A stretch of DNA of 45,994 nucleotides from positions 1 to 45,994 of the forward strand of contig JACWDQ010000009.1 of assembly GCA_014654035.1 (NCBI GenBank), written 5' to 3'. The notes under the pieces are model-generated. The model was not told the DNA's origin. It did no database searches and saw only the letters and a program-made list of their open reading frames with translations. The stretch's first letter is position 1, and the number at the start of each line of letters is the position of its first letter. Origin of the DNA: Pelagibacterales bacterium SAG-MED19. Lineage in GTDB: Bacteria > Pseudomonadota > Alphaproteobacteria > Pelagibacterales > Pelagibacteraceae. Positions 1 through 45,994 of the stretch are shown here, in pieces. The position numbers and the translations under genes are program-made.

Positions 1-1202
1 TAAACTCGATTGCATCCATAGTACCCATAGGTGCTATGATTCTTCTTAAAACATTCATTTTTTTGAAGATCATTTTTATCAAACAACAGTTCTTCTCTTC
101 TAGTTCCTGATTTAGTTATATCTATCGCTGGATAAATTCTTTTATCTGCGATTTTTCTATCAAGAACAGTTTCGCTATTTCCTGTGCCTTTAAATTCCTC
201 AAAAATTACTTCGTCCATTCTACTTCCAGTGTCAATTAAAGCTGTTGATATAATAGTTAACGATCCACCTTCTTCGATGTTTCTTGCAGCTCCAAAAAAT
301 CTTTTGGGTCTTTGAAGTGCATTTGCGTCCACACCCCCTGTTAGGACTTTACCTGAACTTGGAATTACAGCATTATATGCTCTTCCCAATCTAGTAATCG
401 AATCTAACAATATAACTACATCTTTTTTATGCTCGGTTAATCTTTTTGCTTTTTCTATGACCATCTCTGCAACAGCTACATGACGTTGGGCAGGTTCATC
501 AAATGTAGAGCTTATAACCTCACCTTTTACAGTCCTTTGCATATCAGTAACCTCCTCAGGACGCTCATCGATCAACAAAACTATTAAATAACATTCTGGA
601 TAGTTTTTTGCTATCGAGTTAGCAATGCTTTGTAATATCATTGTTTTTCCCGCTTTAGGCGGAGATATAATAATTGATCTTTGCCCTTTACCAATGGGGC
701 TTACGAGATCTATCAACCTTGCTGTTAAATCTGGTTTTTTTTCAGTTTTAGTAACTTCAACTTCCATTACTAACTGTTTGTCTGGATAAAGGGGTGTTAA
801 GTTATCAAACGCAATTTTGTGTCTAGATTTCTCTGGTTCTTCAAAGTTAATTTTACTTACTTGTAGTAATGCAAAATATCGCTCACCGTCCTTTGGAGCT
901 CTTACTGGACCTTCAACTGTATCTCCTGTTCTCAAACCAAATTTTCTTATTTGACTCGGGCTTACATAAATATCGTCTGGTCCTGGCAGATAATTAGATT
1001 CCATTGCTCTTAGGAAGCCAAAGCCATCTTGTAAAAGCTGTAATACTCCCGCACCTGTAATTTCTTCTTTCTCAGCAACTTTTTTTAAAATTGCAAAAAG
1101 AATTTCCTGCTTTCTTAAAGTGCTAGCATTTTCTATCCCAAGCTCTTCGGCTTGTGTAATAAGTTGTTCAGATGATTTAAGTTTTAATTCTTGAATGTTC
1201 AT
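1..1202 (-). CDS. rho: Transcription termination factor Rho, 3'-truncated by window edge and frameshifted near the end
   Basis: Hexameric RNA helicase that ends transcription at Rho-dependent sites. Translated by hand from ATG at 1202-1200. The RNA-binding cold-shock-like part is at about residues 58-105 ([22 protein letters not shown]). The P-loop PPKAGKTM is at 181-188, Walker [11 protein letters not shown] at 262-271, and the Q-loop region SSGKVLTGG near 282-290. Reading is intact to about residue 381 (DLQK). It then needs a one-base shift in the T7 run at 58-64 to continue as [10 protein letters not shown] and MGTMDAIEF, the expected Rho C-terminus. Without the shift the frame stays open but does not look like Rho. 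The last roughly 20 residues lie outside the window. First gene of the left arm beside hemJ. Family call is certain; the frameshift is probably a sequence error. Confidence 0.96.
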
Positions 1203-1210
1203 GATTTAAA

Positions 1211-1230
1211 ATTATTAAGGACTTAATAAT
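1211..1230. promoter_or_regulatory. Perfect inverted repeat in the rho leader
   Basis: ATTATTAAG and CTTAATAAT form a perfect 9-base inverted repeat with a 2-base spacer, ending 8 bases upstream of the rho start codon. It would lie in the rho 5' leader and overlap the ribosome-binding zone. It could be a weak hairpin or a protein site. It contains little GC, so chance in AT-rich DNA is a real possibility. Confidence 0.3.
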
Positions 1231-1266
1231 GGAGATAATATATATACTATTATAAATAATTCAACC

Positions 1267-1698
1267 CTAGATTGGCTTAAAAACTACTATAAAAACTATC
1301 AAAATTAAAAATAAAGTCGGTATTTCGTTAATATAACGATAAAATTTTGAGGTCTTTCTGTTCTGGTCCAATTTAAATCCATTAAGTAAGAATCCTAAAT
1401 AAAAATGGTAGGCTGTTAATAATATTACCAAAACTAATTTCAACTGAAGCCATAAGCTAGCTAATTGTTGAAAGCCTATTTCATGAATTAACACTAAGCC
1501 GAAAAACCAGCTTAATATCATGGCTGGTGTCATAATGTAATAATACAATTTTCTTTCCATTGTTTTAAATACATTTGAAATAATTTCGTTATTATTTTCA
1601 GAATGATAAACAAATATCCTCGGTAGGTATAAAAGACCCGCCATCCACGATACAACAGCTATCAAATGTAAACTTTTAAATAATAAATAAATATTCAC
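1267..1698 (-). CDS. hemJ: Protoporphyrinogen IX oxidase HemJ
   Basis: Membrane enzyme oxidising protoporphyrinogen IX to protoporphyrin IX, the step before ferrochelatase. The 143-residue length is normal for the family (formerly UPF0093). The N-terminal block KSLHLIAVVSWMAGLLYLPR is characteristic, with His11, and Lys87 lies in LQLKLVLV; these match the conserved His/Lys pair implicated in heme binding or catalysis. Four hydrophobic segments are visible (about 5-28, 57-75, 83-107, 126-141). It lies next to hemH and hemE on the same strand, which supports the call, and no hemG or hemY is seen nearby. Confidence 0.93.
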   Translation of the reverse strand: MNIYLLFKSLHLIAVVSWMAGLLYLPRIFVYHSENNNEIISNVFKTMERKLYYYIMTPAMILSWFFGLVLIHEIGFQQLASLWLQLKLVLVILLTAYHFYLGFLLNGFKLDQNRKTSKFYRYINEIPTLFLILIVFIVVFKPI

Positions 1699-1727
1699 GA
1701 TTTAAGCTTCAACATTTCTAATTAATA

Positions 1728-2840
1728 TTATCTTTTACTCATTACTTGTTGTGGCATTTTTTGATAAAATTCCTTATCAACTTGGTACTCTATATTTTCT
1801 TTATCTTGCGCCGAACCTTCTGCCTGTACAAAAGTATAATTTGCAAAATCTTTACACCAGTCTTTATTGGTATTAAGACATTTTACTGGATAAACATTCC
1901 CACCCCATTCTTTTGCTTCATTAACTAGTTCATGACCTAATTCATCAGTGGTTTCCAGACAGTCTGCGACAAAGCTTGGAGAATATATAGCAATTTCTTT
2001 TTTTCCATTTGAAATTAATTCTTTAACAACATCCTCTGTGTAGGGTGTTATCCATTCTTCAGACCCGAAACGACTTTGGAAACTCATCTTACATTGTTTT
2101 GGTCGAATATTTTTTAAATTATTAGTAATAAGGCAAAATGTTTCGTAACAATGCCTATAATAATCATCGCCCTTGTTCACTATTCTCCTTTTCTGCATCC
2201 CATGAAAAGTGATTACCAAACTATCAATTTTTTTTCCTTGTTTGGCAAGTTCGTTTAATTTTGAATCAACTTGTTTTACAGAATTGTCTATGAAAGCATG
2301 AGTCCTATGAAAATTAGTAATTACTTCAAATGTTGGTATTTTAACTCTTTTAGATAGCTCTTTTGCCAACGCATCAATGCCCGAAGCTATTGTGCTTTCC
2401 GAATATTGAGGAAACATTGGTATTACAAGAAGTTTCGTAGCCCCAATTCCTTTTTTTAAATCTTCTTCCCAACTATCATAAACATCATTTACATAGGGTG
2501 GTGATAAAAGAAACGCATGGTTTACCTCAACATAACCTTCGGGATCAATTTTTTTTAGTTCCTCACTTACGTTCCTTGTAAAATCCCTTGTGTTTGTTAT
2601 TAACGGAAAGCTTTCACCATCCCAAATTCTTGCATAAAGTTTTGCAGATTTTTTAGGTCTAAAAGGTAAAACGAAAAAATTTAATATTATTTTCCAAATC
2701 CAAGGATTTATATCAACCACTCTTGGATCGCCAAGAAAGGCTCGTAAATATTTTCTCAAGGCCTTTGTTGTTGGTTCTGATGGTGAACCAAGTTGAACAA
2801 ATACGACTTTAGTTTTTCTTTTTGGATGTTTATAATTCAT
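1728..2840 (-). CDS. hemH: Ferrochelatase
   Basis: Inserts Fe2+ into protoporphyrin IX to make protoheme. The 370-residue length is typical for proteobacteria. The N-terminus has VVFVQLGSPSEPT and the FLGDPRVVD block. The active-site His is in VITFHGMQKR (about residue 213), followed by the conserved QSRFGSEEW and the acidic SPSFVADCLETTDELG block (about 287-302). It starts 3 bases after the hemE stop, so it is almost certainly cotranscribed in the order hemE, hemH, hemJ. Several Cys are present, but I cannot confirm a [2Fe-2S] cluster from spacing alone. Confidence 0.97.
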   Translation of the reverse strand: MNYKHPKRKTKVVFVQLGSPSEPTTKALRKYLRAFLGDPRVVDINPWIWKIILNFFVLPFRPKKSAKLYARIWDGESFPLITNTRDFTRNVSEELKKIDPEGYVEVNHAFLLSPPYVNDVYDSWEEDLKKGIGATKLLVIPMFPQYSESTIASGIDALAKELSKRVKIPTFEVITNFHRTHAFIDNSVKQVDSKLNELAKQGKKIDSLVITFHGMQKRRIVNKGDDYYRHCYETFCLITNNLKNIRPKQCKMSFQSRFGSEEWITPYTEDVVKELISNGKKEIAIYSPSFVADCLETTDELGHELVNEAKEWGGNVYPVKCLNTNKDWCKDFANYTFVQAEGSAQDKENIEYQVDKEFYQKMPQQVMSKR

Positions 2841-2843
2841 ATT

Positions 2844-3845
2844 TTAATAATCTTTTACTAATTTTACCAAATAGTCCATCATATTTGGATCTGTTTCTGG
2901 GAGAACACCATGTCCTAAATTAAAAATATAAGGATGATCTTTAAATATATCCAAATATTTTTCCGCCTCTTTTTTAAGATTTTTCTTGTCTGTTAGTAAA
3001 ACTTTAGGATCCATACCACCCTGAACTGGTATTTTTATTTCCTTTAAAATCTGTTTTGGATTTACTTCATAATCTATACAAATAACATCTGGTTTAACTA
3101 TTTTACAATATTCACTATAATTCTTTATTCCTCTAGGAAAACAAATTACAGGCACATTTAAAGATTTTGTAAATTCCACTAAATTTAAGGTAGGTATATA
3201 AATATAGTTTGGTAGATCTCTTTCATTTAATAATCCAGCCCAACTATCAAAAATTTGTATTATTTCAGCTCCATTGTCTACTTGATTTTTAATATGTAAC
3301 TTTAAAAATTTTTCTAGAATTATCAAAATTCTATTTAATAAAAAATTATCTTTATAAAAATCCTTTTTTAAAGATTTTTTAGGAGACTGTCTATTTATCA
3401 TGTAAACTAACAGTGTCCATGGAGCCCCCACAAATCCTATTGTATTTTTACCATTTGTGAGATTATTTTTACTCACTGAATTTATTGCTTTATAAACTGG
3501 ATATATTTTTTTTACGAAATCAACTTCATCTATTTTTAAAATTTGATCTAAATTTAATTCTCCTAATATTGGTCCAAAATTTTTTTTAAATTCAACATGT
3601 TGATTTAATCCATAAGGAACCATTAATATGTCTGAAAAAATTATTGCTGCATCTAAATCAAATCTTTTAAGAGGCTGGAGTGTTATTTCAGATGATAAAC
3701 TCTCATTTAAACATAATTTAATAAAATCAGTATTTAATTTTCTAATTTCTCTGAATTCAGGAAGATATCTACCTGCTTGTCTCATTATCCATATTGGATT
3801 ATTTTTAGTTTGATGGTTAATTATTGTTTGTTCTATTAGAGTCAT
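2844..3845 (-). CDS. hemE: Uroporphyrinogen decarboxylase
   Basis: Decarboxylates the four acetate side chains of uroporphyrinogen III to give coproporphyrinogen III. The family signature PIWIMRQAGRYLPEFR begins at residue 17 and carries the substrate-binding Arg residues. The catalytic Asp region is AIIFSDILMVPYGL, and the second signature is GFVGAPWTLLVYM. The C-terminal GHGVLPETDP block is also present. Length 333 is normal. It is the first gene of the leftward heme operon and faces ppsR across the 282-base gap, the arrangement known at several alphaproteobacterial origins. Confidence 0.98.
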   Translation of the reverse strand: MTLIEQTIINHQTKNNPIWIMRQAGRYLPEFREIRKLNTDFIKLCLNESLSSEITLQPLKRFDLDAAIIFSDILMVPYGLNQHVEFKKNFGPILGELNLDQILKIDEVDFVKKIYPVYKAINSVSKNNLTNGKNTIGFVGAPWTLLVYMINRQSPKKSLKKDFYKDNFLLNRILIILEKFLKLHIKNQVDNGAEIIQIFDSWAGLLNERDLPNYIYIPTLNLVEFTKSLNVPVICFPRGIKNYSEYCKIVKPDVICIDYEVNPKQILKEIKIPVQGGMDPKVLLTDKKNLKKEAEKYLDIFKDHPYIFNLGHGVLPETDPNMMDYLVKLVKDY

Positions 3846-4127
3846 ATAAATAATTAAATATAATTGATTGTATTATTAGTATAGTTTGTGAATAACGAAG
3901 ATTAAATTTTGTAAACATTTTATAAACAATTTATTAACATTTAGAGCTTTAAATTTCTTAAATATATATGAAAAATTGTAGCTTTTTAGTAAAATCATGA
4001 AATGATAGAGAAATTTTATACAGATGTTTAATAATGTTAATAAAACTCTAGTTTTACAACATTAATTTTAAAATGTTAAAATATTCAAATATGATTTAAA
4101 TAATAAAAAGTTACTAACATTTAATAC
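3846..4127. other. oriC: Probable chromosomal replication origin (oriC)
   Basis: Largest gene-free stretch in the window and extremely AT-rich. It separates divergent hemE and ppsR, the location established for oriC in Caulobacter and Rickettsia (hemE next to the RP001/DUF299 gene). A full match to the DnaA box TTATNCACA lies on the minus strand at 3887-3895. Tandem near-boxes TTATAAACA (3920-3928) and TTATTAACA (3931-3939) differ at one base each, as does TTATACAGA at 4016-4024. TTAACATT recurs in both orientations. Flanking genes point outward, as expected for replication-oriented genes. Context is strong; the boxes alone would not be convincing in such AT-rich DNA. Confidence 0.72.
3934..4121. 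repeat. Dispersed TTAACATT motif copies inside the origin-like region
   Basis: TTAACATT occurs at 3934-3941, and its reverse complement AATGTTAA at 4033-4040 and 4072-4079. A one-base-shorter TAACATT is at 4115-4121, and a related ACAACATT at 4056-4063. The motif resembles a degenerate DnaA-box core or a lineage-specific initiator site. Low sequence complexity makes some recurrence expected by chance. Confidence 0.4.
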
Positions 4128-4952
4128 ATGAGCAATTTTTTTCAAATTTATCTAATTTCTGACTCAACAGGCGAAACATTAGATAGAATCTTTACTGCTA
4201 TAAAAGCTCAATTTAAAAATATAGACTATAAAATACACACATATTCTTTCACAAGAACAGAAAACCAAATATTTAAAATATTATCAGAGGCTGAAAAAAA
4301 TTCTAATTCGATCATATTATACTCAATAGTTGATAGTAATCTTGCAAAGTTTTTAGCAAACACCAGTGAAGATAAAAAAATTCCTTGCTTTGGAGTTTTA
4401 GGAGATTTAATTTTAAGTTTTTCAAAACTTCTAAATCAAAAAGCATCACATCAACCAAGTGGTCAATACGCTTTAAATGATGAATATTACAAAAGAATAG
4501 CCGCAATACAATTTACCATGAACCATGACGATGGAAATCTTGTAAAAGAACTTAACAAGTCAGATATAATCTTGCTAGGCGTAAGCAGAACCAGCAAAAC
4601 ACCAACCGCAATTTATTTGGCAAACAAAGGCTTTAAAACATCAAACATTCCATTAATTAATGCAAGTTCAATACCTAAAGCTTTAAAAGACAACCCTCAA
4701 ATGGCTTGCGTTGTAGGCCTTAATACAGAGGCAGAAAGACTTGTGGATATCAGAAAAAATAGAATGAATTCATTAAAAGAAACAGAAAACAAATCTTATA
4801 CTAATTTAGAAAATATAAAAAAAGAAGTTAATCACGCAAGAGAAACATTTAAAAAATACAAATGGCCTACAATAGATGTCACAAGAAAATCCGTTGAAGA
4901 AACTGCCGCATCAATAATTAAAATTTACGAAATTTACAAACAGAATGGTTGA
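4128..4952 (+). CDS. ppsR: Pyruvate phosphate dikinase / PEP synthetase regulatory protein (DUF299)
   Basis: Bifunctional Ser/Thr kinase and Pi-dependent phosphorylase that switches pyruvate phosphate dikinase or PEP synthetase off and on. The N-terminus has ISDSTGETLDR, and the kinase P-loop-like block is LLGVSRTSKTPTAIYLAN near residue 150, both diagnostic. The C-terminal block includes WPTIDVTRKSVEETAASI. Length 274 is normal. This is the RP001-type neighbour of oriC. No clear Shine-Dalgarno is visible upstream. Its end overlaps maf by 8 bases. The target dikinase is not in this window. Confidence 0.95.
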   Translation: MSNFFQIYLISDSTGETLDRIFTAIKAQFKNIDYKIHTYSFTRTENQIFKILSEAEKNSNSIILYSIVDSNLAKFLANTSEDKKIPCFGVLGDLILSFSKLLNQKASHQPSGQYALNDEYYKRIAAIQFTMNHDDGNLVKELNKSDIILLGVSRTSKTPTAIYLANKGFKTSNIPLINASSIPKALKDNPQMACVVGLNTEAERLVDIRKNRMNSLKETENKSYTNLENIKKEVNHARETFKKYKWPTIDVTRKSVEETAASIIKIYEIYKQNG

Positions 4953-5530
4953 AATAATTCTTGCATCTAAAAGTAAGGTAAGAAAAGAAATACTTGATAA
5001 AAACAATATCATTTCTTATGTGGAACCTTCTAATGTAGATGAGGAAATTATTAAAAAAAGTTTATTAAAAGAAAAAGCATTACCAGAAGTTATTTCAAAG
5101 AATTTAGCAGAATTAAAAGCAAATAAAGTAAGTCAAAAAAAAAACTGATTTTTTGGTTTTAGGAGCAGACAGCGTTATAGACCTTAATGGAGAGCTAATA
5201 TCAAAACCTGAGACGCGAGAAGAAGCTATAGAAATTTTAAAAAAACTTAATGGAAAAAAACACAATTTAATTAGTTCAGTTTGTATTTCAAAAAATGGCT
5301 CAATGATTTGGAATTATACCGATAAAGCAGAATTAACAATGAAAAACATGGATAATAAAGATCTTGAAACTTATCTATCAAAAATTTCTGATGAAGCATT
5401 ATATGCTTATAATGTGTATCAAATAGAGGGGGAGGGTAAAAATTTATTTTCTCAGATAAAGGGCGATGAAAATACAATTATGGGTTTACCAATTATGAAA
5501 ATAAAAGAATATCTAAAAAATTATAAATGA
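4945..5530 (+). CDS. maf: Maf-family nucleotide pyrophosphatase, frameshifted
   Basis: House-cleaning pyrophosphatase of the Maf/YhdE/YceF group, acting on noncanonical or free NTPs. The first frame (4945-5148) has the substrate loop ILASKSKVRKEIL. It stops just after an A10 run at 5135-5144. Removing one A joins it to VLGADSVIDLNGELISKP, the catalytic Asp block, and then YNVYQIEGEG and the C-terminal GLPI, giving 194 residues, the normal length. As written, the protein is split into 67- and 125-residue pieces with the active site divided. It sits between ppsR (8-base overlap) and aroE (ATGA overlap), as in other alphaproteobacteria. Sequencing error or poly(A) slippage is likelier than gene loss. 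Confidence 0.92.
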
Positions 5531-6360
5531 AAAAATATTTAGTCATCGGGAATCCTATTGATCATTCATTGTCGCCTAAACTGCATAATTATTGGTTTAA
5601 AGAAAATAATATCAATGCTGTTTATGAAAAAAAACAGATCGAAGAAAATGATATAGAGGGAATAATTTCAGAAATGAGAAATGGTAAAATAGAGGGTATT
5701 AATGTTACTGTGCCGTTTAAAAAATCAGTTATACCTTTTTTAGACAAGATAGAAATCCCAGAAGTAACTCAATCGGTAAATACAATTTACATACAAAAAA
5801 ATAGTATTACGGGTTCAAATAAAATAGTAGGTAGAAACACAGATATTCTAGGATTTAAATTTTCATTAGAACAAATTAAATATAGCGCAAAAGGAAAAAA
5901 AATTTTTATTTTAGGGGCCGGAGGTGTGACACCTTCAATTATTTATGCCTTAGAAGAAATGAAGCCTTCCACTATTATGTTGAGCAATAGAACTAAAGAA
6001 AAAGCTGAAAATTTAAAAAAATCATTTCCCCAATTAGAAATTGTAGATTGGGGAGATATAAAAAATTTTGATATGATTATAAATACTACAAGCTTGGGTC
6101 TTAAAGAAAATGAGAAAATACCAATAAATTATGATCAAATAGGATCAGGGAAGTTTTTTTATGATGTTATTTATAATCCTAGAAAAACGAATTTTCTTTT
6201 GGAGGCTGAAAAGCGCGGCCATCAGATTGAGAATGGAAAAATGATGTTTATTTATCAAGCACAAGCAGCCTTTAGTTTGTTTACAGTAGCTCCCGATATG
6301 TCGGATGGACTCTTACCATCAGTTAATAAAAAAGTTCTTCAATTATTGGAAAATGATTAG
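5527..6360 (+). CDS. aroE: Shikimate dehydrogenase (NADP+)
   Basis: Reduces 3-dehydroshikimate to shikimate for aromatic amino acids. The substrate loop VIGNPIDHSLSPKLHN is at residues 6-21. Catalytic Lys65 is in NVTVPFKK and Asp106 in GRNTDILGF. The NADP Rossmann loop ILGAGGVTPS starts at about 128. The C-terminal QAQAAFSLF helix is present. Length 277 is normal. The start overlaps the maf stop as ATGA, indicating translational coupling, and the end overlaps coaE by 8 bases. Confidence 0.96.
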   Translation: MKKYLVIGNPIDHSLSPKLHNYWFKENNINAVYEKKQIEENDIEGIISEMRNGKIEGINVTVPFKKSVIPFLDKIEIPEVTQSVNTIYIQKNSITGSNKIVGRNTDILGFKFSLEQIKYSAKGKKIFILGAGGVTPSIIYALEEMKPSTIMLSNRTKEKAENLKKSFPQLEIVDWGDIKNFDMIINTTSLGLKENEKIPINYDQIGSGKFFYDVIYNPRKTNFLLEAEKRGHQIENGKMMFIYQAQAAFSLFTVAPDMSDGLLPSVNKKVLQLLEND

Positions 6361-6925
6361 AATTGGAATTTTAGGAGACATAGGATCTGGTAAGAGTTAC
6401 GTAGCAAAGAAATTTGGACATCCAGTATTTGATGCTGATTTTGAAGTTAGTAAATTATATAAAAAAGATAAAAAAGTTTTTAAAAAGTTAAAAAAAATTT
6501 TACCAAACTATTTTAGTTCTTTCCCAATAAAAAAATATGAAATTTCTGATGCAATATTAAGTAATAAAAAAAATTTAAAAAGAATTATTCAAATAGTTCA
6601 CTTAGAAGTTAGAAAAAAATTGATTTCTTTTTTAAAAAAAAATAAAAATAAAAAGTTCATTATTTTAGATATTCCCCTTTTATTAGAAAACAAAATAAAT
6701 AATAAAAAAGATATTTTAATATTTATTAAGTCTAAGAAATCCGAAGTTACTAAAAGACTGAAAAAAAGGAAAAATTTTAATAAAGAATTAATCAAGAAAT
6801 TTAGAAATATTCAATTATCTCTTGATTACAAAAAGAAAAAATCACAATATGTTATTAAAAATGATTTTACTCAAAAAACAATATCAAAATATGTTAAAAA
6901 TATTTTAAACAGAATTGAAAAATGA
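6353..6925 (+). CDS. coaE: Dephospho-CoA kinase
   Basis: Phosphorylates dephospho-CoA, the last step of CoA synthesis. I chose ATG at 6353 because IRIGILGDIGSGKSYVAKKF then sits at the N-terminus with the P-loop at residues 8-15. An in-frame ATG at 6305 only adds a tail buried in aroE. The following DADFEVSKLY block matches the family's HxDAD region, and IILDIPLLLEN is the conserved lid-side block. At 190 residues it is slightly short but complete. It is very Lys-rich with long A-runs that nevertheless keep frame. Overlaps aroE by 8 bases and dnaQ by 4. Confidence 0.93.
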   Translation: MIRIGILGDIGSGKSYVAKKFGHPVFDADFEVSKLYKKDKKVFKKLKKILPNYFSSFPIKKYEISDAILSNKKNLKRIIQIVHLEVRKKLISFLKKNKNKKFIILDIPLLLENKINNKKDILIFIKSKKSEVTKRLKKRKNFNKELIKKFRNIQLSLDYKKKKSQYVIKNDFTQKTISKYVKNILNRIEK

Positions 6926-7587
6926 AGGAAATAATACTAGATACAGAAACAACAGGATTATCAGTAAAAGATGGGCACCGAGTAGTTGAAATTGGATGCA
7001 TAGAGCTTGATAATTTGATTTCTACAAAAAAAAAATTTCATTGTTATCTTAATCCTGAAAGAAAAGTTTCTGAAAAAGCTTTGGAAGTTCATGGGTATAC
7101 AGATGAATTCTTATCAACTCAAAAAAAATTTAGTGAAGTAGTTGATCAATTTTTAGATTTTATAGGAGATAAACAATTAGTTATTCATAATTCTGAATTT
7201 GACTTATCTCATTTAAATAATGAATTAAAAATACTTGGTAAAAAATCGATTAGTAATAAAGTTGTGGATACCTTAACTTTGGCTAGAGATAAGTTTCCAG
7301 GATCTTCAATAAGCTTAGATGCACTTTGTAAAAGATACAGAGTCGATAATTCAAAAAGAGATAAGCACACAGCGTTAATTGATTGTGAACTGCTATCCAA
7401 GGTTTATATTAATTTGATAGACCAAAAAGAACCAACTTTAAACTTCCAGGTACAAGATAAAGTAAAATCAGTTAATCCTGAAAAAAAGATTTTATATTTT
7501 AAAAAAGTTATAAAACCTTCTTCTAATGAAAAAGAAAAACATAACCATTATTTAAAAAATAATCTAAAAAAAAATTTTTTTAATTAA
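6922..7587 (+). CDS. dnaQ: DNA polymerase III epsilon subunit (3'-5' exonuclease)
   Basis: Proofreading subunit of the replicase. DEDDh exonuclease motifs are all visible: ExoI ILDTETTGL (Asp7, Glu9), ExoII HNSEFDLSHL (Asp94) and ExoIII HTALIDCELL (His149, Asp154). The C-terminal tail of about 55 residues is Lys-rich and should hold the alpha-subunit contact. Length 221 is typical of alphaproteobacteria. Start overlaps the coaE stop by 4 bases. The 3' end overlaps the convergent secB by 8 bases. Confidence 0.95.
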   Translation: MKEIILDTETTGLSVKDGHRVVEIGCIELDNLISTKKKFHCYLNPERKVSEKALEVHGYTDEFLSTQKKFSEVVDQFLDFIGDKQLVIHNSEFDLSHLNNELKILGKKSISNKVVDTLTLARDKFPGSSISLDALCKRYRVDNSKRDKHTALIDCELLSKVYINLIDQKEPTLNFQVQDKVKSVNPEKKILYFKKVIKPSSNEKEKHNHYLKNNLKKNFFN

Positions 7588-8008
7588 ATCTTTGATTATA
7601 AAGTTTTTCAAAATCGATCTTTTTTTCAAATTTAATTCCAGGATACCCAGAATTATGCAGTAAATTTATAAATGAAGTTTCTAGGTCTGGGTAAATTTCT
7701 TTTTGAACATCACAAAGAATAATTTTTTCTAAATCCTTTTTTTCTTTAATATTTTCATTTACTTTAATTATTGTCGCAAAAACTATTTCAAAATAAGATT
7801 TTTTACTATTTTCATCCTTATCCTCAAATTTCAGCGTTGTATTAATTTCGATAAGTTTATTTTTTAGAGCTTTTGAAGTGATATCTATATTAAGTTGATA
7901 TTTTGAAATGTATTCTTTCACAAATAAATAAGTTTCTACGTCGGGTGTTTCACTAGACATATCTTTTATATATTTTCCTAGAATTTTATAATTTTCGTTC
8001 ATTGTCAT
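7580..8008 (-). CDS. secB: Protein-export chaperone SecB
   Basis: Tetrameric chaperone that keeps secretory preproteins unfolded and hands them to SecA. Length 142 fits. Family-like features are the early YIKDMSSETPD block, the beta-rich middle (INTTLKFEDKDENSKKSYFEIVF, quoted in part: TTLKFEDK and YFEIVF), and the C-terminal half with a conserved-position LLHNSGYPGI. The sequence is divergent, so the call also rests on position: secB next to dnaQ is conserved near alphaproteobacterial origins. ATG at 8008 or at 8002 could be the start. Overlaps fxsA by 23 bases and dnaQ (convergent) by 8. Confidence 0.85.
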   Translation of the reverse strand: MTMNENYKILGKYIKDMSSETPDVETYLFVKEYISKYQLNIDITSKALKNKLIEINTTLKFEDKDENSKKSYFEIVFATIIKVNENIKEKKDLEKIILCDVQKEIYPDLETSFINLLHNSGYPGIKFEKKIDFEKLYNQRFN

Positions 8009-8411
8009 CTTCTATATCTTCAAATTCTCCATCTATATATGGTTTAGTTGGTGGCGTCTTTTTTTTTAATTTATTAGAAAATTTTGCAAAAATTAATTTT
8101 CTTGTAAGTGGAAAAATAATTAGGAAACCTAAAAAATCAGTTGCAAAACCAGGTATTATTAATAACAAAGCAGCAACCGCAATCGCGGCACCTGATATAA
8201 TTTCATAAGCTGGCAATTCATTTTTTACCAATTGTGAAAAACCAGATTTAAGTGTGTTCAGACCTTCGTATCTTGCATAAAATACTCCAATAATGGCTGT
8301 AATAAATATTAGAGAAATAGTGTTAAATGCACCAATCTGTGAGCCTATCTTTATAAAAAGATATATTTCAATAATTGGAACTAAAATAATAGTTAGTAAT
8401 AGTGTGTTCAT
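7986..8411 (-). CDS. fxsA: FxsA-family membrane protein
   Basis: Small inner-membrane protein of the FxsA family, named for suppression of F-plasmid exclusion of phage T7; the normal role is unclear. Signature features are the N-terminal PIIEIYLFIKIGSQIG, the AIIGVFYARYEG block and LLIIPGFATDFLGFLIIFP. Three to four hydrophobic helices are followed by a basic-then-acidic cytoplasmic tail. Length 141 is typical. Divergent from timA-like and probably cotranscribed with secB. Confidence 0.92.
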   Translation of the reverse strand: MNTLLLTIILVPIIEIYLFIKIGSQIGAFNTISLIFITAIIGVFYARYEGLNTLKSGFSQLVKNELPAYEIISGAAIAVAALLLIIPGFATDFLGFLIIFPLTRKLIFAKFSNKLKKKTPPTKPYIDGEFEDIEDDNERKL

Positions 8412-8470
8412 TTGTCTTTAATGTAATTGCTAGTTGAAATTAATCAACATAGTAATTAAGTTAAGTTTAT

Positions 8471-9067
8471 ATGAATTATAGTTTTGAATACATAGATATC
8501 ATTCTTTTAGCAATGATTGCAGGATTTATCTTTTTAAGATTAAGAGGAATTTTAGGAAAAAGATCTGGCTTTGAAGGTAAAGCTCCACCCCAATTTCAAG
8601 AAATACTTAAAAATGTTCAGCCTGAAACAAAAATAAAGCAATCTGATAAATTTGATGAGGAAGCTCAAAAAGAATTTTTAAAAGGTGCCACAATTGCTTA
8701 TGAGACTATAATTACAGATTTTAGTGATGATGATAATAAACTTTTAAAAAGTAAACCGCTTTTGAGTAAAAAAATACAAGATCAATTTAATGAAGCGCTT
8801 AAAGAAAGAAATAAAAGAGGCCACTTCGCTGAAATTACATTTATTGGGGTCAATTCTGCTGACATTAAAGAACATAAAAAAAACAACAGTATACTTCAAG
8901 TGACAGTAGCTTTTGTTGCGGAGGTAATAACTTGTATTAAAGACAAGGATAAGAAAATTATATCTGGTTCACCTGATAAAATAAAAAAGATATATGATAC
9001 CTGGGTTTTTTCAAGAGATACGAGATCAAATAATCCCAATTGGCAATTAGTAGATATTTTAACATAA
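8471..9067 (+). CDS. Tim44/TimA-family membrane-anchored adaptor
   Basis: Alphaproteobacterial relative of the mitochondrial Tim44 C-terminal domain. One N-terminal transmembrane helix (about residues 8-24, IDIILLAMIAGFIFLRLRG) is followed by a charged linker. A Tim44-like fold begins with FLKGATIAYETIITDF and ends with WVFSRDTRSNNPNWQLVDI, a strongly family-like block. Length 198 fits. Function in bacteria is unsettled; a role at the inner membrane in protein handling is inferred from the family. The next gene begins immediately after its stop. Confidence 0.88.
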   Translation: MNYSFEYIDIILLAMIAGFIFLRLRGILGKRSGFEGKAPPQFQEILKNVQPETKIKQSDKFDEEAQKEFLKGATIAYETIITDFSDDDNKLLKSKPLLSKKIQDQFNEALKERNKRGHFAEITFIGVNSADIKEHKKNNSILQVTVAFVAEVITCIKDKDKKIISGSPDKIKKIYDTWVFSRDTRSNNPNWQLVDILT

Positions 9068-9487
9068 TTGAATAGTAAAATTTCAGACAAAGATAAAAAA
9101 GATTGGAATAAATTTTTATCTAATAACGAAAAATTACCAGATAAAGATAAAAAATCTTCATTAAAGAAAGAATATATAATTAACTCATTTGATCTTCATG
9201 GTTTTTCTCTAAATGATGCAAATGATAAAATTTACGAGTTAATTAATGCTGCATATAACCAAGGAGTAAATAAATTAATTATTGTTACCGGAAAGGGACT
9301 TCATTCACAAAATGAAAAGAACCCTTATGTCTCAAAAGATTATGGCATCCTTAAATACTCAGTCCCAGAATATATAAAGAACAATAAAGAATTAATGAAA
9401 ATGATAATAGAAATTAAAAATGCCAATATAGAAGATGGAGGAGATGGTGCTTTTTATATCTTTATTAAAAAGAAACTTATAAAATAA
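9068..9487 (+). CDS. Smr-domain protein
   Basis: Contains a C-terminal Smr (small MutS-related) domain, a fold linked to DNA or RNA nicking. Key motifs are [11 protein letters not shown] (about residue 41) and [11 protein letters not shown] (about residue 75). The N-terminal 35 residues are charged and probably unstructured. Start is TTG at 9068, directly after the timA-like stop; no ATG is available before the domain. This Smr gene next to timA-like is a familiar alphaproteobacterial arrangement. The 3' end overlaps hslU on the other strand by 11 bases. Confidence 0.88.
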
Positions 9488-10850
9488 ATTTAGATAAATC
9501 AGTATCTTTAACTAAGTTGTCTAAGTTTTTATTGATATATTCTTTATTTATAATTATTTTTTCACCAGATCGATCAGTAGCTGTAAAGCTAATTTCATCT
9601 AATATTTTTTCTATAATAGTATGTAATCTTCTTGCACCTATATTTTCTACAGTGGCATTTACTTCAGATGCGATTTTTGCAATTGTATCAATGCCATCAT
9701 CTGAGAATTCAAGTTCAACATTCTCAGTTTTTAGTAAAGCAACATATTGTTTAATTAAACTAAAATCAGGTTCTTTTAAAATTCTCTTAAAATCTTCGCT
9801 AGTTAATGCTTCCAACTCAACTCTTATCGGAAGTCTCCCTTGTAATTCAGGAAGTAAATCTGATGGTTTAGCAAGTTGAAAGGCTCCAGAGGCGATAAAT
9901 AAAATATGGTCAGTTTTTATTGGTCCATATTTTGTATTTACAGTCGTACCTTCAATTAGTGGAAGCAAATCTCTTTGTACACCTTCTCTGGAAACATCGC
10001 CACCAACTCTATCTGTTCGCCCAGATATTTTATCGATTTCATCTAAAAAAACTATTCCATTATTTTCAGTAGAAATTTTTGCAGCTTTGATAATTTTATC
10101 TTGTTCGATTAATTTATCTGACTCATCGTTAATTAAAATTTCGTGAGATTCTTTTACTGACATTTTTTTCTTTTTTTCTTTTGCTCCCATAGATTTACCA
10201 AGCATTTCTCCAATATTAATCATACCTACATTCGCTCCAGGCATTCCTGGAATTTCAAAAGAGGTATTATTTGATCCACTATCACTAACTGCTATTTCAA
10301 TCTCATTGTTGTCTAGATCTCCGTTTCTCAATCTTTTTCTAAAACTTTCGCGAGTTGCTAAGCTTGCTTTTTTCCCAACAAGAGCGTCTAAAACTTTTTC
10401 TTCAGCTAGTTTTTGTGCTTGAGCAAAAACTTCTTTTCTTTTTTTTACTTTTTCCATTGAAATAGCAATTTCAATTAAATCTCTAACAATTTGTTCAACA
10501 TCTCTACCTACGTAACCAACTTCAGTAAATCTTGTAGCCTCAACCTTAACGAATGGGGCTTCAGCTAATTTTGATAATCTTCTTGAAATTTCGGTCTTTC
10601 CTACCCCCGTTGGTCCAATCATTAGAATATTTTTAGGTAAAACTTCATTTTTCATTTCACCTTTTAAAGCTTGTCTTCTCCACCTATTTCTTAAAGCAAC
10701 TGCAACAGCTCTTTTTGCTTTATTTTGACCAACTACAAATCTATCTAATTCAGAAACAATTTCTCTTGGTGATAATGAACTGACTAAGGATTCATCTTTC
10801 TCATCATTTTTATTTTTAGGTTTTAGAGGAGTTACGTTAGATTTTTCCAT
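9477..10850 (-). CDS. hslU: ATP-dependent protease ATPase subunit HslU
   Basis: AAA+ unfoldase that feeds substrates into the HslV peptidase. The N-domain has [17 protein letters not shown]. Walker A GPTGVGKT is at 79-86, Walker [12 protein letters not shown] lies near 262, and sensor [12 protein letters not shown] is towards the end. The pore motif [10 protein letters not shown] is also present. The C-terminus ends in LSKFIL, the hydrophobic tail that docks on HslV. Length 457 is normal. Shares one base with hslV, so hslVU is an operon. The convergent smr gene overlaps its 3' end. Confidence 0.98.
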
Positions 10851-11365
10851 TATATTTTTTCAACTTTAATATTGTTATTGGTAAACACACAAATCTCAGA
10901 AGCAACTTCAATTGCTTTTTTAGCAACTTGTTCCGCATTCAAATCTGTATCCATTAGCACTTTCCCAGCAGCTAAAGCATAATTTCCCCCAGAACCTATT
11001 CCAATTATATCGCCTTCTGGTTCTAATACATCTCCTGTTCCTGATATAATATAACTATTTTCTTTGTCTCCAATCGCCATCAATGCTTCAAGTCTTCTTA
11101 AGTATTTATCTGTTCTCCAATCTTTTGCTAATTCAACAGCAGCTCTAGACAAATTACCTGCATGCTTTTCTATTTTAGCTTCCAATCTTTCAAATAATGT
11201 TAATGCATCTGCTGTAGATCCAGCAAATCCTGCTACAACATCTCTTTTTTCAATTTTTCTAACTTTTGATGCAGTGCTTTTTACCACAGTGTTACCCATA
11301 CTTACTTGACCGTCACCCGCAACTACTACTTCATTGTTTTTTCTAACTAGTACAATCGTTGTCAT
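10850..11365 (-). CDS. hslV: ATP-dependent protease peptidase subunit HslV
   Basis: Proteasome beta-like Thr peptidase that forms the core of HslUV. The mature N-terminus TTIVLVRK puts the nucleophile at Thr2 after Met removal. Other family blocks are [22 protein letters not shown], and [14 protein letters not shown]. Length 171 is typical. It is the promoter-proximal gene of hslVU and divergent from hisB across 91 bases. Confidence 0.98.
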
Positions 11366-11456
11366 AGCTTATAAATGGATATTAAATTTGATAGTTCAAG
11401 ACCAAGTTTAGTATTATTGCCATAATTGCATAATATATGTATACCTCTTTTAAATT

Positions 11457-12047
11457 ATGAAGCGTAAAGGTAAAATAAGCAGAAAAACAAAAGAGACTAG
11501 TATCAGTGTTGATTTAAACATTGATGGTAATGGTAAATACAAAATTGACACAGGAATAGGTTTTCTAAATCACATGCTTGAACAACTATCCAAGCATTCA
11601 TCAATAGACATGAATATAAAAGCTAAGGGTGACACTCATATTGATTTACATCACACTACTGAAGATACAGGTATTGCGATTGGAGAAGCTTTAAAAAAAG
11701 CCTCAAAAAAATTCGTTGGAATTAAAAGATATGCACATGCAATGATTCCTATGGACGAAACATTAACCAGAGTTGCAATAGATGTATCTAATAGACCGTA
11801 TTTGATTTGGAAAGTTAAGCTTAAAGTAGAAAAACTTGGAGAAATGGATACAGAATTGTTTAAAGAATGGTTTCAGGCATTTTCACAAGCTGCTGGAATT
11901 ACTTTACATGTTGAAAATATTTATGGTGATAATAGTCACCACATTATTGAGTCTTGTTTTAAAGGATTAGCAAGGTCTTTAAGAACCGCATTGGAAATGG
12001 ACCTAAGGAATAAAAAATCAATTCCTTCTACTAAAGGTTCTTTATAA
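11457..12047 (+). CDS. hisB: Imidazoleglycerol-phosphate dehydratase
   Basis: Mn-dependent dehydratase of histidine synthesis, monofunctional form. Metal-binding blocks are present: [30 protein letters not shown], and [18 protein letters not shown]. Length 196 is normal, with no fused phosphatase domain. First gene of the his cluster; hisH follows after 5 bases. Confidence 0.98.
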
Positions 12048-12052
12048 GTTTA

Positions 12053-12679
12053 ATGGACGTTACAATAGTTGATTATAATTCGGGTAATATAAGCTCGGTG
12101 ATAAATTCTTTTAAAGAAGTTGCTCAAGATAAAGTAAATATTGAAGTTACTTCGGATTTAAATAAAATTAAATCAAGCGATAAAGTAGTTTTGCCGGGAC
12201 AGGGCTCGTTTAAAAGCTGCGTAGATGCTTTAAACAAAATAGATGGTCTTACAGATACACTTAATGAATTTGCAATAACCTATAAAAAACCTCTTCTTGG
12301 AATATGTGTTGGGTTACAAATGTTTGCTGATATCGGTTATGAAGAAACTGAAACTAAAGGGTTAGGGTGGATTTCAGGTAAAGTTTTGAAAATAGATAAT
12401 CAAAACAGAAAATTTAAACTTCCTCATATTGGTTGGAACCAAATTAATATTGTTAAGGAAAGTAAAATTTTTAAAAATATAGAAAATAATTCCCACATGT
12501 ATTTTGTTCATAGTTATGAATTTATTCCAAAAGATAAAAATGTTATTTCATCTACAACAGATTATTCATCAAATATTGTTTGTTCTGTTGAAAAAGAAAA
12601 TATTTTTGGAACTCAGTTTCATCCTGAGAAGAGCGATAAGTTAGGATTACAAATAATAAAAAATTTTTTAAACTTATGA
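12053..12679 (+). CDS. hisH: Imidazole glycerol phosphate synthase, glutaminase subunit
   Basis: Class I amidotransferase that supplies ammonia to HisF. The nucleophile is Cys85 in LLGICVGLQMF. His190 and Glu192 in GTQFHPEKS complete the triad. The oxyanion region LPGQGSF is at 48-53. Length 208 is normal. It overlaps the downstream acetyltransferase by 4 bases. The interposed GNAT separates it from hisA and hisF. Confidence 0.97.
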   Translation: MDVTIVDYNSGNISSVINSFKEVAQDKVNIEVTSDLNKIKSSDKVVLPGQGSFKSCVDALNKIDGLTDTLNEFAITYKKPLLGICVGLQMFADIGYEETETKGLGWISGKVLKIDNQNRKFKLPHIGWNQINIVKESKIFKNIENNSHMYFVHSYEFIPKDKNVISSTTDYSSNIVCSVEKENIFGTQFHPEKSDKLGLQIIKNFLNL

Positions 12680-13107
12680 TCAGAGAAATAAGATTAGATG
12701 ACAAAGATGAGTGGGAGGCATTATATAGAGGTTACGCTGATTTTTATAAAGTTGAAATGAATGATAAAATTTTAAAAACTGTTTGGGAATGGATTCATGA
12801 TAAAAATCATGATGTTTCTGGTTTAGCTTATGAGCAAGACAATAAGATTATTGGAATAGCTCATTATAGAAAAATGCCGAGTCCATTAAGAGGAAAATAC
12901 ATTGGATTTTTAGATGACTTGTATGTTGACCCAAAACATAGGAGAAATGGAATTGGTGAAAAAATAATTAAAGAATTAAAAGCAATATCAAGTCAAAATA
13001 ATTGGAATTTAGTGAGATGGATTACACGAGATGACAACATTACAGCAAAATCTTTATATGAAAAATTATCAAAAAAAACTAATTGGGAAGTTTACGAATT
13101 ATCATGA
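12676..13107 (+). CDS. GNAT-family N-acetyltransferase inside the his cluster
   Basis: Single GNAT domain of 143 residues. The acetyl-CoA pyrophosphate loop is DPKHRRNGIGEKI (about residues 90-102), preceded by the beta4 strand FLDDLYVD. The C-terminal TRDDNITAKSLYEKL matches the usual helix-4 region. Overlaps hisH and hisA by 4 bases each (ATGA type), so it is translated as part of the his operon. The substrate is unknown. Being embedded does not prove a role in histidine synthesis. Confidence 0.9.
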   Translation: MIREIRLDDKDEWEALYRGYADFYKVEMNDKILKTVWEWIHDKNHDVSGLAYEQDNKIIGIAHYRKMPSPLRGKYIGFLDDLYVDPKHRRNGIGEKIIKELKAISSQNNWNLVRWITRDDNITAKSLYEKLSKKTNWEVYELS

Positions 13108-13820
13108 AGATATTTCCAGCTATAGATATTAAAGATAAAAAGTGTGTGAGGTTAGTTAAGGGAGATTTTGATAATAAAACTGAGTATGAAATGTCTCCAG
13201 TTGATCAAGCAGGAAAATATAAAGATCATGGATTTAAAAATTTACATATAGTTGATTTAGATGGAGCTTTAACTGGTGAAACAGTTAATCTTAATATTAT
13301 CCAAGAAATAGTTGGCAAATTTGACTTAAAGGTTGAGGTAGGTGGTGGTATTAGAAATCTTCATAGTATTCAAAAATATATCAATACTGGTGTAGAAAAA
13401 ATTATTTTAGGTAGCGCCGCTATTAAGGATAAATTTTTTTTAAAAGAAGCTTGTGAAAAATTTCCTAATAAAATTGCTTTAGGTTTAGATGCTAAAGATG
13501 GATATTTATCGGTGTCAGGATGGAAAGAAAAATCTAATCAATTAGCTTTAGATTATTTAAAAGAGGTTAACGATTATGGTTTCAGTAGATTGATTTATAC
13601 TGATATTAATAGAGATGGTATGAAACAAAGCCCAAACTTTGATGAAACATTAAAAATTGCTGAAATATCTAATTGTCCTGTAGTTATATCAGGTGGAGTT
13701 TCATCAATAGATGATATTTTAAAAGCAAAGAATTTAAAAAATGCTGAAGGTATAATAGTTGGTAAAGCTATCTATGATGGTGATATTAAATTAGAAGAAT
13801 TAGTGAAAGAAGATGCTTAA
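13104..13820 (+). CDS. hisA: ProFAR isomerase (HisA)
   Basis: TIM-barrel isomerase converting ProFAR to PRFAR. I chose ATG at 13104, which overlaps the preceding stop as ATGA and gives the standard N-terminus [19 protein letters not shown] with catalytic Asp8. An earlier in-frame start at 13083 only adds residues inside the GNAT gene. The second catalytic Asp is in [10 protein letters not shown]. Phosphate loops VEVGGGIR and VISGGVSS are present. About 238 residues. Overlaps hisF by 8 bases. Confidence 0.97.
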
Positions 13821-14568
13821 AAATAGAATAATTCCATGTTTAGATGTTAAGAATGGTCGTGTTGTTAAGGGGATTAACTTTGTTGATCTTAAAGATGCTG
13901 GTGATCCTGTAGAACAAGCAAAAATTTACAGCGATGGTGGGGCAGACGAAATTTGCTTTCTTGATATAACGGCTTCTAATGAAAATAGAAAAATTATCTA
14001 TGATGTTATAAAGAAAACATCAAAGAAATGCTTTGTCCCTTTAACTGTTGGTGGTGGCATTAGAAGCACAGAAGATATAAATAAATTACTTAATTGTGGG
14101 GCAGACAAAGTTTCAATAAATACAGCTGCAGTAGAAAATTCAAAAGTTGTTATTGATAGTTCAAAAAAATTTGGATCCCAATGTATTGTAGTTGCAATTG
14201 ATGCAAAAAAAGATGGAGATAAATGGGAAGTATTTACTCATGGGGGTAGAAATAATAGTGGGATTGATGCATTAAAATATGCTAAAGAAATGGAAGAGAA
14301 TGGAGCAGGTGAGTTGCTCATAACTTCTATGGATAGAGATGGAACGCAGATTGGGTATGATATTGATTTAATGTCAAAAATTTCATCTCAAGTAAATATT
14401 CCAGTAATAGCATCTGGAGGTGTTGGTAATTTAGATCATTTAGTAGATGGAATTAAGCTAGGTAAAGCCAGTGCAGTTTTAGCGGCCACTATATTTCATT
14501 ATGGTAAATATTCGGTGCAAGAAGCTAAAGAATATTTGGATGCGAAAGGAATACCTGTTAGAATTTGA
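13813..14568 (+). CDS. hisF: Imidazole glycerol phosphate synthase, cyclase subunit
   Basis: TIM-barrel cyclase that uses HisH-derived ammonia to form imidazole glycerol phosphate and AICAR. N-terminal [15 protein letters not shown] carries catalytic Asp11. The second catalytic Asp lies in [10 protein letters not shown]. Phosphate-binding loops TVGGGIRS and VIASGGVGN are clear. Length 251 is normal. The AICAR released here is a substrate of PurH, also encoded in this window. Confidence 0.98.
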
Positions 14569-14577
14569 GTTAGAACT

Positions 14578-15168
14578 ATGATAAAAACTAAATTAAAATT
14601 TTTATTTATCTTAATTTTTTTTTTTATATTTAAACCACTACTAGCTGAAGAAAGTTGGTATCAAACTGCAGCAAATCTTCATAAAGAATGGGCAAAGACT
14701 TATCATAAAGTGGGTGATCTTGAGAGATATACCAACATTCAAAGTTCAATAATTGGTAAAGATGTGAAATTAAAACCAGATAAGGTTCCATTTCCGGGTT
14801 ATCCAAATAAGCTTTCAATGAATGTAAAAGTCAATAATGGTGCTATGGCAGAAGTTATTGGAGCTGAGGATTTTGCCTATAATGGAAAAACTTTTTATTC
14901 TTTTACTGCAGATTATTCTAAATGTAAGAAAAAAGAATTACAAAATGATTGCACTCATCATTTTGGAAGTGTTCGAACAGAATTAACAAAACAAAAAATG
15001 ACATTTACTGAGGGAACAGAAAAATGGATTAATTATGCCTTCATGCCAGCTAATAATATGTTATTTCCAAAAAATCCTCATAGAAAATTTACTGTAGGGC
15101 AATGGCAAAAACTGAGGAGAAACTTGAAGCATTATTATCAAAAGATAAATAATTATGAATATATTTGA
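14578..15168 (+). CDS. Secreted protein resembling the N-terminal part of a heparin-lyase-I-like polysaccharide lyase; possibly truncated
   Basis: Not firmly recognised. An N-terminal signal peptide is evident (KTKLKFLFILIFFFIF, cleavage near LLAEES). The region VRTELTKQK, then EGTEKWINYAFMPANN and FTVGQW, resembles the RxEL...GTxxW...GQW pattern of polysaccharide lyases of the PF14099 type. That domain would normally continue past GQW, but this protein ends about 20 residues later. Those last codons (CTG AGG AGA, TTG AAG) are unlike the rest of the gene. In another frame the same DNA reads MAKTEEKLEALLSKDK and stops just before hisE. It overlaps hisE by 14 bases. Confidence 0.55.
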   Translation: MIKTKLKFLFILIFFFIFKPLLAEESWYQTAANLHKEWAKTYHKVGDLERYTNIQSSIIGKDVKLKPDKVPFPGYPNKLSMNVKVNNGAMAEVIGAEDFAYNGKTFYSFTADYSKCKKKELQNDCTHHFGSVRTELTKQKMTFTEGTEKWINYAFMPANNMLFPKNPHRKFTVGQWQKLRRNLKHYYQKINNYEYI

Positions 15169-15424
15169 AGATTTAATAAAATTAGCTCGAGAAAGAAAAG
15201 ATAAACCTATTGAAGGTTCATATACAAATAAATTACTTAGTGATAAATTACTTAGCAAAGAAAAAGTTTTAGAAGAAATAAATGAATTAATAGAAGCTGT
15301 AGAAAAAGACACAAACAAAATTCATGAAGCAGCAGACGTTTTTTATCATTTAGCAATATATCTTGAGGCAAACAACATTAAGATAGAAGAGGTAATGAAT
15401 GAATTATCAAAGAGAAAAAAATAA
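15155..15424 (+). CDS. hisE: Phosphoribosyl-ATP pyrophosphohydrolase
   Basis: MazG-like all-alpha hydrolase that removes pyrophosphate from phosphoribosyl-ATP, the second step of histidine synthesis. Features are the helical SYTNKLLSDK start, the EExxEL-type metal motif in VLEEINELIEAV, and HEAADVFYHLAIYLE. Length 89 is short but typical of stand-alone HisE. It closes the his cluster. Overlaps the preceding secreted-protein gene by 14 bases. Confidence 0.92.
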   Translation: MNIFEDLIKLARERKDKPIEGSYTNKLLSDKLLSKEKVLEEINELIEAVEKDTNKIHEAADVFYHLAIYLEANNIKIEEVMNELSKRKK

Positions 15425-15450
15425 TTTAGAAAATTTTTATTAATTACCAA

Positions 15451-16314
15451 ATGAATTTAAAGGATTTTTTCTTTTCTTATAATCAAGTAATTAAAGCAGA
15501 TATTAAAAAAAAAAAATATTTTAAAGCCTTTAGGAAAATTTTTAATTATCCTTATAAATTTATTCTAAATAAGTTGCGTGAAACTTTTCTTTTAAAAAAA
15601 ATCAATTTAAGTAAAAAAAAAGATGATAAAATTTTAAAAAATATGGATTTTGATGAATTATTCAAAAATTTCAATTCAGATAAAGCGTCTAAATTTATGA
15701 TTAATAATCAAGTAATTGATGGACATAATTACTCGCCTTTTTATGAAAAATATTTTCAAAAATTTAAGAATAAAGAAAATTTAAATATTTTGGAAATAGG
15801 AAGCTTGAGAGGTGCCGCGACAGCTAGTTTTTATTATTATTTTAATAAACCCTTAATTACCTGTGTTGATATAAATCCTTTTCAAATACAAATATTTTCA
15901 AAAAATATTAGATCAATATACATCGATACTCAATCTAATGAAGTTTTAAATAATCTTTGTAATTATTTAAACCAAGAGTTTGATATCATTATTGATGATG
16001 GAAGTCATAATGTAAGAGATCAAATAATTTCTCTAAATGTTTTTTTTAAAAAAATTAAAAAAAATGGTATTTATGTAATTGAAGATAGTTCACAATATTT
16101 ATCTGCCCCACATTTAAATCCAGATAATCTGAGCTATGGATCAAAAGAAATTATTTTATCAATAAAAAATAATCAGTTTGAAAAAGTTAAATATTTATCA
16201 AATAATGAAGTAGATATATTAAATAAATCTATCAAAAATGTTTTTTTGGAAAAAGGTAATTATATTCAAAATAAAATTAATATTTCTGAAATAATTTTTA
16301 TTGAGAAAGATTAA
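15451..16314 (+). CDS. Class I SAM-dependent methyltransferase
   Basis: Motif I is NILEIGSLRGAATAS at about residues 112-126. The acidic ribose-binding strand is ITCVDINPF, and the later block is DIIIDDGSHNVRDQI. This combination is typical of the Methyltransf_24 / macrocin O-methyltransferase-like group. The first 90 residues are basic and amphipathic and may bind a membrane or substrate. The natural substrate is unknown; related genes often act in cell-surface glycan or antibiotic modification. It stands 26 bases after hisE and is probably not part of histidine synthesis. Confidence 0.8.
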   Translation: MNLKDFFFSYNQVIKADIKKKKYFKAFRKIFNYPYKFILNKLRETFLLKKINLSKKKDDKILKNMDFDELFKNFNSDKASKFMINNQVIDGHNYSPFYEKYFQKFKNKENLNILEIGSLRGAATASFYYYFNKPLITCVDINPFQIQIFSKNIRSIYIDTQSNEVLNNLCNYLNQEFDIIIDDGSHNVRDQIISLNVFFKKIKKNGIYVIEDSSQYLSAPHLNPDNLSYGSKEIILSIKNNQFEKVKYLSNNEVDILNKSIKNVFLEKGNYIQNKINISEIIFIEKD

Positions 16315-16336
16315 TTAATGATTGTATAATAATTTT

Positions 16337-16702
16337 ATGAATTATAATGATAATAATATATTTGCTAAAATTTTAAGAAATGAAATACCTTGCCAAAAAA
16401 TTTATGAAGATGATTATATTTTATCATTTTATGATATAAATCCTCAAAAAAAGATCCATGCATTAGTTATTCCAAGAGGAAAGTATGTTAATCTAGATGA
16501 TTTTAGTTCAAATGCTTCAGCCGAAGAGATAATTGGTTTGATAAAAGGGATTAATATAGTCGCAAAAAAATTAGGGATTTCAATTCACAATGGCAAAGGT
16601 TATAGAGCTTTAGCAAATGTTGGTGAAGATGGAGGTCAAGAAGTGCCTCATTTACATTTCCATTTATTTGGAGGTGAAAAAATTGGTAAGATGGTTGAGT
16701 GA
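16337..16702 (+). CDS. HIT-family nucleotide hydrolase
   Basis: Histidine-triad protein, HINT-like, acting on nucleoside phosphoramidates or dinucleoside polyphosphates. The triad motif HLHFHLFGG is near the C-terminus. The N-terminal IFAKILRNEIPCQKIYEDD and the middle DINPQKKIHALVIPR are classic. I prefer ATG at 16337; TTG at 16322 would add five residues without family support. About 121 residues. Shares 4 bases with the downstream GNAT gene. Confidence 0.93.
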   Translation: MNYNDNNIFAKILRNEIPCQKIYEDDYILSFYDINPQKKIHALVIPRGKYVNLDDFSSNASAEEIIGLIKGINIVAKKLGISIHNGKGYRALANVGEDGGQEVPHLHFHLFGGEKIGKMVE

Positions 16703-17196
16703 ATAAAAAAATTGAAAGAAACTACCTAGAAATTAATTCAATTAAAGATCTTAAAGAATCTAACATTGAAAATGAAAGACACTCAATCCAATTAATAGAA
16801 CCAGCAGATTATCAACTTAATAAATTTTTTTATAAAAATGTTGGTAAAAATCATAATTGGGTCGATAGATTAATATGGACAGAAAAACAGTGGATAAGAT
16901 ACGCCAAAGATAAAAAAGTTAAAACTTATGTTTTAAAAAATCAAAACGATCTAGTGGGTTATTTTGAACTTATAATTCATCAAGATGAAATTGAAATAGC
17001 GTATCTTGGGCTTTTAGAAGAGTATCAAAATAAAAAATTAGGTTCTCTTTTATTATCTTCAGCAATTAAAAAATCATTTCTAGAAAAACCTAAAAGAGTT
17101 TGGGTACATACGTGCTCTTTAGACCATAAAAATGCGTTAAATAATTATATCTCAAGGGGAATGAGAATTTTTAAAAAAGAAACAATTACAATTTAA
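16699..17196 (+). CDS. GNAT-family N-acetyltransferase
   Basis: Single GNAT domain of 165 residues starting from GTG within the HIT stop overlap. The acetyl-CoA loop is EEYQNKKLGSLLL (about residues 112-124), following the beta4 strand EIEIAYLGLL. The C-terminal HTCSLDHKNALNNYISRGM is typical. The substrate is unknown. Coupled to the HIT gene. Ends one base from the convergent lolA stop. Confidence 0.87.
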   Translation: MNKKIERNYLEINSIKDLKESNIENERHSIQLIEPADYQLNKFFYKNVGKNHNWVDRLIWTEKQWIRYAKDKKVKTYVLKNQNDLVGYFELIIHQDEIEIAYLGLLEEYQNKKLGSLLLSSAIKKSFLEKPKRVWVHTCSLDHKNALNNYISRGMRIFKKETITI

Positions 17197-17197
17197 A

Positions 17198-17752
17198 CTA
17201 ATTTCTTGTAGGTAGTTTAAAAAAATTTTTTTCTAGTTTTTTGTTTTTTATTATAGAATTAAGATAAGTAATACTTAAATTTTGATAAATATCTAATGTT
17301 TGCCATCCTATTAAATTGAATGTATCTTTATCGAAAAAAAGATTTATTTCATTTTCACTTTCTAAAAACCTATAATTAATAAATTTTTTATCAATTTCTC
17401 TCCCATTTAAATTTTGTATTTTTTTCAATAAAAAATCTTTGTCGAGGATTAAATTTAAAGGTGTTTTTTCTAGGGGATAAATGTAATAACTATTCAAAGT
17501 TTTAATTACTAAGGATCTTCCATTAGATACTAATTTTTTTTTATTTTTTAAATTATAATTACACAAAATTTTTTTTGGATATCTGATTGTACAATTGCCA
17601 TTTTCTATTTTACCATTAACATTTTGTTCAAAATCAAACGATAGATTCTCAATATTCTGCAAATTTTTTATTATTTCATCCTTAATTGCAGCTGAAGCAT
17701 CAGTTATTAGAAATATTAAAAATATAAATAATATTTTTTTATTAAAGTACAT
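17198..17752 (-). CDS. lolA: Outer-membrane lipoprotein carrier LolA
   Basis: Periplasmic chaperone that ferries lipoproteins from LolCDE to the outer membrane. With ATG at 17752 it has a signal peptide FNKKILFIFLIFLITDASA followed by the mature IKDEIIKNLQNIENLSFDFEQ. That early FxQ-type strand and the beta-rich remainder fit the LolA half-barrel. About 184 residues. Sequence is divergent, but ftsK directly upstream with overlapping ends is the conserved alphaproteobacterial ftsK-lolA arrangement. An upstream in-frame start at 17767 would lie inside ftsK. Confidence 0.82.
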   Translation of the reverse strand: MYFNKKILFIFLIFLITDASAAIKDEIIKNLQNIENLSFDFEQNVNGKIENGNCTIRYPKKILCNYNLKNKKKLVSNGRSLVIKTLNSYYIYPLEKTPLNLILDKDFLLKKIQNLNGREIDKKFINYRFLESENEINLFFDKDTFNLIGWQTLDIYQNLSITYLNSIIKNKKLEKNFFKLPTRN

Positions 17753-19781
17753 CGCGCTTACCAACATGATTAGCCTTACTTACAACGCCATTTGCTTCCA
17801 TCATATCTATTATTCTTGCTGCTCGATTATATCCAATCTGTAGTTTTCTTTGTAAAAACGATGTTGACGCTTTACCCTCTGATTTAATAATTTCAATAGC
17901 TGTTTCGTAAAGCTCATCTTTATCACCTTGATTTTTAGAATTTTCATTTATTTCTTTCTCATCAACAAAATTAAGTATTTCATCTACATAATCTGGCTCA
18001 GCTTGAGATCTCAAAAAATTATTAATTTTTTCAATTTCATTATCTGAGACAAAAGGAGCATGGATTCTAATTATACGATTAGCTGATGACATATAAAGCA
18101 TATCTCCTTTTCCTAATAGTTGTTCAGCTCCTTGTTCTCCTAATATTGTTCTACTATCTATTTTAGATGTAACTTGGAAAGAAATTCGAGTTGGAAAATT
18201 TGCTTTGATTGTTCCAGTTATTACGTCGACACTCGGTCTTTGTGTGGCCATGATAATATGAATACCAGCGGCACGTGCCATCTGAGATAGTTTTTGGATA
18301 TAATTTTCTATTTCTTTTCCAGCAACTAACATTAAATCCGACATCTCATCTACTACAACAACTATATAAGGCATTGGAAGTTTATGTTTTGCATTGTAGC
18401 TATCAATATTTCTAACTCCCTCTTTAGTCATAAGTCTATATCTACTCTCCATCTCTTTAACGACCCAACCTAGCACAGAGGCTGCCTTTTTGGCCTCAGT
18501 AATGACAGGACAAAGTAAATGAGGAATTCCTTCGTAAGTGGAAAGTTCAAGCATTTTTGGATCAATTAAAATAAATTTACATTTTTCAGGGGTATGCCTG
18601 TAAAGTAAAGAAAGAATAATCGTATTTATACAAACTGATTTTCCTGAACCAGTTGTTCCAGCTATTAGCAAATGTGGCATTGAAGCCAGGTCGCCAATAA
18701 TTGATGTTCCTGAAATATTTTTACCTAAAGCGATTGGTAACTTGATCTCTCTTTTTTTAAAGTTTTGGTTATTTAAAATTTCACTCAAATATACATTTTC
18801 TCTGGATAGATTCGGTAATTCTATTCCCACAGTGTTACTTCCAGGAATAATTGCTATACGAGCAGACTCCGAACTAGTATTTCTAGCTATGTCATCAGAA
18901 AGATTTATTATTTTTGAAACTTTGACACCAGCAGCAGGTTCAAATTCATTGAGGGTTACAACGGGTCCTCGACTTACTTTTTTTATATTTCCATTAACTC
19001 CAAAATCCAAAAGAATTTTTTCTAAAAAAGTTGAATCATTATTTTCATTATTGTCTGATCTTTTATTTTCTTTTTTAGATGGTAATTTTACTAAATCTAA
19101 AGAAGGTAAACTAAAAATTTTTTTATTTTTTTCGGAGCTTTTGTCAGCTTTTATAAAAGGCAAATCTTCTTGAATAAGATTTTTAATTTCATCTTGAGGA
19201 ATATATTCACTAATTATTTCATTCTTATTAGTATAATTTTTATCTTTAGGCTGGAACAAATATGAATATACATTTTTTAAAAAAAAGTAAAAAGTTTTAT
19301 AATTAAAATTAATACTTATTAAAAAAAATGAAATAATTAAAATGAGTAAAAAATAGTACAAAAAAATTTCAAAAGTGTTACCCAATTTATTTAAAAATAA
19401 ATCGTTGAAATAATTACCAACAAATCCACCATTTCCATTAATATATAATTGGAAATTATCACTGTAAAAATATCTGAAAAAAGAAGAACCGAATAAACAA
19501 TAGGGAATAATGTAAAATGTATTTTCAATAAATAAAAAAAATTCTTTTTTTTTAAAAATTAGAATTCCTGTGAAAATAAGAGTGAAAGGAACAAGGTATG
19601 ATATTAATCCAATAGATTGGAAGAACAGATCAGCTATATAACTTCCTCTAAAACCAATGAAATTTTCAATTTCAGTATTCTCTGGAAAAATGAAATTAGG
19701 GTCATTAGGTGAATAAGATATTAATGCAACAAATAACAAAATTCCAAAAAAAGAAAAAATTACGCCACTTATTTCGATCAA
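17742..19781 (-). CDS. ftsK: DNA translocase FtsK
   Basis: Septal DNA pump that clears the chromosome terminus and aids XerCD dimer resolution. Four N-terminal transmembrane helices lie within residues 1-160. The linker is short (about 175-255). The motor has Walker A IAGTTGSGKSV (about 373-383), Walker B PYIVVVVDEMSDLM and the conserved MATQRPSVDVITG. The C-terminal gamma winged helix begins with LYETAIEIIKSEG and contains LQRKLQIGYNRAARIID. Length 679 is at the low end because of the linker, consistent with genome streamlining. Confidence 0.97.
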   Translation of the reverse strand: MIEISGVIFSFFGILLFVALISYSPNDPNFIFPENTEIENFIGFRGSYIADLFFQSIGLISYLVPFTLIFTGILIFKKKEFFLFIENTFYIIPYCLFGSSFFRYFYSDNFQLYINGNGGFVGNYFNDLFLNKLGNTFEIFLYYFLLILIISFFLISINFNYKTFYFFLKNVYSYLFQPKDKNYTNKNEIISEYIPQDEIKNLIQEDLPFIKADKSSEKNKKIFSLPSLDLVKLPSKKENKRSDNNENNDSTFLEKILLDFGVNGNIKKVSRGPVVTLNEFEPAAGVKVSKIINLSDDIARNTSSESARIAIIPGSNTVGIELPNLSRENVYLSEILNNQNFKKREIKLPIALGKNISGTSIIGDLASMPHLLIAGTTGSGKSVCINTIILSLLYRHTPEKCKFILIDPKMLELSTYEGIPHLLCPVITEAKKAASVLGWVVKEMESRYRLMTKEGVRNIDSYNAKHKLPMPYIVVVVDEMSDLMLVAGKEIENYIQKLSQMARAAGIHIIMATQRPSVDVITGTIKANFPTRISFQVTSKIDSRTILGEQGAEQLLGKGDMLYMSSANRIIRIHAPFVSDNEIEKINNFLRSQAEPDYVDEILNFVDEKEINENSKNQGDKDELYETAIEIIKSEGKASTSFLQRKLQIGYNRAARIIDMMEANGVVSKANHVGKRDVL

Positions 19782-19896
19782 TCTTTTAATAACAAAAGTA
19801 AATGCACTATTAGCTATTTTTTTTTATATCCATATTCAATGAATCAAATTTAACACTTTGTATCATCTAATTTTTATTGTTAAAATTAAAAATATT

Positions 19897-20961
19897 ATGA
19901 AAGTATGTATAATTGGTGATGGAATTGTAAGCTTAACTTTAGCGAAAGCTCTAACAAATGAAGGCATATACGTAGACGTATATTCAAACAAAAATTTAAA
20001 AATTATTAATAAATCAAGAACTCTTGGTATTTCAAAAGCAAATGTAAATTTTTATAATAACAATATTCTCAATATCCAAAAATTATTATGGAAAGTAAAT
20101 AAAATTGAAATTTATAGTGAAAATTTAAAAAAAGAAAAGATATTAAATTTTGAAAATGAGGGTAAAGAACTTTTTTCAGTTATTAAAAATTATGACTTAT
20201 ATAATTTACTTGAGCAATCATTGTTAAATAATATTCTTTTTAAGAAAAAAAAAAATTGTAAAAATATCAATCCTGAAAATTATAAATTGGTAATAAATTG
20301 TGACATTAAAAGTTTTTTTTCAAAAAAATATTTTTTTAAAAAGATAGAAAAAAATTATAATAGTCTAGCTTTCACGTCTGTTATTGAACATGAAAAAATA
20401 GATAACAATACAGCGGTTCAAGTTTTTACAAAAAAAGGACCCTTAGCTTTTTTACCTATTTCAAAGGAAAAAACATCAGTTGTTTATTCTGTAAGAAAGT
20501 TAAAAGAGATAGATTTATCTGATGAATTAAAAAAATATAATATTAAATATAAAATAAAAAAAATAAATCCAATATCTAGTTTTGAATTGAAAGGTTCAAA
20601 TTTAAGAACCTATCATTATAAAAATATACTGGCATTTGGAGATCTATTGCATAAGCTTCATCCATTGGCAGGACAAGGATTTAATATGACAATTAGAGAT
20701 ATTAATATTTTGTTGAATTTGGTCAAATTTAATTTACGACATGGATTAGATATTAATAATCAAATTTGTTCTAATTTTGAAAATAAAAATAAACATAAAA
20801 ATTATCTTTTTTCTCATGGAATAGATTTCTTTTATGAGTTTTTTAATTTTGAAAGTAAAACAAAAAATAAAATTTTAAGTAAGTCAGTTCAGATTGTAGG
20901 AAAAAATAAATATTTTAATAAATTTTTTACAAACTTAGCAGACAAAGGATTAGTTATATAA
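19897..20961 (+). CDS. UbiH-like FAD-dependent monooxygenase
   Basis: Probably a ring hydroxylase of ubiquinone synthesis (UbiH/UbiF/UbiL family). I chose ATG at 19897 because the FAD-binding strand VCIIGDGIVSLTLAKAL then starts at residue 3; an earlier start at 19858 adds an unsupported tail. The second FAD block is AFGDLLHKLHPLAGQGFNMTIRD. At about 354 residues it is shorter than UbiH, and the middle is divergent. GDLLH replaces the common GDAAH, and GDG replaces the usual GAG start. Which ring position it hydroxylates cannot be told. Ends 2 bases before the convergent LON-domain gene. Confidence 0.82.
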   Translation: MKVCIIGDGIVSLTLAKALTNEGIYVDVYSNKNLKIINKSRTLGISKANVNFYNNNILNIQKLLWKVNKIEIYSENLKKEKILNFENEGKELFSVIKNYDLYNLLEQSLLNNILFKKKKNCKNINPENYKLVINCDIKSFFSKKYFFKKIEKNYNSLAFTSVIEHEKIDNNTAVQVFTKKGPLAFLPISKEKTSVVYSVRKLKEIDLSDELKKYNIKYKIKKINPISSFELKGSNLRTYHYKNILAFGDLLHKLHPLAGQGFNMTIRDINILLNLVKFNLRHGLDINNQICSNFENKNKHKNYLFSHGIDFFYEFFNFESKTKNKILSKSVQIVGKNKYFNKFFTNLADKGLVI

Positions 20962-20963
20962 AA

Positions 20964-21596
20964 TTATTGAATTGTTGTATTATTATATTGATCAAATGTA
21001 TAAGTAGCTAAAATTTCAGAAATTTTAGTTTTTCTGACATCTAAATTTTTTGTTTCAAGTAAAACTTGTTTTTCTTCAAGAGTAAAAGGAGAAGCCATCG
21101 CGAGCGCGTTAATGGTCTCATCTAAGTTTTGTTTTTCTAATTCTTTCCAGTTAATTATAAATCCTTTTTTTTCAAATAAGTCTTTTAAATCTTTAAAAAT
21201 TAATTCGAGATCAGAAAATTTTAGTTTTTCTTTTTTATCATTAAGATCATGTAAATAATCTTGAAAAGAAATTTCACATTCACGATACTTTTTATTTGAT
21301 GAGATTTCTTTAACAATTTTAAATCTAATGACTCCCCTTAGTTCGATTAAAAGTCTATCATTTTGGGTTTCTTTAAAGCTCGTAATTTTTCCCAAACAAC
21401 CGATCTTGTGAAGATCCTCTAAATTATCTTTCTTACTTTTTGGTTGAACCATACCAATAAATTTATCTGATTTCATACTATCATTAACCATGTCCAAATA
21501 TCTTGGTTCAAAAATATTTAAAGGAACTGTTGTTTTAGGAAAAATAATAAAATCACTCAAAGGAAAAATAGGTATTTTTTTTGGTAGGTTGTTCAT
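20964..21596 (-). CDS. LON substrate-binding domain protein
   Basis: Stand-alone Lon N-terminal-like domain without ATPase or protease parts. The N-terminus KIPIFPLSDFIIFPKTTVPLNIFEPRY (in part IFPLSDFIIFPKT and LNIFEPRYLDMV) is the diagnostic block. GCLGKITSF and RGVIRFKIV match the beta core, and the last third is helical (LDETINALAMASPFTLEEKQ, part). 210 residues is typical of this family in alphaproteobacteria. Function is unknown; substrate recognition for proteolysis is inferred only from the domain name. Confidence 0.9.
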   Translation of the reverse strand: MNNLPKKIPIFPLSDFIIFPKTTVPLNIFEPRYLDMVNDSMKSDKFIGMVQPKSKKDNLEDLHKIGCLGKITSFKETQNDRLLIELRGVIRFKIVKEISSNKKYRECEISFQDYLHDLNDKKEKLKFSDLELIFKDLKDLFEKKGFIINWKELEKQNLDETINALAMASPFTLEEKQVLLETKNLDVRKTKISEILATYTFDQYNNTTIQ

Positions 21597-21632
21597 GTTT
21601 TATCTAGTATTTTATTTTAAGTATAACATTAA

Positions 21633-23120
21633 ATGGATAATACAAAAAATCTAATTCTTGAGGCAAAAGAACTCTATTCAAAGAAAAGTTACTTTGAAGC
21701 AAAATCTTGTCTATTGAAAGTTTTTGAAAATTTTAATTTAGATATAAAGCTCAAAATGAACCTATATGTTTTAATATCAGATATATATTATAAGATTAAT
21801 GAATTTGAAAATGCAGAAAACTATTTATTAAAGTATTTAAAAGAAGATAGATCAAATTCAAACATATTTAATTTGTTAGGAAATGTTTATCTAAAAAAAA
21901 GAGACTTTAAAAATTCTGAAAAAAGTTACCTAGAGTCAGAAAAATTAGATAAAAATAATGAGACTGCTATTTTTAATTTAGCAATATTATATCATAACTT
22001 GGGCAAGAAAAAGGAAGCTATATCATTTTATAAAAAAATATTAATTAAAAATCCAAAAAAAATTGGCATCTTATTTAATTTAGCGAGTTTAGATAAAACA
22101 ATAATTAATGAAGAAAAAATTTCATTTTTAAAAAAAATAATTAATGATAATAAATTAAATCATTTTGATATGGCATCATGTTATTTTCTGATTGCAGAAA
22201 ATGAAAAAAAGAAAAAAAATTTTAAAGATGAAATTAATTTATTGTCTAGTGCTAATAAACTGTCTTTTAGATCTAATGAAAAAAAAAATATTCAATTAAA
22301 TGAATATTGGCTAAAAATTATTCCAAAAAAATTTAATAAGATAGAGTTTAAAAAAAAATATGCAAATACAGATAATACAAAAAATTTTTATCCAATTTTT
22401 ATAATTGGTTTACCAAGATGTGGCTCAACTTTAATAGAATCAATCATTTCTTCTGGAAAAGATAAAGTTGAAAATTTAGGTGAAACAAATTTAGTAAATT
22501 GGGCATTTTTAAATACCAATAGAGATTTTCTTAAATTAATTGATAATAAAAAAAAAATTATCATCGACTATAATCTGACTGCCAAAAAATTAATAGGTTC
22601 GATTGATAACCTCATTATTAATAAAAATAATGATATTTATTTTTCCGAAAAATCTCTAGAAAATTTTTATTATATCGAATTAATATTAAATATTTATCCA
22701 AATGCAAAATTTATAAATCCTTATAGAAATATTATTGATAATACTTTTGCAATTTATAAACAATTTTTATCAAATATTTCATGGTCGCATTCACTAGAAA
22801 ATATTCTTTTGTATTTTGATAATTATTTCTCTACGATTAATTATTTTAAACAAAAATACTCAGATAAAATCTTTTCAATATCTCTTGAGGAATTTTCAAA
22901 TGACCCTAAAAATTCTGCTATGGAAATTTATAAATTTTGTAATTTAAGATGGGATGAAAAATGTTTAGATTTTTATAAAAGAGATGATTTATTTACAAAT
23001 ACAGCAAGTATTAACCAAATAAGAAGTGCAGTGCAAAAATATGATTTAAGCAAATATGAAGCATACAAAGGAATGTTAAATAAGTATCTTAAAAAATATA
23101 GTTGGTTAAATAATAATTAA
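21633..23120 (+). CDS. TPR repeat protein fused to a sulfotransferase domain
   Basis: Residues 1-230 are helical TPR-like repeats, for example NIFNLLGNVYLKKRDFKNSEKSY and ETAIFNLAILYHNLGKKKEA (both in part). Residues from 255 form a sulfotransferase domain: the PAPS 5'-phosphosulfate loop IIGLPRCGSTLIESI is at about 257-271, and the 3'-phosphate region is FINPYRNIIDNTFAIYKQF. The C-terminal RSAVQKYDLSKYEAY is common in this protein class. The acceptor is unknown; no export signal is seen. Multi-exon-like fusions are not implied; this is a single continuous frame of 495 residues. Confidence 0.85.
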   Translation: MDNTKNLILEAKELYSKKSYFEAKSCLLKVFENFNLDIKLKMNLYVLISDIYYKINEFENAENYLLKYLKEDRSNSNIFNLLGNVYLKKRDFKNSEKSYLESEKLDKNNETAIFNLAILYHNLGKKKEAISFYKKILIKNPKKIGILFNLASLDKTIINEEKISFLKKIINDNKLNHFDMASCYFLIAENEKKKKNFKDEINLLSSANKLSFRSNEKKNIQLNEYWLKIIPKKFNKIEFKKKYANTDNTKNFYPIFIIGLPRCGSTLIESIISSGKDKVENLGETNLVNWAFLNTNRDFLKLIDNKKKIIIDYNLTAKKLIGSIDNLIINKNNDIYFSEKSLENFYYIELILNIYPNAKFINPYRNIIDNTFAIYKQFLSNISWSHSLENILLYFDNYFSTINYFKQKYSDKIFSISLEEFSNDPKNSAMEIYKFCNLRWDEKCLDFYKRDDLFTNTASINQIRSAVQKYDLSKYEAYKGMLNKYLKKYSWLNNN

Positions 23121-23142
23121 TTTGGGTTTTATATTTTTCTTA

Positions 23143-23171
23143 TTGCCTATAATAAAAAAAATCGCTATCAA
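23143..23171 (+). promoter_or_regulatory. Possible sigma70-type promoter for tRNA-Gly
   Basis: TTGCCT at 23143-23148 and TATCAA at 23166-23171 are separated by 17 bases and placed 14 bases before the tRNA 5' end. Each hexamer matches consensus at 4 of 6 positions. AT-rich sequence gives many such matches, so position is the main support. Confidence 0.35.
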
Positions 23172-23185
23172 TAAATAGTTTATAA

Positions 23186-23260
23186 GCGGGCATAGCTCAG
23201 TGGTAGAGCGTCTCGTTGCCAACGAGAAGGTCGAGGGTTCGACCCCCTTTGCCCGCTCCA
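23186..23260 (+). tRNA. tRNA-Gly (anticodon GCC)
   Basis: Complete cloverleaf, 75 bases with encoded CCA. The acceptor stem GCGGGCA pairs with TGCCCGC. The D arm is GCTCAGTGGTAGAGC. The anticodon stem TCTCG/CGAGA encloses the loop TTGCCAA with GCC. The T arm is GAGGGTTCGACCCC. The discriminator is T, followed by CCA at 23258-23260. Stands between the TPR-sulfotransferase gene and phhB. Confidence 0.97.
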
Positions 23261-23268
23261 ACTAATTT

Positions 23269-23613
23269 ATGAATGATTTAATTAAAAAAAAATGTGTTCC
23301 ATGTGAAGGTGGAGTTAAAGCTTTTGATATTTCGGAAATACATAAATATCAAAAAAAGGTAGATGGTTGGGATGTTATTAAAAACAAAACTAATGTTTAT
23401 TTATTAGAAAAGAATTTTAAGTTTAAAAATTTTTTAGAAAGTCAAAAATTTGTAAATGAGGTTGGAAAAATATCTGAGGAAGAATCACATCACCCTGATA
23501 TTTTCTTTGGTTGGGGTTATGCAAAAATAAATATCACAACACATTCAATTGAAGGTTTATCAGAGAATGATTTTATTTTAGCAGCAAAAATTGATAAAAT
23601 AATTAATGTTTAA
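23269..23613 (+). CDS. phhB: 4a-hydroxytetrahydrobiopterin dehydratase
   Basis: Pterin-4a-carbinolamine dehydratase, which regenerates the pterin cofactor of aromatic amino acid hydroxylases; a DCoH-like scaffold role is also known. N-terminal KKCVPCEGGVKAF is followed by the W of VDGWDVI. The active-site block EESHHPDIFFGWGYAKI and THSIEGLSENDFILAAKID are diagnostic. Length 114 is normal. Starts 8 bases after the tRNA and overlaps the convergent purH by 11 bases. No phenylalanine hydroxylase is seen in the window. Confidence 0.94.
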   Translation: MNDLIKKKCVPCEGGVKAFDISEIHKYQKKVDGWDVIKNKTNVYLLEKNFKFKNFLESQKFVNEVGKISEEESHHPDIFFGWGYAKINITTHSIEGLSENDFILAAKIDKIINV

Positions 23614-25160
23614 AATGTCTTGTTTTGGAAAAAACTAACACAGTGTTAGTTAAATTAGCAAATTTTATAATTTCTTTATCTCTTATTGATCCCGAAGGTT
23701 GAATAACGGCCGTAACTCCAGATTGAACTAATTTTTCAATTCCATCTATAAATGGAAAAAAAGCATCTGAGGCAGCAACAATTTCATCTTTCGGAGAAGT
23801 AAATTTTTTCATTTTATTAATAGCAATTTGACAGCTATCAAGTCTACTTGGTTGGCCAGATCCAATACCTAAAGTGGTTTTATTGCTTGCCAATACAATG
23901 GCATTAGATTTTACAAAACGACAAATGTTAAAAGCAAATAATAAGTTATCAAATTGTAATTTAGTTGGTTTCCTTTTCGAAACAATTTTAAAGTCTTTCT
24001 TTGAAAATATTTTATTATCCTCTGTCTGAATTAGAAAAGAATCATTTACAGAGTTAATTTTTATAATTTCATTAAAAGATAATCTTGAAGCATCAATGAG
24101 TCTTAAGTTTTTCTTTGTTTTTAATAATTTAAGAGCATTTTTATCAAAACCATTAGCTATAATTACCTCAAGAAAAACTTTTGTGAGTTCTAAAGCCAAG
24201 TTTTTTTTAATTTTAAAATTGCAAGAAATAATTCCTCCAAAAGCACTTGTTGGATCACAATTTAAAGCAGATCTATAGCTTTCTAAATTATTTTTTTTAA
24301 TTGAAACCCCACAAGGGTTTGCATGTTTTACAATTACAGTACCAATATTCTTAGGCAACGATTTCGAAATTGATAAAGCAGAAAATATATCATTGTAATT
24401 ATTATAACTTAATTGCTTGCCATGAATTTTATTAATCTTTAATTTTTTGTTTTGAGAGTAAATAGCACTTTCTTGATGAGGGTTTTCACCATACCTTAAT
24501 TTTTCAATTAAATTTGAGTAAATAGTTTTTTTTTGAGGAAAATGAATATTTGAAATTTTATTAAAGTAATTCGATATTACCGAGTCGTAATATGCAGTTT
24601 CTGAAAAAGCTAATTGAGACATTTTATATCTAAAATCTAATGAGGTTGATCCTTTACCAATTTTCAATTCATTTATTAAATCTAGATATTGATCTGGAGA
24701 TGTAATTACAGTAACGTCATTATAATTCTTTGCAGCTGCCCTCACCATTGTCGGCCCACCAATATCAATATTTTCTATAATTTTTTTTATGATTTTGAGT
24801 TGAATTAATAGTTTTTTCGAATGGATAAAAGTTAACTATAACTAAATCAATATTTTCAAAATTATTATTTTTCATCTCTTTTAAATGAGATTTATTGTTT
24901 CTTTTATTTAAAATACCTGCGTGAATTTTAGGATGTAAAGTTTTTACCCTTCCATCTAGTACCTCAGGACTTTCACTAAAATCCGAAACTTCAATACAAC
25001 TAAATTTAAGCTTTTTAATCGCTTTGTAAGTTCCACCAGAACTTATTAATTTAATTTTATTCTTTTTAAGAGCCTTCAAAAGATTATTTAAATTTGATTT
25101 ATCCGATACAGAAATTAATGCAGTGCGTATCTTTTTTATTATATTTTTTTTATTTCCCAT
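23603..25160 (-). CDS. purH: Bifunctional AICAR transformylase / IMP cyclohydrolase, frameshifted
   Basis: Last two steps of IMP synthesis. The upstream frame (25160-24765) encodes most of the cyclohydrolase domain: ALISVSDKSNL, LISSGGTYKAI, and DGRVKTLHPKIHAG. It breaks at a T8 run at 24781-24788 (A8 on the coding strand). Removing one base restores ENIDIGGPTMVRAAAKNY. The downstream frame then carries the transformylase with LRYGENPHQESA, VKHANPCGVS, DPTSAFGG, SDAFFPF and the C-terminal PSGSIRDKEII. The joined product is 518 residues, as expected. A true loss would leave no other visible route to IMP here, so sequence error or slippage is likelier. Confidence 0.93.
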
Positions 25161-26744
25161 TTAATTCTTTCATTTTGAGTACTTGAAATACCAGAAATCA
25201 AAATATTTTGATTAACTTTGTATAAATTTTTAATACCGAAATATAAACCATTATCAATATTTATATCGTAATTATCACATGTAAACCTCCATCCTTCATT
25301 TTCTAATTCAATTAAGATTGTTTTATTATCCTGAGTTTTCATTAATTTAACATTTGGTTCCATATGAAAACGTATATCAAACTTATAATTATTATTAGTT
25401 TTTTTAATTATTTTATCAGTTCCAACAAAAATCATTTGTTTTGGAAAAAATTCAATATCTCTTTCATGAATTGTATTATATTTTTTTTGGTAACCATCAT
25501 GAGCTGCACTTATTTTCCAGTAATTTGGTTCAAAAATTGTTTTTTTTTTTATTACTTTTAAACCCTTTTTAATTAATAGAAAGTTTTGAACTTTTGAAAA
25601 CTTGCAGGAAGAATTATCATCGAGAACAAGAGTATTATGTACTGCAGAAGATTTTGATAACTCGTTTAGTTTCAAACCAGTTTTATGGTATCCACAATTG
25701 CTAATTAATTTATTCCCATTAGATGTAATCTCAAAAGATAAGGCTCCTGATTGATAATCTCTCGAAAATTCTGAATAGGGTGAAGAACCAGTGTCCATCG
25801 TAAGACATATTTTTTTATTTCTAAAAATAATATATCCACCGAAATCTTGATTTTCATTTTTAAATTTATAACCAAATCTTTTAAGATAATTATCAAATAC
25901 ACTGTTATCTGAAATATTATTTCCATTATATAAGATATTGGTGTTAGTATTTTGCCATATAAATGAATAACCTTGTCCTAGGTGGTAAATAGTTTCATCA
26001 ATTTGTTCAGGTATGTTAATTTGAGCTTCTTTGAACCATTCCCTTATTAAAACAAAATATTTAAGATAAAAAACTAATTGTTTAATATTTCTTGATTTTG
26101 GAAAACCATTATTATCCAAAGAAATTTTTGAAATTTTTTTTAATTGATTTAATCCGAAAGAAAGATATTTTTTCTCATCCTGATAAGACAATCCTACTAG
26201 AATTATAGATGCACAACCAATTAACTTATCATCTACTAGTTCTGATCTTTTTATTTCATTAATTAAATGATTTGTTTGTTTTTGAATTATCGTATTAAAT
26301 TTTTTTTTATATTCTATGCTACCTTCCTCAAATGTAAGACTATGATACGATAACCATGCTATTATTCTTTTTGAGGTTAAATCAAAGTCCCAGCTTTCGT
26401 CGTTATACTTTTGATTAAAATCAATCCAATTTTTAATAACCAATTGTGTTTTTTTGTTTTGAAGATTTTAGATCTAGACTAAAAAGCCAATAAAAACTAT
26501 TTAACTGTTTAAAATCTTTATCGTTTATATTGTTACGATTCCAAATTTCATCTAAAGAAAAATCTTCAATTCTTTTTTTTTTCTTTTGATATTTAATTAG
26601 AGATGACAGTAAATGTGGGCTGGGCTTGTAAATTATATTTTCATTATTTGTCTTAGAAATTTTTTGATCATAAAAATTAGATCTTAGATAAAATTTTCTT
26701 AATTGATTAATAATATTTAAGACAAATTGATTTACATAAATCAT
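25139..26744 (-). CDS. Heparinase II/III-like protein, frameshifted
   Basis: Resembles the alphaproteobacterial heparinase II/III family usually found beside purH. The first frame (26744-26433) covers the N-terminus through FYWLFSLDLKSSKQK. It stops after a T7 run at 26449-26455; removing one base continues as TQLVIKNWIDFNQKY and on through WDFDLTSKRIIAWLSYH. Later blocks include the beta-sandwich NKLISNCGYHKTG and SSAVHNTLVLDD. Joined length is about 534. The natural polymer is unknown, and no signal peptide is obvious. Overlaps purH by 22 bases and lies 4 bases after rpe. Confidence 0.82.
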
Positions 26745-26748
26745 GAAA

Positions 26749-27408
26749 TTACTTTGATTTTAATAATTCAATATTCTTTTTAATATCTCCATCATTGCTT
26801 TTAAAAATTGTGGTTCCAGAAACTAAAATATTCGCACCTGCTTCAATTGCCATCTGAGAATTTTCAAAGTTTATTCCACCATCAATTTCAATATCAAAAT
26901 TAAGTTTTTTATTATTTTGTATCTTTTTCAATTCTCTTATTTTATCTAAAACTTCTGGCATAAATTTTTGTCCACCAAATCCTGGATTAACACTCATAAT
27001 AAGTACTAAATCTATTTGATCTAAAAAATCTATAATTACATCGGTTTTAGTTTTAGGGTTAAGAGACACACCAACTTTTTTATTCAATTCTTTAATTTTT
27101 AAAATTGATGATTTTAAATTATCAGTTGCTTCTGGGTGTATTGTAATTATATCTGCTCCTGCATCTGAATATGCTTCAATATATTTATGAACAGGTGAAA
27201 TCATCAAATGAACATCAAATATTAATGAAGAGTATTTTTTTAAAGCTTTAATAACTGGAGGGCCAATTGTTAAATTAGGAACAAAATGACCATCCATAAC
27301 ATCTACATGGATCATATCTGCTCCACATTTCTCTAGTTTCTCTATCTCATTTCCTAATTGACTAAAATCAGCTGACAAAATTGATGGTGAAATTTGTATT
27401 TTTTTCAT
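26749..27408 (-). CDS. rpe: Ribulose-phosphate 3-epimerase
   Basis: TIM-barrel epimerase linking ribulose 5-phosphate and xylulose 5-phosphate. Signature blocks are ISPSILSADFSQLG, MIHVDVMDGHFVPNLTIGP with the metal-binding His and Asp, LIFDVHLMI, MSVNPGFGGQKF, and DIEIDGGINFEN. Length 219 is normal. Upstream neighbour of the heparinase-like gene and purH on the same strand. Confidence 0.98.
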   Translation of the reverse strand: MKKIQISPSILSADFSQLGNEIEKLEKCGADMIHVDVMDGHFVPNLTIGPPVIKALKKYSSLIFDVHLMISPVHKYIEAYSDAGADIITIHPEATDNLKSSILKIKELNKKVGVSLNPKTKTDVIIDFLDQIDLVLIMSVNPGFGGQKFMPEVLDKIRELKKIQNNKKLNFDIEIDGGINFENSQMAIEAGANILVSGTTIFKSNDGDIKKNIELLKSK

Positions 27409-27436
27409 TGATTACTAGTTTAACTAGTATCAATTT

Positions 27437-27793
27437 TTAAAATTTAATTGAATTAAAAAATTGGTAAATTTGTCTCGAAATTTCACTTTCCAAAGGAAAA
27501 GATAGCATACCCATTACAGAATAACCCAAAACCCAAGGCATTAGATAAAATCTAATCATAAAGAAAAACCAGGCTACAAATAATGGAACTAAAGGTTGGA
27601 TTATGAATGAAGGTGTTAAGGGCTTAAAAATACGAATTATAGGATCAGTAAATTTAACAAAGACCCTCATAAAAAAAAATTGTGAGTCTTCTTTTTGAAA
27701 GATATTCATTGCAACTCTTCCAATCAAAGTCCACATGATCACTCCTAGAATATAATCAATTATATAGATTAAGGGATGAAAGTTAGCAGACAT
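27437..27793 (-). CDS. YggT-family membrane protein
   Basis: Small integral membrane protein. Two hydrophobic spans (about 8-27 and 64-92) flank the family block FVKFTDPIIRIFKPLTPSFI. The role of YggT proteins is not settled; osmotic-stress and cell-envelope roles have been proposed. 118 residues. A second, distinct YggT lies at 37028. Separated from the symporter genes by the terminator hairpin at 27827-27850. Confidence 0.85.
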   Translation of the reverse strand: MSANFHPLIYIIDYILGVIMWTLIGRVAMNIFQKEDSQFFFMRVFVKFTDPIIRIFKPLTPSFIIQPLVPLFVAWFFFMIRFYLMPWVLGYSVMGMLSFPLESEISRQIYQFFNSIKF

Positions 27794-27826
27794 TTAGAAT
27801 TTATATTGGAAAAAAGTAGAGATTAA

Positions 27827-27850
27827 AAGGGGCGAAATTAATCGCCCCTT
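27827..27850 (-). terminator. Intrinsic terminator of the symporter operon
   Basis: A perfect 9-base stem AAGGGGCGA/TCGCCCCTT with a 6-base loop lies 13 bases past the symporter stop. On the minus strand it is followed by TTTTAATCTC. It is the only clear GC-rich hairpin terminator I see in the window. The strand is set by the upstream gene and the T-tract. Confidence 0.85.
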
Positions 27851-27863
27851 ATTAATATTATCT

Positions 27864-29672
27864 TTATTGTTTGCCGATGATAGATCTACCAGAAGGTATT
27901 CTAACTTCGTCAACCATTCTTTGTGTAGCAGCATTTGGTTCTGAAGTAATTAAACTTACAACAACCATAGATACTAAACTAACTGCAGAACCGAAGATAC
28001 CAAATGTTAACTGTGTAATACCTAAGAATCCACTTCCGCCATTTCGTACCCAAATTAGGTAACCCATACCAGAAAGTAAACCTAAAGCCATACCAGCTAT
28101 AGCACCTTCTCTGTTAGCTCTCTTCCACCATACACCAAGTACAAGTGGGAAGAACAATCCTGACATCGCAAAGTCAAAAGCCCAGATTACTGAACCTAAA
28201 ATACCTTGGATCTCCATTGCTGCAATAGTTGCTCCAGCAAAACCAATTACTACAAGTAATACCCTTGCAACAACTAGTCTTTTTGCAGTCTCTGCTTTTG
28301 AATCGATGATTTTGTAATAAACATCGTGAGAGATTGCATTTGCAATTGCTAGAATCAAACCATCAGCTGTTGACATGGCAGCAGCCATACCTCCAGCAGC
28401 AACCAGACCTGAAATTACATAAGGTAATCCAGCTATCTCTGGAGTTGCTAACACAACGGCTTTACCACCCATGAAAAACTCATTTAATTCAAGAGTTCCA
28501 TTTCCGTTAAAGTCGCTTACAAACATCAAGTTTGCTGCGTTCCAGTTTTGATACCAATCTATCGCTTGAACATCTGCAATTGATTTACCAATAATACCTG
28601 TAGGTAATGAAGGATCCATCAATGACAATTTAGATAAAGTCGCTAACATTGGAGCAGAAGAATAAAGTAGGAAGATAAAGAATAAAGACCAACCCACTGA
28701 TTTTCTAGCCGCTTTTACACTTGGAGTAGTGAAATATCTCATCATCACGTGAGGCAAAGATGCTGTTCCCATCATCATTGCTAGCGCTAATGAAATAAAT
28801 GCCCACGGTGTAGCGTTTACCGCTGAGTGAGCTTTTGTTATTCCAGCTAAACCTTTAGGTACATTCGCAAGATCAGCAGCTGAGTTTTTCACAAAACCAA
28901 ACTGTTGTTCTAGTTCACCAATTCTAGCTACCTCATCAGCCAACATAAAGTGAGGGAAGAAACCCGCACCTATTTTGTTACTGATCCAGAATACTGGAAG
29001 TAAGTAAGCTATAATTAGTACGATATACTGTGCAACCTGTGTCCAAGTTACTCCTCTCATACCACCTAACATTGAACATAGTAAAATACTTACTAATCCA
29101 ACATAAACTGCGTATTGGAATGGAATATCTAAAGCAACAGAAGCAATTGTACCTGTAGCGTTAATTTGTGCAGTCACATAGGTAAATGAAGCAACAGTTA
29201 AAACTACTACTGCAAGAAACCTAGTTAAATTACCACCGTATCTCGTACCAATAAAATCTGGAACTGTGTAACAGCCAAATTTTCTTAAGTATGGTGCTAA
29301 TAAAGTTGCAACTAATACATAACCACCAGTCCAACCTACAAGTAGTGCCATATATCCATAACCTTTGAAGTAAATACCACCAGCCATTGCAACGAATGAA
29401 GCACCAGACATCCAGTCTGCTGCAGTCGCCATTCCGTTGAATACGGTAGGTACTTGTCTTCCAGCTACGTAATAAGCATCTGCTTGAGCTGTACGTGATA
29501 GCCAACCAATTATTGCGTAGATGGCAACAGTAAAAGCAACGAAACAAATTCCGATTGCTTTAGATGTCATACCCATCTGTTCACCAATTGCCATAATGAT
29601 TATGAAAGCTAAAAAACCACCTGTATAGATTCCATAAACCTTAGGCAAATTATCTATAAAATTACCTTTCAT
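27864..29672 (-). CDS. Cation:solute symporter (acetate permease ActP-like, SSS family)
   Basis: Large symporter of 602 residues with about 13 hydrophobic segments. SSS-family blocks include the early YYVAGRQVPTVFNGMATAADWMSGASF (in part AADWMSGASFVAMAGGI), RYGGNLTRFLAV, and ISGLVAAGGMAAAMSTADGLI. A soluble insert at 385-400 contains DFNGNGTLELNE, which fits a 12-residue EF-hand-type calcium loop. Paired with a DUF4212 small subunit upstream (one-base overlap) and close to acs, so acetate or another short carboxylate is the likely substrate. SD-like AGAGGGGA precedes the start. Followed by an intrinsic terminator. Confidence 0.88.
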   Translation of the reverse strand: MKGNFIDNLPKVYGIYTGGFLAFIIIMAIGEQMGMTSKAIGICFVAFTVAIYAIIGWLSRTAQADAYYVAGRQVPTVFNGMATAADWMSGASFVAMAGGIYFKGYGYMALLVGWTGGYVLVATLLAPYLRKFGCYTVPDFIGTRYGGNLTRFLAVVVLTVASFTYVTAQINATGTIASVALDIPFQYAVYVGLVSILLCSMLGGMRGVTWTQVAQYIVLIIAYLLPVFWISNKIGAGFFPHFMLADEVARIGELEQQFGFVKNSAADLANVPKGLAGITKAHSAVNATPWAFISLALAMMMGTASLPHVMMRYFTTPSVKAARKSVGWSLFFIFLLYSSAPMLATLSKLSLMDPSLPTGIIGKSIADVQAIDWYQNWNAANLMFVSDFNGNGTLELNEFFMGGKAVVLATPEIAGLPYVISGLVAAGGMAAAMSTADGLILAIANAISHDVYYKIIDSKAETAKRLVVARVLLVVIGFAGATIAAMEIQGILGSVIWAFDFAMSGLFFPLVLGVWWKRANREGAIAGMALGLLSGMGYLIWVRNGGSGFLGITQLTFGIFGSAVSLVSMVVVSLITSEPNAATQRMVDEVRIPSGRSIIGKQ

Positions 29673-29932
29673 TAGTCATCCCCTCTTTCTGAAAAGCCAA
29701 ATTCTTCATCAATTTTTTCTTGTCTATTCGCAAACCAAAAAATAAGGATTACGAAAATTCCAAGAGAACCCTGACAAGTGAACCAATAAGTCAACGGATA
29801 ACCAAATGGTCCCGTTGTACTGTTCATTTCAGCTCCGAAAAGAAAGATGCCAATTGAGAATACAAACCAAATAGCTAATGTGACCATTAACAATCCTCTG
29901 GTTTTTTCCCAGTGTTGTGCTTGTTTTGACAT
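29672..29932 (-). CDS. DUF4212 small subunit of the solute symporter
   Basis: 86 residues with two transmembrane helices (about 14-34 and 51-67). The conserved blocks are WEKTRGLLMVTLAIWF, GYPLTYWFTCQGSLGIFVILIFWF (in part PLTYWFTCQGS) and the charged tail EKIDEEFGF. This family is nearly always encoded directly before an SSS symporter and is annotated as its small subunit. The sequence AGAGAGG before the ATG is a good ribosome-binding site. First gene of the two-gene operon. Confidence 0.9.
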   Translation of the reverse strand: MSKQAQHWEKTRGLLMVTLAIWFVFSIGIFLFGAEMNSTTGPFGYPLTYWFTCQGSLGIFVILIFWFANRQEKIDEEFGFSERGDD

Positions 29933-30058
29933 TATATACCTCTCTCTTTTTAGTTATAACTGGCGAAAACCATAACCATTATGAAGGAGATTTAAAGTAT
30001 TAAAATTGTACTAAAAAGAGGATTTTTTGAGGTATAAATTGTAAAAACACTATTATTT

Positions 30059-30682
30059 ATGGCGAAATATAAATTAACTTGGAAAGACCTATCTTGGAAT
30101 GATTTCAAGATATATCTTTTTGCCCTTTTTAAGGCCTTTGTGCCAAAAAAGAAATTGACCAATTTAGATGAACTAGAAAGCTTCATCCAAACAAAATCTG
30201 CTTGGGTGACACAAGTAACACTTTATGGATATTTAAAAACAAGAATGGGAACAAGATATGTTCTTCACTTTGAAAACGATAAATTCATGGGATCTGTCAA
30301 TTTAGCAAAGTGGAATATTTATTCGGTTGCTCTTCAAGATCTTACTTTCTTTTCTTTTTCATACTTAAAAGTAAATTTTAATTATCAAGACACAAGTAAG
30401 GCAAAAGAAGTTTTTTTAAAGATTTTAGATGATGAAACCACAAACAAAATGCCACCTATGATTATAGAAGAAGCAAAAAAAAATTTTGATGAAAGATTAG
30501 AAAATTTAAATTGGGACAATTATTACGATAATATTCCATTTAATCCTAGTGCTTTATCATTGTTTAAATGGGCGCCAATCGCTGATGAGTTAAAAGAATT
30601 AGATCGAAAAATTGTTTTAAACTCAATGATACTTAAATGGGATGTTGTTAAAAAAGAATTTAAAGAAAGACTTAAGTTCTAA
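30059..30682 (+). CDS. Conserved protein of unknown function beside the acetate genes
   Basis: Not recognised with confidence. 207 residues, soluble, rich in Trp and aromatic residues near the N-terminus ([21 protein letters not shown]). A middle beta region includes [21 protein letters not shown], given in part as [12 protein letters not shown]. The C-terminus is helical and charged. No signal peptide. Divergent from the symporter operon across 126 bases and convergent with acs (4-base overlap), so it is wedged inside the acetate module, which suggests but does not show a related role. Confidence 0.7.
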
Positions 30683-32769
30683 ATATTTTTTCTATTTTCA
30701 ACCAAGCTTGTTACAACACTTGGATCAGCCAATGTAGTTGTGTCACCCAATTGGTCATGTTCGTTGGCAGCAATTTTTCTTAGGATCCTTCTCATAATTT
30801 TTCCAGATCTTGTTTTTGGAAGACCAGGAGAGAAATGAATGAGATCTGGTGTAGCCAAAGGGCCAATCTGTTTTCTTACCCAAAGTTTTAAATCTCGCTC
30901 TAACTCACCTGTTTCTGGCTCTCCTGCATTTAAGGTAACATAACAATATAATCCATTTCCTTTAATATCATGCGGGTAACCAACCACAGCTGCTTCTGCT
31001 ACTTTTGGATGTGCAACAAAAGCACTTTCTATCTCAGCAGTTCCTAAGTTGTGACCAGATACTATAATTACATCATCTACTCTTCCTGTGATCCAATAAT
31101 ATCCATCCTTATCTCTTTTACATCCATCTCCAGTAAAATATTTTCCATCAAATTGAGAAAAATATGTATCGATAAATCTTTGATGATCACCATAAACTGT
31201 TCTCATTTGTCCAGGCCATGATTGAGAGATACACAACCTTCCTTCTCCAGCGCCTTTTATTTCTTTACCATCTTTGTCAACTATTACAGGTTTAATTCCA
31301 TAAAAAGGTTTTGTTGCAGAACCAGGTTTTAAAGAAATTGCCCCAGTTTGTGGTGAAATTAAAATTCCACCAGTTTCTGTCTGCCACCAAGTATCAACTA
31401 TTGGACACTTAGAATTTCCAACAGTTTTATAATACCACAACCAAGCCTCAGGATTTATAGGCTCACCAACAGTCCCTAATAATTTTAAGGATTTTCTTGA
31501 TGTTTTATTCACTGGTAAATCACCTTCTCTCATTAATGCTCTAATAGCTGTTGGAGCTGTATAAAAAGTGTTAACTTTAAATTTATCCACAATTTGCCAC
31601 CATCTTGAACTATCTGGATAGTTAGGAACTCCCTCAAACATTATTGTCGTAGCACCATTAGAGAGAGGTCCATAAATAATGTAACTATGTCCTGTCACCC
31701 AGCCAATATCTGCTGTACACCAGTAAATATCTTTTGGTTTATAATTAAATATATATTGATGAGTCATAGATGCATAAACCATATAGCCTCCTGTTGTATG
31801 CAAAACTCCTTTTGGTTTACCTGTAGAACCTGAGGTATATAAAATAAATAATGGATCTTCAGCATTCATTTCTTCTGGTTCAGAGTGATTTGACACGTCT
31901 TTTATTAATTCATGATACCAGACATCTCTTTCAGAGTTCCAGTAAACATAATTGCCCGTTCTTTTTACAACGATACATTTTTTAACATTAGGACAATTTG
32001 TTAATGCTTCATCAGTTGTTGCTTTTAAAGGGATTATTTTTCCACCTCTTACGCCTTCATCTGCAGTTATTATGTATTCTGACTTACAATCATTTACTCT
32101 TCCAGAAATAGATTCTGCTGAAAAACCTCCAAATATTATTGAATGAATTGCACCGATTCTAGCACAAGCTAACATTAAAATTGCTAGTTCAGGAATCATG
32201 GTTAAATATATCGTAACTCTATCGCCTTTTTTAATTCCCAACTTCTTTAATCCGTTAGCAGCTTTACAAACTTTTTGATGAAGTTGTTTATAAGAAATCT
32301 TTTGAGTATCTTTAGGATCATCTCCAACCCAAATAATTGCAGTTTTGTCTTTTTTATCTTTCAAATGCCTATCAATACAGTTTGCAGAAGCATTTAAAGT
32401 TCCATCTTCATACCACTTTATTCTAACTTCATCTTTACTATATTTTACGTCTTTAATTTTTTTGTACGGTTTTATCCAGGTAATTCTTTTTCCTTCTTTT
32501 TTCCAAAAAGCATTGTTGTTCTTGATAGACTCGCTATATTTATTTTGATATTGAGATTTATTAGCTAAACTACTTTTTACCCACTCTGGTTTGGTTTTAA
32601 ATATTAGCTCTTGATTTGAGGTCTCACTCTTTTTTTGATTTTTTTTTCTTTTAATAATTCTTTTTTTCTTTTTAACTTTTCTTTTTTTTGTATATTTTTT
32701 TCTTCTTTTAGCGCTCTTTTTTTTTGAGGCTTTTTTATTATGTTTTGATTTTCTTTTTTTTTTTGGCAT
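30679..32769 (-). CDS. acs: Acetyl-CoA synthetase with a Lys/Arg-rich N-terminal tail
   Basis: AMP-forming ligase making acetyl-CoA from acetate. The ATP-binding block is [19 protein letters not shown]. Later blocks are [36 protein letters not shown] and the C-terminal [13 protein letters not shown], whose Lys is the usual acetylation site. The first 47 residues of 696 carry 31 Lys or Arg and precede the normal start (KPEWVKSS...). No ATG, GTG or TTG start that would remove the tail is evident before the conserved core. Works with the nearby symporter to assimilate acetate. Confidence 0.96.
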
Positions 32770-32781
32770 ATATTATATGAT

Positions 32782-33195
32782 TTAAATCTTACCCATCTTA
32801 TTTAAAATTTTCCAGCTTTTAGAATCAATTGGCATCACAGATAAACGACTTTGTTTTATTAATGATAAGTGGCTTAATTCCTTGTTTTTTTTAATTTTCT
32901 CTAAGGTAACTGGTTTGTCTAATTTACTCAAATATTTAACAGTTACAGCAACAAACTGACCAGATTGGTCTGTTTTATCAATGTAGTGTTCTTTTATTAC
33001 TTCCACAATTCCTACAATTTCTTTTCCGATATTGGAATGATAAAAAAAACATTGGTCACCTTTTTTCATATCTTTAAGGTTTCTAGCAGCCTGATAATTT
33101 CTTACCCCATCCCATGGTGCTCCTTTGTTTCCAGCTTTTTTTTGTTGGTCAATCGACCAAACATTTGGTTCTGATTTCATTAACCAATATTTCAT
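32782..33195 (-). CDS. EVE-domain protein
   Basis: PUA/YTH-like EVE domain, thought to bind modified bases in nucleic acid. The diagnostic start is YWLMKSEPNVWSI, followed by WDGVRNYQAARNLK and GDQCFFYHSNIGKEIVGIVEV (part). The C-terminus QSRLSVMPID is typical. Length 137 is normal. Shares one base with tsaD, and the tsaD-EVE pairing is common in proteobacteria. Function is unproved; the neighbour suggests a link to tRNA or translation quality. Confidence 0.92.
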   Translation of the reverse strand: MKYWLMKSEPNVWSIDQQKKAGNKGAPWDGVRNYQAARNLKDMKKGDQCFFYHSNIGKEIVGIVEVIKEHYIDKTDQSGQFVAVTVKYLSKLDKPVTLEKIKKNKELSHLSLIKQSRLSVMPIDSKSWKILNKMGKI

Positions 33196-34268
33196 TATAA
33201 TTGGACTCCTGCGCCTTTAAGAAATATAGCATCTTCATCAAGAGCCCATCTTGGTTTTGCAGGATGATCAAAATTATTAAATTTTTTTAATTTAAACTTT
33301 TCTAGACCAACCATTGCTATCATCGCAGCGTTGTCACCACATAATTCTATTGGAGGGAACATACTTAAATAATCTTCTTCATTGCATAATTTTTTTAGCA
33401 TAATTCTAATTTTTTTATTAGCAGCAACACCGCCTGCAACTACAAATATTTTTTTTTCTGTTTTATTTAGTTTTTCGAACTCTTTAAATGCAATCTTAGT
33501 TTTTTTATATAATATCTCCTCTATTGTTTTTTGAAAAGATGCAGCAAGATCAAACTTTTCTTGTTCAGTTTTAATATTTTTTGTTATTTTTAAAACTGCA
33601 GTTTTAAGACCAGCAAATGACAGATTACATCCACCTTTGTTTAATATTGGTTTTGGTAAATCATATTTATTTGGATTTCCTTTTTGAGCTAAAATTTCAA
33701 TTTGTGGACCACCGGGAAACTCAATACCTAAAAGTTTTGCAGTTTTGTCAAAAGCTTCACCTAAAGCATCATCTATAGTTGTGCCTAATCTTTTGTATTT
33801 TCCAAGCCCTTGAACACTCAAAAATTGTGAATGTCCTCCTGAAATTAATAGAAGTAAGTAAGGATATTTTAAATCTGAATTAAGTTTAGGGCTTAGTGCA
33901 TGACCTTCTAAATGATTAACTGCTATAAAAGGTTTATTTAATGATGCAGCAAAAGTTTTTCCAAAACTTAATCCAACAGACAAACAAACAACTAAACCTG
34001 GACCAGCCGTAGAAGCAATGGCATCAATTTCATTAATCTTACGTCCACTATCATTAATTGCTTTTTTAACAATTGAATCTATTTTTTCTATGTGAGATCG
34101 GGCTGCTAACTCAGGAACAACCCCTCCAAATTCTTTATGTACATCGACTTGACTTGAAATAATATTAGATAAAACAACAGGATTTTTTTGTTCATTTTCA
34201 GTTATTAAAGATGCAGCTGTTTCATCACAACTCGATTCTATTCCAAGAATTAAGGGTTTTTTACTCAT
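33195..34268 (-). CDS. tsaD: tRNA N6-threonylcarbamoyladenosine transferase
   Basis: Catalytic subunit that puts the threonylcarbamoyl group on A37 of ANN-decoding tRNAs. N-terminal LGIESSCDETAASL is diagnostic. The metal-binding His119 and His123 are in VNHLEGHALSP. Other blocks are LLISGGHSQFL, GEAFDKTAKLL, and CGDNAAMIAMVG with the third metal ligand. Length 357 is normal. Divergent from hemC across 54 bases. Confidence 0.98.
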   Translation of the reverse strand: MSKKPLILGIESSCDETAASLITENEQKNPVVLSNIISSQVDVHKEFGGVVPELAARSHIEKIDSIVKKAINDSGRKINEIDAIASTAGPGLVVCLSVGLSFGKTFAASLNKPFIAVNHLEGHALSPKLNSDLKYPYLLLLISGGHSQFLSVQGLGKYKRLGTTIDDALGEAFDKTAKLLGIEFPGGPQIEILAQKGNPNKYDLPKPILNKGGCNLSFAGLKTAVLKITKNIKTEQEKFDLAASFQKTIEEILYKKTKIAFKEFEKLNKTEKKIFVVAGGVAANKKIRIMLKKLCNEEDYLSMFPPIELCGDNAAMIAMVGLEKFKLKKFNNFDHPAKPRWALDEDAIFLKGAGVQL

Positions 34269-34322
34269 TCAAATAGTTTTTATTAACTGTACAATCTCAT
34301 TACAAGTAAGAAATAAATTTTT

Positions 34323-35243
34323 ATGAATAAAAAAATAGTTATTGGATCAAGAGGCAGCAAGTTATCATTAATTTATGCTCAAATCGCTAAGAATAAGATT
34401 TTACAAAATAATAATTTGAAAGATGAAGATATAGTAATTAAAGAAATTATAACTAAAGGTGACCAGGTGCAGGATGTCAGGTTGTCTGAAGTTGGTGGTA
34501 AAGGTTTATTTTCTAAAAATATAGAAAAAGAATTGCAGGAAAAAAAAATTGATATAGCAGTCCATGCTTTAAAAGATTTACCAGCTATAGAAACTAAAGG
34601 CCTAATTATAAATGCATTTTTAGAGAGAAACGATCCAAGAGAAATCTTAATATCAAGAGATAAAAAAAAAAAAATAAATGAATTAAAACCTAATGCTATA
34701 ATTGGAACCTCTTCATTTAGAAGAGAGTTTCAAATTAAAAATATAAGAACCGACCTTAATTTCAAACTTATAAGAGGAAATGTTGAGACAAGGATTAAAA
34801 AACTTAATGATGGACTATATGATGCTATAATCTTATCTTATGCAGGAATTAAATCATTAAAAATTGACAATGAGATATCTGAAATTTTTTCAGTAAAGAA
34901 TATAATTCCGAGTGCTGGACAAGGAATTATTTCTCTTCAATGTAGAGAAAATGATAATAAAATTTTGTCTATTTTAAAAAAAACCAACCATAATGAAACT
35001 CGTCAAAGAGCAAATGCAGAAAGAAATGTTTTGAAAGTTTTAGAAGGAGATTGTGAAACACCAATTGGTGTTCATGCTACTATAAAAGGTGATGAAATTA
35101 TTCTTGAAGCAGAACTATTTTCTTTAGATGGTTCTGAAAGATTTTATGAAAAAAAAATCTCTAAAATTGAAAATGCGAAAGAACTTGGTAAAGAGTTGGG
35201 TCAAATATTAAAAGTAAAATCGAATAATAGTTATAAAAAATAA
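34323..35243 (+). CDS. hemC: Hydroxymethylbilane synthase (porphobilinogen deaminase)
   Basis: Polymerises four porphobilinogens into hydroxymethylbilane. The N-terminus IGSRGSKLSLIYAQ and VGGKGLFSKNIEKEL are typical, with the catalytic Asp region AVHALKDLPA. The dipyrromethane cofactor attaches at Cys244 in LEGDCETPIGV. Length 306 is normal. hemD follows after one base, so hemCD is an operon. Together with hemE, hemH and hemJ at the left end, five heme genes lie in this window. Confidence 0.98.
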   Translation: MNKKIVIGSRGSKLSLIYAQIAKNKILQNNNLKDEDIVIKEIITKGDQVQDVRLSEVGGKGLFSKNIEKELQEKKIDIAVHALKDLPAIETKGLIINAFLERNDPREILISRDKKKKINELKPNAIIGTSSFRREFQIKNIRTDLNFKLIRGNVETRIKKLNDGLYDAIILSYAGIKSLKIDNEISEIFSVKNIIPSAGQGIISLQCRENDNKILSILKKTNHNETRQRANAERNVLKVLEGDCETPIGVHATIKGDEIILEAELFSLDGSERFYEKKISKIENAKELGKELGQILKVKSNNSYKK

Positions 35244-35244
35244 T

Positions 35245-35943
35245 ATGCATATTTTGTTAACAAGACCATTAGAAGATTGTTCTCAGATGATTTTAAAATT
35301 TCAATCATTGGGGCATCAAGTATCACATCTTCCATTATTAAATATATCTAAAATAAATTATAGTGAAATTAATTTTTCAAATTTTAAAGGAATTGTTTTT
35401 ACTAGCGCCAATGCTATTAAATTTCTAAATACTAATTCAATTAATAAAAAACTTTTGTGTTTTTGTGTAGGTGATAATACGGAAAAAAAAGCTAGATCAG
35501 TTGGATTTCAAAATGTAATTGCAGCAGAAGGTAATGTTGCAAATTTAAAAGAGATGATTTTAAAAAATTTAGACAAAAAAGATGGTGATATAATTTATGT
35601 AAGTGGAGAGACTATATCTATTGATTTAGATCAACAATTACAAAAAGAAGGATATAACGTTAAAAGAGTTATTAATTACCGTGCAGCCCACAATGAAAGC
35701 TTCAATGAAACCTTTGTTAAAAAATTAAAGTTAAATATACCAGATATAGTTTATGTTTATTCTCAAAATAGTGCTTTAAGTTTCTTAAAATTTATAAAAT
35801 TTAATCAATCAGAAAACCTCTGGATGAATACTAATTTGATGTGTATTGGTGAAAAAACATCAGCTATATTGAATGAAATTAAGTGGAAAAAGATATTTCT
35901 TTTTAATCCTGGAGAAGAAGAATTTTTGTTATATAAAATTTAA
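35245..35943 (+). CDS. hemD: Uroporphyrinogen-III synthase
   Basis: Cyclises hydroxymethylbilane with inversion of ring D. The family is poorly conserved. Visible features are the N-terminal ILLTRPLEDC, GIVFTSANAIKFL, the CVGDNTEKKARSVGFQNV block, and the second-domain IVYVYSQNSALSFL and CIGEKTSAIL. Length 232 is right. The call is secured by its position directly after hemC. mscS-like follows after 2 bases. Confidence 0.93.
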   Translation: MHILLTRPLEDCSQMILKFQSLGHQVSHLPLLNISKINYSEINFSNFKGIVFTSANAIKFLNTNSINKKLLCFCVGDNTEKKARSVGFQNVIAAEGNVANLKEMILKNLDKKDGDIIYVSGETISIDLDQQLQKEGYNVKRVINYRAAHNESFNETFVKKLKLNIPDIVYVYSQNSALSFLKFIKFNQSENLWMNTNLMCIGEKTSAILNEIKWKKIFLFNPGEEEFLLYKI

Positions 35944-35945
35944 AT

Positions 35946-37031
35946 ATGGAATTATTAAATAATTTTTCTGAGATATTTTTATCAGTGTGGAATAAAGGAA
36001 TTTTAGGCGTTGATATTTTTCAAATATTAATTGGGATTGGGATTTTTTTAATTTTTTTAGTTTTTAGAGGTTTAATTAGTAAACTTATAATTAAAAAATT
36101 AGAGGTTATTTCTAAGCGAACTACTAATAAACTTGATGATACTTTTGTGTCTTCATTAGTTGGACCAGCTAGATTTTTGCCAATCGTTTTAGGGTTTTTT
36201 ATTGCAAGTTATTATATGACATTTTCAAGTGAAGGTCGTGAAATTGTAGATACAATTAATAGAACATTAATTACAATTTTAATTTTTTGGGTAATTCATC
36301 AAATTATTGAACCAGTTTCATATATTTTAAGTGGTTTGGATAAACTTCTAACTAGAGAGTTAATCGGATGGATTATTAAATCTTTAAAGATATTAATTTT
36401 TATTCTAGGGCTTGCAGCAGTCCTTGAACTATGGGGAATTAAAATTGGACCAATTATTGCTGGACTAGGTTTATTTGGTGTTGCAGTTGCTCTAGGTGCA
36501 CAGGATTTATTCAAGAATTTAATTTCAGGAATTTTAGTTCTTGTTGAAAAAAGATTTAAAATAGGTGATTGGATTTTAGTTGATGGTATTATAGAGGGGA
36601 TTGTTGAAAAAATTGGATTTAGGTCAACAACTATTAGAAAATTTGATAAGTCGCTAGCAATAATCCCCAACTTTCAATTTGCTGAAAACGCTGTTGTAAA
36701 TGTAAGTGAAACTTCAAATTGGTTAATAAGTTGGATTATAACTCTCCAATATGACACAACTGTTGATCAATTAAAAACAATCAGAGATCAAATAGAAAAT
36801 CATATTAAAAAAAGTGAAGATTTTAAAACAAGTATAGGTCTTGCTGTAAGAGTTGATAAATTTTCAGATAGTTCAATAGATATGTATGTTCGTTGTTTTA
36901 CAAGATCGGATAGCTGGAATGAATGGCTATCTGTTAAGGAAAAATTAGCAATTGAAATTAAGCAAATTGTAGAGAATAACAAAGCTTCTTTTGCATTTCC
37001 AAGTTCTTCAATTTATATTGAAAAAAAATGA
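35946..37031 (+). CDS. MscS-family mechanosensitive channel
   Basis: 361 residues with hydrophobic helices at about 22-42, 68-86, 104-122 and 145-165. The pore helix and beta domain follow: GPIIAGLGLFGVAVALGAQDLFKNLISG is shown in part as GLGLFGVAVALGAQDLF, then KRFKIGDWILVDGIIEGIVEKIGFRSTTIR in part as FKIGDWILVDG. The cytoplasmic vestibule ends the protein. It probably relieves turgor, but small-channel members can have other gating roles. Overlaps the following yggT by 4 bases. Confidence 0.93.
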   Translation: MELLNNFSEIFLSVWNKGILGVDIFQILIGIGIFLIFLVFRGLISKLIIKKLEVISKRTTNKLDDTFVSSLVGPARFLPIVLGFFIASYYMTFSSEGREIVDTINRTLITILIFWVIHQIIEPVSYILSGLDKLLTRELIGWIIKSLKILIFILGLAAVLELWGIKIGPIIAGLGLFGVAVALGAQDLFKNLISGILVLVEKRFKIGDWILVDGIIEGIVEKIGFRSTTIRKFDKSLAIIPNFQFAENAVVNVSETSNWLISWIITLQYDTTVDQLKTIRDQIENHIKKSEDFKTSIGLAVRVDKFSDSSIDMYVRCFTRSDSWNEWLSVKEKLAIEIKQIVENNKASFAFPSSSIYIEKK

Positions 37032-37318
37032 TTGCCATTTTTTATTTAACCTTACAAATACTTAAACTTTACTCTTACGTTGTCATAGCTAATGTAATTA
37101 TTAGTTGGCTTATAGCTTTTAATATTCTTAATACTCAAAATAGAGTTGTTTATTCAATTTTAGAATTAAGCTATCGACTAACAGACCCAATTTTGAGTAG
37201 AATCAGACGTTTTTTACCAAATTTAGGTTCGTTAGATATATCACCCATAATTTTACTTCTATTGATTTGGTTTATAGAAATGTGTATGAAGCTCTACATT
37301 GCACCAATGATATTCTAA
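37028..37318 (+). CDS. YggT-family membrane protein
   Basis: 96 residues with two hydrophobic spans (about 5-30 and 70-92). The diagnostic block YRLTDPILSRIRRFLPNLGSLDISP (in part RLTDPILSRIRRFLP) sits between them. This matches the classical YggT form better than the copy at 27437. Coupled to the MscS gene by an ATGA overlap and 2 bases before folD. Confidence 0.93.
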   Translation: MIAIFYLTLQILKLYSYVVIANVIISWLIAFNILNTQNRVVYSILELSYRLTDPILSRIRRFLPNLGSLDISPIILLLLIWFIEMCMKLYIAPMIF

Positions 37319-37320
37319 TT

Positions 37321-38166
37321 ATGATTTTAATTGACGGAAAGAAAGCAGCTGCTGAGCTAAGGGAGGAACTTAAAAAAGAAGTTACCCAATTAAAAACAAA
37401 GTTTAATAAAGTACCAGGTTTAACTGTAATTTTAATTGGTGATATGACACCAAGTCAAATTTATGTTCGTAATAAAGAAAAATCAGCAAATGAAGTAGGT
37501 TTAAAATCTGAAGTAATCAAATACCCAGACACGATTGAAGAAAAAGTTGTTTTAGAAAAAATTGAGGAACTTAATAAAGACAAAACCGTATCTGGTATTT
37601 TAGTGCAGTTGCCACTTCCAAAACACATTGATAAACAAAAAGTAATTGAAACCATTGATCCATCCAAAGATGTTGATGGTTTTCATCCAATGAATGTAGG
37701 AAATCTTTCTTCAGGCTATGAAAGTTCAGTGCCTTGTACACCACTGGGATGTTATCTTTTAATAAAAAAAATTGAACCAAATTTGAATGGTAAAAAAGCA
37801 GTTGTGGTTGGAAGATCAAATTTAAATGGAAAACCCATGACTCAATTACTTTTGAATGAAAATTGCACTGTCACAATTACTCACTCAAGAACTAAAGATT
37901 TAAAAGCAGAATGTTTGGAAGCTGATATTATTGTGGCTGCAGTAGGTATTCCTGAGTTAGTAAAAGGTGACTGGGTTAAAAAAGATGCAATTGTAATTGA
38001 TGTTGGAATTAATAAAACCGACAAAGGTATAGTTGGTGACGTTGCTTTTGAAGAAGTATCAAAAATTGCAAAAGCTTTAACACCTGTACCCGGAGGAGTT
38101 GGTCCAATGACTATTGCTTGCTTACTTAAAAACACAATTGATTGCTTTAAAAGATCACAAAAATAG
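37321..38166 (+). CDS. folD: Methylenetetrahydrofolate dehydrogenase / cyclohydrolase
   Basis: Interconverts methylene-THF and formyl-THF, which also feeds the PurH transformylase. I chose ATG at 37321, giving ILIDGKKAAAELREEL at the start; the in-frame ATG at 37267 lies inside yggT. The substrate block is YVRNKEKSANEVG, with catalytic Lys. Then come GILVQLPLPKHI, VDGFHPMNVG, the NADP loop VVVGRSNLNGKP, and the C-terminal TPVPGGVGPMTIACL. About 281 residues. Confidence 0.97.
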   Translation: MILIDGKKAAAELREELKKEVTQLKTKFNKVPGLTVILIGDMTPSQIYVRNKEKSANEVGLKSEVIKYPDTIEEKVVLEKIEELNKDKTVSGILVQLPLPKHIDKQKVIETIDPSKDVDGFHPMNVGNLSSGYESSVPCTPLGCYLLIKKIEPNLNGKKAVVVGRSNLNGKPMTQLLLNENCTVTITHSRTKDLKAECLEADIIVAAVGIPELVKGDWVKKDAIVIDVGINKTDKGIVGDVAFEEVSKIAKALTPVPGGVGPMTIACLLKNTIDCFKRSQK

Positions 38167-38204
38167 ATTTTAAAAACGCTTATTATCTATTAAGTTAATA
38201 GGTA

Positions 38205-38882
38205 ATGATTTTCAAAATTAAAAAAAAACTTCATATACTTCATAATATTTATGTAAAGCACAAATATTTTAAAAAAAAAAAAACTTATGCAATGGATGGT
38301 GAAGATCTTGTCATAGCTGATTATTTTAAAAATAGACAAAAAGGTTTCTATGTTGATGTTGGTTGTTATCATCCAATTCATAGAAATAATACTTTTTTGT
38401 TATATAAAAAAGGTTGGAATGGAATTAATATTGATATTCATAGTTTTTCAATAGATTTGTTTAATTATTTGAGACCGAATGATTTAAATTATAATTTTGC
38501 GGTATCTGATAAAAAAGAAATAATTAATATGTATTTTCAAAAAGAATTAAGTCAATTAAGTACAATTGATTATGATCAAGCAAAAAAATCCCTACAAGGG
38601 CCAATTAAAGAAAAAAAAATACAAGCATTTTCTTTAAACGAAATATTTAAATTTTCAAATTTAGAAAATAAAAAAATTGATTTATTAGACATAGATGTTG
38701 AAGGTGCAGATTTTAAAGTTTTAAAAGGTCTTTCTTTTAAAAAAACCAATCCTGAACTGATTTGTGTGGAAATTCATGAAAAAAATTTAAAAGAGAGTGA
38801 AACTTATAAATTTCTGATTAATTTGAATTATGAATTGATTTGGTCAGGTATATTTAGTCACATATTTAGATCTAAATCTTAA
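38205..38882 (+). CDS. FkbM-family methyltransferase
   Basis: SAM-dependent methyltransferase of the FkbM type, often acting on glycans or surface polymers. Motif I is GFYVDVGCYHPIHRNNTFLLYKKGW, given in part as FYVDVGCYHP (about residues 48-57). The acidic strand is INIDIHSFS. The later DLLDIDVEGADFKVLKGL is the family hallmark. Length 225 is normal, after a basic 30-residue N-terminus. The acceptor is unknown. Confidence 0.87.
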   Translation: MIFKIKKKLHILHNIYVKHKYFKKKKTYAMDGEDLVIADYFKNRQKGFYVDVGCYHPIHRNNTFLLYKKGWNGINIDIHSFSIDLFNYLRPNDLNYNFAVSDKKEIINMYFQKELSQLSTIDYDQAKKSLQGPIKEKKIQAFSLNEIFKFSNLENKKIDLLDIDVEGADFKVLKGLSFKKTNPELICVEIHEKNLKESETYKFLINLNYELIWSGIFSHIFRSKS

Positions 38883-38912
38883 ATTAATAATTTTTTATTG
38901 TTACAGTGTTTT

Positions 38913-39116
38913 ATGAAAAAACCAAAATATCCTTATAGAATTGCAATTATTATGGCCATACTTACAATTCCTCCAATTGGTGCAACTCAATTAGGGTGGT
39001 ACCTATACGATATGCAGACAGGCTTTGATTATGGTATGATTGTTGGTACAGCTTCAGTAATATATGCAGCATGGTTAATGTATGAAAAAAACTGGAGAGA
39101 GGAGGATGAAGATTAA
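38913..39116 (+). CDS. Small membrane protein of unknown function
   Basis: About 67 residues from ATG at 38913 (TTG at 38898 is a weaker alternative). It has two hydrophobic segments, around IAIIMAILTIPPIG and GMIVGTASVIYAAWLM, then an acidic tail NWREEDED. I do not recognise a family. Followed after 3 bases by another small membrane protein, so the two are probably cotranscribed. Confidence 0.7.
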   Translation: MKKPKYPYRIAIIMAILTIPPIGATQLGWYLYDMQTGFDYGMIVGTASVIYAAWLMYEKNWREEDED

Positions 39117-39119
39117 TTA

Positions 39120-39383
39120 ATGGAAAAAATTATTTTTTTTGGACTTGTAATACCAATATTTGCTTTTGTACTTTACTTAGGTGGCAACGCTATTATGAAA
39201 GGTATGAGTGCTAAAAATGCCGACAAAGAGAATAAAAATTTAGAAAACAATGAGAATGAAAATTATTCTGAAAAAAATCAAAACCTTGGTGAAGAATTAG
39301 ATAAGTTAAATAATCTTTTAAAAGAAGGTGTTTTAACTCAAGAAGAATTTGAAAAAGCTAAAAAGAAAATTTTAGATAATTAA
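39120..39383 (+). CDS. Small membrane protein with a C-terminal SHOCT motif
   Basis: 87 residues. One N-terminal transmembrane helix (IIFFGLVIPIFAFVLYLGG) is followed by a charged Asn/Glu/Lys linker. The C-terminal LDKLNNLLKEGVLTQEEFEKAKKKIL is a SHOCT helix pair, shown in part as LLKEGVLTQEEFEKAKKKIL. SHOCT domains are short oligomerisation or recruitment motifs. The partner is unknown. Its stop overlaps the convergent metallo-hydrolase by 4 bases. Confidence 0.83.
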   Translation: MEKIIFFGLVIPIFAFVLYLGGNAIMKGMSAKNADKENKNLENNENENYSEKNQNLGEELDKLNNLLKEGVLTQEEFEKAKKKILDN

Positions 39384-40447
39384 TTATAATTTAATAATTT
39401 TTTAAGAGAATTTATTTCCCCAATTTTAAAAACAATCGCATCATCTTTTTTAAATCCATATTTTTCTGCACTCGCTTTAAATCTAATGGGTGGTTCCATT
39501 ATAGGCTCCAAAGATAAAACAAATGTTCCCCAATGAGTTCCTAAAACTTTTTTACTTTTCAAATCTTGAGCTATCTGCAAAGCTTCTTCAGGAGTAGTGT
39601 GATAAATTGATTTTTCAAACATAGGCCTAAAATCGTAGGCCCCAATATTAATCATTGATAAATCAATTGGACCATATTTTTCACCAAGGTCTTTGTAAAT
39701 ACTTCCGAAACCTGTATCGCAAGCAAATAATATTTTTTTATTTTTGTATTCAATTAAAAAATTTCCCCAAAGAGTTTTATTAGTATCAGTTAAACTTCTT
39801 TTAGACCAATGAACAGCTGGTAATAATGTTATTTTAAGATCATTATTGACCTTAATTGATTCATACCAATCCATTTCATTTACATCTTTGTATCTTTTAA
39901 AATATTTTCCTAATTTTAGAGGAAGTAATACTTTTGAATCTTTATAAGGAAATTTCCTAATAGTAGACATATCTTGATGGTCATAATGATTGTGAGTTAA
40001 TAAAAAAACATCTGTCTTAGGAATTTCATTAAGTTTTAAAGCTGGCTCGGTAAATCTGTCTGGTCCAAAGATTAGTGGACCTGCATTTTTTGAAAATACT
40101 GGATCAGTAATTATTGTAGTATCTCCTAATTTAATTAAAAAAGTGGCATGACCTATCCAGGCTATATAATCATCATTTTTAAACTTTTCTAAATCAGCCC
40201 TTACTTTATCTTTATCGACAACGTGTTCTTTTGGAACAGTCATGTCTATTTTTTTCTTCTCCTGAGAAAATTGTCTGTAAGAAAATTTTACTTTATCTGA
40301 TCTTACGGGTGATCCTTCTGGGTTTCTAAAAGTTCCATCAGGTAAGTGGTGATAAGGTTTTTTTTCCATAGCAAGACCAATAGAGTTATACGAAGTTATC
40401 CCAATTAAAAAACATAAAATTTTAATTAATTTTTTTCCATTAACCAC
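39380..40447 (-). CDS. Exported metallo-beta-lactamase-fold hydrolase (UlaG / NAPE-PLD-like)
   Basis: The zinc motif VFLLTHNHYDHQDMST carries HxHxDH. WIGHATFLIKLGDTTIITDPVFS is the typical N-terminal strand pair, given in part as WIGHATFLIKLG. The later metal ligands fall in LLPAVHWSKRSLTD, FACDTGFG and VLGTHWGTF. A hydrophobic N-terminus (LIKILCFLIGITSYNSIGLA) suggests export or anchoring. This matches the NAPE-phospholipase-D-like branch, but the substrate is unknown. Overlaps the upstream sugar dehydrogenase by 22 bases. Confidence 0.87.
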   Translation of the reverse strand: MVNGKKLIKILCFLIGITSYNSIGLAMEKKPYHHLPDGTFRNPEGSPVRSDKVKFSYRQFSQEKKKIDMTVPKEHVVDKDKVRADLEKFKNDDYIAWIGHATFLIKLGDTTIITDPVFSKNAGPLIFGPDRFTEPALKLNEIPKTDVFLLTHNHYDHQDMSTIRKFPYKDSKVLLPLKLGKYFKRYKDVNEMDWYESIKVNNDLKITLLPAVHWSKRSLTDTNKTLWGNFLIEYKNKKILFACDTGFGSIYKDLGEKYGPIDLSMINIGAYDFRPMFEKSIYHTTPEEALQIAQDLKSKKVLGTHWGTFVLSLEPIMEPPIRFKASAEKYGFKKDDAIVFKIGEINSLKKLLNYN

Positions 40448-41490
40448 AAACTATCTCCTGCTAAAAAATAAATTTTCCCATTATTTGGATGGACTTGAAT
40501 ATCTCTTATTCTTCCAATTTCATCTTTAAAAATAACCTCTTCTTTTATGCTAGATGTATTTTTAAAAACTAATTTTCTTAAAGATTTATCTTTTAGAGAT
40601 GTTATTAAGGCATGACCATTCCATTCTTTAAATTCATCACCTTTGTAAATAGTTATTGCACTTGTTGCAATAGAGGGCACCCAATAATGTATTGCTTTTG
40701 TAAAACCAGGTTTCCATTTAGGTCCTATTGGAATACCTGAATAATTTTTTCCACCCCAACCTAATATTTTCCATCCATAGTTTTCTCCTTTTTTAACCTC
40801 ACCAAACCAATCACCTCCTTTTGCTCCATGATTGCTCATGTAAATTTTTCCATCAAATTTTGAAAATGTTAGGCCTTGGGGATTTCTAATTCCAATTTGA
40901 TAAATTTCTGGTAACCAATCTGGTTTATCTTTAAACTTGGGATTATCTTTTGGAATACTTCCATCTAAATTAATTCTAATAATACTGCCTGGATGCTTAG
41001 TTGGATCTTGCGCGATCATTCCTTTTCCTCTTTCTCCAGCAGATGCAAATAGATAATTATCTTTAATCGCTAACCTTGAACCAAAATGATATCCAGAGTC
41101 GATTGGGGGCTCAGCTTGAAAAATATTCTTAAAATTTAATTCATTTTTTTTAAATTTAGCCTTTGCAACTGAAGTACTTGACTTCCAATCACCTCTATTT
41201 TCTGAATAAGAAATATAGATAAAGTTATCTTTATATAGAACATCTAATAACCCACCTTGTCCATGTTCTAAATAATTTAAATTATGCTCTACATCAGAAA
41301 TTTTTTGTGAGTTAATATCAATAATTTTTATTTTACCACTTTTTTCAGTAATTATTAATTCATTATCTTTTATAAATGAAGAGCCCCATGGTTCATTTAA
41401 TTTTACTATTTTTTTAAATTTATAATTTTGAGAAAAAGAATTTGTAGAAAAAATTAAAAAGAAAAATAGTAAAATTAAATATCTTTTCAC
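40426..41490 (-). CDS. PQQ-dependent sugar dehydrogenase-like protein (YliI/GdhB type)
   Basis: Six-bladed propeller of the soluble aldose sugar dehydrogenase family, using PQQ. The start LNEPWGSSFIKDNELIITEKSGKI is given in part as NEPWGSSFI; LEHGQGGLLDV, YHFGSRLAIKD, and IYQIGIRNPQGLTF follow, the last with the conserved Arg. I prefer GTG at 41490, which gives the signal peptide KRYLILLFFFLIFSTNSFS. An ATG at 41520 would place 10 hydrophilic residues before it, inside the SDR gene. About 354 residues. Periplasmic. No PQQ synthesis gene is visible here. Confidence 0.87.
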   Translation of the reverse strand: MKRYLILLFFFLIFSTNSFSQNYKFKKIVKLNEPWGSSFIKDNELIITEKSGKIKIIDINSQKISDVEHNLNYLEHGQGGLLDVLYKDNFIYISYSENRGDWKSSTSVAKAKFKKNELNFKNIFQAEPPIDSGYHFGSRLAIKDNYLFASAGERGKGMIAQDPTKHPGSIIRINLDGSIPKDNPKFKDKPDWLPEIYQIGIRNPQGLTFSKFDGKIYMSNHGAKGGDWFGEVKKGENYGWKILGWGGKNYSGIPIGPKWKPGFTKAIHYWVPSIATSAITIYKGDEFKEWNGHALITSLKDKSLRKLVFKNTSSIKEEVIFKDEIGRIRDIQVHPNNGKIYFLAGDSLWLMEKN

Positions 41491-41491
41491 T

Positions 41492-42202
41492 TTAAGAAAG
41501 TTTTGATCTTCCACCATCAACAGCTATAATTTGACCGGTCATCCATGAACTATCTTCAGTCATTAGAAATTTTGCTAAAGCCGCCGAGTCTTTTCCTTCG
41601 CCCAGTCTTTTTAAGGGGTGAGCTTTTGCGATACCATCTGCCAAAGCTTTATTTTTTAACATCGGTTCAGCTATTTTTGAATTTGTTAAACTTGGAGCAA
41701 CGCAATTAACTCTAATGTTAGGAGCAAATTCAGCAGCTAAAGATACAGTTAAACCTTCAATAGCAGCTTTTGCTGATGCGATTATTGCATGATTAGTAAA
41801 TCCCCTTTGAGCTGCAACTGTTGAGAATAAAACTATTGAACCTTTATTTTTTTTTAAACTTTCTTGATACCCCTTAATTACTTCAACTGCCGAATAAAGA
41901 TTTAGCTTCATACATTTATTGAAATCTTGTTCGGTAACCATCTTTAAAGGTTTTAAATCTATTGAGCCAACACAATAAGCTATCCCATTTATTTCTGAAA
42001 TATCATTTTTAACTTTCTCAATAAATCCGTCTTTCAAAACATCTGCTACAGTAGAAGTACAACCAAGTTTTTCTGAAATATTTTTAAGCTCCGATTCATT
42101 CCTTCCAACTAAATGAACATCATTTCCTGAATTTATTAGTTGTTCAGCTAAGCTTGATCCGATTGAACCTGTCGCACCAAAAATAAGATATTTTTCTGAC
42201 AT
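41492..42202 (-). CDS. Short-chain dehydrogenase/reductase-like protein lacking the catalytic Tyr
   Basis: Rossmann SDR fold of 236 residues. The cofactor loop is IFGATGSIGSSLAEQL at 7-22. The NAG-type strand is replaced by AYCVGSIDLKP. Ser127 lies in VLFSTVAAQRG. The active-site Lys145 is in IIASAKAAIEG, but the residue four before it is Ile141 where YxxxK is expected. The C-terminus WMTGQIIAVDGGRS is classical. Divergent from the photolyase gene across 27 bases, an arrangement I associate with photolyase clusters. It may reduce by another residue or bind cofactor without catalysis. Confidence 0.88.
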   Translation of the reverse strand: MSEKYLIFGATGSIGSSLAEQLINSGNDVHLVGRNESELKNISEKLGCTSTVADVLKDGFIEKVKNDISEINGIAYCVGSIDLKPLKMVTEQDFNKCMKLNLYSAVEVIKGYQESLKKNKGSIVLFSTVAAQRGFTNHAIIASAKAAIEGLTVSLAAEFAPNIRVNCVAPSLTNSKIAEPMLKNKALADGIAKAHPLKRLGEGKDSAALAKFLMTEDSSWMTGQIIAVDGGRSKLS

Positions 42203-42229
42203 AAAATTTTTTATTAGTTATATTTAGTT

Positions 42230-43720
42230 ATGAAGTTATTTTTTATACTTGGTAATCAATTATTTCCATTAAAATACATCGACCGCTTCAAAAAGGACCA
42301 TTCATTTTTTATGGCGGAAGACAATGGTTTATGTACTTATGAAAAACATCATAAGCAGAAAATACTATTATTCTTATCTTCCATGCGATCTTATGCAGAT
42401 AAACTCAAAAAGAATAAATTTAAATTAGAATACACAAAAATTGAGGATAAAGAATTTAAAGATGATTACCTTAAAAAATTAAAAAAGATTATTAATTTAA
42501 AAAAAATTAAAGAGATTACTAGTTTTGAAATCGAAGATAAGTTTTTTGAAAAAAAAATTTCTCAATTTTTAAAAAAAGAAAAAATTAATTGGAATGTTAT
42601 TCAAACTCCTATGTTTTTAAACTCAAGAGGTGAATTCAAAAATTACTTAAGAAAATCAAAAAAACCTTTTATGGCAACGTTTTACAAAGATGTTCGAAAA
42701 AAATCAGGAATATTGATAGGTGCTGATGGAAATCCAATTGGAGGAAAGTGGAGCTTTGATGAGGATAATAGGAATAAATTGCCAAAGGATATTTCAATAC
42801 CAAAATTTCCTAAAATTTACGAGACCAATCATACAAAAAAATTAAAGCCCGTTGTTGAAAAATTATTTAAAGATCACCCAGGTAGTACGGAGAACTTTTG
42901 GTTAGCAACAGAATTTGATGAAGTAGTTAAACTTTTGAACTTTTTTATAAAAGAAAAATCAAATTTGTTTGGTGATTATGAAGATGCAGTAAATCAAAAA
43001 GACAACATTTTATTTCATAGTGCTTTAAGTCCTTATATCAATTTAGGTTTAATAACACCTGAATTTATTATTCAAAGAGTTTTAGATTTTCATAAAAAAA
43101 ATAAAATAAGAATGAACTCTTTAGAAGGTTACATTCGCCAGGTAATTGGTTGGAGAGAGTTTATGAGAGGGATTTATCAAAGTTATTCAGATGGGATGGA
43201 AACAAAAAATTTTTTTAAACAAAATAGAAAAATGAAAAAATCTTGGTACGATGGAACAACAGGTTTGCCACCATTAGATTATGCAATCAAGAATGCATTA
43301 AACCATGGTTGGTCTCATCATATTGAAAGACTAATGATTTTATCTAACATTATGAACCTTTGCGAAATTAAACCAAACGTAGTTTACAAATGGTTTATGG
43401 AAATGTTTGTAGACTCTTCTGACTGGGTAATGGTACCAAATGTTTATGGCATGGGATTATTCAGTGATGGTGGAATATTTGCAACCAAACCTTACATCTG
43501 CGGATCTGCTTATTTTATGAAAATGATGGATTTTAAAAAAGGAGAGTGGTGTAATACAATGGATGGTCTTTATTGGAGATTTATAGATAGGAATAGAAAA
43601 TTTTTTTTAACCAATCCTAGACTATCAATGATGGTAAGAATTTTTGATAAAATGAAAACAGATAGAAAAAAATTAATTTTATCTGAGGCTGATAAATTTA
43701 TTAAACAAAATACAATTTGA
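42230..43720 (+). CDS. PhrB-like photolyase/cryptochrome (PF04244 group)
   Basis: Resembles prokaryotic (6-4) photolyases of the FeS-BCP group. The N-terminal alpha/beta antenna domain starts FFILGNQLFPLKYID. The FAD domain has YIRQVIGWREFMRGIYQ (about 301-317), WSHHIERLMILSNIMNL, and SSDWVMVPNVYGMG. The C-terminus CNTMDGLYWRFIDRN aligns with the usual CPFN-LYW block. Cys are seen at 378, 424 and 441, but the CxxC pair expected between 430 and 441 is absent, so a four-Cys Fe-S site looks incomplete. 496 residues. Its last base is shared with the DUF2256 start. Confidence 0.88.
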   Translation: MKLFFILGNQLFPLKYIDRFKKDHSFFMAEDNGLCTYEKHHKQKILLFLSSMRSYADKLKKNKFKLEYTKIEDKEFKDDYLKKLKKIINLKKIKEITSFEIEDKFFEKKISQFLKKEKINWNVIQTPMFLNSRGEFKNYLRKSKKPFMATFYKDVRKKSGILIGADGNPIGGKWSFDEDNRNKLPKDISIPKFPKIYETNHTKKLKPVVEKLFKDHPGSTENFWLATEFDEVVKLLNFFIKEKSNLFGDYEDAVNQKDNILFHSALSPYINLGLITPEFIIQRVLDFHKKNKIRMNSLEGYIRQVIGWREFMRGIYQSYSDGMETKNFFKQNRKMKKSWYDGTTGLPPLDYAIKNALNHGWSHHIERLMILSNIMNLCEIKPNVVYKWFMEMFVDSSDWVMVPNVYGMGLFSDGGIFATKPYICGSAYFMKMMDFKKGEWCNTMDGLYWRFIDRNRKFFLTNPRLSMMVRIFDKMKTDRKKLILSEADKFIKQNTI

Positions 43721-43848
43721 TGAGAAAAGAAAATTTACCATTTAAAACCTGTCCAGTTTGTAAAAGACCTTTTGTTTGGCGAAAAAAATGGAAGCTAAAT
43801 TGGGATAGAGTAAAATATTGTTCTAAGAAGTGTTCTAAGCTAAGCTAA
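43720..43848 (+). CDS. DUF2256 zinc-ribbon-like mini-protein
   Basis: 42 residues. ATG overlaps the photolyase stop as TGATG. The sequence has TCPVCKRPFVWRKKW and then VKYCSKKCSKL, with two Cys pairs that could hold zinc, matching DUF2256. These proteins are commonly encoded next to PhrB-type photolyases. Function is unknown. Confidence 0.9.
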   Translation: MRKENLPFKTCPVCKRPFVWRKKWKLNWDRVKYCSKKCSKLS

Positions 43849-43853
43849 TTTTA

Positions 43854-44573
43854 GTGAACATAATTGTATTACAACATATTAAAATTGAAGACCCTGGTTA
43901 CATTAAAGACTTAATGTTAGCTGATAGTGTTAAGCTAACCACAATTGAGCTCGACGAAGGTGAAAAAATTCCAAATGATTTAAGTAAATTTGATGGAATG
44001 TTTTGTATGGGTGGTCCAATGGATACGTTTATGGAAAAAGATTATCCTTGGTTAATTGAGGAAAAAAAAGCAATCAAAGAATTTGTTATTAATTTAAAAA
44101 AACCTTATTTGGGTTTTTGTTTGGGGTGTCAGTTGTTAGGTGAAGTTATTGGTGGCAAAGTAGTTAAATCTCAACCGGCAGAAATAGGAATTATGGATAT
44201 TAATTTTTCTAAAGAAAAAGATATTGATAATTTATTTTCCAAATTTCCAAATAAAATAAAAAGTTTGCAATGGCACTCTTATGAGGTCGAAGGAATTGAG
44301 AATAATAATGATGTAACTTTGTTAGCTTCATCACCAGTTACCAAATATCAAATCTTTAAATATCAAAATCATGCTTATGGTATTCAGTTTCATATTGAAA
44401 TTAAAGATACAACAGTTAATGAGTGGGGATGTGTACCAGAGTATAAAAAGGCTCTTGAAGATCAATTAGGAGAAGGAGCATTAGAAAAATTTGATAATGC
44501 TGCAAAAAATAATATGAATGATATGAATAATTATTCTAAAATTCTTTATGAGAATTTTAAAAAAATATTATGA
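43854..44573 (+). CDS. Class I glutamine amidotransferase (GMP-synthase-like)
   Basis: Stand-alone type 1 amidotransferase of 239 residues from GTG at 43854; no upstream ATG fits. The nucleophile is Cys89 in YLGFCLGCQLLGE. The His-Glu pair is in GIQFHIEIK. The N-terminal FCMGGPMDTF is the usual strand and loop. The C-terminus extends beyond the fold as a Lys/Asn-rich tail. No synthetase partner is encoded next to it, so the nitrogen acceptor is unknown. Shares 4 bases with the following membrane protein gene. Confidence 0.87.
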   Translation: MNIIVLQHIKIEDPGYIKDLMLADSVKLTTIELDEGEKIPNDLSKFDGMFCMGGPMDTFMEKDYPWLIEEKKAIKEFVINLKKPYLGFCLGCQLLGEVIGGKVVKSQPAEIGIMDINFSKEKDIDNLFSKFPNKIKSLQWHSYEVEGIENNNDVTLLASSPVTKYQIFKYQNHAYGIQFHIEIKDTTVNEWGCVPEYKKALEDQLGEGALEKFDNAAKNNMNDMNNYSKILYENFKKIL

Positions 44574-44791
44574 ACAATAAAATTTTTGAATGGACAGGGG
44601 TTATTACAGCCATATTGTACTCTTTATTTGTTGCATTAAATGTTGGAATAGAATTTTTTGGTTTTTGTTTATTATTATTATCAGCAATTCTAATTGGAAT
44701 TTGGGCCTATAGGGGGGGTCACAAAGGAATATTATTATTACAATTTTTTTATGCGACAGCTGGAATTATTGGAATGGTTAGGTGGTTCTAA
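44570..44791 (+). CDS. Small PnuC-like membrane protein
   Basis: 73 residues with three hydrophobic segments. The start EWTGVITAILYSLFVALNVG and the end ATAGIIGMVRWF resemble short proteins related to the NMN transporter PnuC, but the protein is far shorter than PnuC. Transport has not been shown for these. Coupled to the amidotransferase by an ATGA overlap and overlapping the convergent photolyase gene by 4 bases. Confidence 0.7.
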   Translation: MNNKIFEWTGVITAILYSLFVALNVGIEFFGFCLLLLSAILIGIWAYRGGHKGILLLQFFYATAGIIGMVRWF

Positions 44792-45931
44792 TTAAAAGTT
44801 GTAATTATTTTTGGAATATAGTTTTTAAAATTGAAAAAACCTTTATTACAATATTGCCAAGAAAATTGATCTAATTTCCTATAAAGAAATTCTATTTTTA
44901 AATTGTTTGAATTTATAAAATCTAGGTTTTCACCAACTGTTGGATATAAACCATAAGAAGTTTCATTAATACTTTGTATTTCACTTAAATCTATAATTTC
45001 AGAATTGATTGATTTTTCTTCTAATCTCTTTTTTTGATCTTCAATTAATTGAGACTTAAATTTTATTAATTTTTCACTGAGCTTTATGGTTCGGTTCTCA
45101 TTTTTGTTAGAAATTAAAAAAATTTTTTTTAAATTTTTGATCTTTAAAGTCACCTATTTCAAAAGATAAATTATTCTCAAAAATATAAAGATTTTTTTCT
45201 TCAAGATTTTGTGGGTTGCTAAATTCTAATTTTGATGCAGCATAAGTTTTATTGCTTGTTTTTGGAGGAGCATTTTCATTAAGCTTGATATTGCTAAATC
45301 TGTTATTTGTAAATTTTTTAATATTCCATTCACTAGCTAAATAATTTTTCCCTTGTGTTTGAATTCCAGCGACCCATCTCCATCCCAATGTATTGGTTGC
45401 AGCATCTCCATCGTATAAATGTTTCATAAAAAATTCAGCCCCTAATTGCCATGGTAGTTCTAAAGTAAAAACCCAAATACTTGCAAACCACATTCTTGCA
45501 TGATTATGTAAGTAATTGTTTTCTTTTAATTCATTTACCCATTCATTAAAGCTCTCTATATTTGTATTTCCTTCAATAGCTTTTTTATAACCAGCATCAT
45601 CTTTAAATTCTTCTCGAATTTTTTTTAATTCGTTTAAATAATCTGTCCAAACAGCTGGTCTTAATTCCAACCAACCTTTCCAATATGTTCTCCATAAAAC
45701 CTCTTGAATGAATTTTTCATTTTTTGAAAATGAAAATTTATTTAATGATTTTTTAATAACTTCTAACTCAGAAATTATTCCATGAGTAATGTAAGGTGAA
45801 AGGCATGAAATATTTGATCTATTATTCGGACCATAATCAAAATTTCTTAACCTAGAATATTCAAATAAATTTTGGTCTACAAATCTATTAAGATTTTCGA
45901 TAGCCGAAGCTCTTGACGTTCCAAAATTCAT
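44788..45931 (-). CDS. Photolyase FAD-domain protein with a C-terminal extra domain, frameshifted
   Basis: The protein starts directly with the FAD-binding domain of photolyases. Blocks are SRASAIENLNRFVDQ, LSPYITHGIISE, EVLWRTYWKGWLELRP, NNYLHNHARMWFASIW, and the FAD core LYDGDAATNTLGWRWVAG. From residue 225 a different region follows. The frame then stops after an A8T7 stretch at 45116-45130. Removing one base restores FKKIFLISNKNENR and continues to NKGFFNFKNYIPKII, giving 380 residues. This resembles alphaproteobacterial proteins in which an alpha/beta domain follows the FAD domain. Repair function is inferred. Confidence 0.83.
45260..45290. repeat. 31-base direct repeat shared with the window end (copy 1)
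   Basis: Identical at 30 of 31 bases to 45964-45994; the one difference is synonymous (AAG versus AAA for Lys). Encodes IKLNENAPPK within the photolyase. The second copy runs into the window edge, so the true repeat may be longer. Confidence 0.85.
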
Positions 45932-45936
45932 TAAGA

Positions 45937-45994
45937 TTATTTATTTTTTTTTTTTTCAAATACTTTTGGAGGAGCATTTTCATTAAGTTTGATA
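45937..45994 (-). CDS. C-terminal end of a probable tandem paralogue of the FAD-domain photolyase
   Basis: Only the last 18 codons are inside the window: IKLNENAPPKVFEKKKNK then TAA, 5 bases before the next ATG. The first ten residues are identical to residues 215-224 of the downstream photolyase, and the DNA agrees at 30 of 31 bases (45964-45994 versus 45260-45290). A T13 run at 45944-45956 makes the exact reading frame at the end unsure. It could be a second photolyase-like gene ending at the FAD domain, or a duplicated or misassembled contig end. Confidence 0.55.
   Translation of the reverse strand, partial: IKLNENAPPKVFEKKKNK
45964..45994. repeat. 31-base direct repeat at the window end (copy 2)
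   Basis: Second copy of the repeat at 45260-45290, offset 704 bases in the same orientation. It codes for the same ten residues in the edge-truncated gene. The window stopping inside a repeat is also what an assembly break would look like. Confidence 0.85.

Follow-up and report, generated by a model that had tools for sequence, protein, structure and literature searches.

The 282-bp gene-free gap at positions 3846-4127, between the divergent genes hemE and ppsR, is very probably the chromosomal replication origin (oriC) of this SAR11 bacterium. The window, by which we mean the whole stretch of DNA that was analysed, comprises 45,994 nucleotides from Pelagibacterales bacterium SAG-MED19 and is contig C50 in an assembly of 50 contigs and 1.01 Mb, from a genome that is 84% complete. 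The reading of the gap as oriC, drawn from sequence comparison, rests on its conserved place, its near-constant length, its clustered and partly phased box-like 9-mers, its nearness to parS and its persistence after the loss of a flanking gene. It had been put forward in the initial annotation, and the comparison with relatives upholds it: parS lies near the gap in all 18 genomes in which both could be placed, the gap outlives either of its flanking genes, and the boxes are conserved.

The hemE-ppsR gap and its surroundings

The gap is the largest in the window, the next ones measuring 133, 126 and 91 bp. It is bordered at its left edge by hemE (URO-D; 2844-3845, minus strand; PF01208, E-value 1.6e-82) and at its right edge by ppsR (Kinase-PPPase, also DUF299 or COG1806, the RP001-type gene; 4128-4952, plus strand; PF03618, E-value 2.4e-87). 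Downstream follow maf, aroE, coaE, a DnaQ-type exonuclease gene and secB (PF02556), an order that the initial annotation had given correctly, as it had the size rank of the gap, its divergent flanks and its AT-richness. In the window, maf (4945-5530) is split over two frames at an A run near 5135-5144; because 79 of the 80 named relatives have maf intact in one frame of 170 aa or more, this split is likely a sequencing or assembly slip.

With 15.2% GC against 27.9% for the window (84.8% versus 72.1% AT), the gap is very AT-rich, the comparison being with the window and not with the whole genome. This property is not unique to the gap: 117 overlapping 282-bp frames elsewhere in the window match or exceed its AT content, so that low GC alone is not special, and since coding stretches near 6447 are equally AT-rich, it makes a weak argument for an origin. 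A search with Rfam at gathering scores revealed no RNA gene in the gap, the sole match in the window being a tRNA at 23186-23257. By nearest-neighbour calculation, the duplex has below-average stability in the gap (-1.044 versus -1.170 kcal/mol per step). Duplex stability was nevertheless rejected as a locator of an unwinding element, as eight of the 12 least stable 50-bp stretches listed outrank the best one that touches the gap; within the gap, the same calculation did not single out the spacer at 3940-4034.

Relatives were found with the ppsR of the window, yielding 80 named loci, 79 of them titled Pelagibacteraceae or Pelagibacterales and one a Flavobacteriaceae MAG. The contig with the latter title (L076) carries a SAR11-like hemE-ppsR locus and is probably mis-binned. 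Motifs were counted in a set of 141 distinct gaps, consisting of that of the window and those of relatives from genera g1 and g33-g36, with identical gaps merged. Left out of this set were L003 (the window itself), L004 (apparently the same contig stretch as L042), L149 and L150 (hemE not adjacent) and L160-L162 (other families), while L054, with an incomplete hemE match, was left out of the alignment, the shuffle counts and the intergenic comparison. Rows in which the hemE match begins inside the protein (L079, L103, L117, L120, L128, L135 and L152-L155) were kept with an extrapolated hemE start. Shuffles preserved dinucleotides and were run on the same 141 gaps for 100 rounds; GANTC, AAGCTT and TTAA-N7-TTAA were counted over both strands, and each palindrome counts twice.

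Box slots in the window and in its relatives

The exact canonical box that the initial annotation had placed at 3887-3895 on the minus strand, TTATTCACA, is present, and so are its near-boxes at 3920 (TTATAAACA), 3931 (TTATTAACA) and 4016 (TTATACAGA). It had missed a copy of TTATTAACA at 4035 on the minus strand and two degenerate slots, at 3909 (TTGTAAACA) and 4111 (TTACTAACA), which were seen in the alignment. The slots that recur there are 3887 (minus), 3909, 3920 and 3931 (plus, 11 bp apart), 4035 (minus) and 4111 (plus); two less pronounced slots are found near 3983 (14 of 141 gaps) and at 4016 (18 of 141).

The slot of the putative canonical DnaA box at 3887-3895 reads TTATTCACA in 55 of the 141 gaps, TTATTAACA in seven and TTATCAACA in five. 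The phased array opens with the degenerate slot TTGTAAACA (3909-3917, plus), a one-mismatch tandem match at whose column TTATN[AC]ACA occurs in 21 of 141 gaps, and continues with two putative variant boxes, TTATAAACA at 3920-3928 (plus; TTATAAACA in 32 and TTATTAACA in 10 of 141) and TTATTAACA at 3931-3939 (plus; TTATTAACA in 64 of 141). A further putative variant box, TTATTAACA at 4035-4043 (minus), is the highest-information 9-mer of the gap, its slot holding TTATTAACA in 77, TTATCAACA in nine and TTATTCACA in nine of the 141 gaps. The degenerate slot TTACTAACA at 4111-4119 (plus) is occupied by TTATTAACA in 46, TTATACACA in 16 and TTATAAACA in 11 of 141. Finally, the degenerate slot TTATACAGA at 4016-4024 (plus) is weakly conserved; the whole 9-mer is TTATACACA in three and TTATACAGA in 14 of 141 gaps, and the column-wise majority over the 79 named relatives and the window is TTATACACA. 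The palindrome AAGCTT is also common in the gaps (170 both-strand counts in 81 of 141 gaps, with 14.8 in shuffles); it adjoins the slot near 3983 in the consensus of the relatives, where the window, near 3979, has TAGCTT instead.

The remark in the initial annotation that consensus DnaA boxes are very few holds for TTATNCACA, but the origin is not poor in boxes, since TTATNAACA is found in most slots. Indeed, TTATNAACA is the main motif, with 348 matches in 139 of the 141 gaps against a shuffle mean of 23.5, and the canonical TTATNCACA is a minority, with 100 matches in 80 gaps against a shuffle mean of 5.4 and one exact match in the window; as related genomes are counted separately, these counts are not independent events. 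In the 79 named gaps TTATNCACA occurs 63 times and TTATNAACA 202 times; the 390 other intergenic stretches at these loci contain zero and five, respectively. The gaps of a genus hold between zero and six TTATN[AC]ACA sites each. Boxes are sparser in g32 and f2: the g32 gaps have three copies of TTATNAACA each, and four of the six f2 gaps contain at least one TTATN[AC]ACA, with none inside L271 and L272.

Within slots, C and A are exchanged at box position 6 across relatives, such that TTATNCACA and TTATNAACA alternate: slot 3887 has C in 77% and A in 21%, and slot 4035 has A in 89% and C in 10%. When eight slots are pooled, the steadiest positions are 7 (A, 93%) and 4 (T, 92%), followed by 1 and 2 (T, 86% and 85%), 8 (C, 81%), 9 (A, 80%) and 3 (A, 78%). 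The five main slots carry 1.41 bits of information against 0.95 outside, a value reached by none of 10,000 random placements; this test is descriptive, because the slots were picked on the same alignment. Conservation of the boxes in close relatives had been proposed as a check on the origin reading, and the boxes proved to be kept across the aligned hemE-ppsR gaps. Most of them have A in place of C at position 6 (TTATNAACA), and we read these as DnaA boxes altered by drift along with the AT-rich genome.

The concentration of these motifs in the gap was also examined within genomes. Taken across the entire window, sites with at most one mismatch to TTATNCACA show no enrichment (63 observed versus 75.6 expected). 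Four of the 11 TTATN[AC]ACA sites of the window lie inside the gap, and any other 282-bp stretch of the window holds at most one. In 388, 346 and 356 kb sampled from genomes G012, G200 and G082, respectively, stretches of this length outside the gap hold at most two, and the gaps of G082 and G012 (L143) hold four and three. The exact 11-bp tandem pair has four matches in 40 genomes, all four in the gap, one of them being positions 3920-3939 of the window. If one mismatch is allowed, the total rises to 44; the gap accounts for 22 of these, spread over 18 of the 40 genomes, and the pair is absent from 14 of the 40. At this setting it is not enriched genome-wide (44 versus 57 for the reversed control); half of the tandem matches fall in the gap, which is ~0.02% of the genome, despite this chance-level overall frequency.

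The HTH motif RDHTT of DnaA is conserved in all nine proteins read, two g32 loci being unread; the HTH ends in FSNRDHTT in the eight g1 proteins and in FSGRDHTT in the g33 one. A conserved DnaA motif would predict canonical boxes. The exchange within slots, together with identical putative boxes reported from Mycoplasma (PMC2751442), suggests that SAR11 DnaA may tolerate A at position 6.

CtrA, GANTC methylation and IHF

CtrA was not detected, as none of 63 genomes scored over the cut-off of NF045991, a model named for the Rhodobacter-type CtrA; one of 14 controls scored over it. That Pelagibacter has no ctrA ortholog has already been reported (PMC2877005). The window contains no CtrA site of the form TTAA-N7-TTAA, and this motif is not clearly enriched in the 141 gaps (112, with a shuffle mean of 78.9 and a maximum of 120). 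For the stricter form TTAA-N7-TTAAC, the 23 counts, spread over 22 gaps, surpass those of any shuffle (mean 8.8, maximum 17), which may reflect the occurrence of TTAAC within TTATTAACA. Genome G012 encodes four Trans_reg_C proteins. One scores over the NCBIfam cut-off and looks PhoB-like, and another carries a degenerate receiver. The others, for which no model was over its cut-off, we take to be ChvI-like and OmpR-like. In G012, G200 and G204 (L265, L266 and L267), a Trans_reg_C regulator with a degenerate receiver is encoded at ~18-28 kb from the origin.

A methylase of the PF01555 family, which we take to include CcrM, was over the cut-off in all 10 single-contig genomes and was not found in the window genome, at 84% completeness. 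A CcrM homolog (PMC3973325) and methylation of GANTC sites (PMC9516812) have been described for SAR11. GANTC is scarce in the gaps, with four counts in two of the 141 against 34.5 in shuffles. At the named loci its density is 0.09 per kb in the gap, 0.67 in other intergenic DNA and 2.90 overall. This depletion may in part be compositional, since CTNAG, used as a control motif, likewise drops from 1.01 per kb in other intergenic DNA to 0.45 in the gap. Two of the hemE-ppsR gaps of other alphaproteobacterial families (L160-L162) contain GANTC and the third has none. PMC9516812 reports an ori-to-ter gradient of GANTC methylation in Pelagibacter and an enrichment of GANTC in its intergenic DNA, which the loci studied here do not show. 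The IHF site WATCAN5WTR is absent from the window and is not enriched in the 141 gaps (54 versus 50.6 in shuffles); WATCA-N4-WTR, a mis-spaced IHF form (33 versus 49.4), was left out of account.

These data bear on an alternative that accepts the region as oriC but assigns TTATNAACA to another protein, leaving DnaA with only the few TTATNCACA boxes. We consider this unlikely. It would accommodate the dominance of TTATNAACA though RDHTT, which would predict canonical boxes, is unchanged, and it could draw on the presence of TTAAC in TTATTAACA and on the CtrA-like TTAA-N7-TTAAC exceeding the shuffle maximum (23 versus 17). However, C and A replace each other at position 6 of individual slots from one relative to the next, an exact TTATNCACA is available in only 80 of the 141 gaps, and CtrA itself was detected in none of the 63 genomes. 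Furthermore, TTATTAACA has been proposed as a putative DnaA box in Mycoplasma hominis, M. mobile and M. arthritidis (PMC2751442).

Conservation of the gap and loss of its flanking genes

The length of the gap ranges from 255 to 286 bp (median 281) in the 141 distinct gaps, 138 of which are within 267-286 bp. The other intergenic stretches of at least 30 bp at the 79 named loci (n = 390) have a median of 64 bp, and four of them measure at least 250 bp. Mean pairwise identity of the gap among the 79 named relatives and the window is 75%; hence, length is held more tightly than sequence.

The hemE and COG1806 flanks are present in the window and in the measured gaps of g1 and g33-g36, and not in g32 or f2. 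In a survey of 147 genomes of the order, matches to ppsR (PF03618) were confined to f1, the family of the window, and none was found in the 16 genomes listed for the sister family f2 (e.g. G121-G136). In f2, all six loci examined have the order hemE, a gap of 271-281 bp, and maf. In genus g32, where hemE lies elsewhere, the order at both loci is ppsR, a gap of 353 bp, and a gene that we presume to be rho-like from the start of its protein. Since the gap is kept without ppsR or without an adjacent hemE, it is not just the promoter of either gene. It is accordingly very improbable that the gap serves chiefly as divergent promoter and leader DNA for hemE and ppsR with no role in replication: start codons do diverge at both of its edges, and the promoters of both genes may well be inside, but the gap survives either change of neighbour (six of six and two of two loci), DnaA-like boxes cluster in it and are nearly absent from the 390 other intergenic stretches, and parS is near it in 18 of 18 genomes.

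parS, dnaA and GC skew

A parS site (zero to one mismatch) was found 7.4-19.5 kb from the gap in each of the 18 genomes in which both were placed, and parS is usually close to the origin, according to a review (PMC4468827). This sample includes the 10 single-contig genomes and eight more, six of the latter from f2. Genome G283, which has parS and no gap coordinate, is outside the count, and the window genome is uncounted because its parS is on another contig, C14. The reversed pattern, employed as a control, had no match in nine genomes at up to one mismatch, and had matches, which are unlocated, in three of 11 genomes at up to two mismatches. The dnaA gene is 60.7-72.7 kb from the gap in all 10 single-contig genomes, whose chromosomes measure 1.2-1.5 Mb. 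In g1, parS is on the hemE side. In g32 and g33 (G200, G203 and G204), parS is found on the ppsR side, as is dnaA, a switch consistent with a local inversion across the origin. The 300 bp upstream of dnaA contain no TTATN[AC]ACA at any of the 10 readable loci (L001, L223-L229, L231 and L232; one was unreadable), and there is therefore no sign of DnaA autoregulation by such boxes.

GC skew, another check proposed in the initial annotation, was sampled in three genomes and gave a divided answer: G012 has a trough around the gap and is thus compatible with it, the minimum of G200 is 20-25 kb off, and in G082 several minima compete. The sampled cumulative skew of G012 is lowest in a stretch 86 kb to the hemE side, the next stretch, 21 kb from the gap, being little higher, and reaches its maximum 606 kb from the gap, half the chromosome being 672 kb. 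The dense profile of the same genome displays a jagged trough from ~1,227 to 1,312 kb with several near-equal minima: -1262 some 30 kb to the hemE side, -1196 at the gap itself (1,262 kb) and -1260 at 25-30 kb to the ppsR side. The dnaA gene, at 1,199 kb (-523), is outside this trough. For G200, the displaced minimum is that of the dense profile, and the maximum of the sampled profile is not opposite. Since the skew at third positions tracks gene strand for the most part, GC skew was rejected as proof of oriC, and we take it as modest support. The use of dif as a terminus marker was dropped, since PMC2731167 reports P. ubique to be without a dif/Xer system.

That the origin would lie next to dnaA, as in many bacteria, with the hemE-ppsR gap as a relic, is highly improbable: PMC2031905, whose data set includes P. 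ubique, put oriC at dnaA if within 7% of the skew switch, and dnaA is close enough to the gap (61-73 kb, 10 of 10 genomes) to confuse coarse skew, but the 10 readable loci have no box upstream of dnaA, parS is nearer to the gap than dnaA, and the cumulative skew of G012 is far less negative at dnaA (-523) than in the trough that surrounds the gap (-1262 at its deepest).

Putative initiation at the gap and its implications

Returning to the gap as oriC, we infer that DnaA may bind and initiate replication there. DnaA-ATP would nucleate on the best boxes (3887 and 4035, both minus) and would then fill the 11-bp phased direct array at 3909, 3920 and 3931, whereupon adjacent AT-rich DNA might melt to permit helicase loading. 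The AT-rich spacer from the phased array to the 4035 box (3940-4034) is a candidate unwinding region, proposed from its position relative to the boxes alone. As CtrA was not detected, control of the origin probably rests on DnaA. With a changed box code and no CtrA detected, it is a variant of the hemE/COG1806 origin and not a new kind of system.

A broader proposal is that the DnaA code has shifted family-wide in SAR11 from TTATNCACA to TTATNAACA, and that CtrA control and almost every GANTC site have been lost from the origin while a CcrM-type methylase was kept; we regard this as evenly poised. If it is true, SAR11 would possess a naturally minimal alphaproteobacterial origin of ~280 bp, driven by DnaA with neither CtrA input nor methylation of the origin DNA, and such an origin, in some of Earth's most abundant cells, would be underrated by origin finders that rely on consensus boxes. 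The missing CtrA also offers a clean case for studying the timing of an alphaproteobacterial origin without that regulator, and the slot map supplies seven defined sites in the window for footprinting.

In the surface ocean, SAR11 ranks with the most abundant groups, and estimating growth from read depth requires the position of the origin. GRiD places dnaA-bearing fragments at the origin (PMC7852909), which in SAR11 would be 61-73 kb off on a chromosome of 1.2-1.5 Mb. The oriC of HTCC1062 is described as manually identified (PMC4033161); a published SAR11 oriC sequence was not found among the matches listed, a search with subscription journals mostly outside its scope.

Comparison with known origins

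The origins of Caulobacter and Rickettsia are flanked by hemE and COG1806 (PMC1914354), as the initial annotation had stated, and the window has the same flanks. Like Cori of Caulobacter crescentus, the SAR11 site is located between hemE and COG1806 (ppsR) and has DnaA sites of mixed quality, and parS, which is within 8 kb of Cori (PMC4468827), is within ~10 kb in most g1 genomes. The two differ in length (404 bp for Cori, PMC1914354, versus 282 bp in the window) and in their boxes, Cori employing G-boxes (TGATCCACA) and W-boxes (PMC4285127) and SAR11 mostly TTATNAACA. They also differ in that Cori, which CtrA represses, has five CtrA sites, whereas the window has none. The origin of Rickettsia prowazekii resembles the gap in its hemE/COG1806 flanks and in being very AT-rich (384 bp, 82.6% AT; PMC1914354). 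Several Rickettsia origins have reported CtrA sites, according to the same source (PMC1914354). In contrast, the window is without such a site, and CtrA was not detected.

Mycoplasma hominis, M. mobile and M. arthritidis have AT-rich, reduced genomes too. They share with SAR11 the very same 9-mer, TTATTAACA, as a putative DnaA box (PMC2751442). However, they belong to an unrelated phylum and carry their boxes upstream of dnaA in one or two copies, whereas those of SAR11 occupy several slots far from dnaA.
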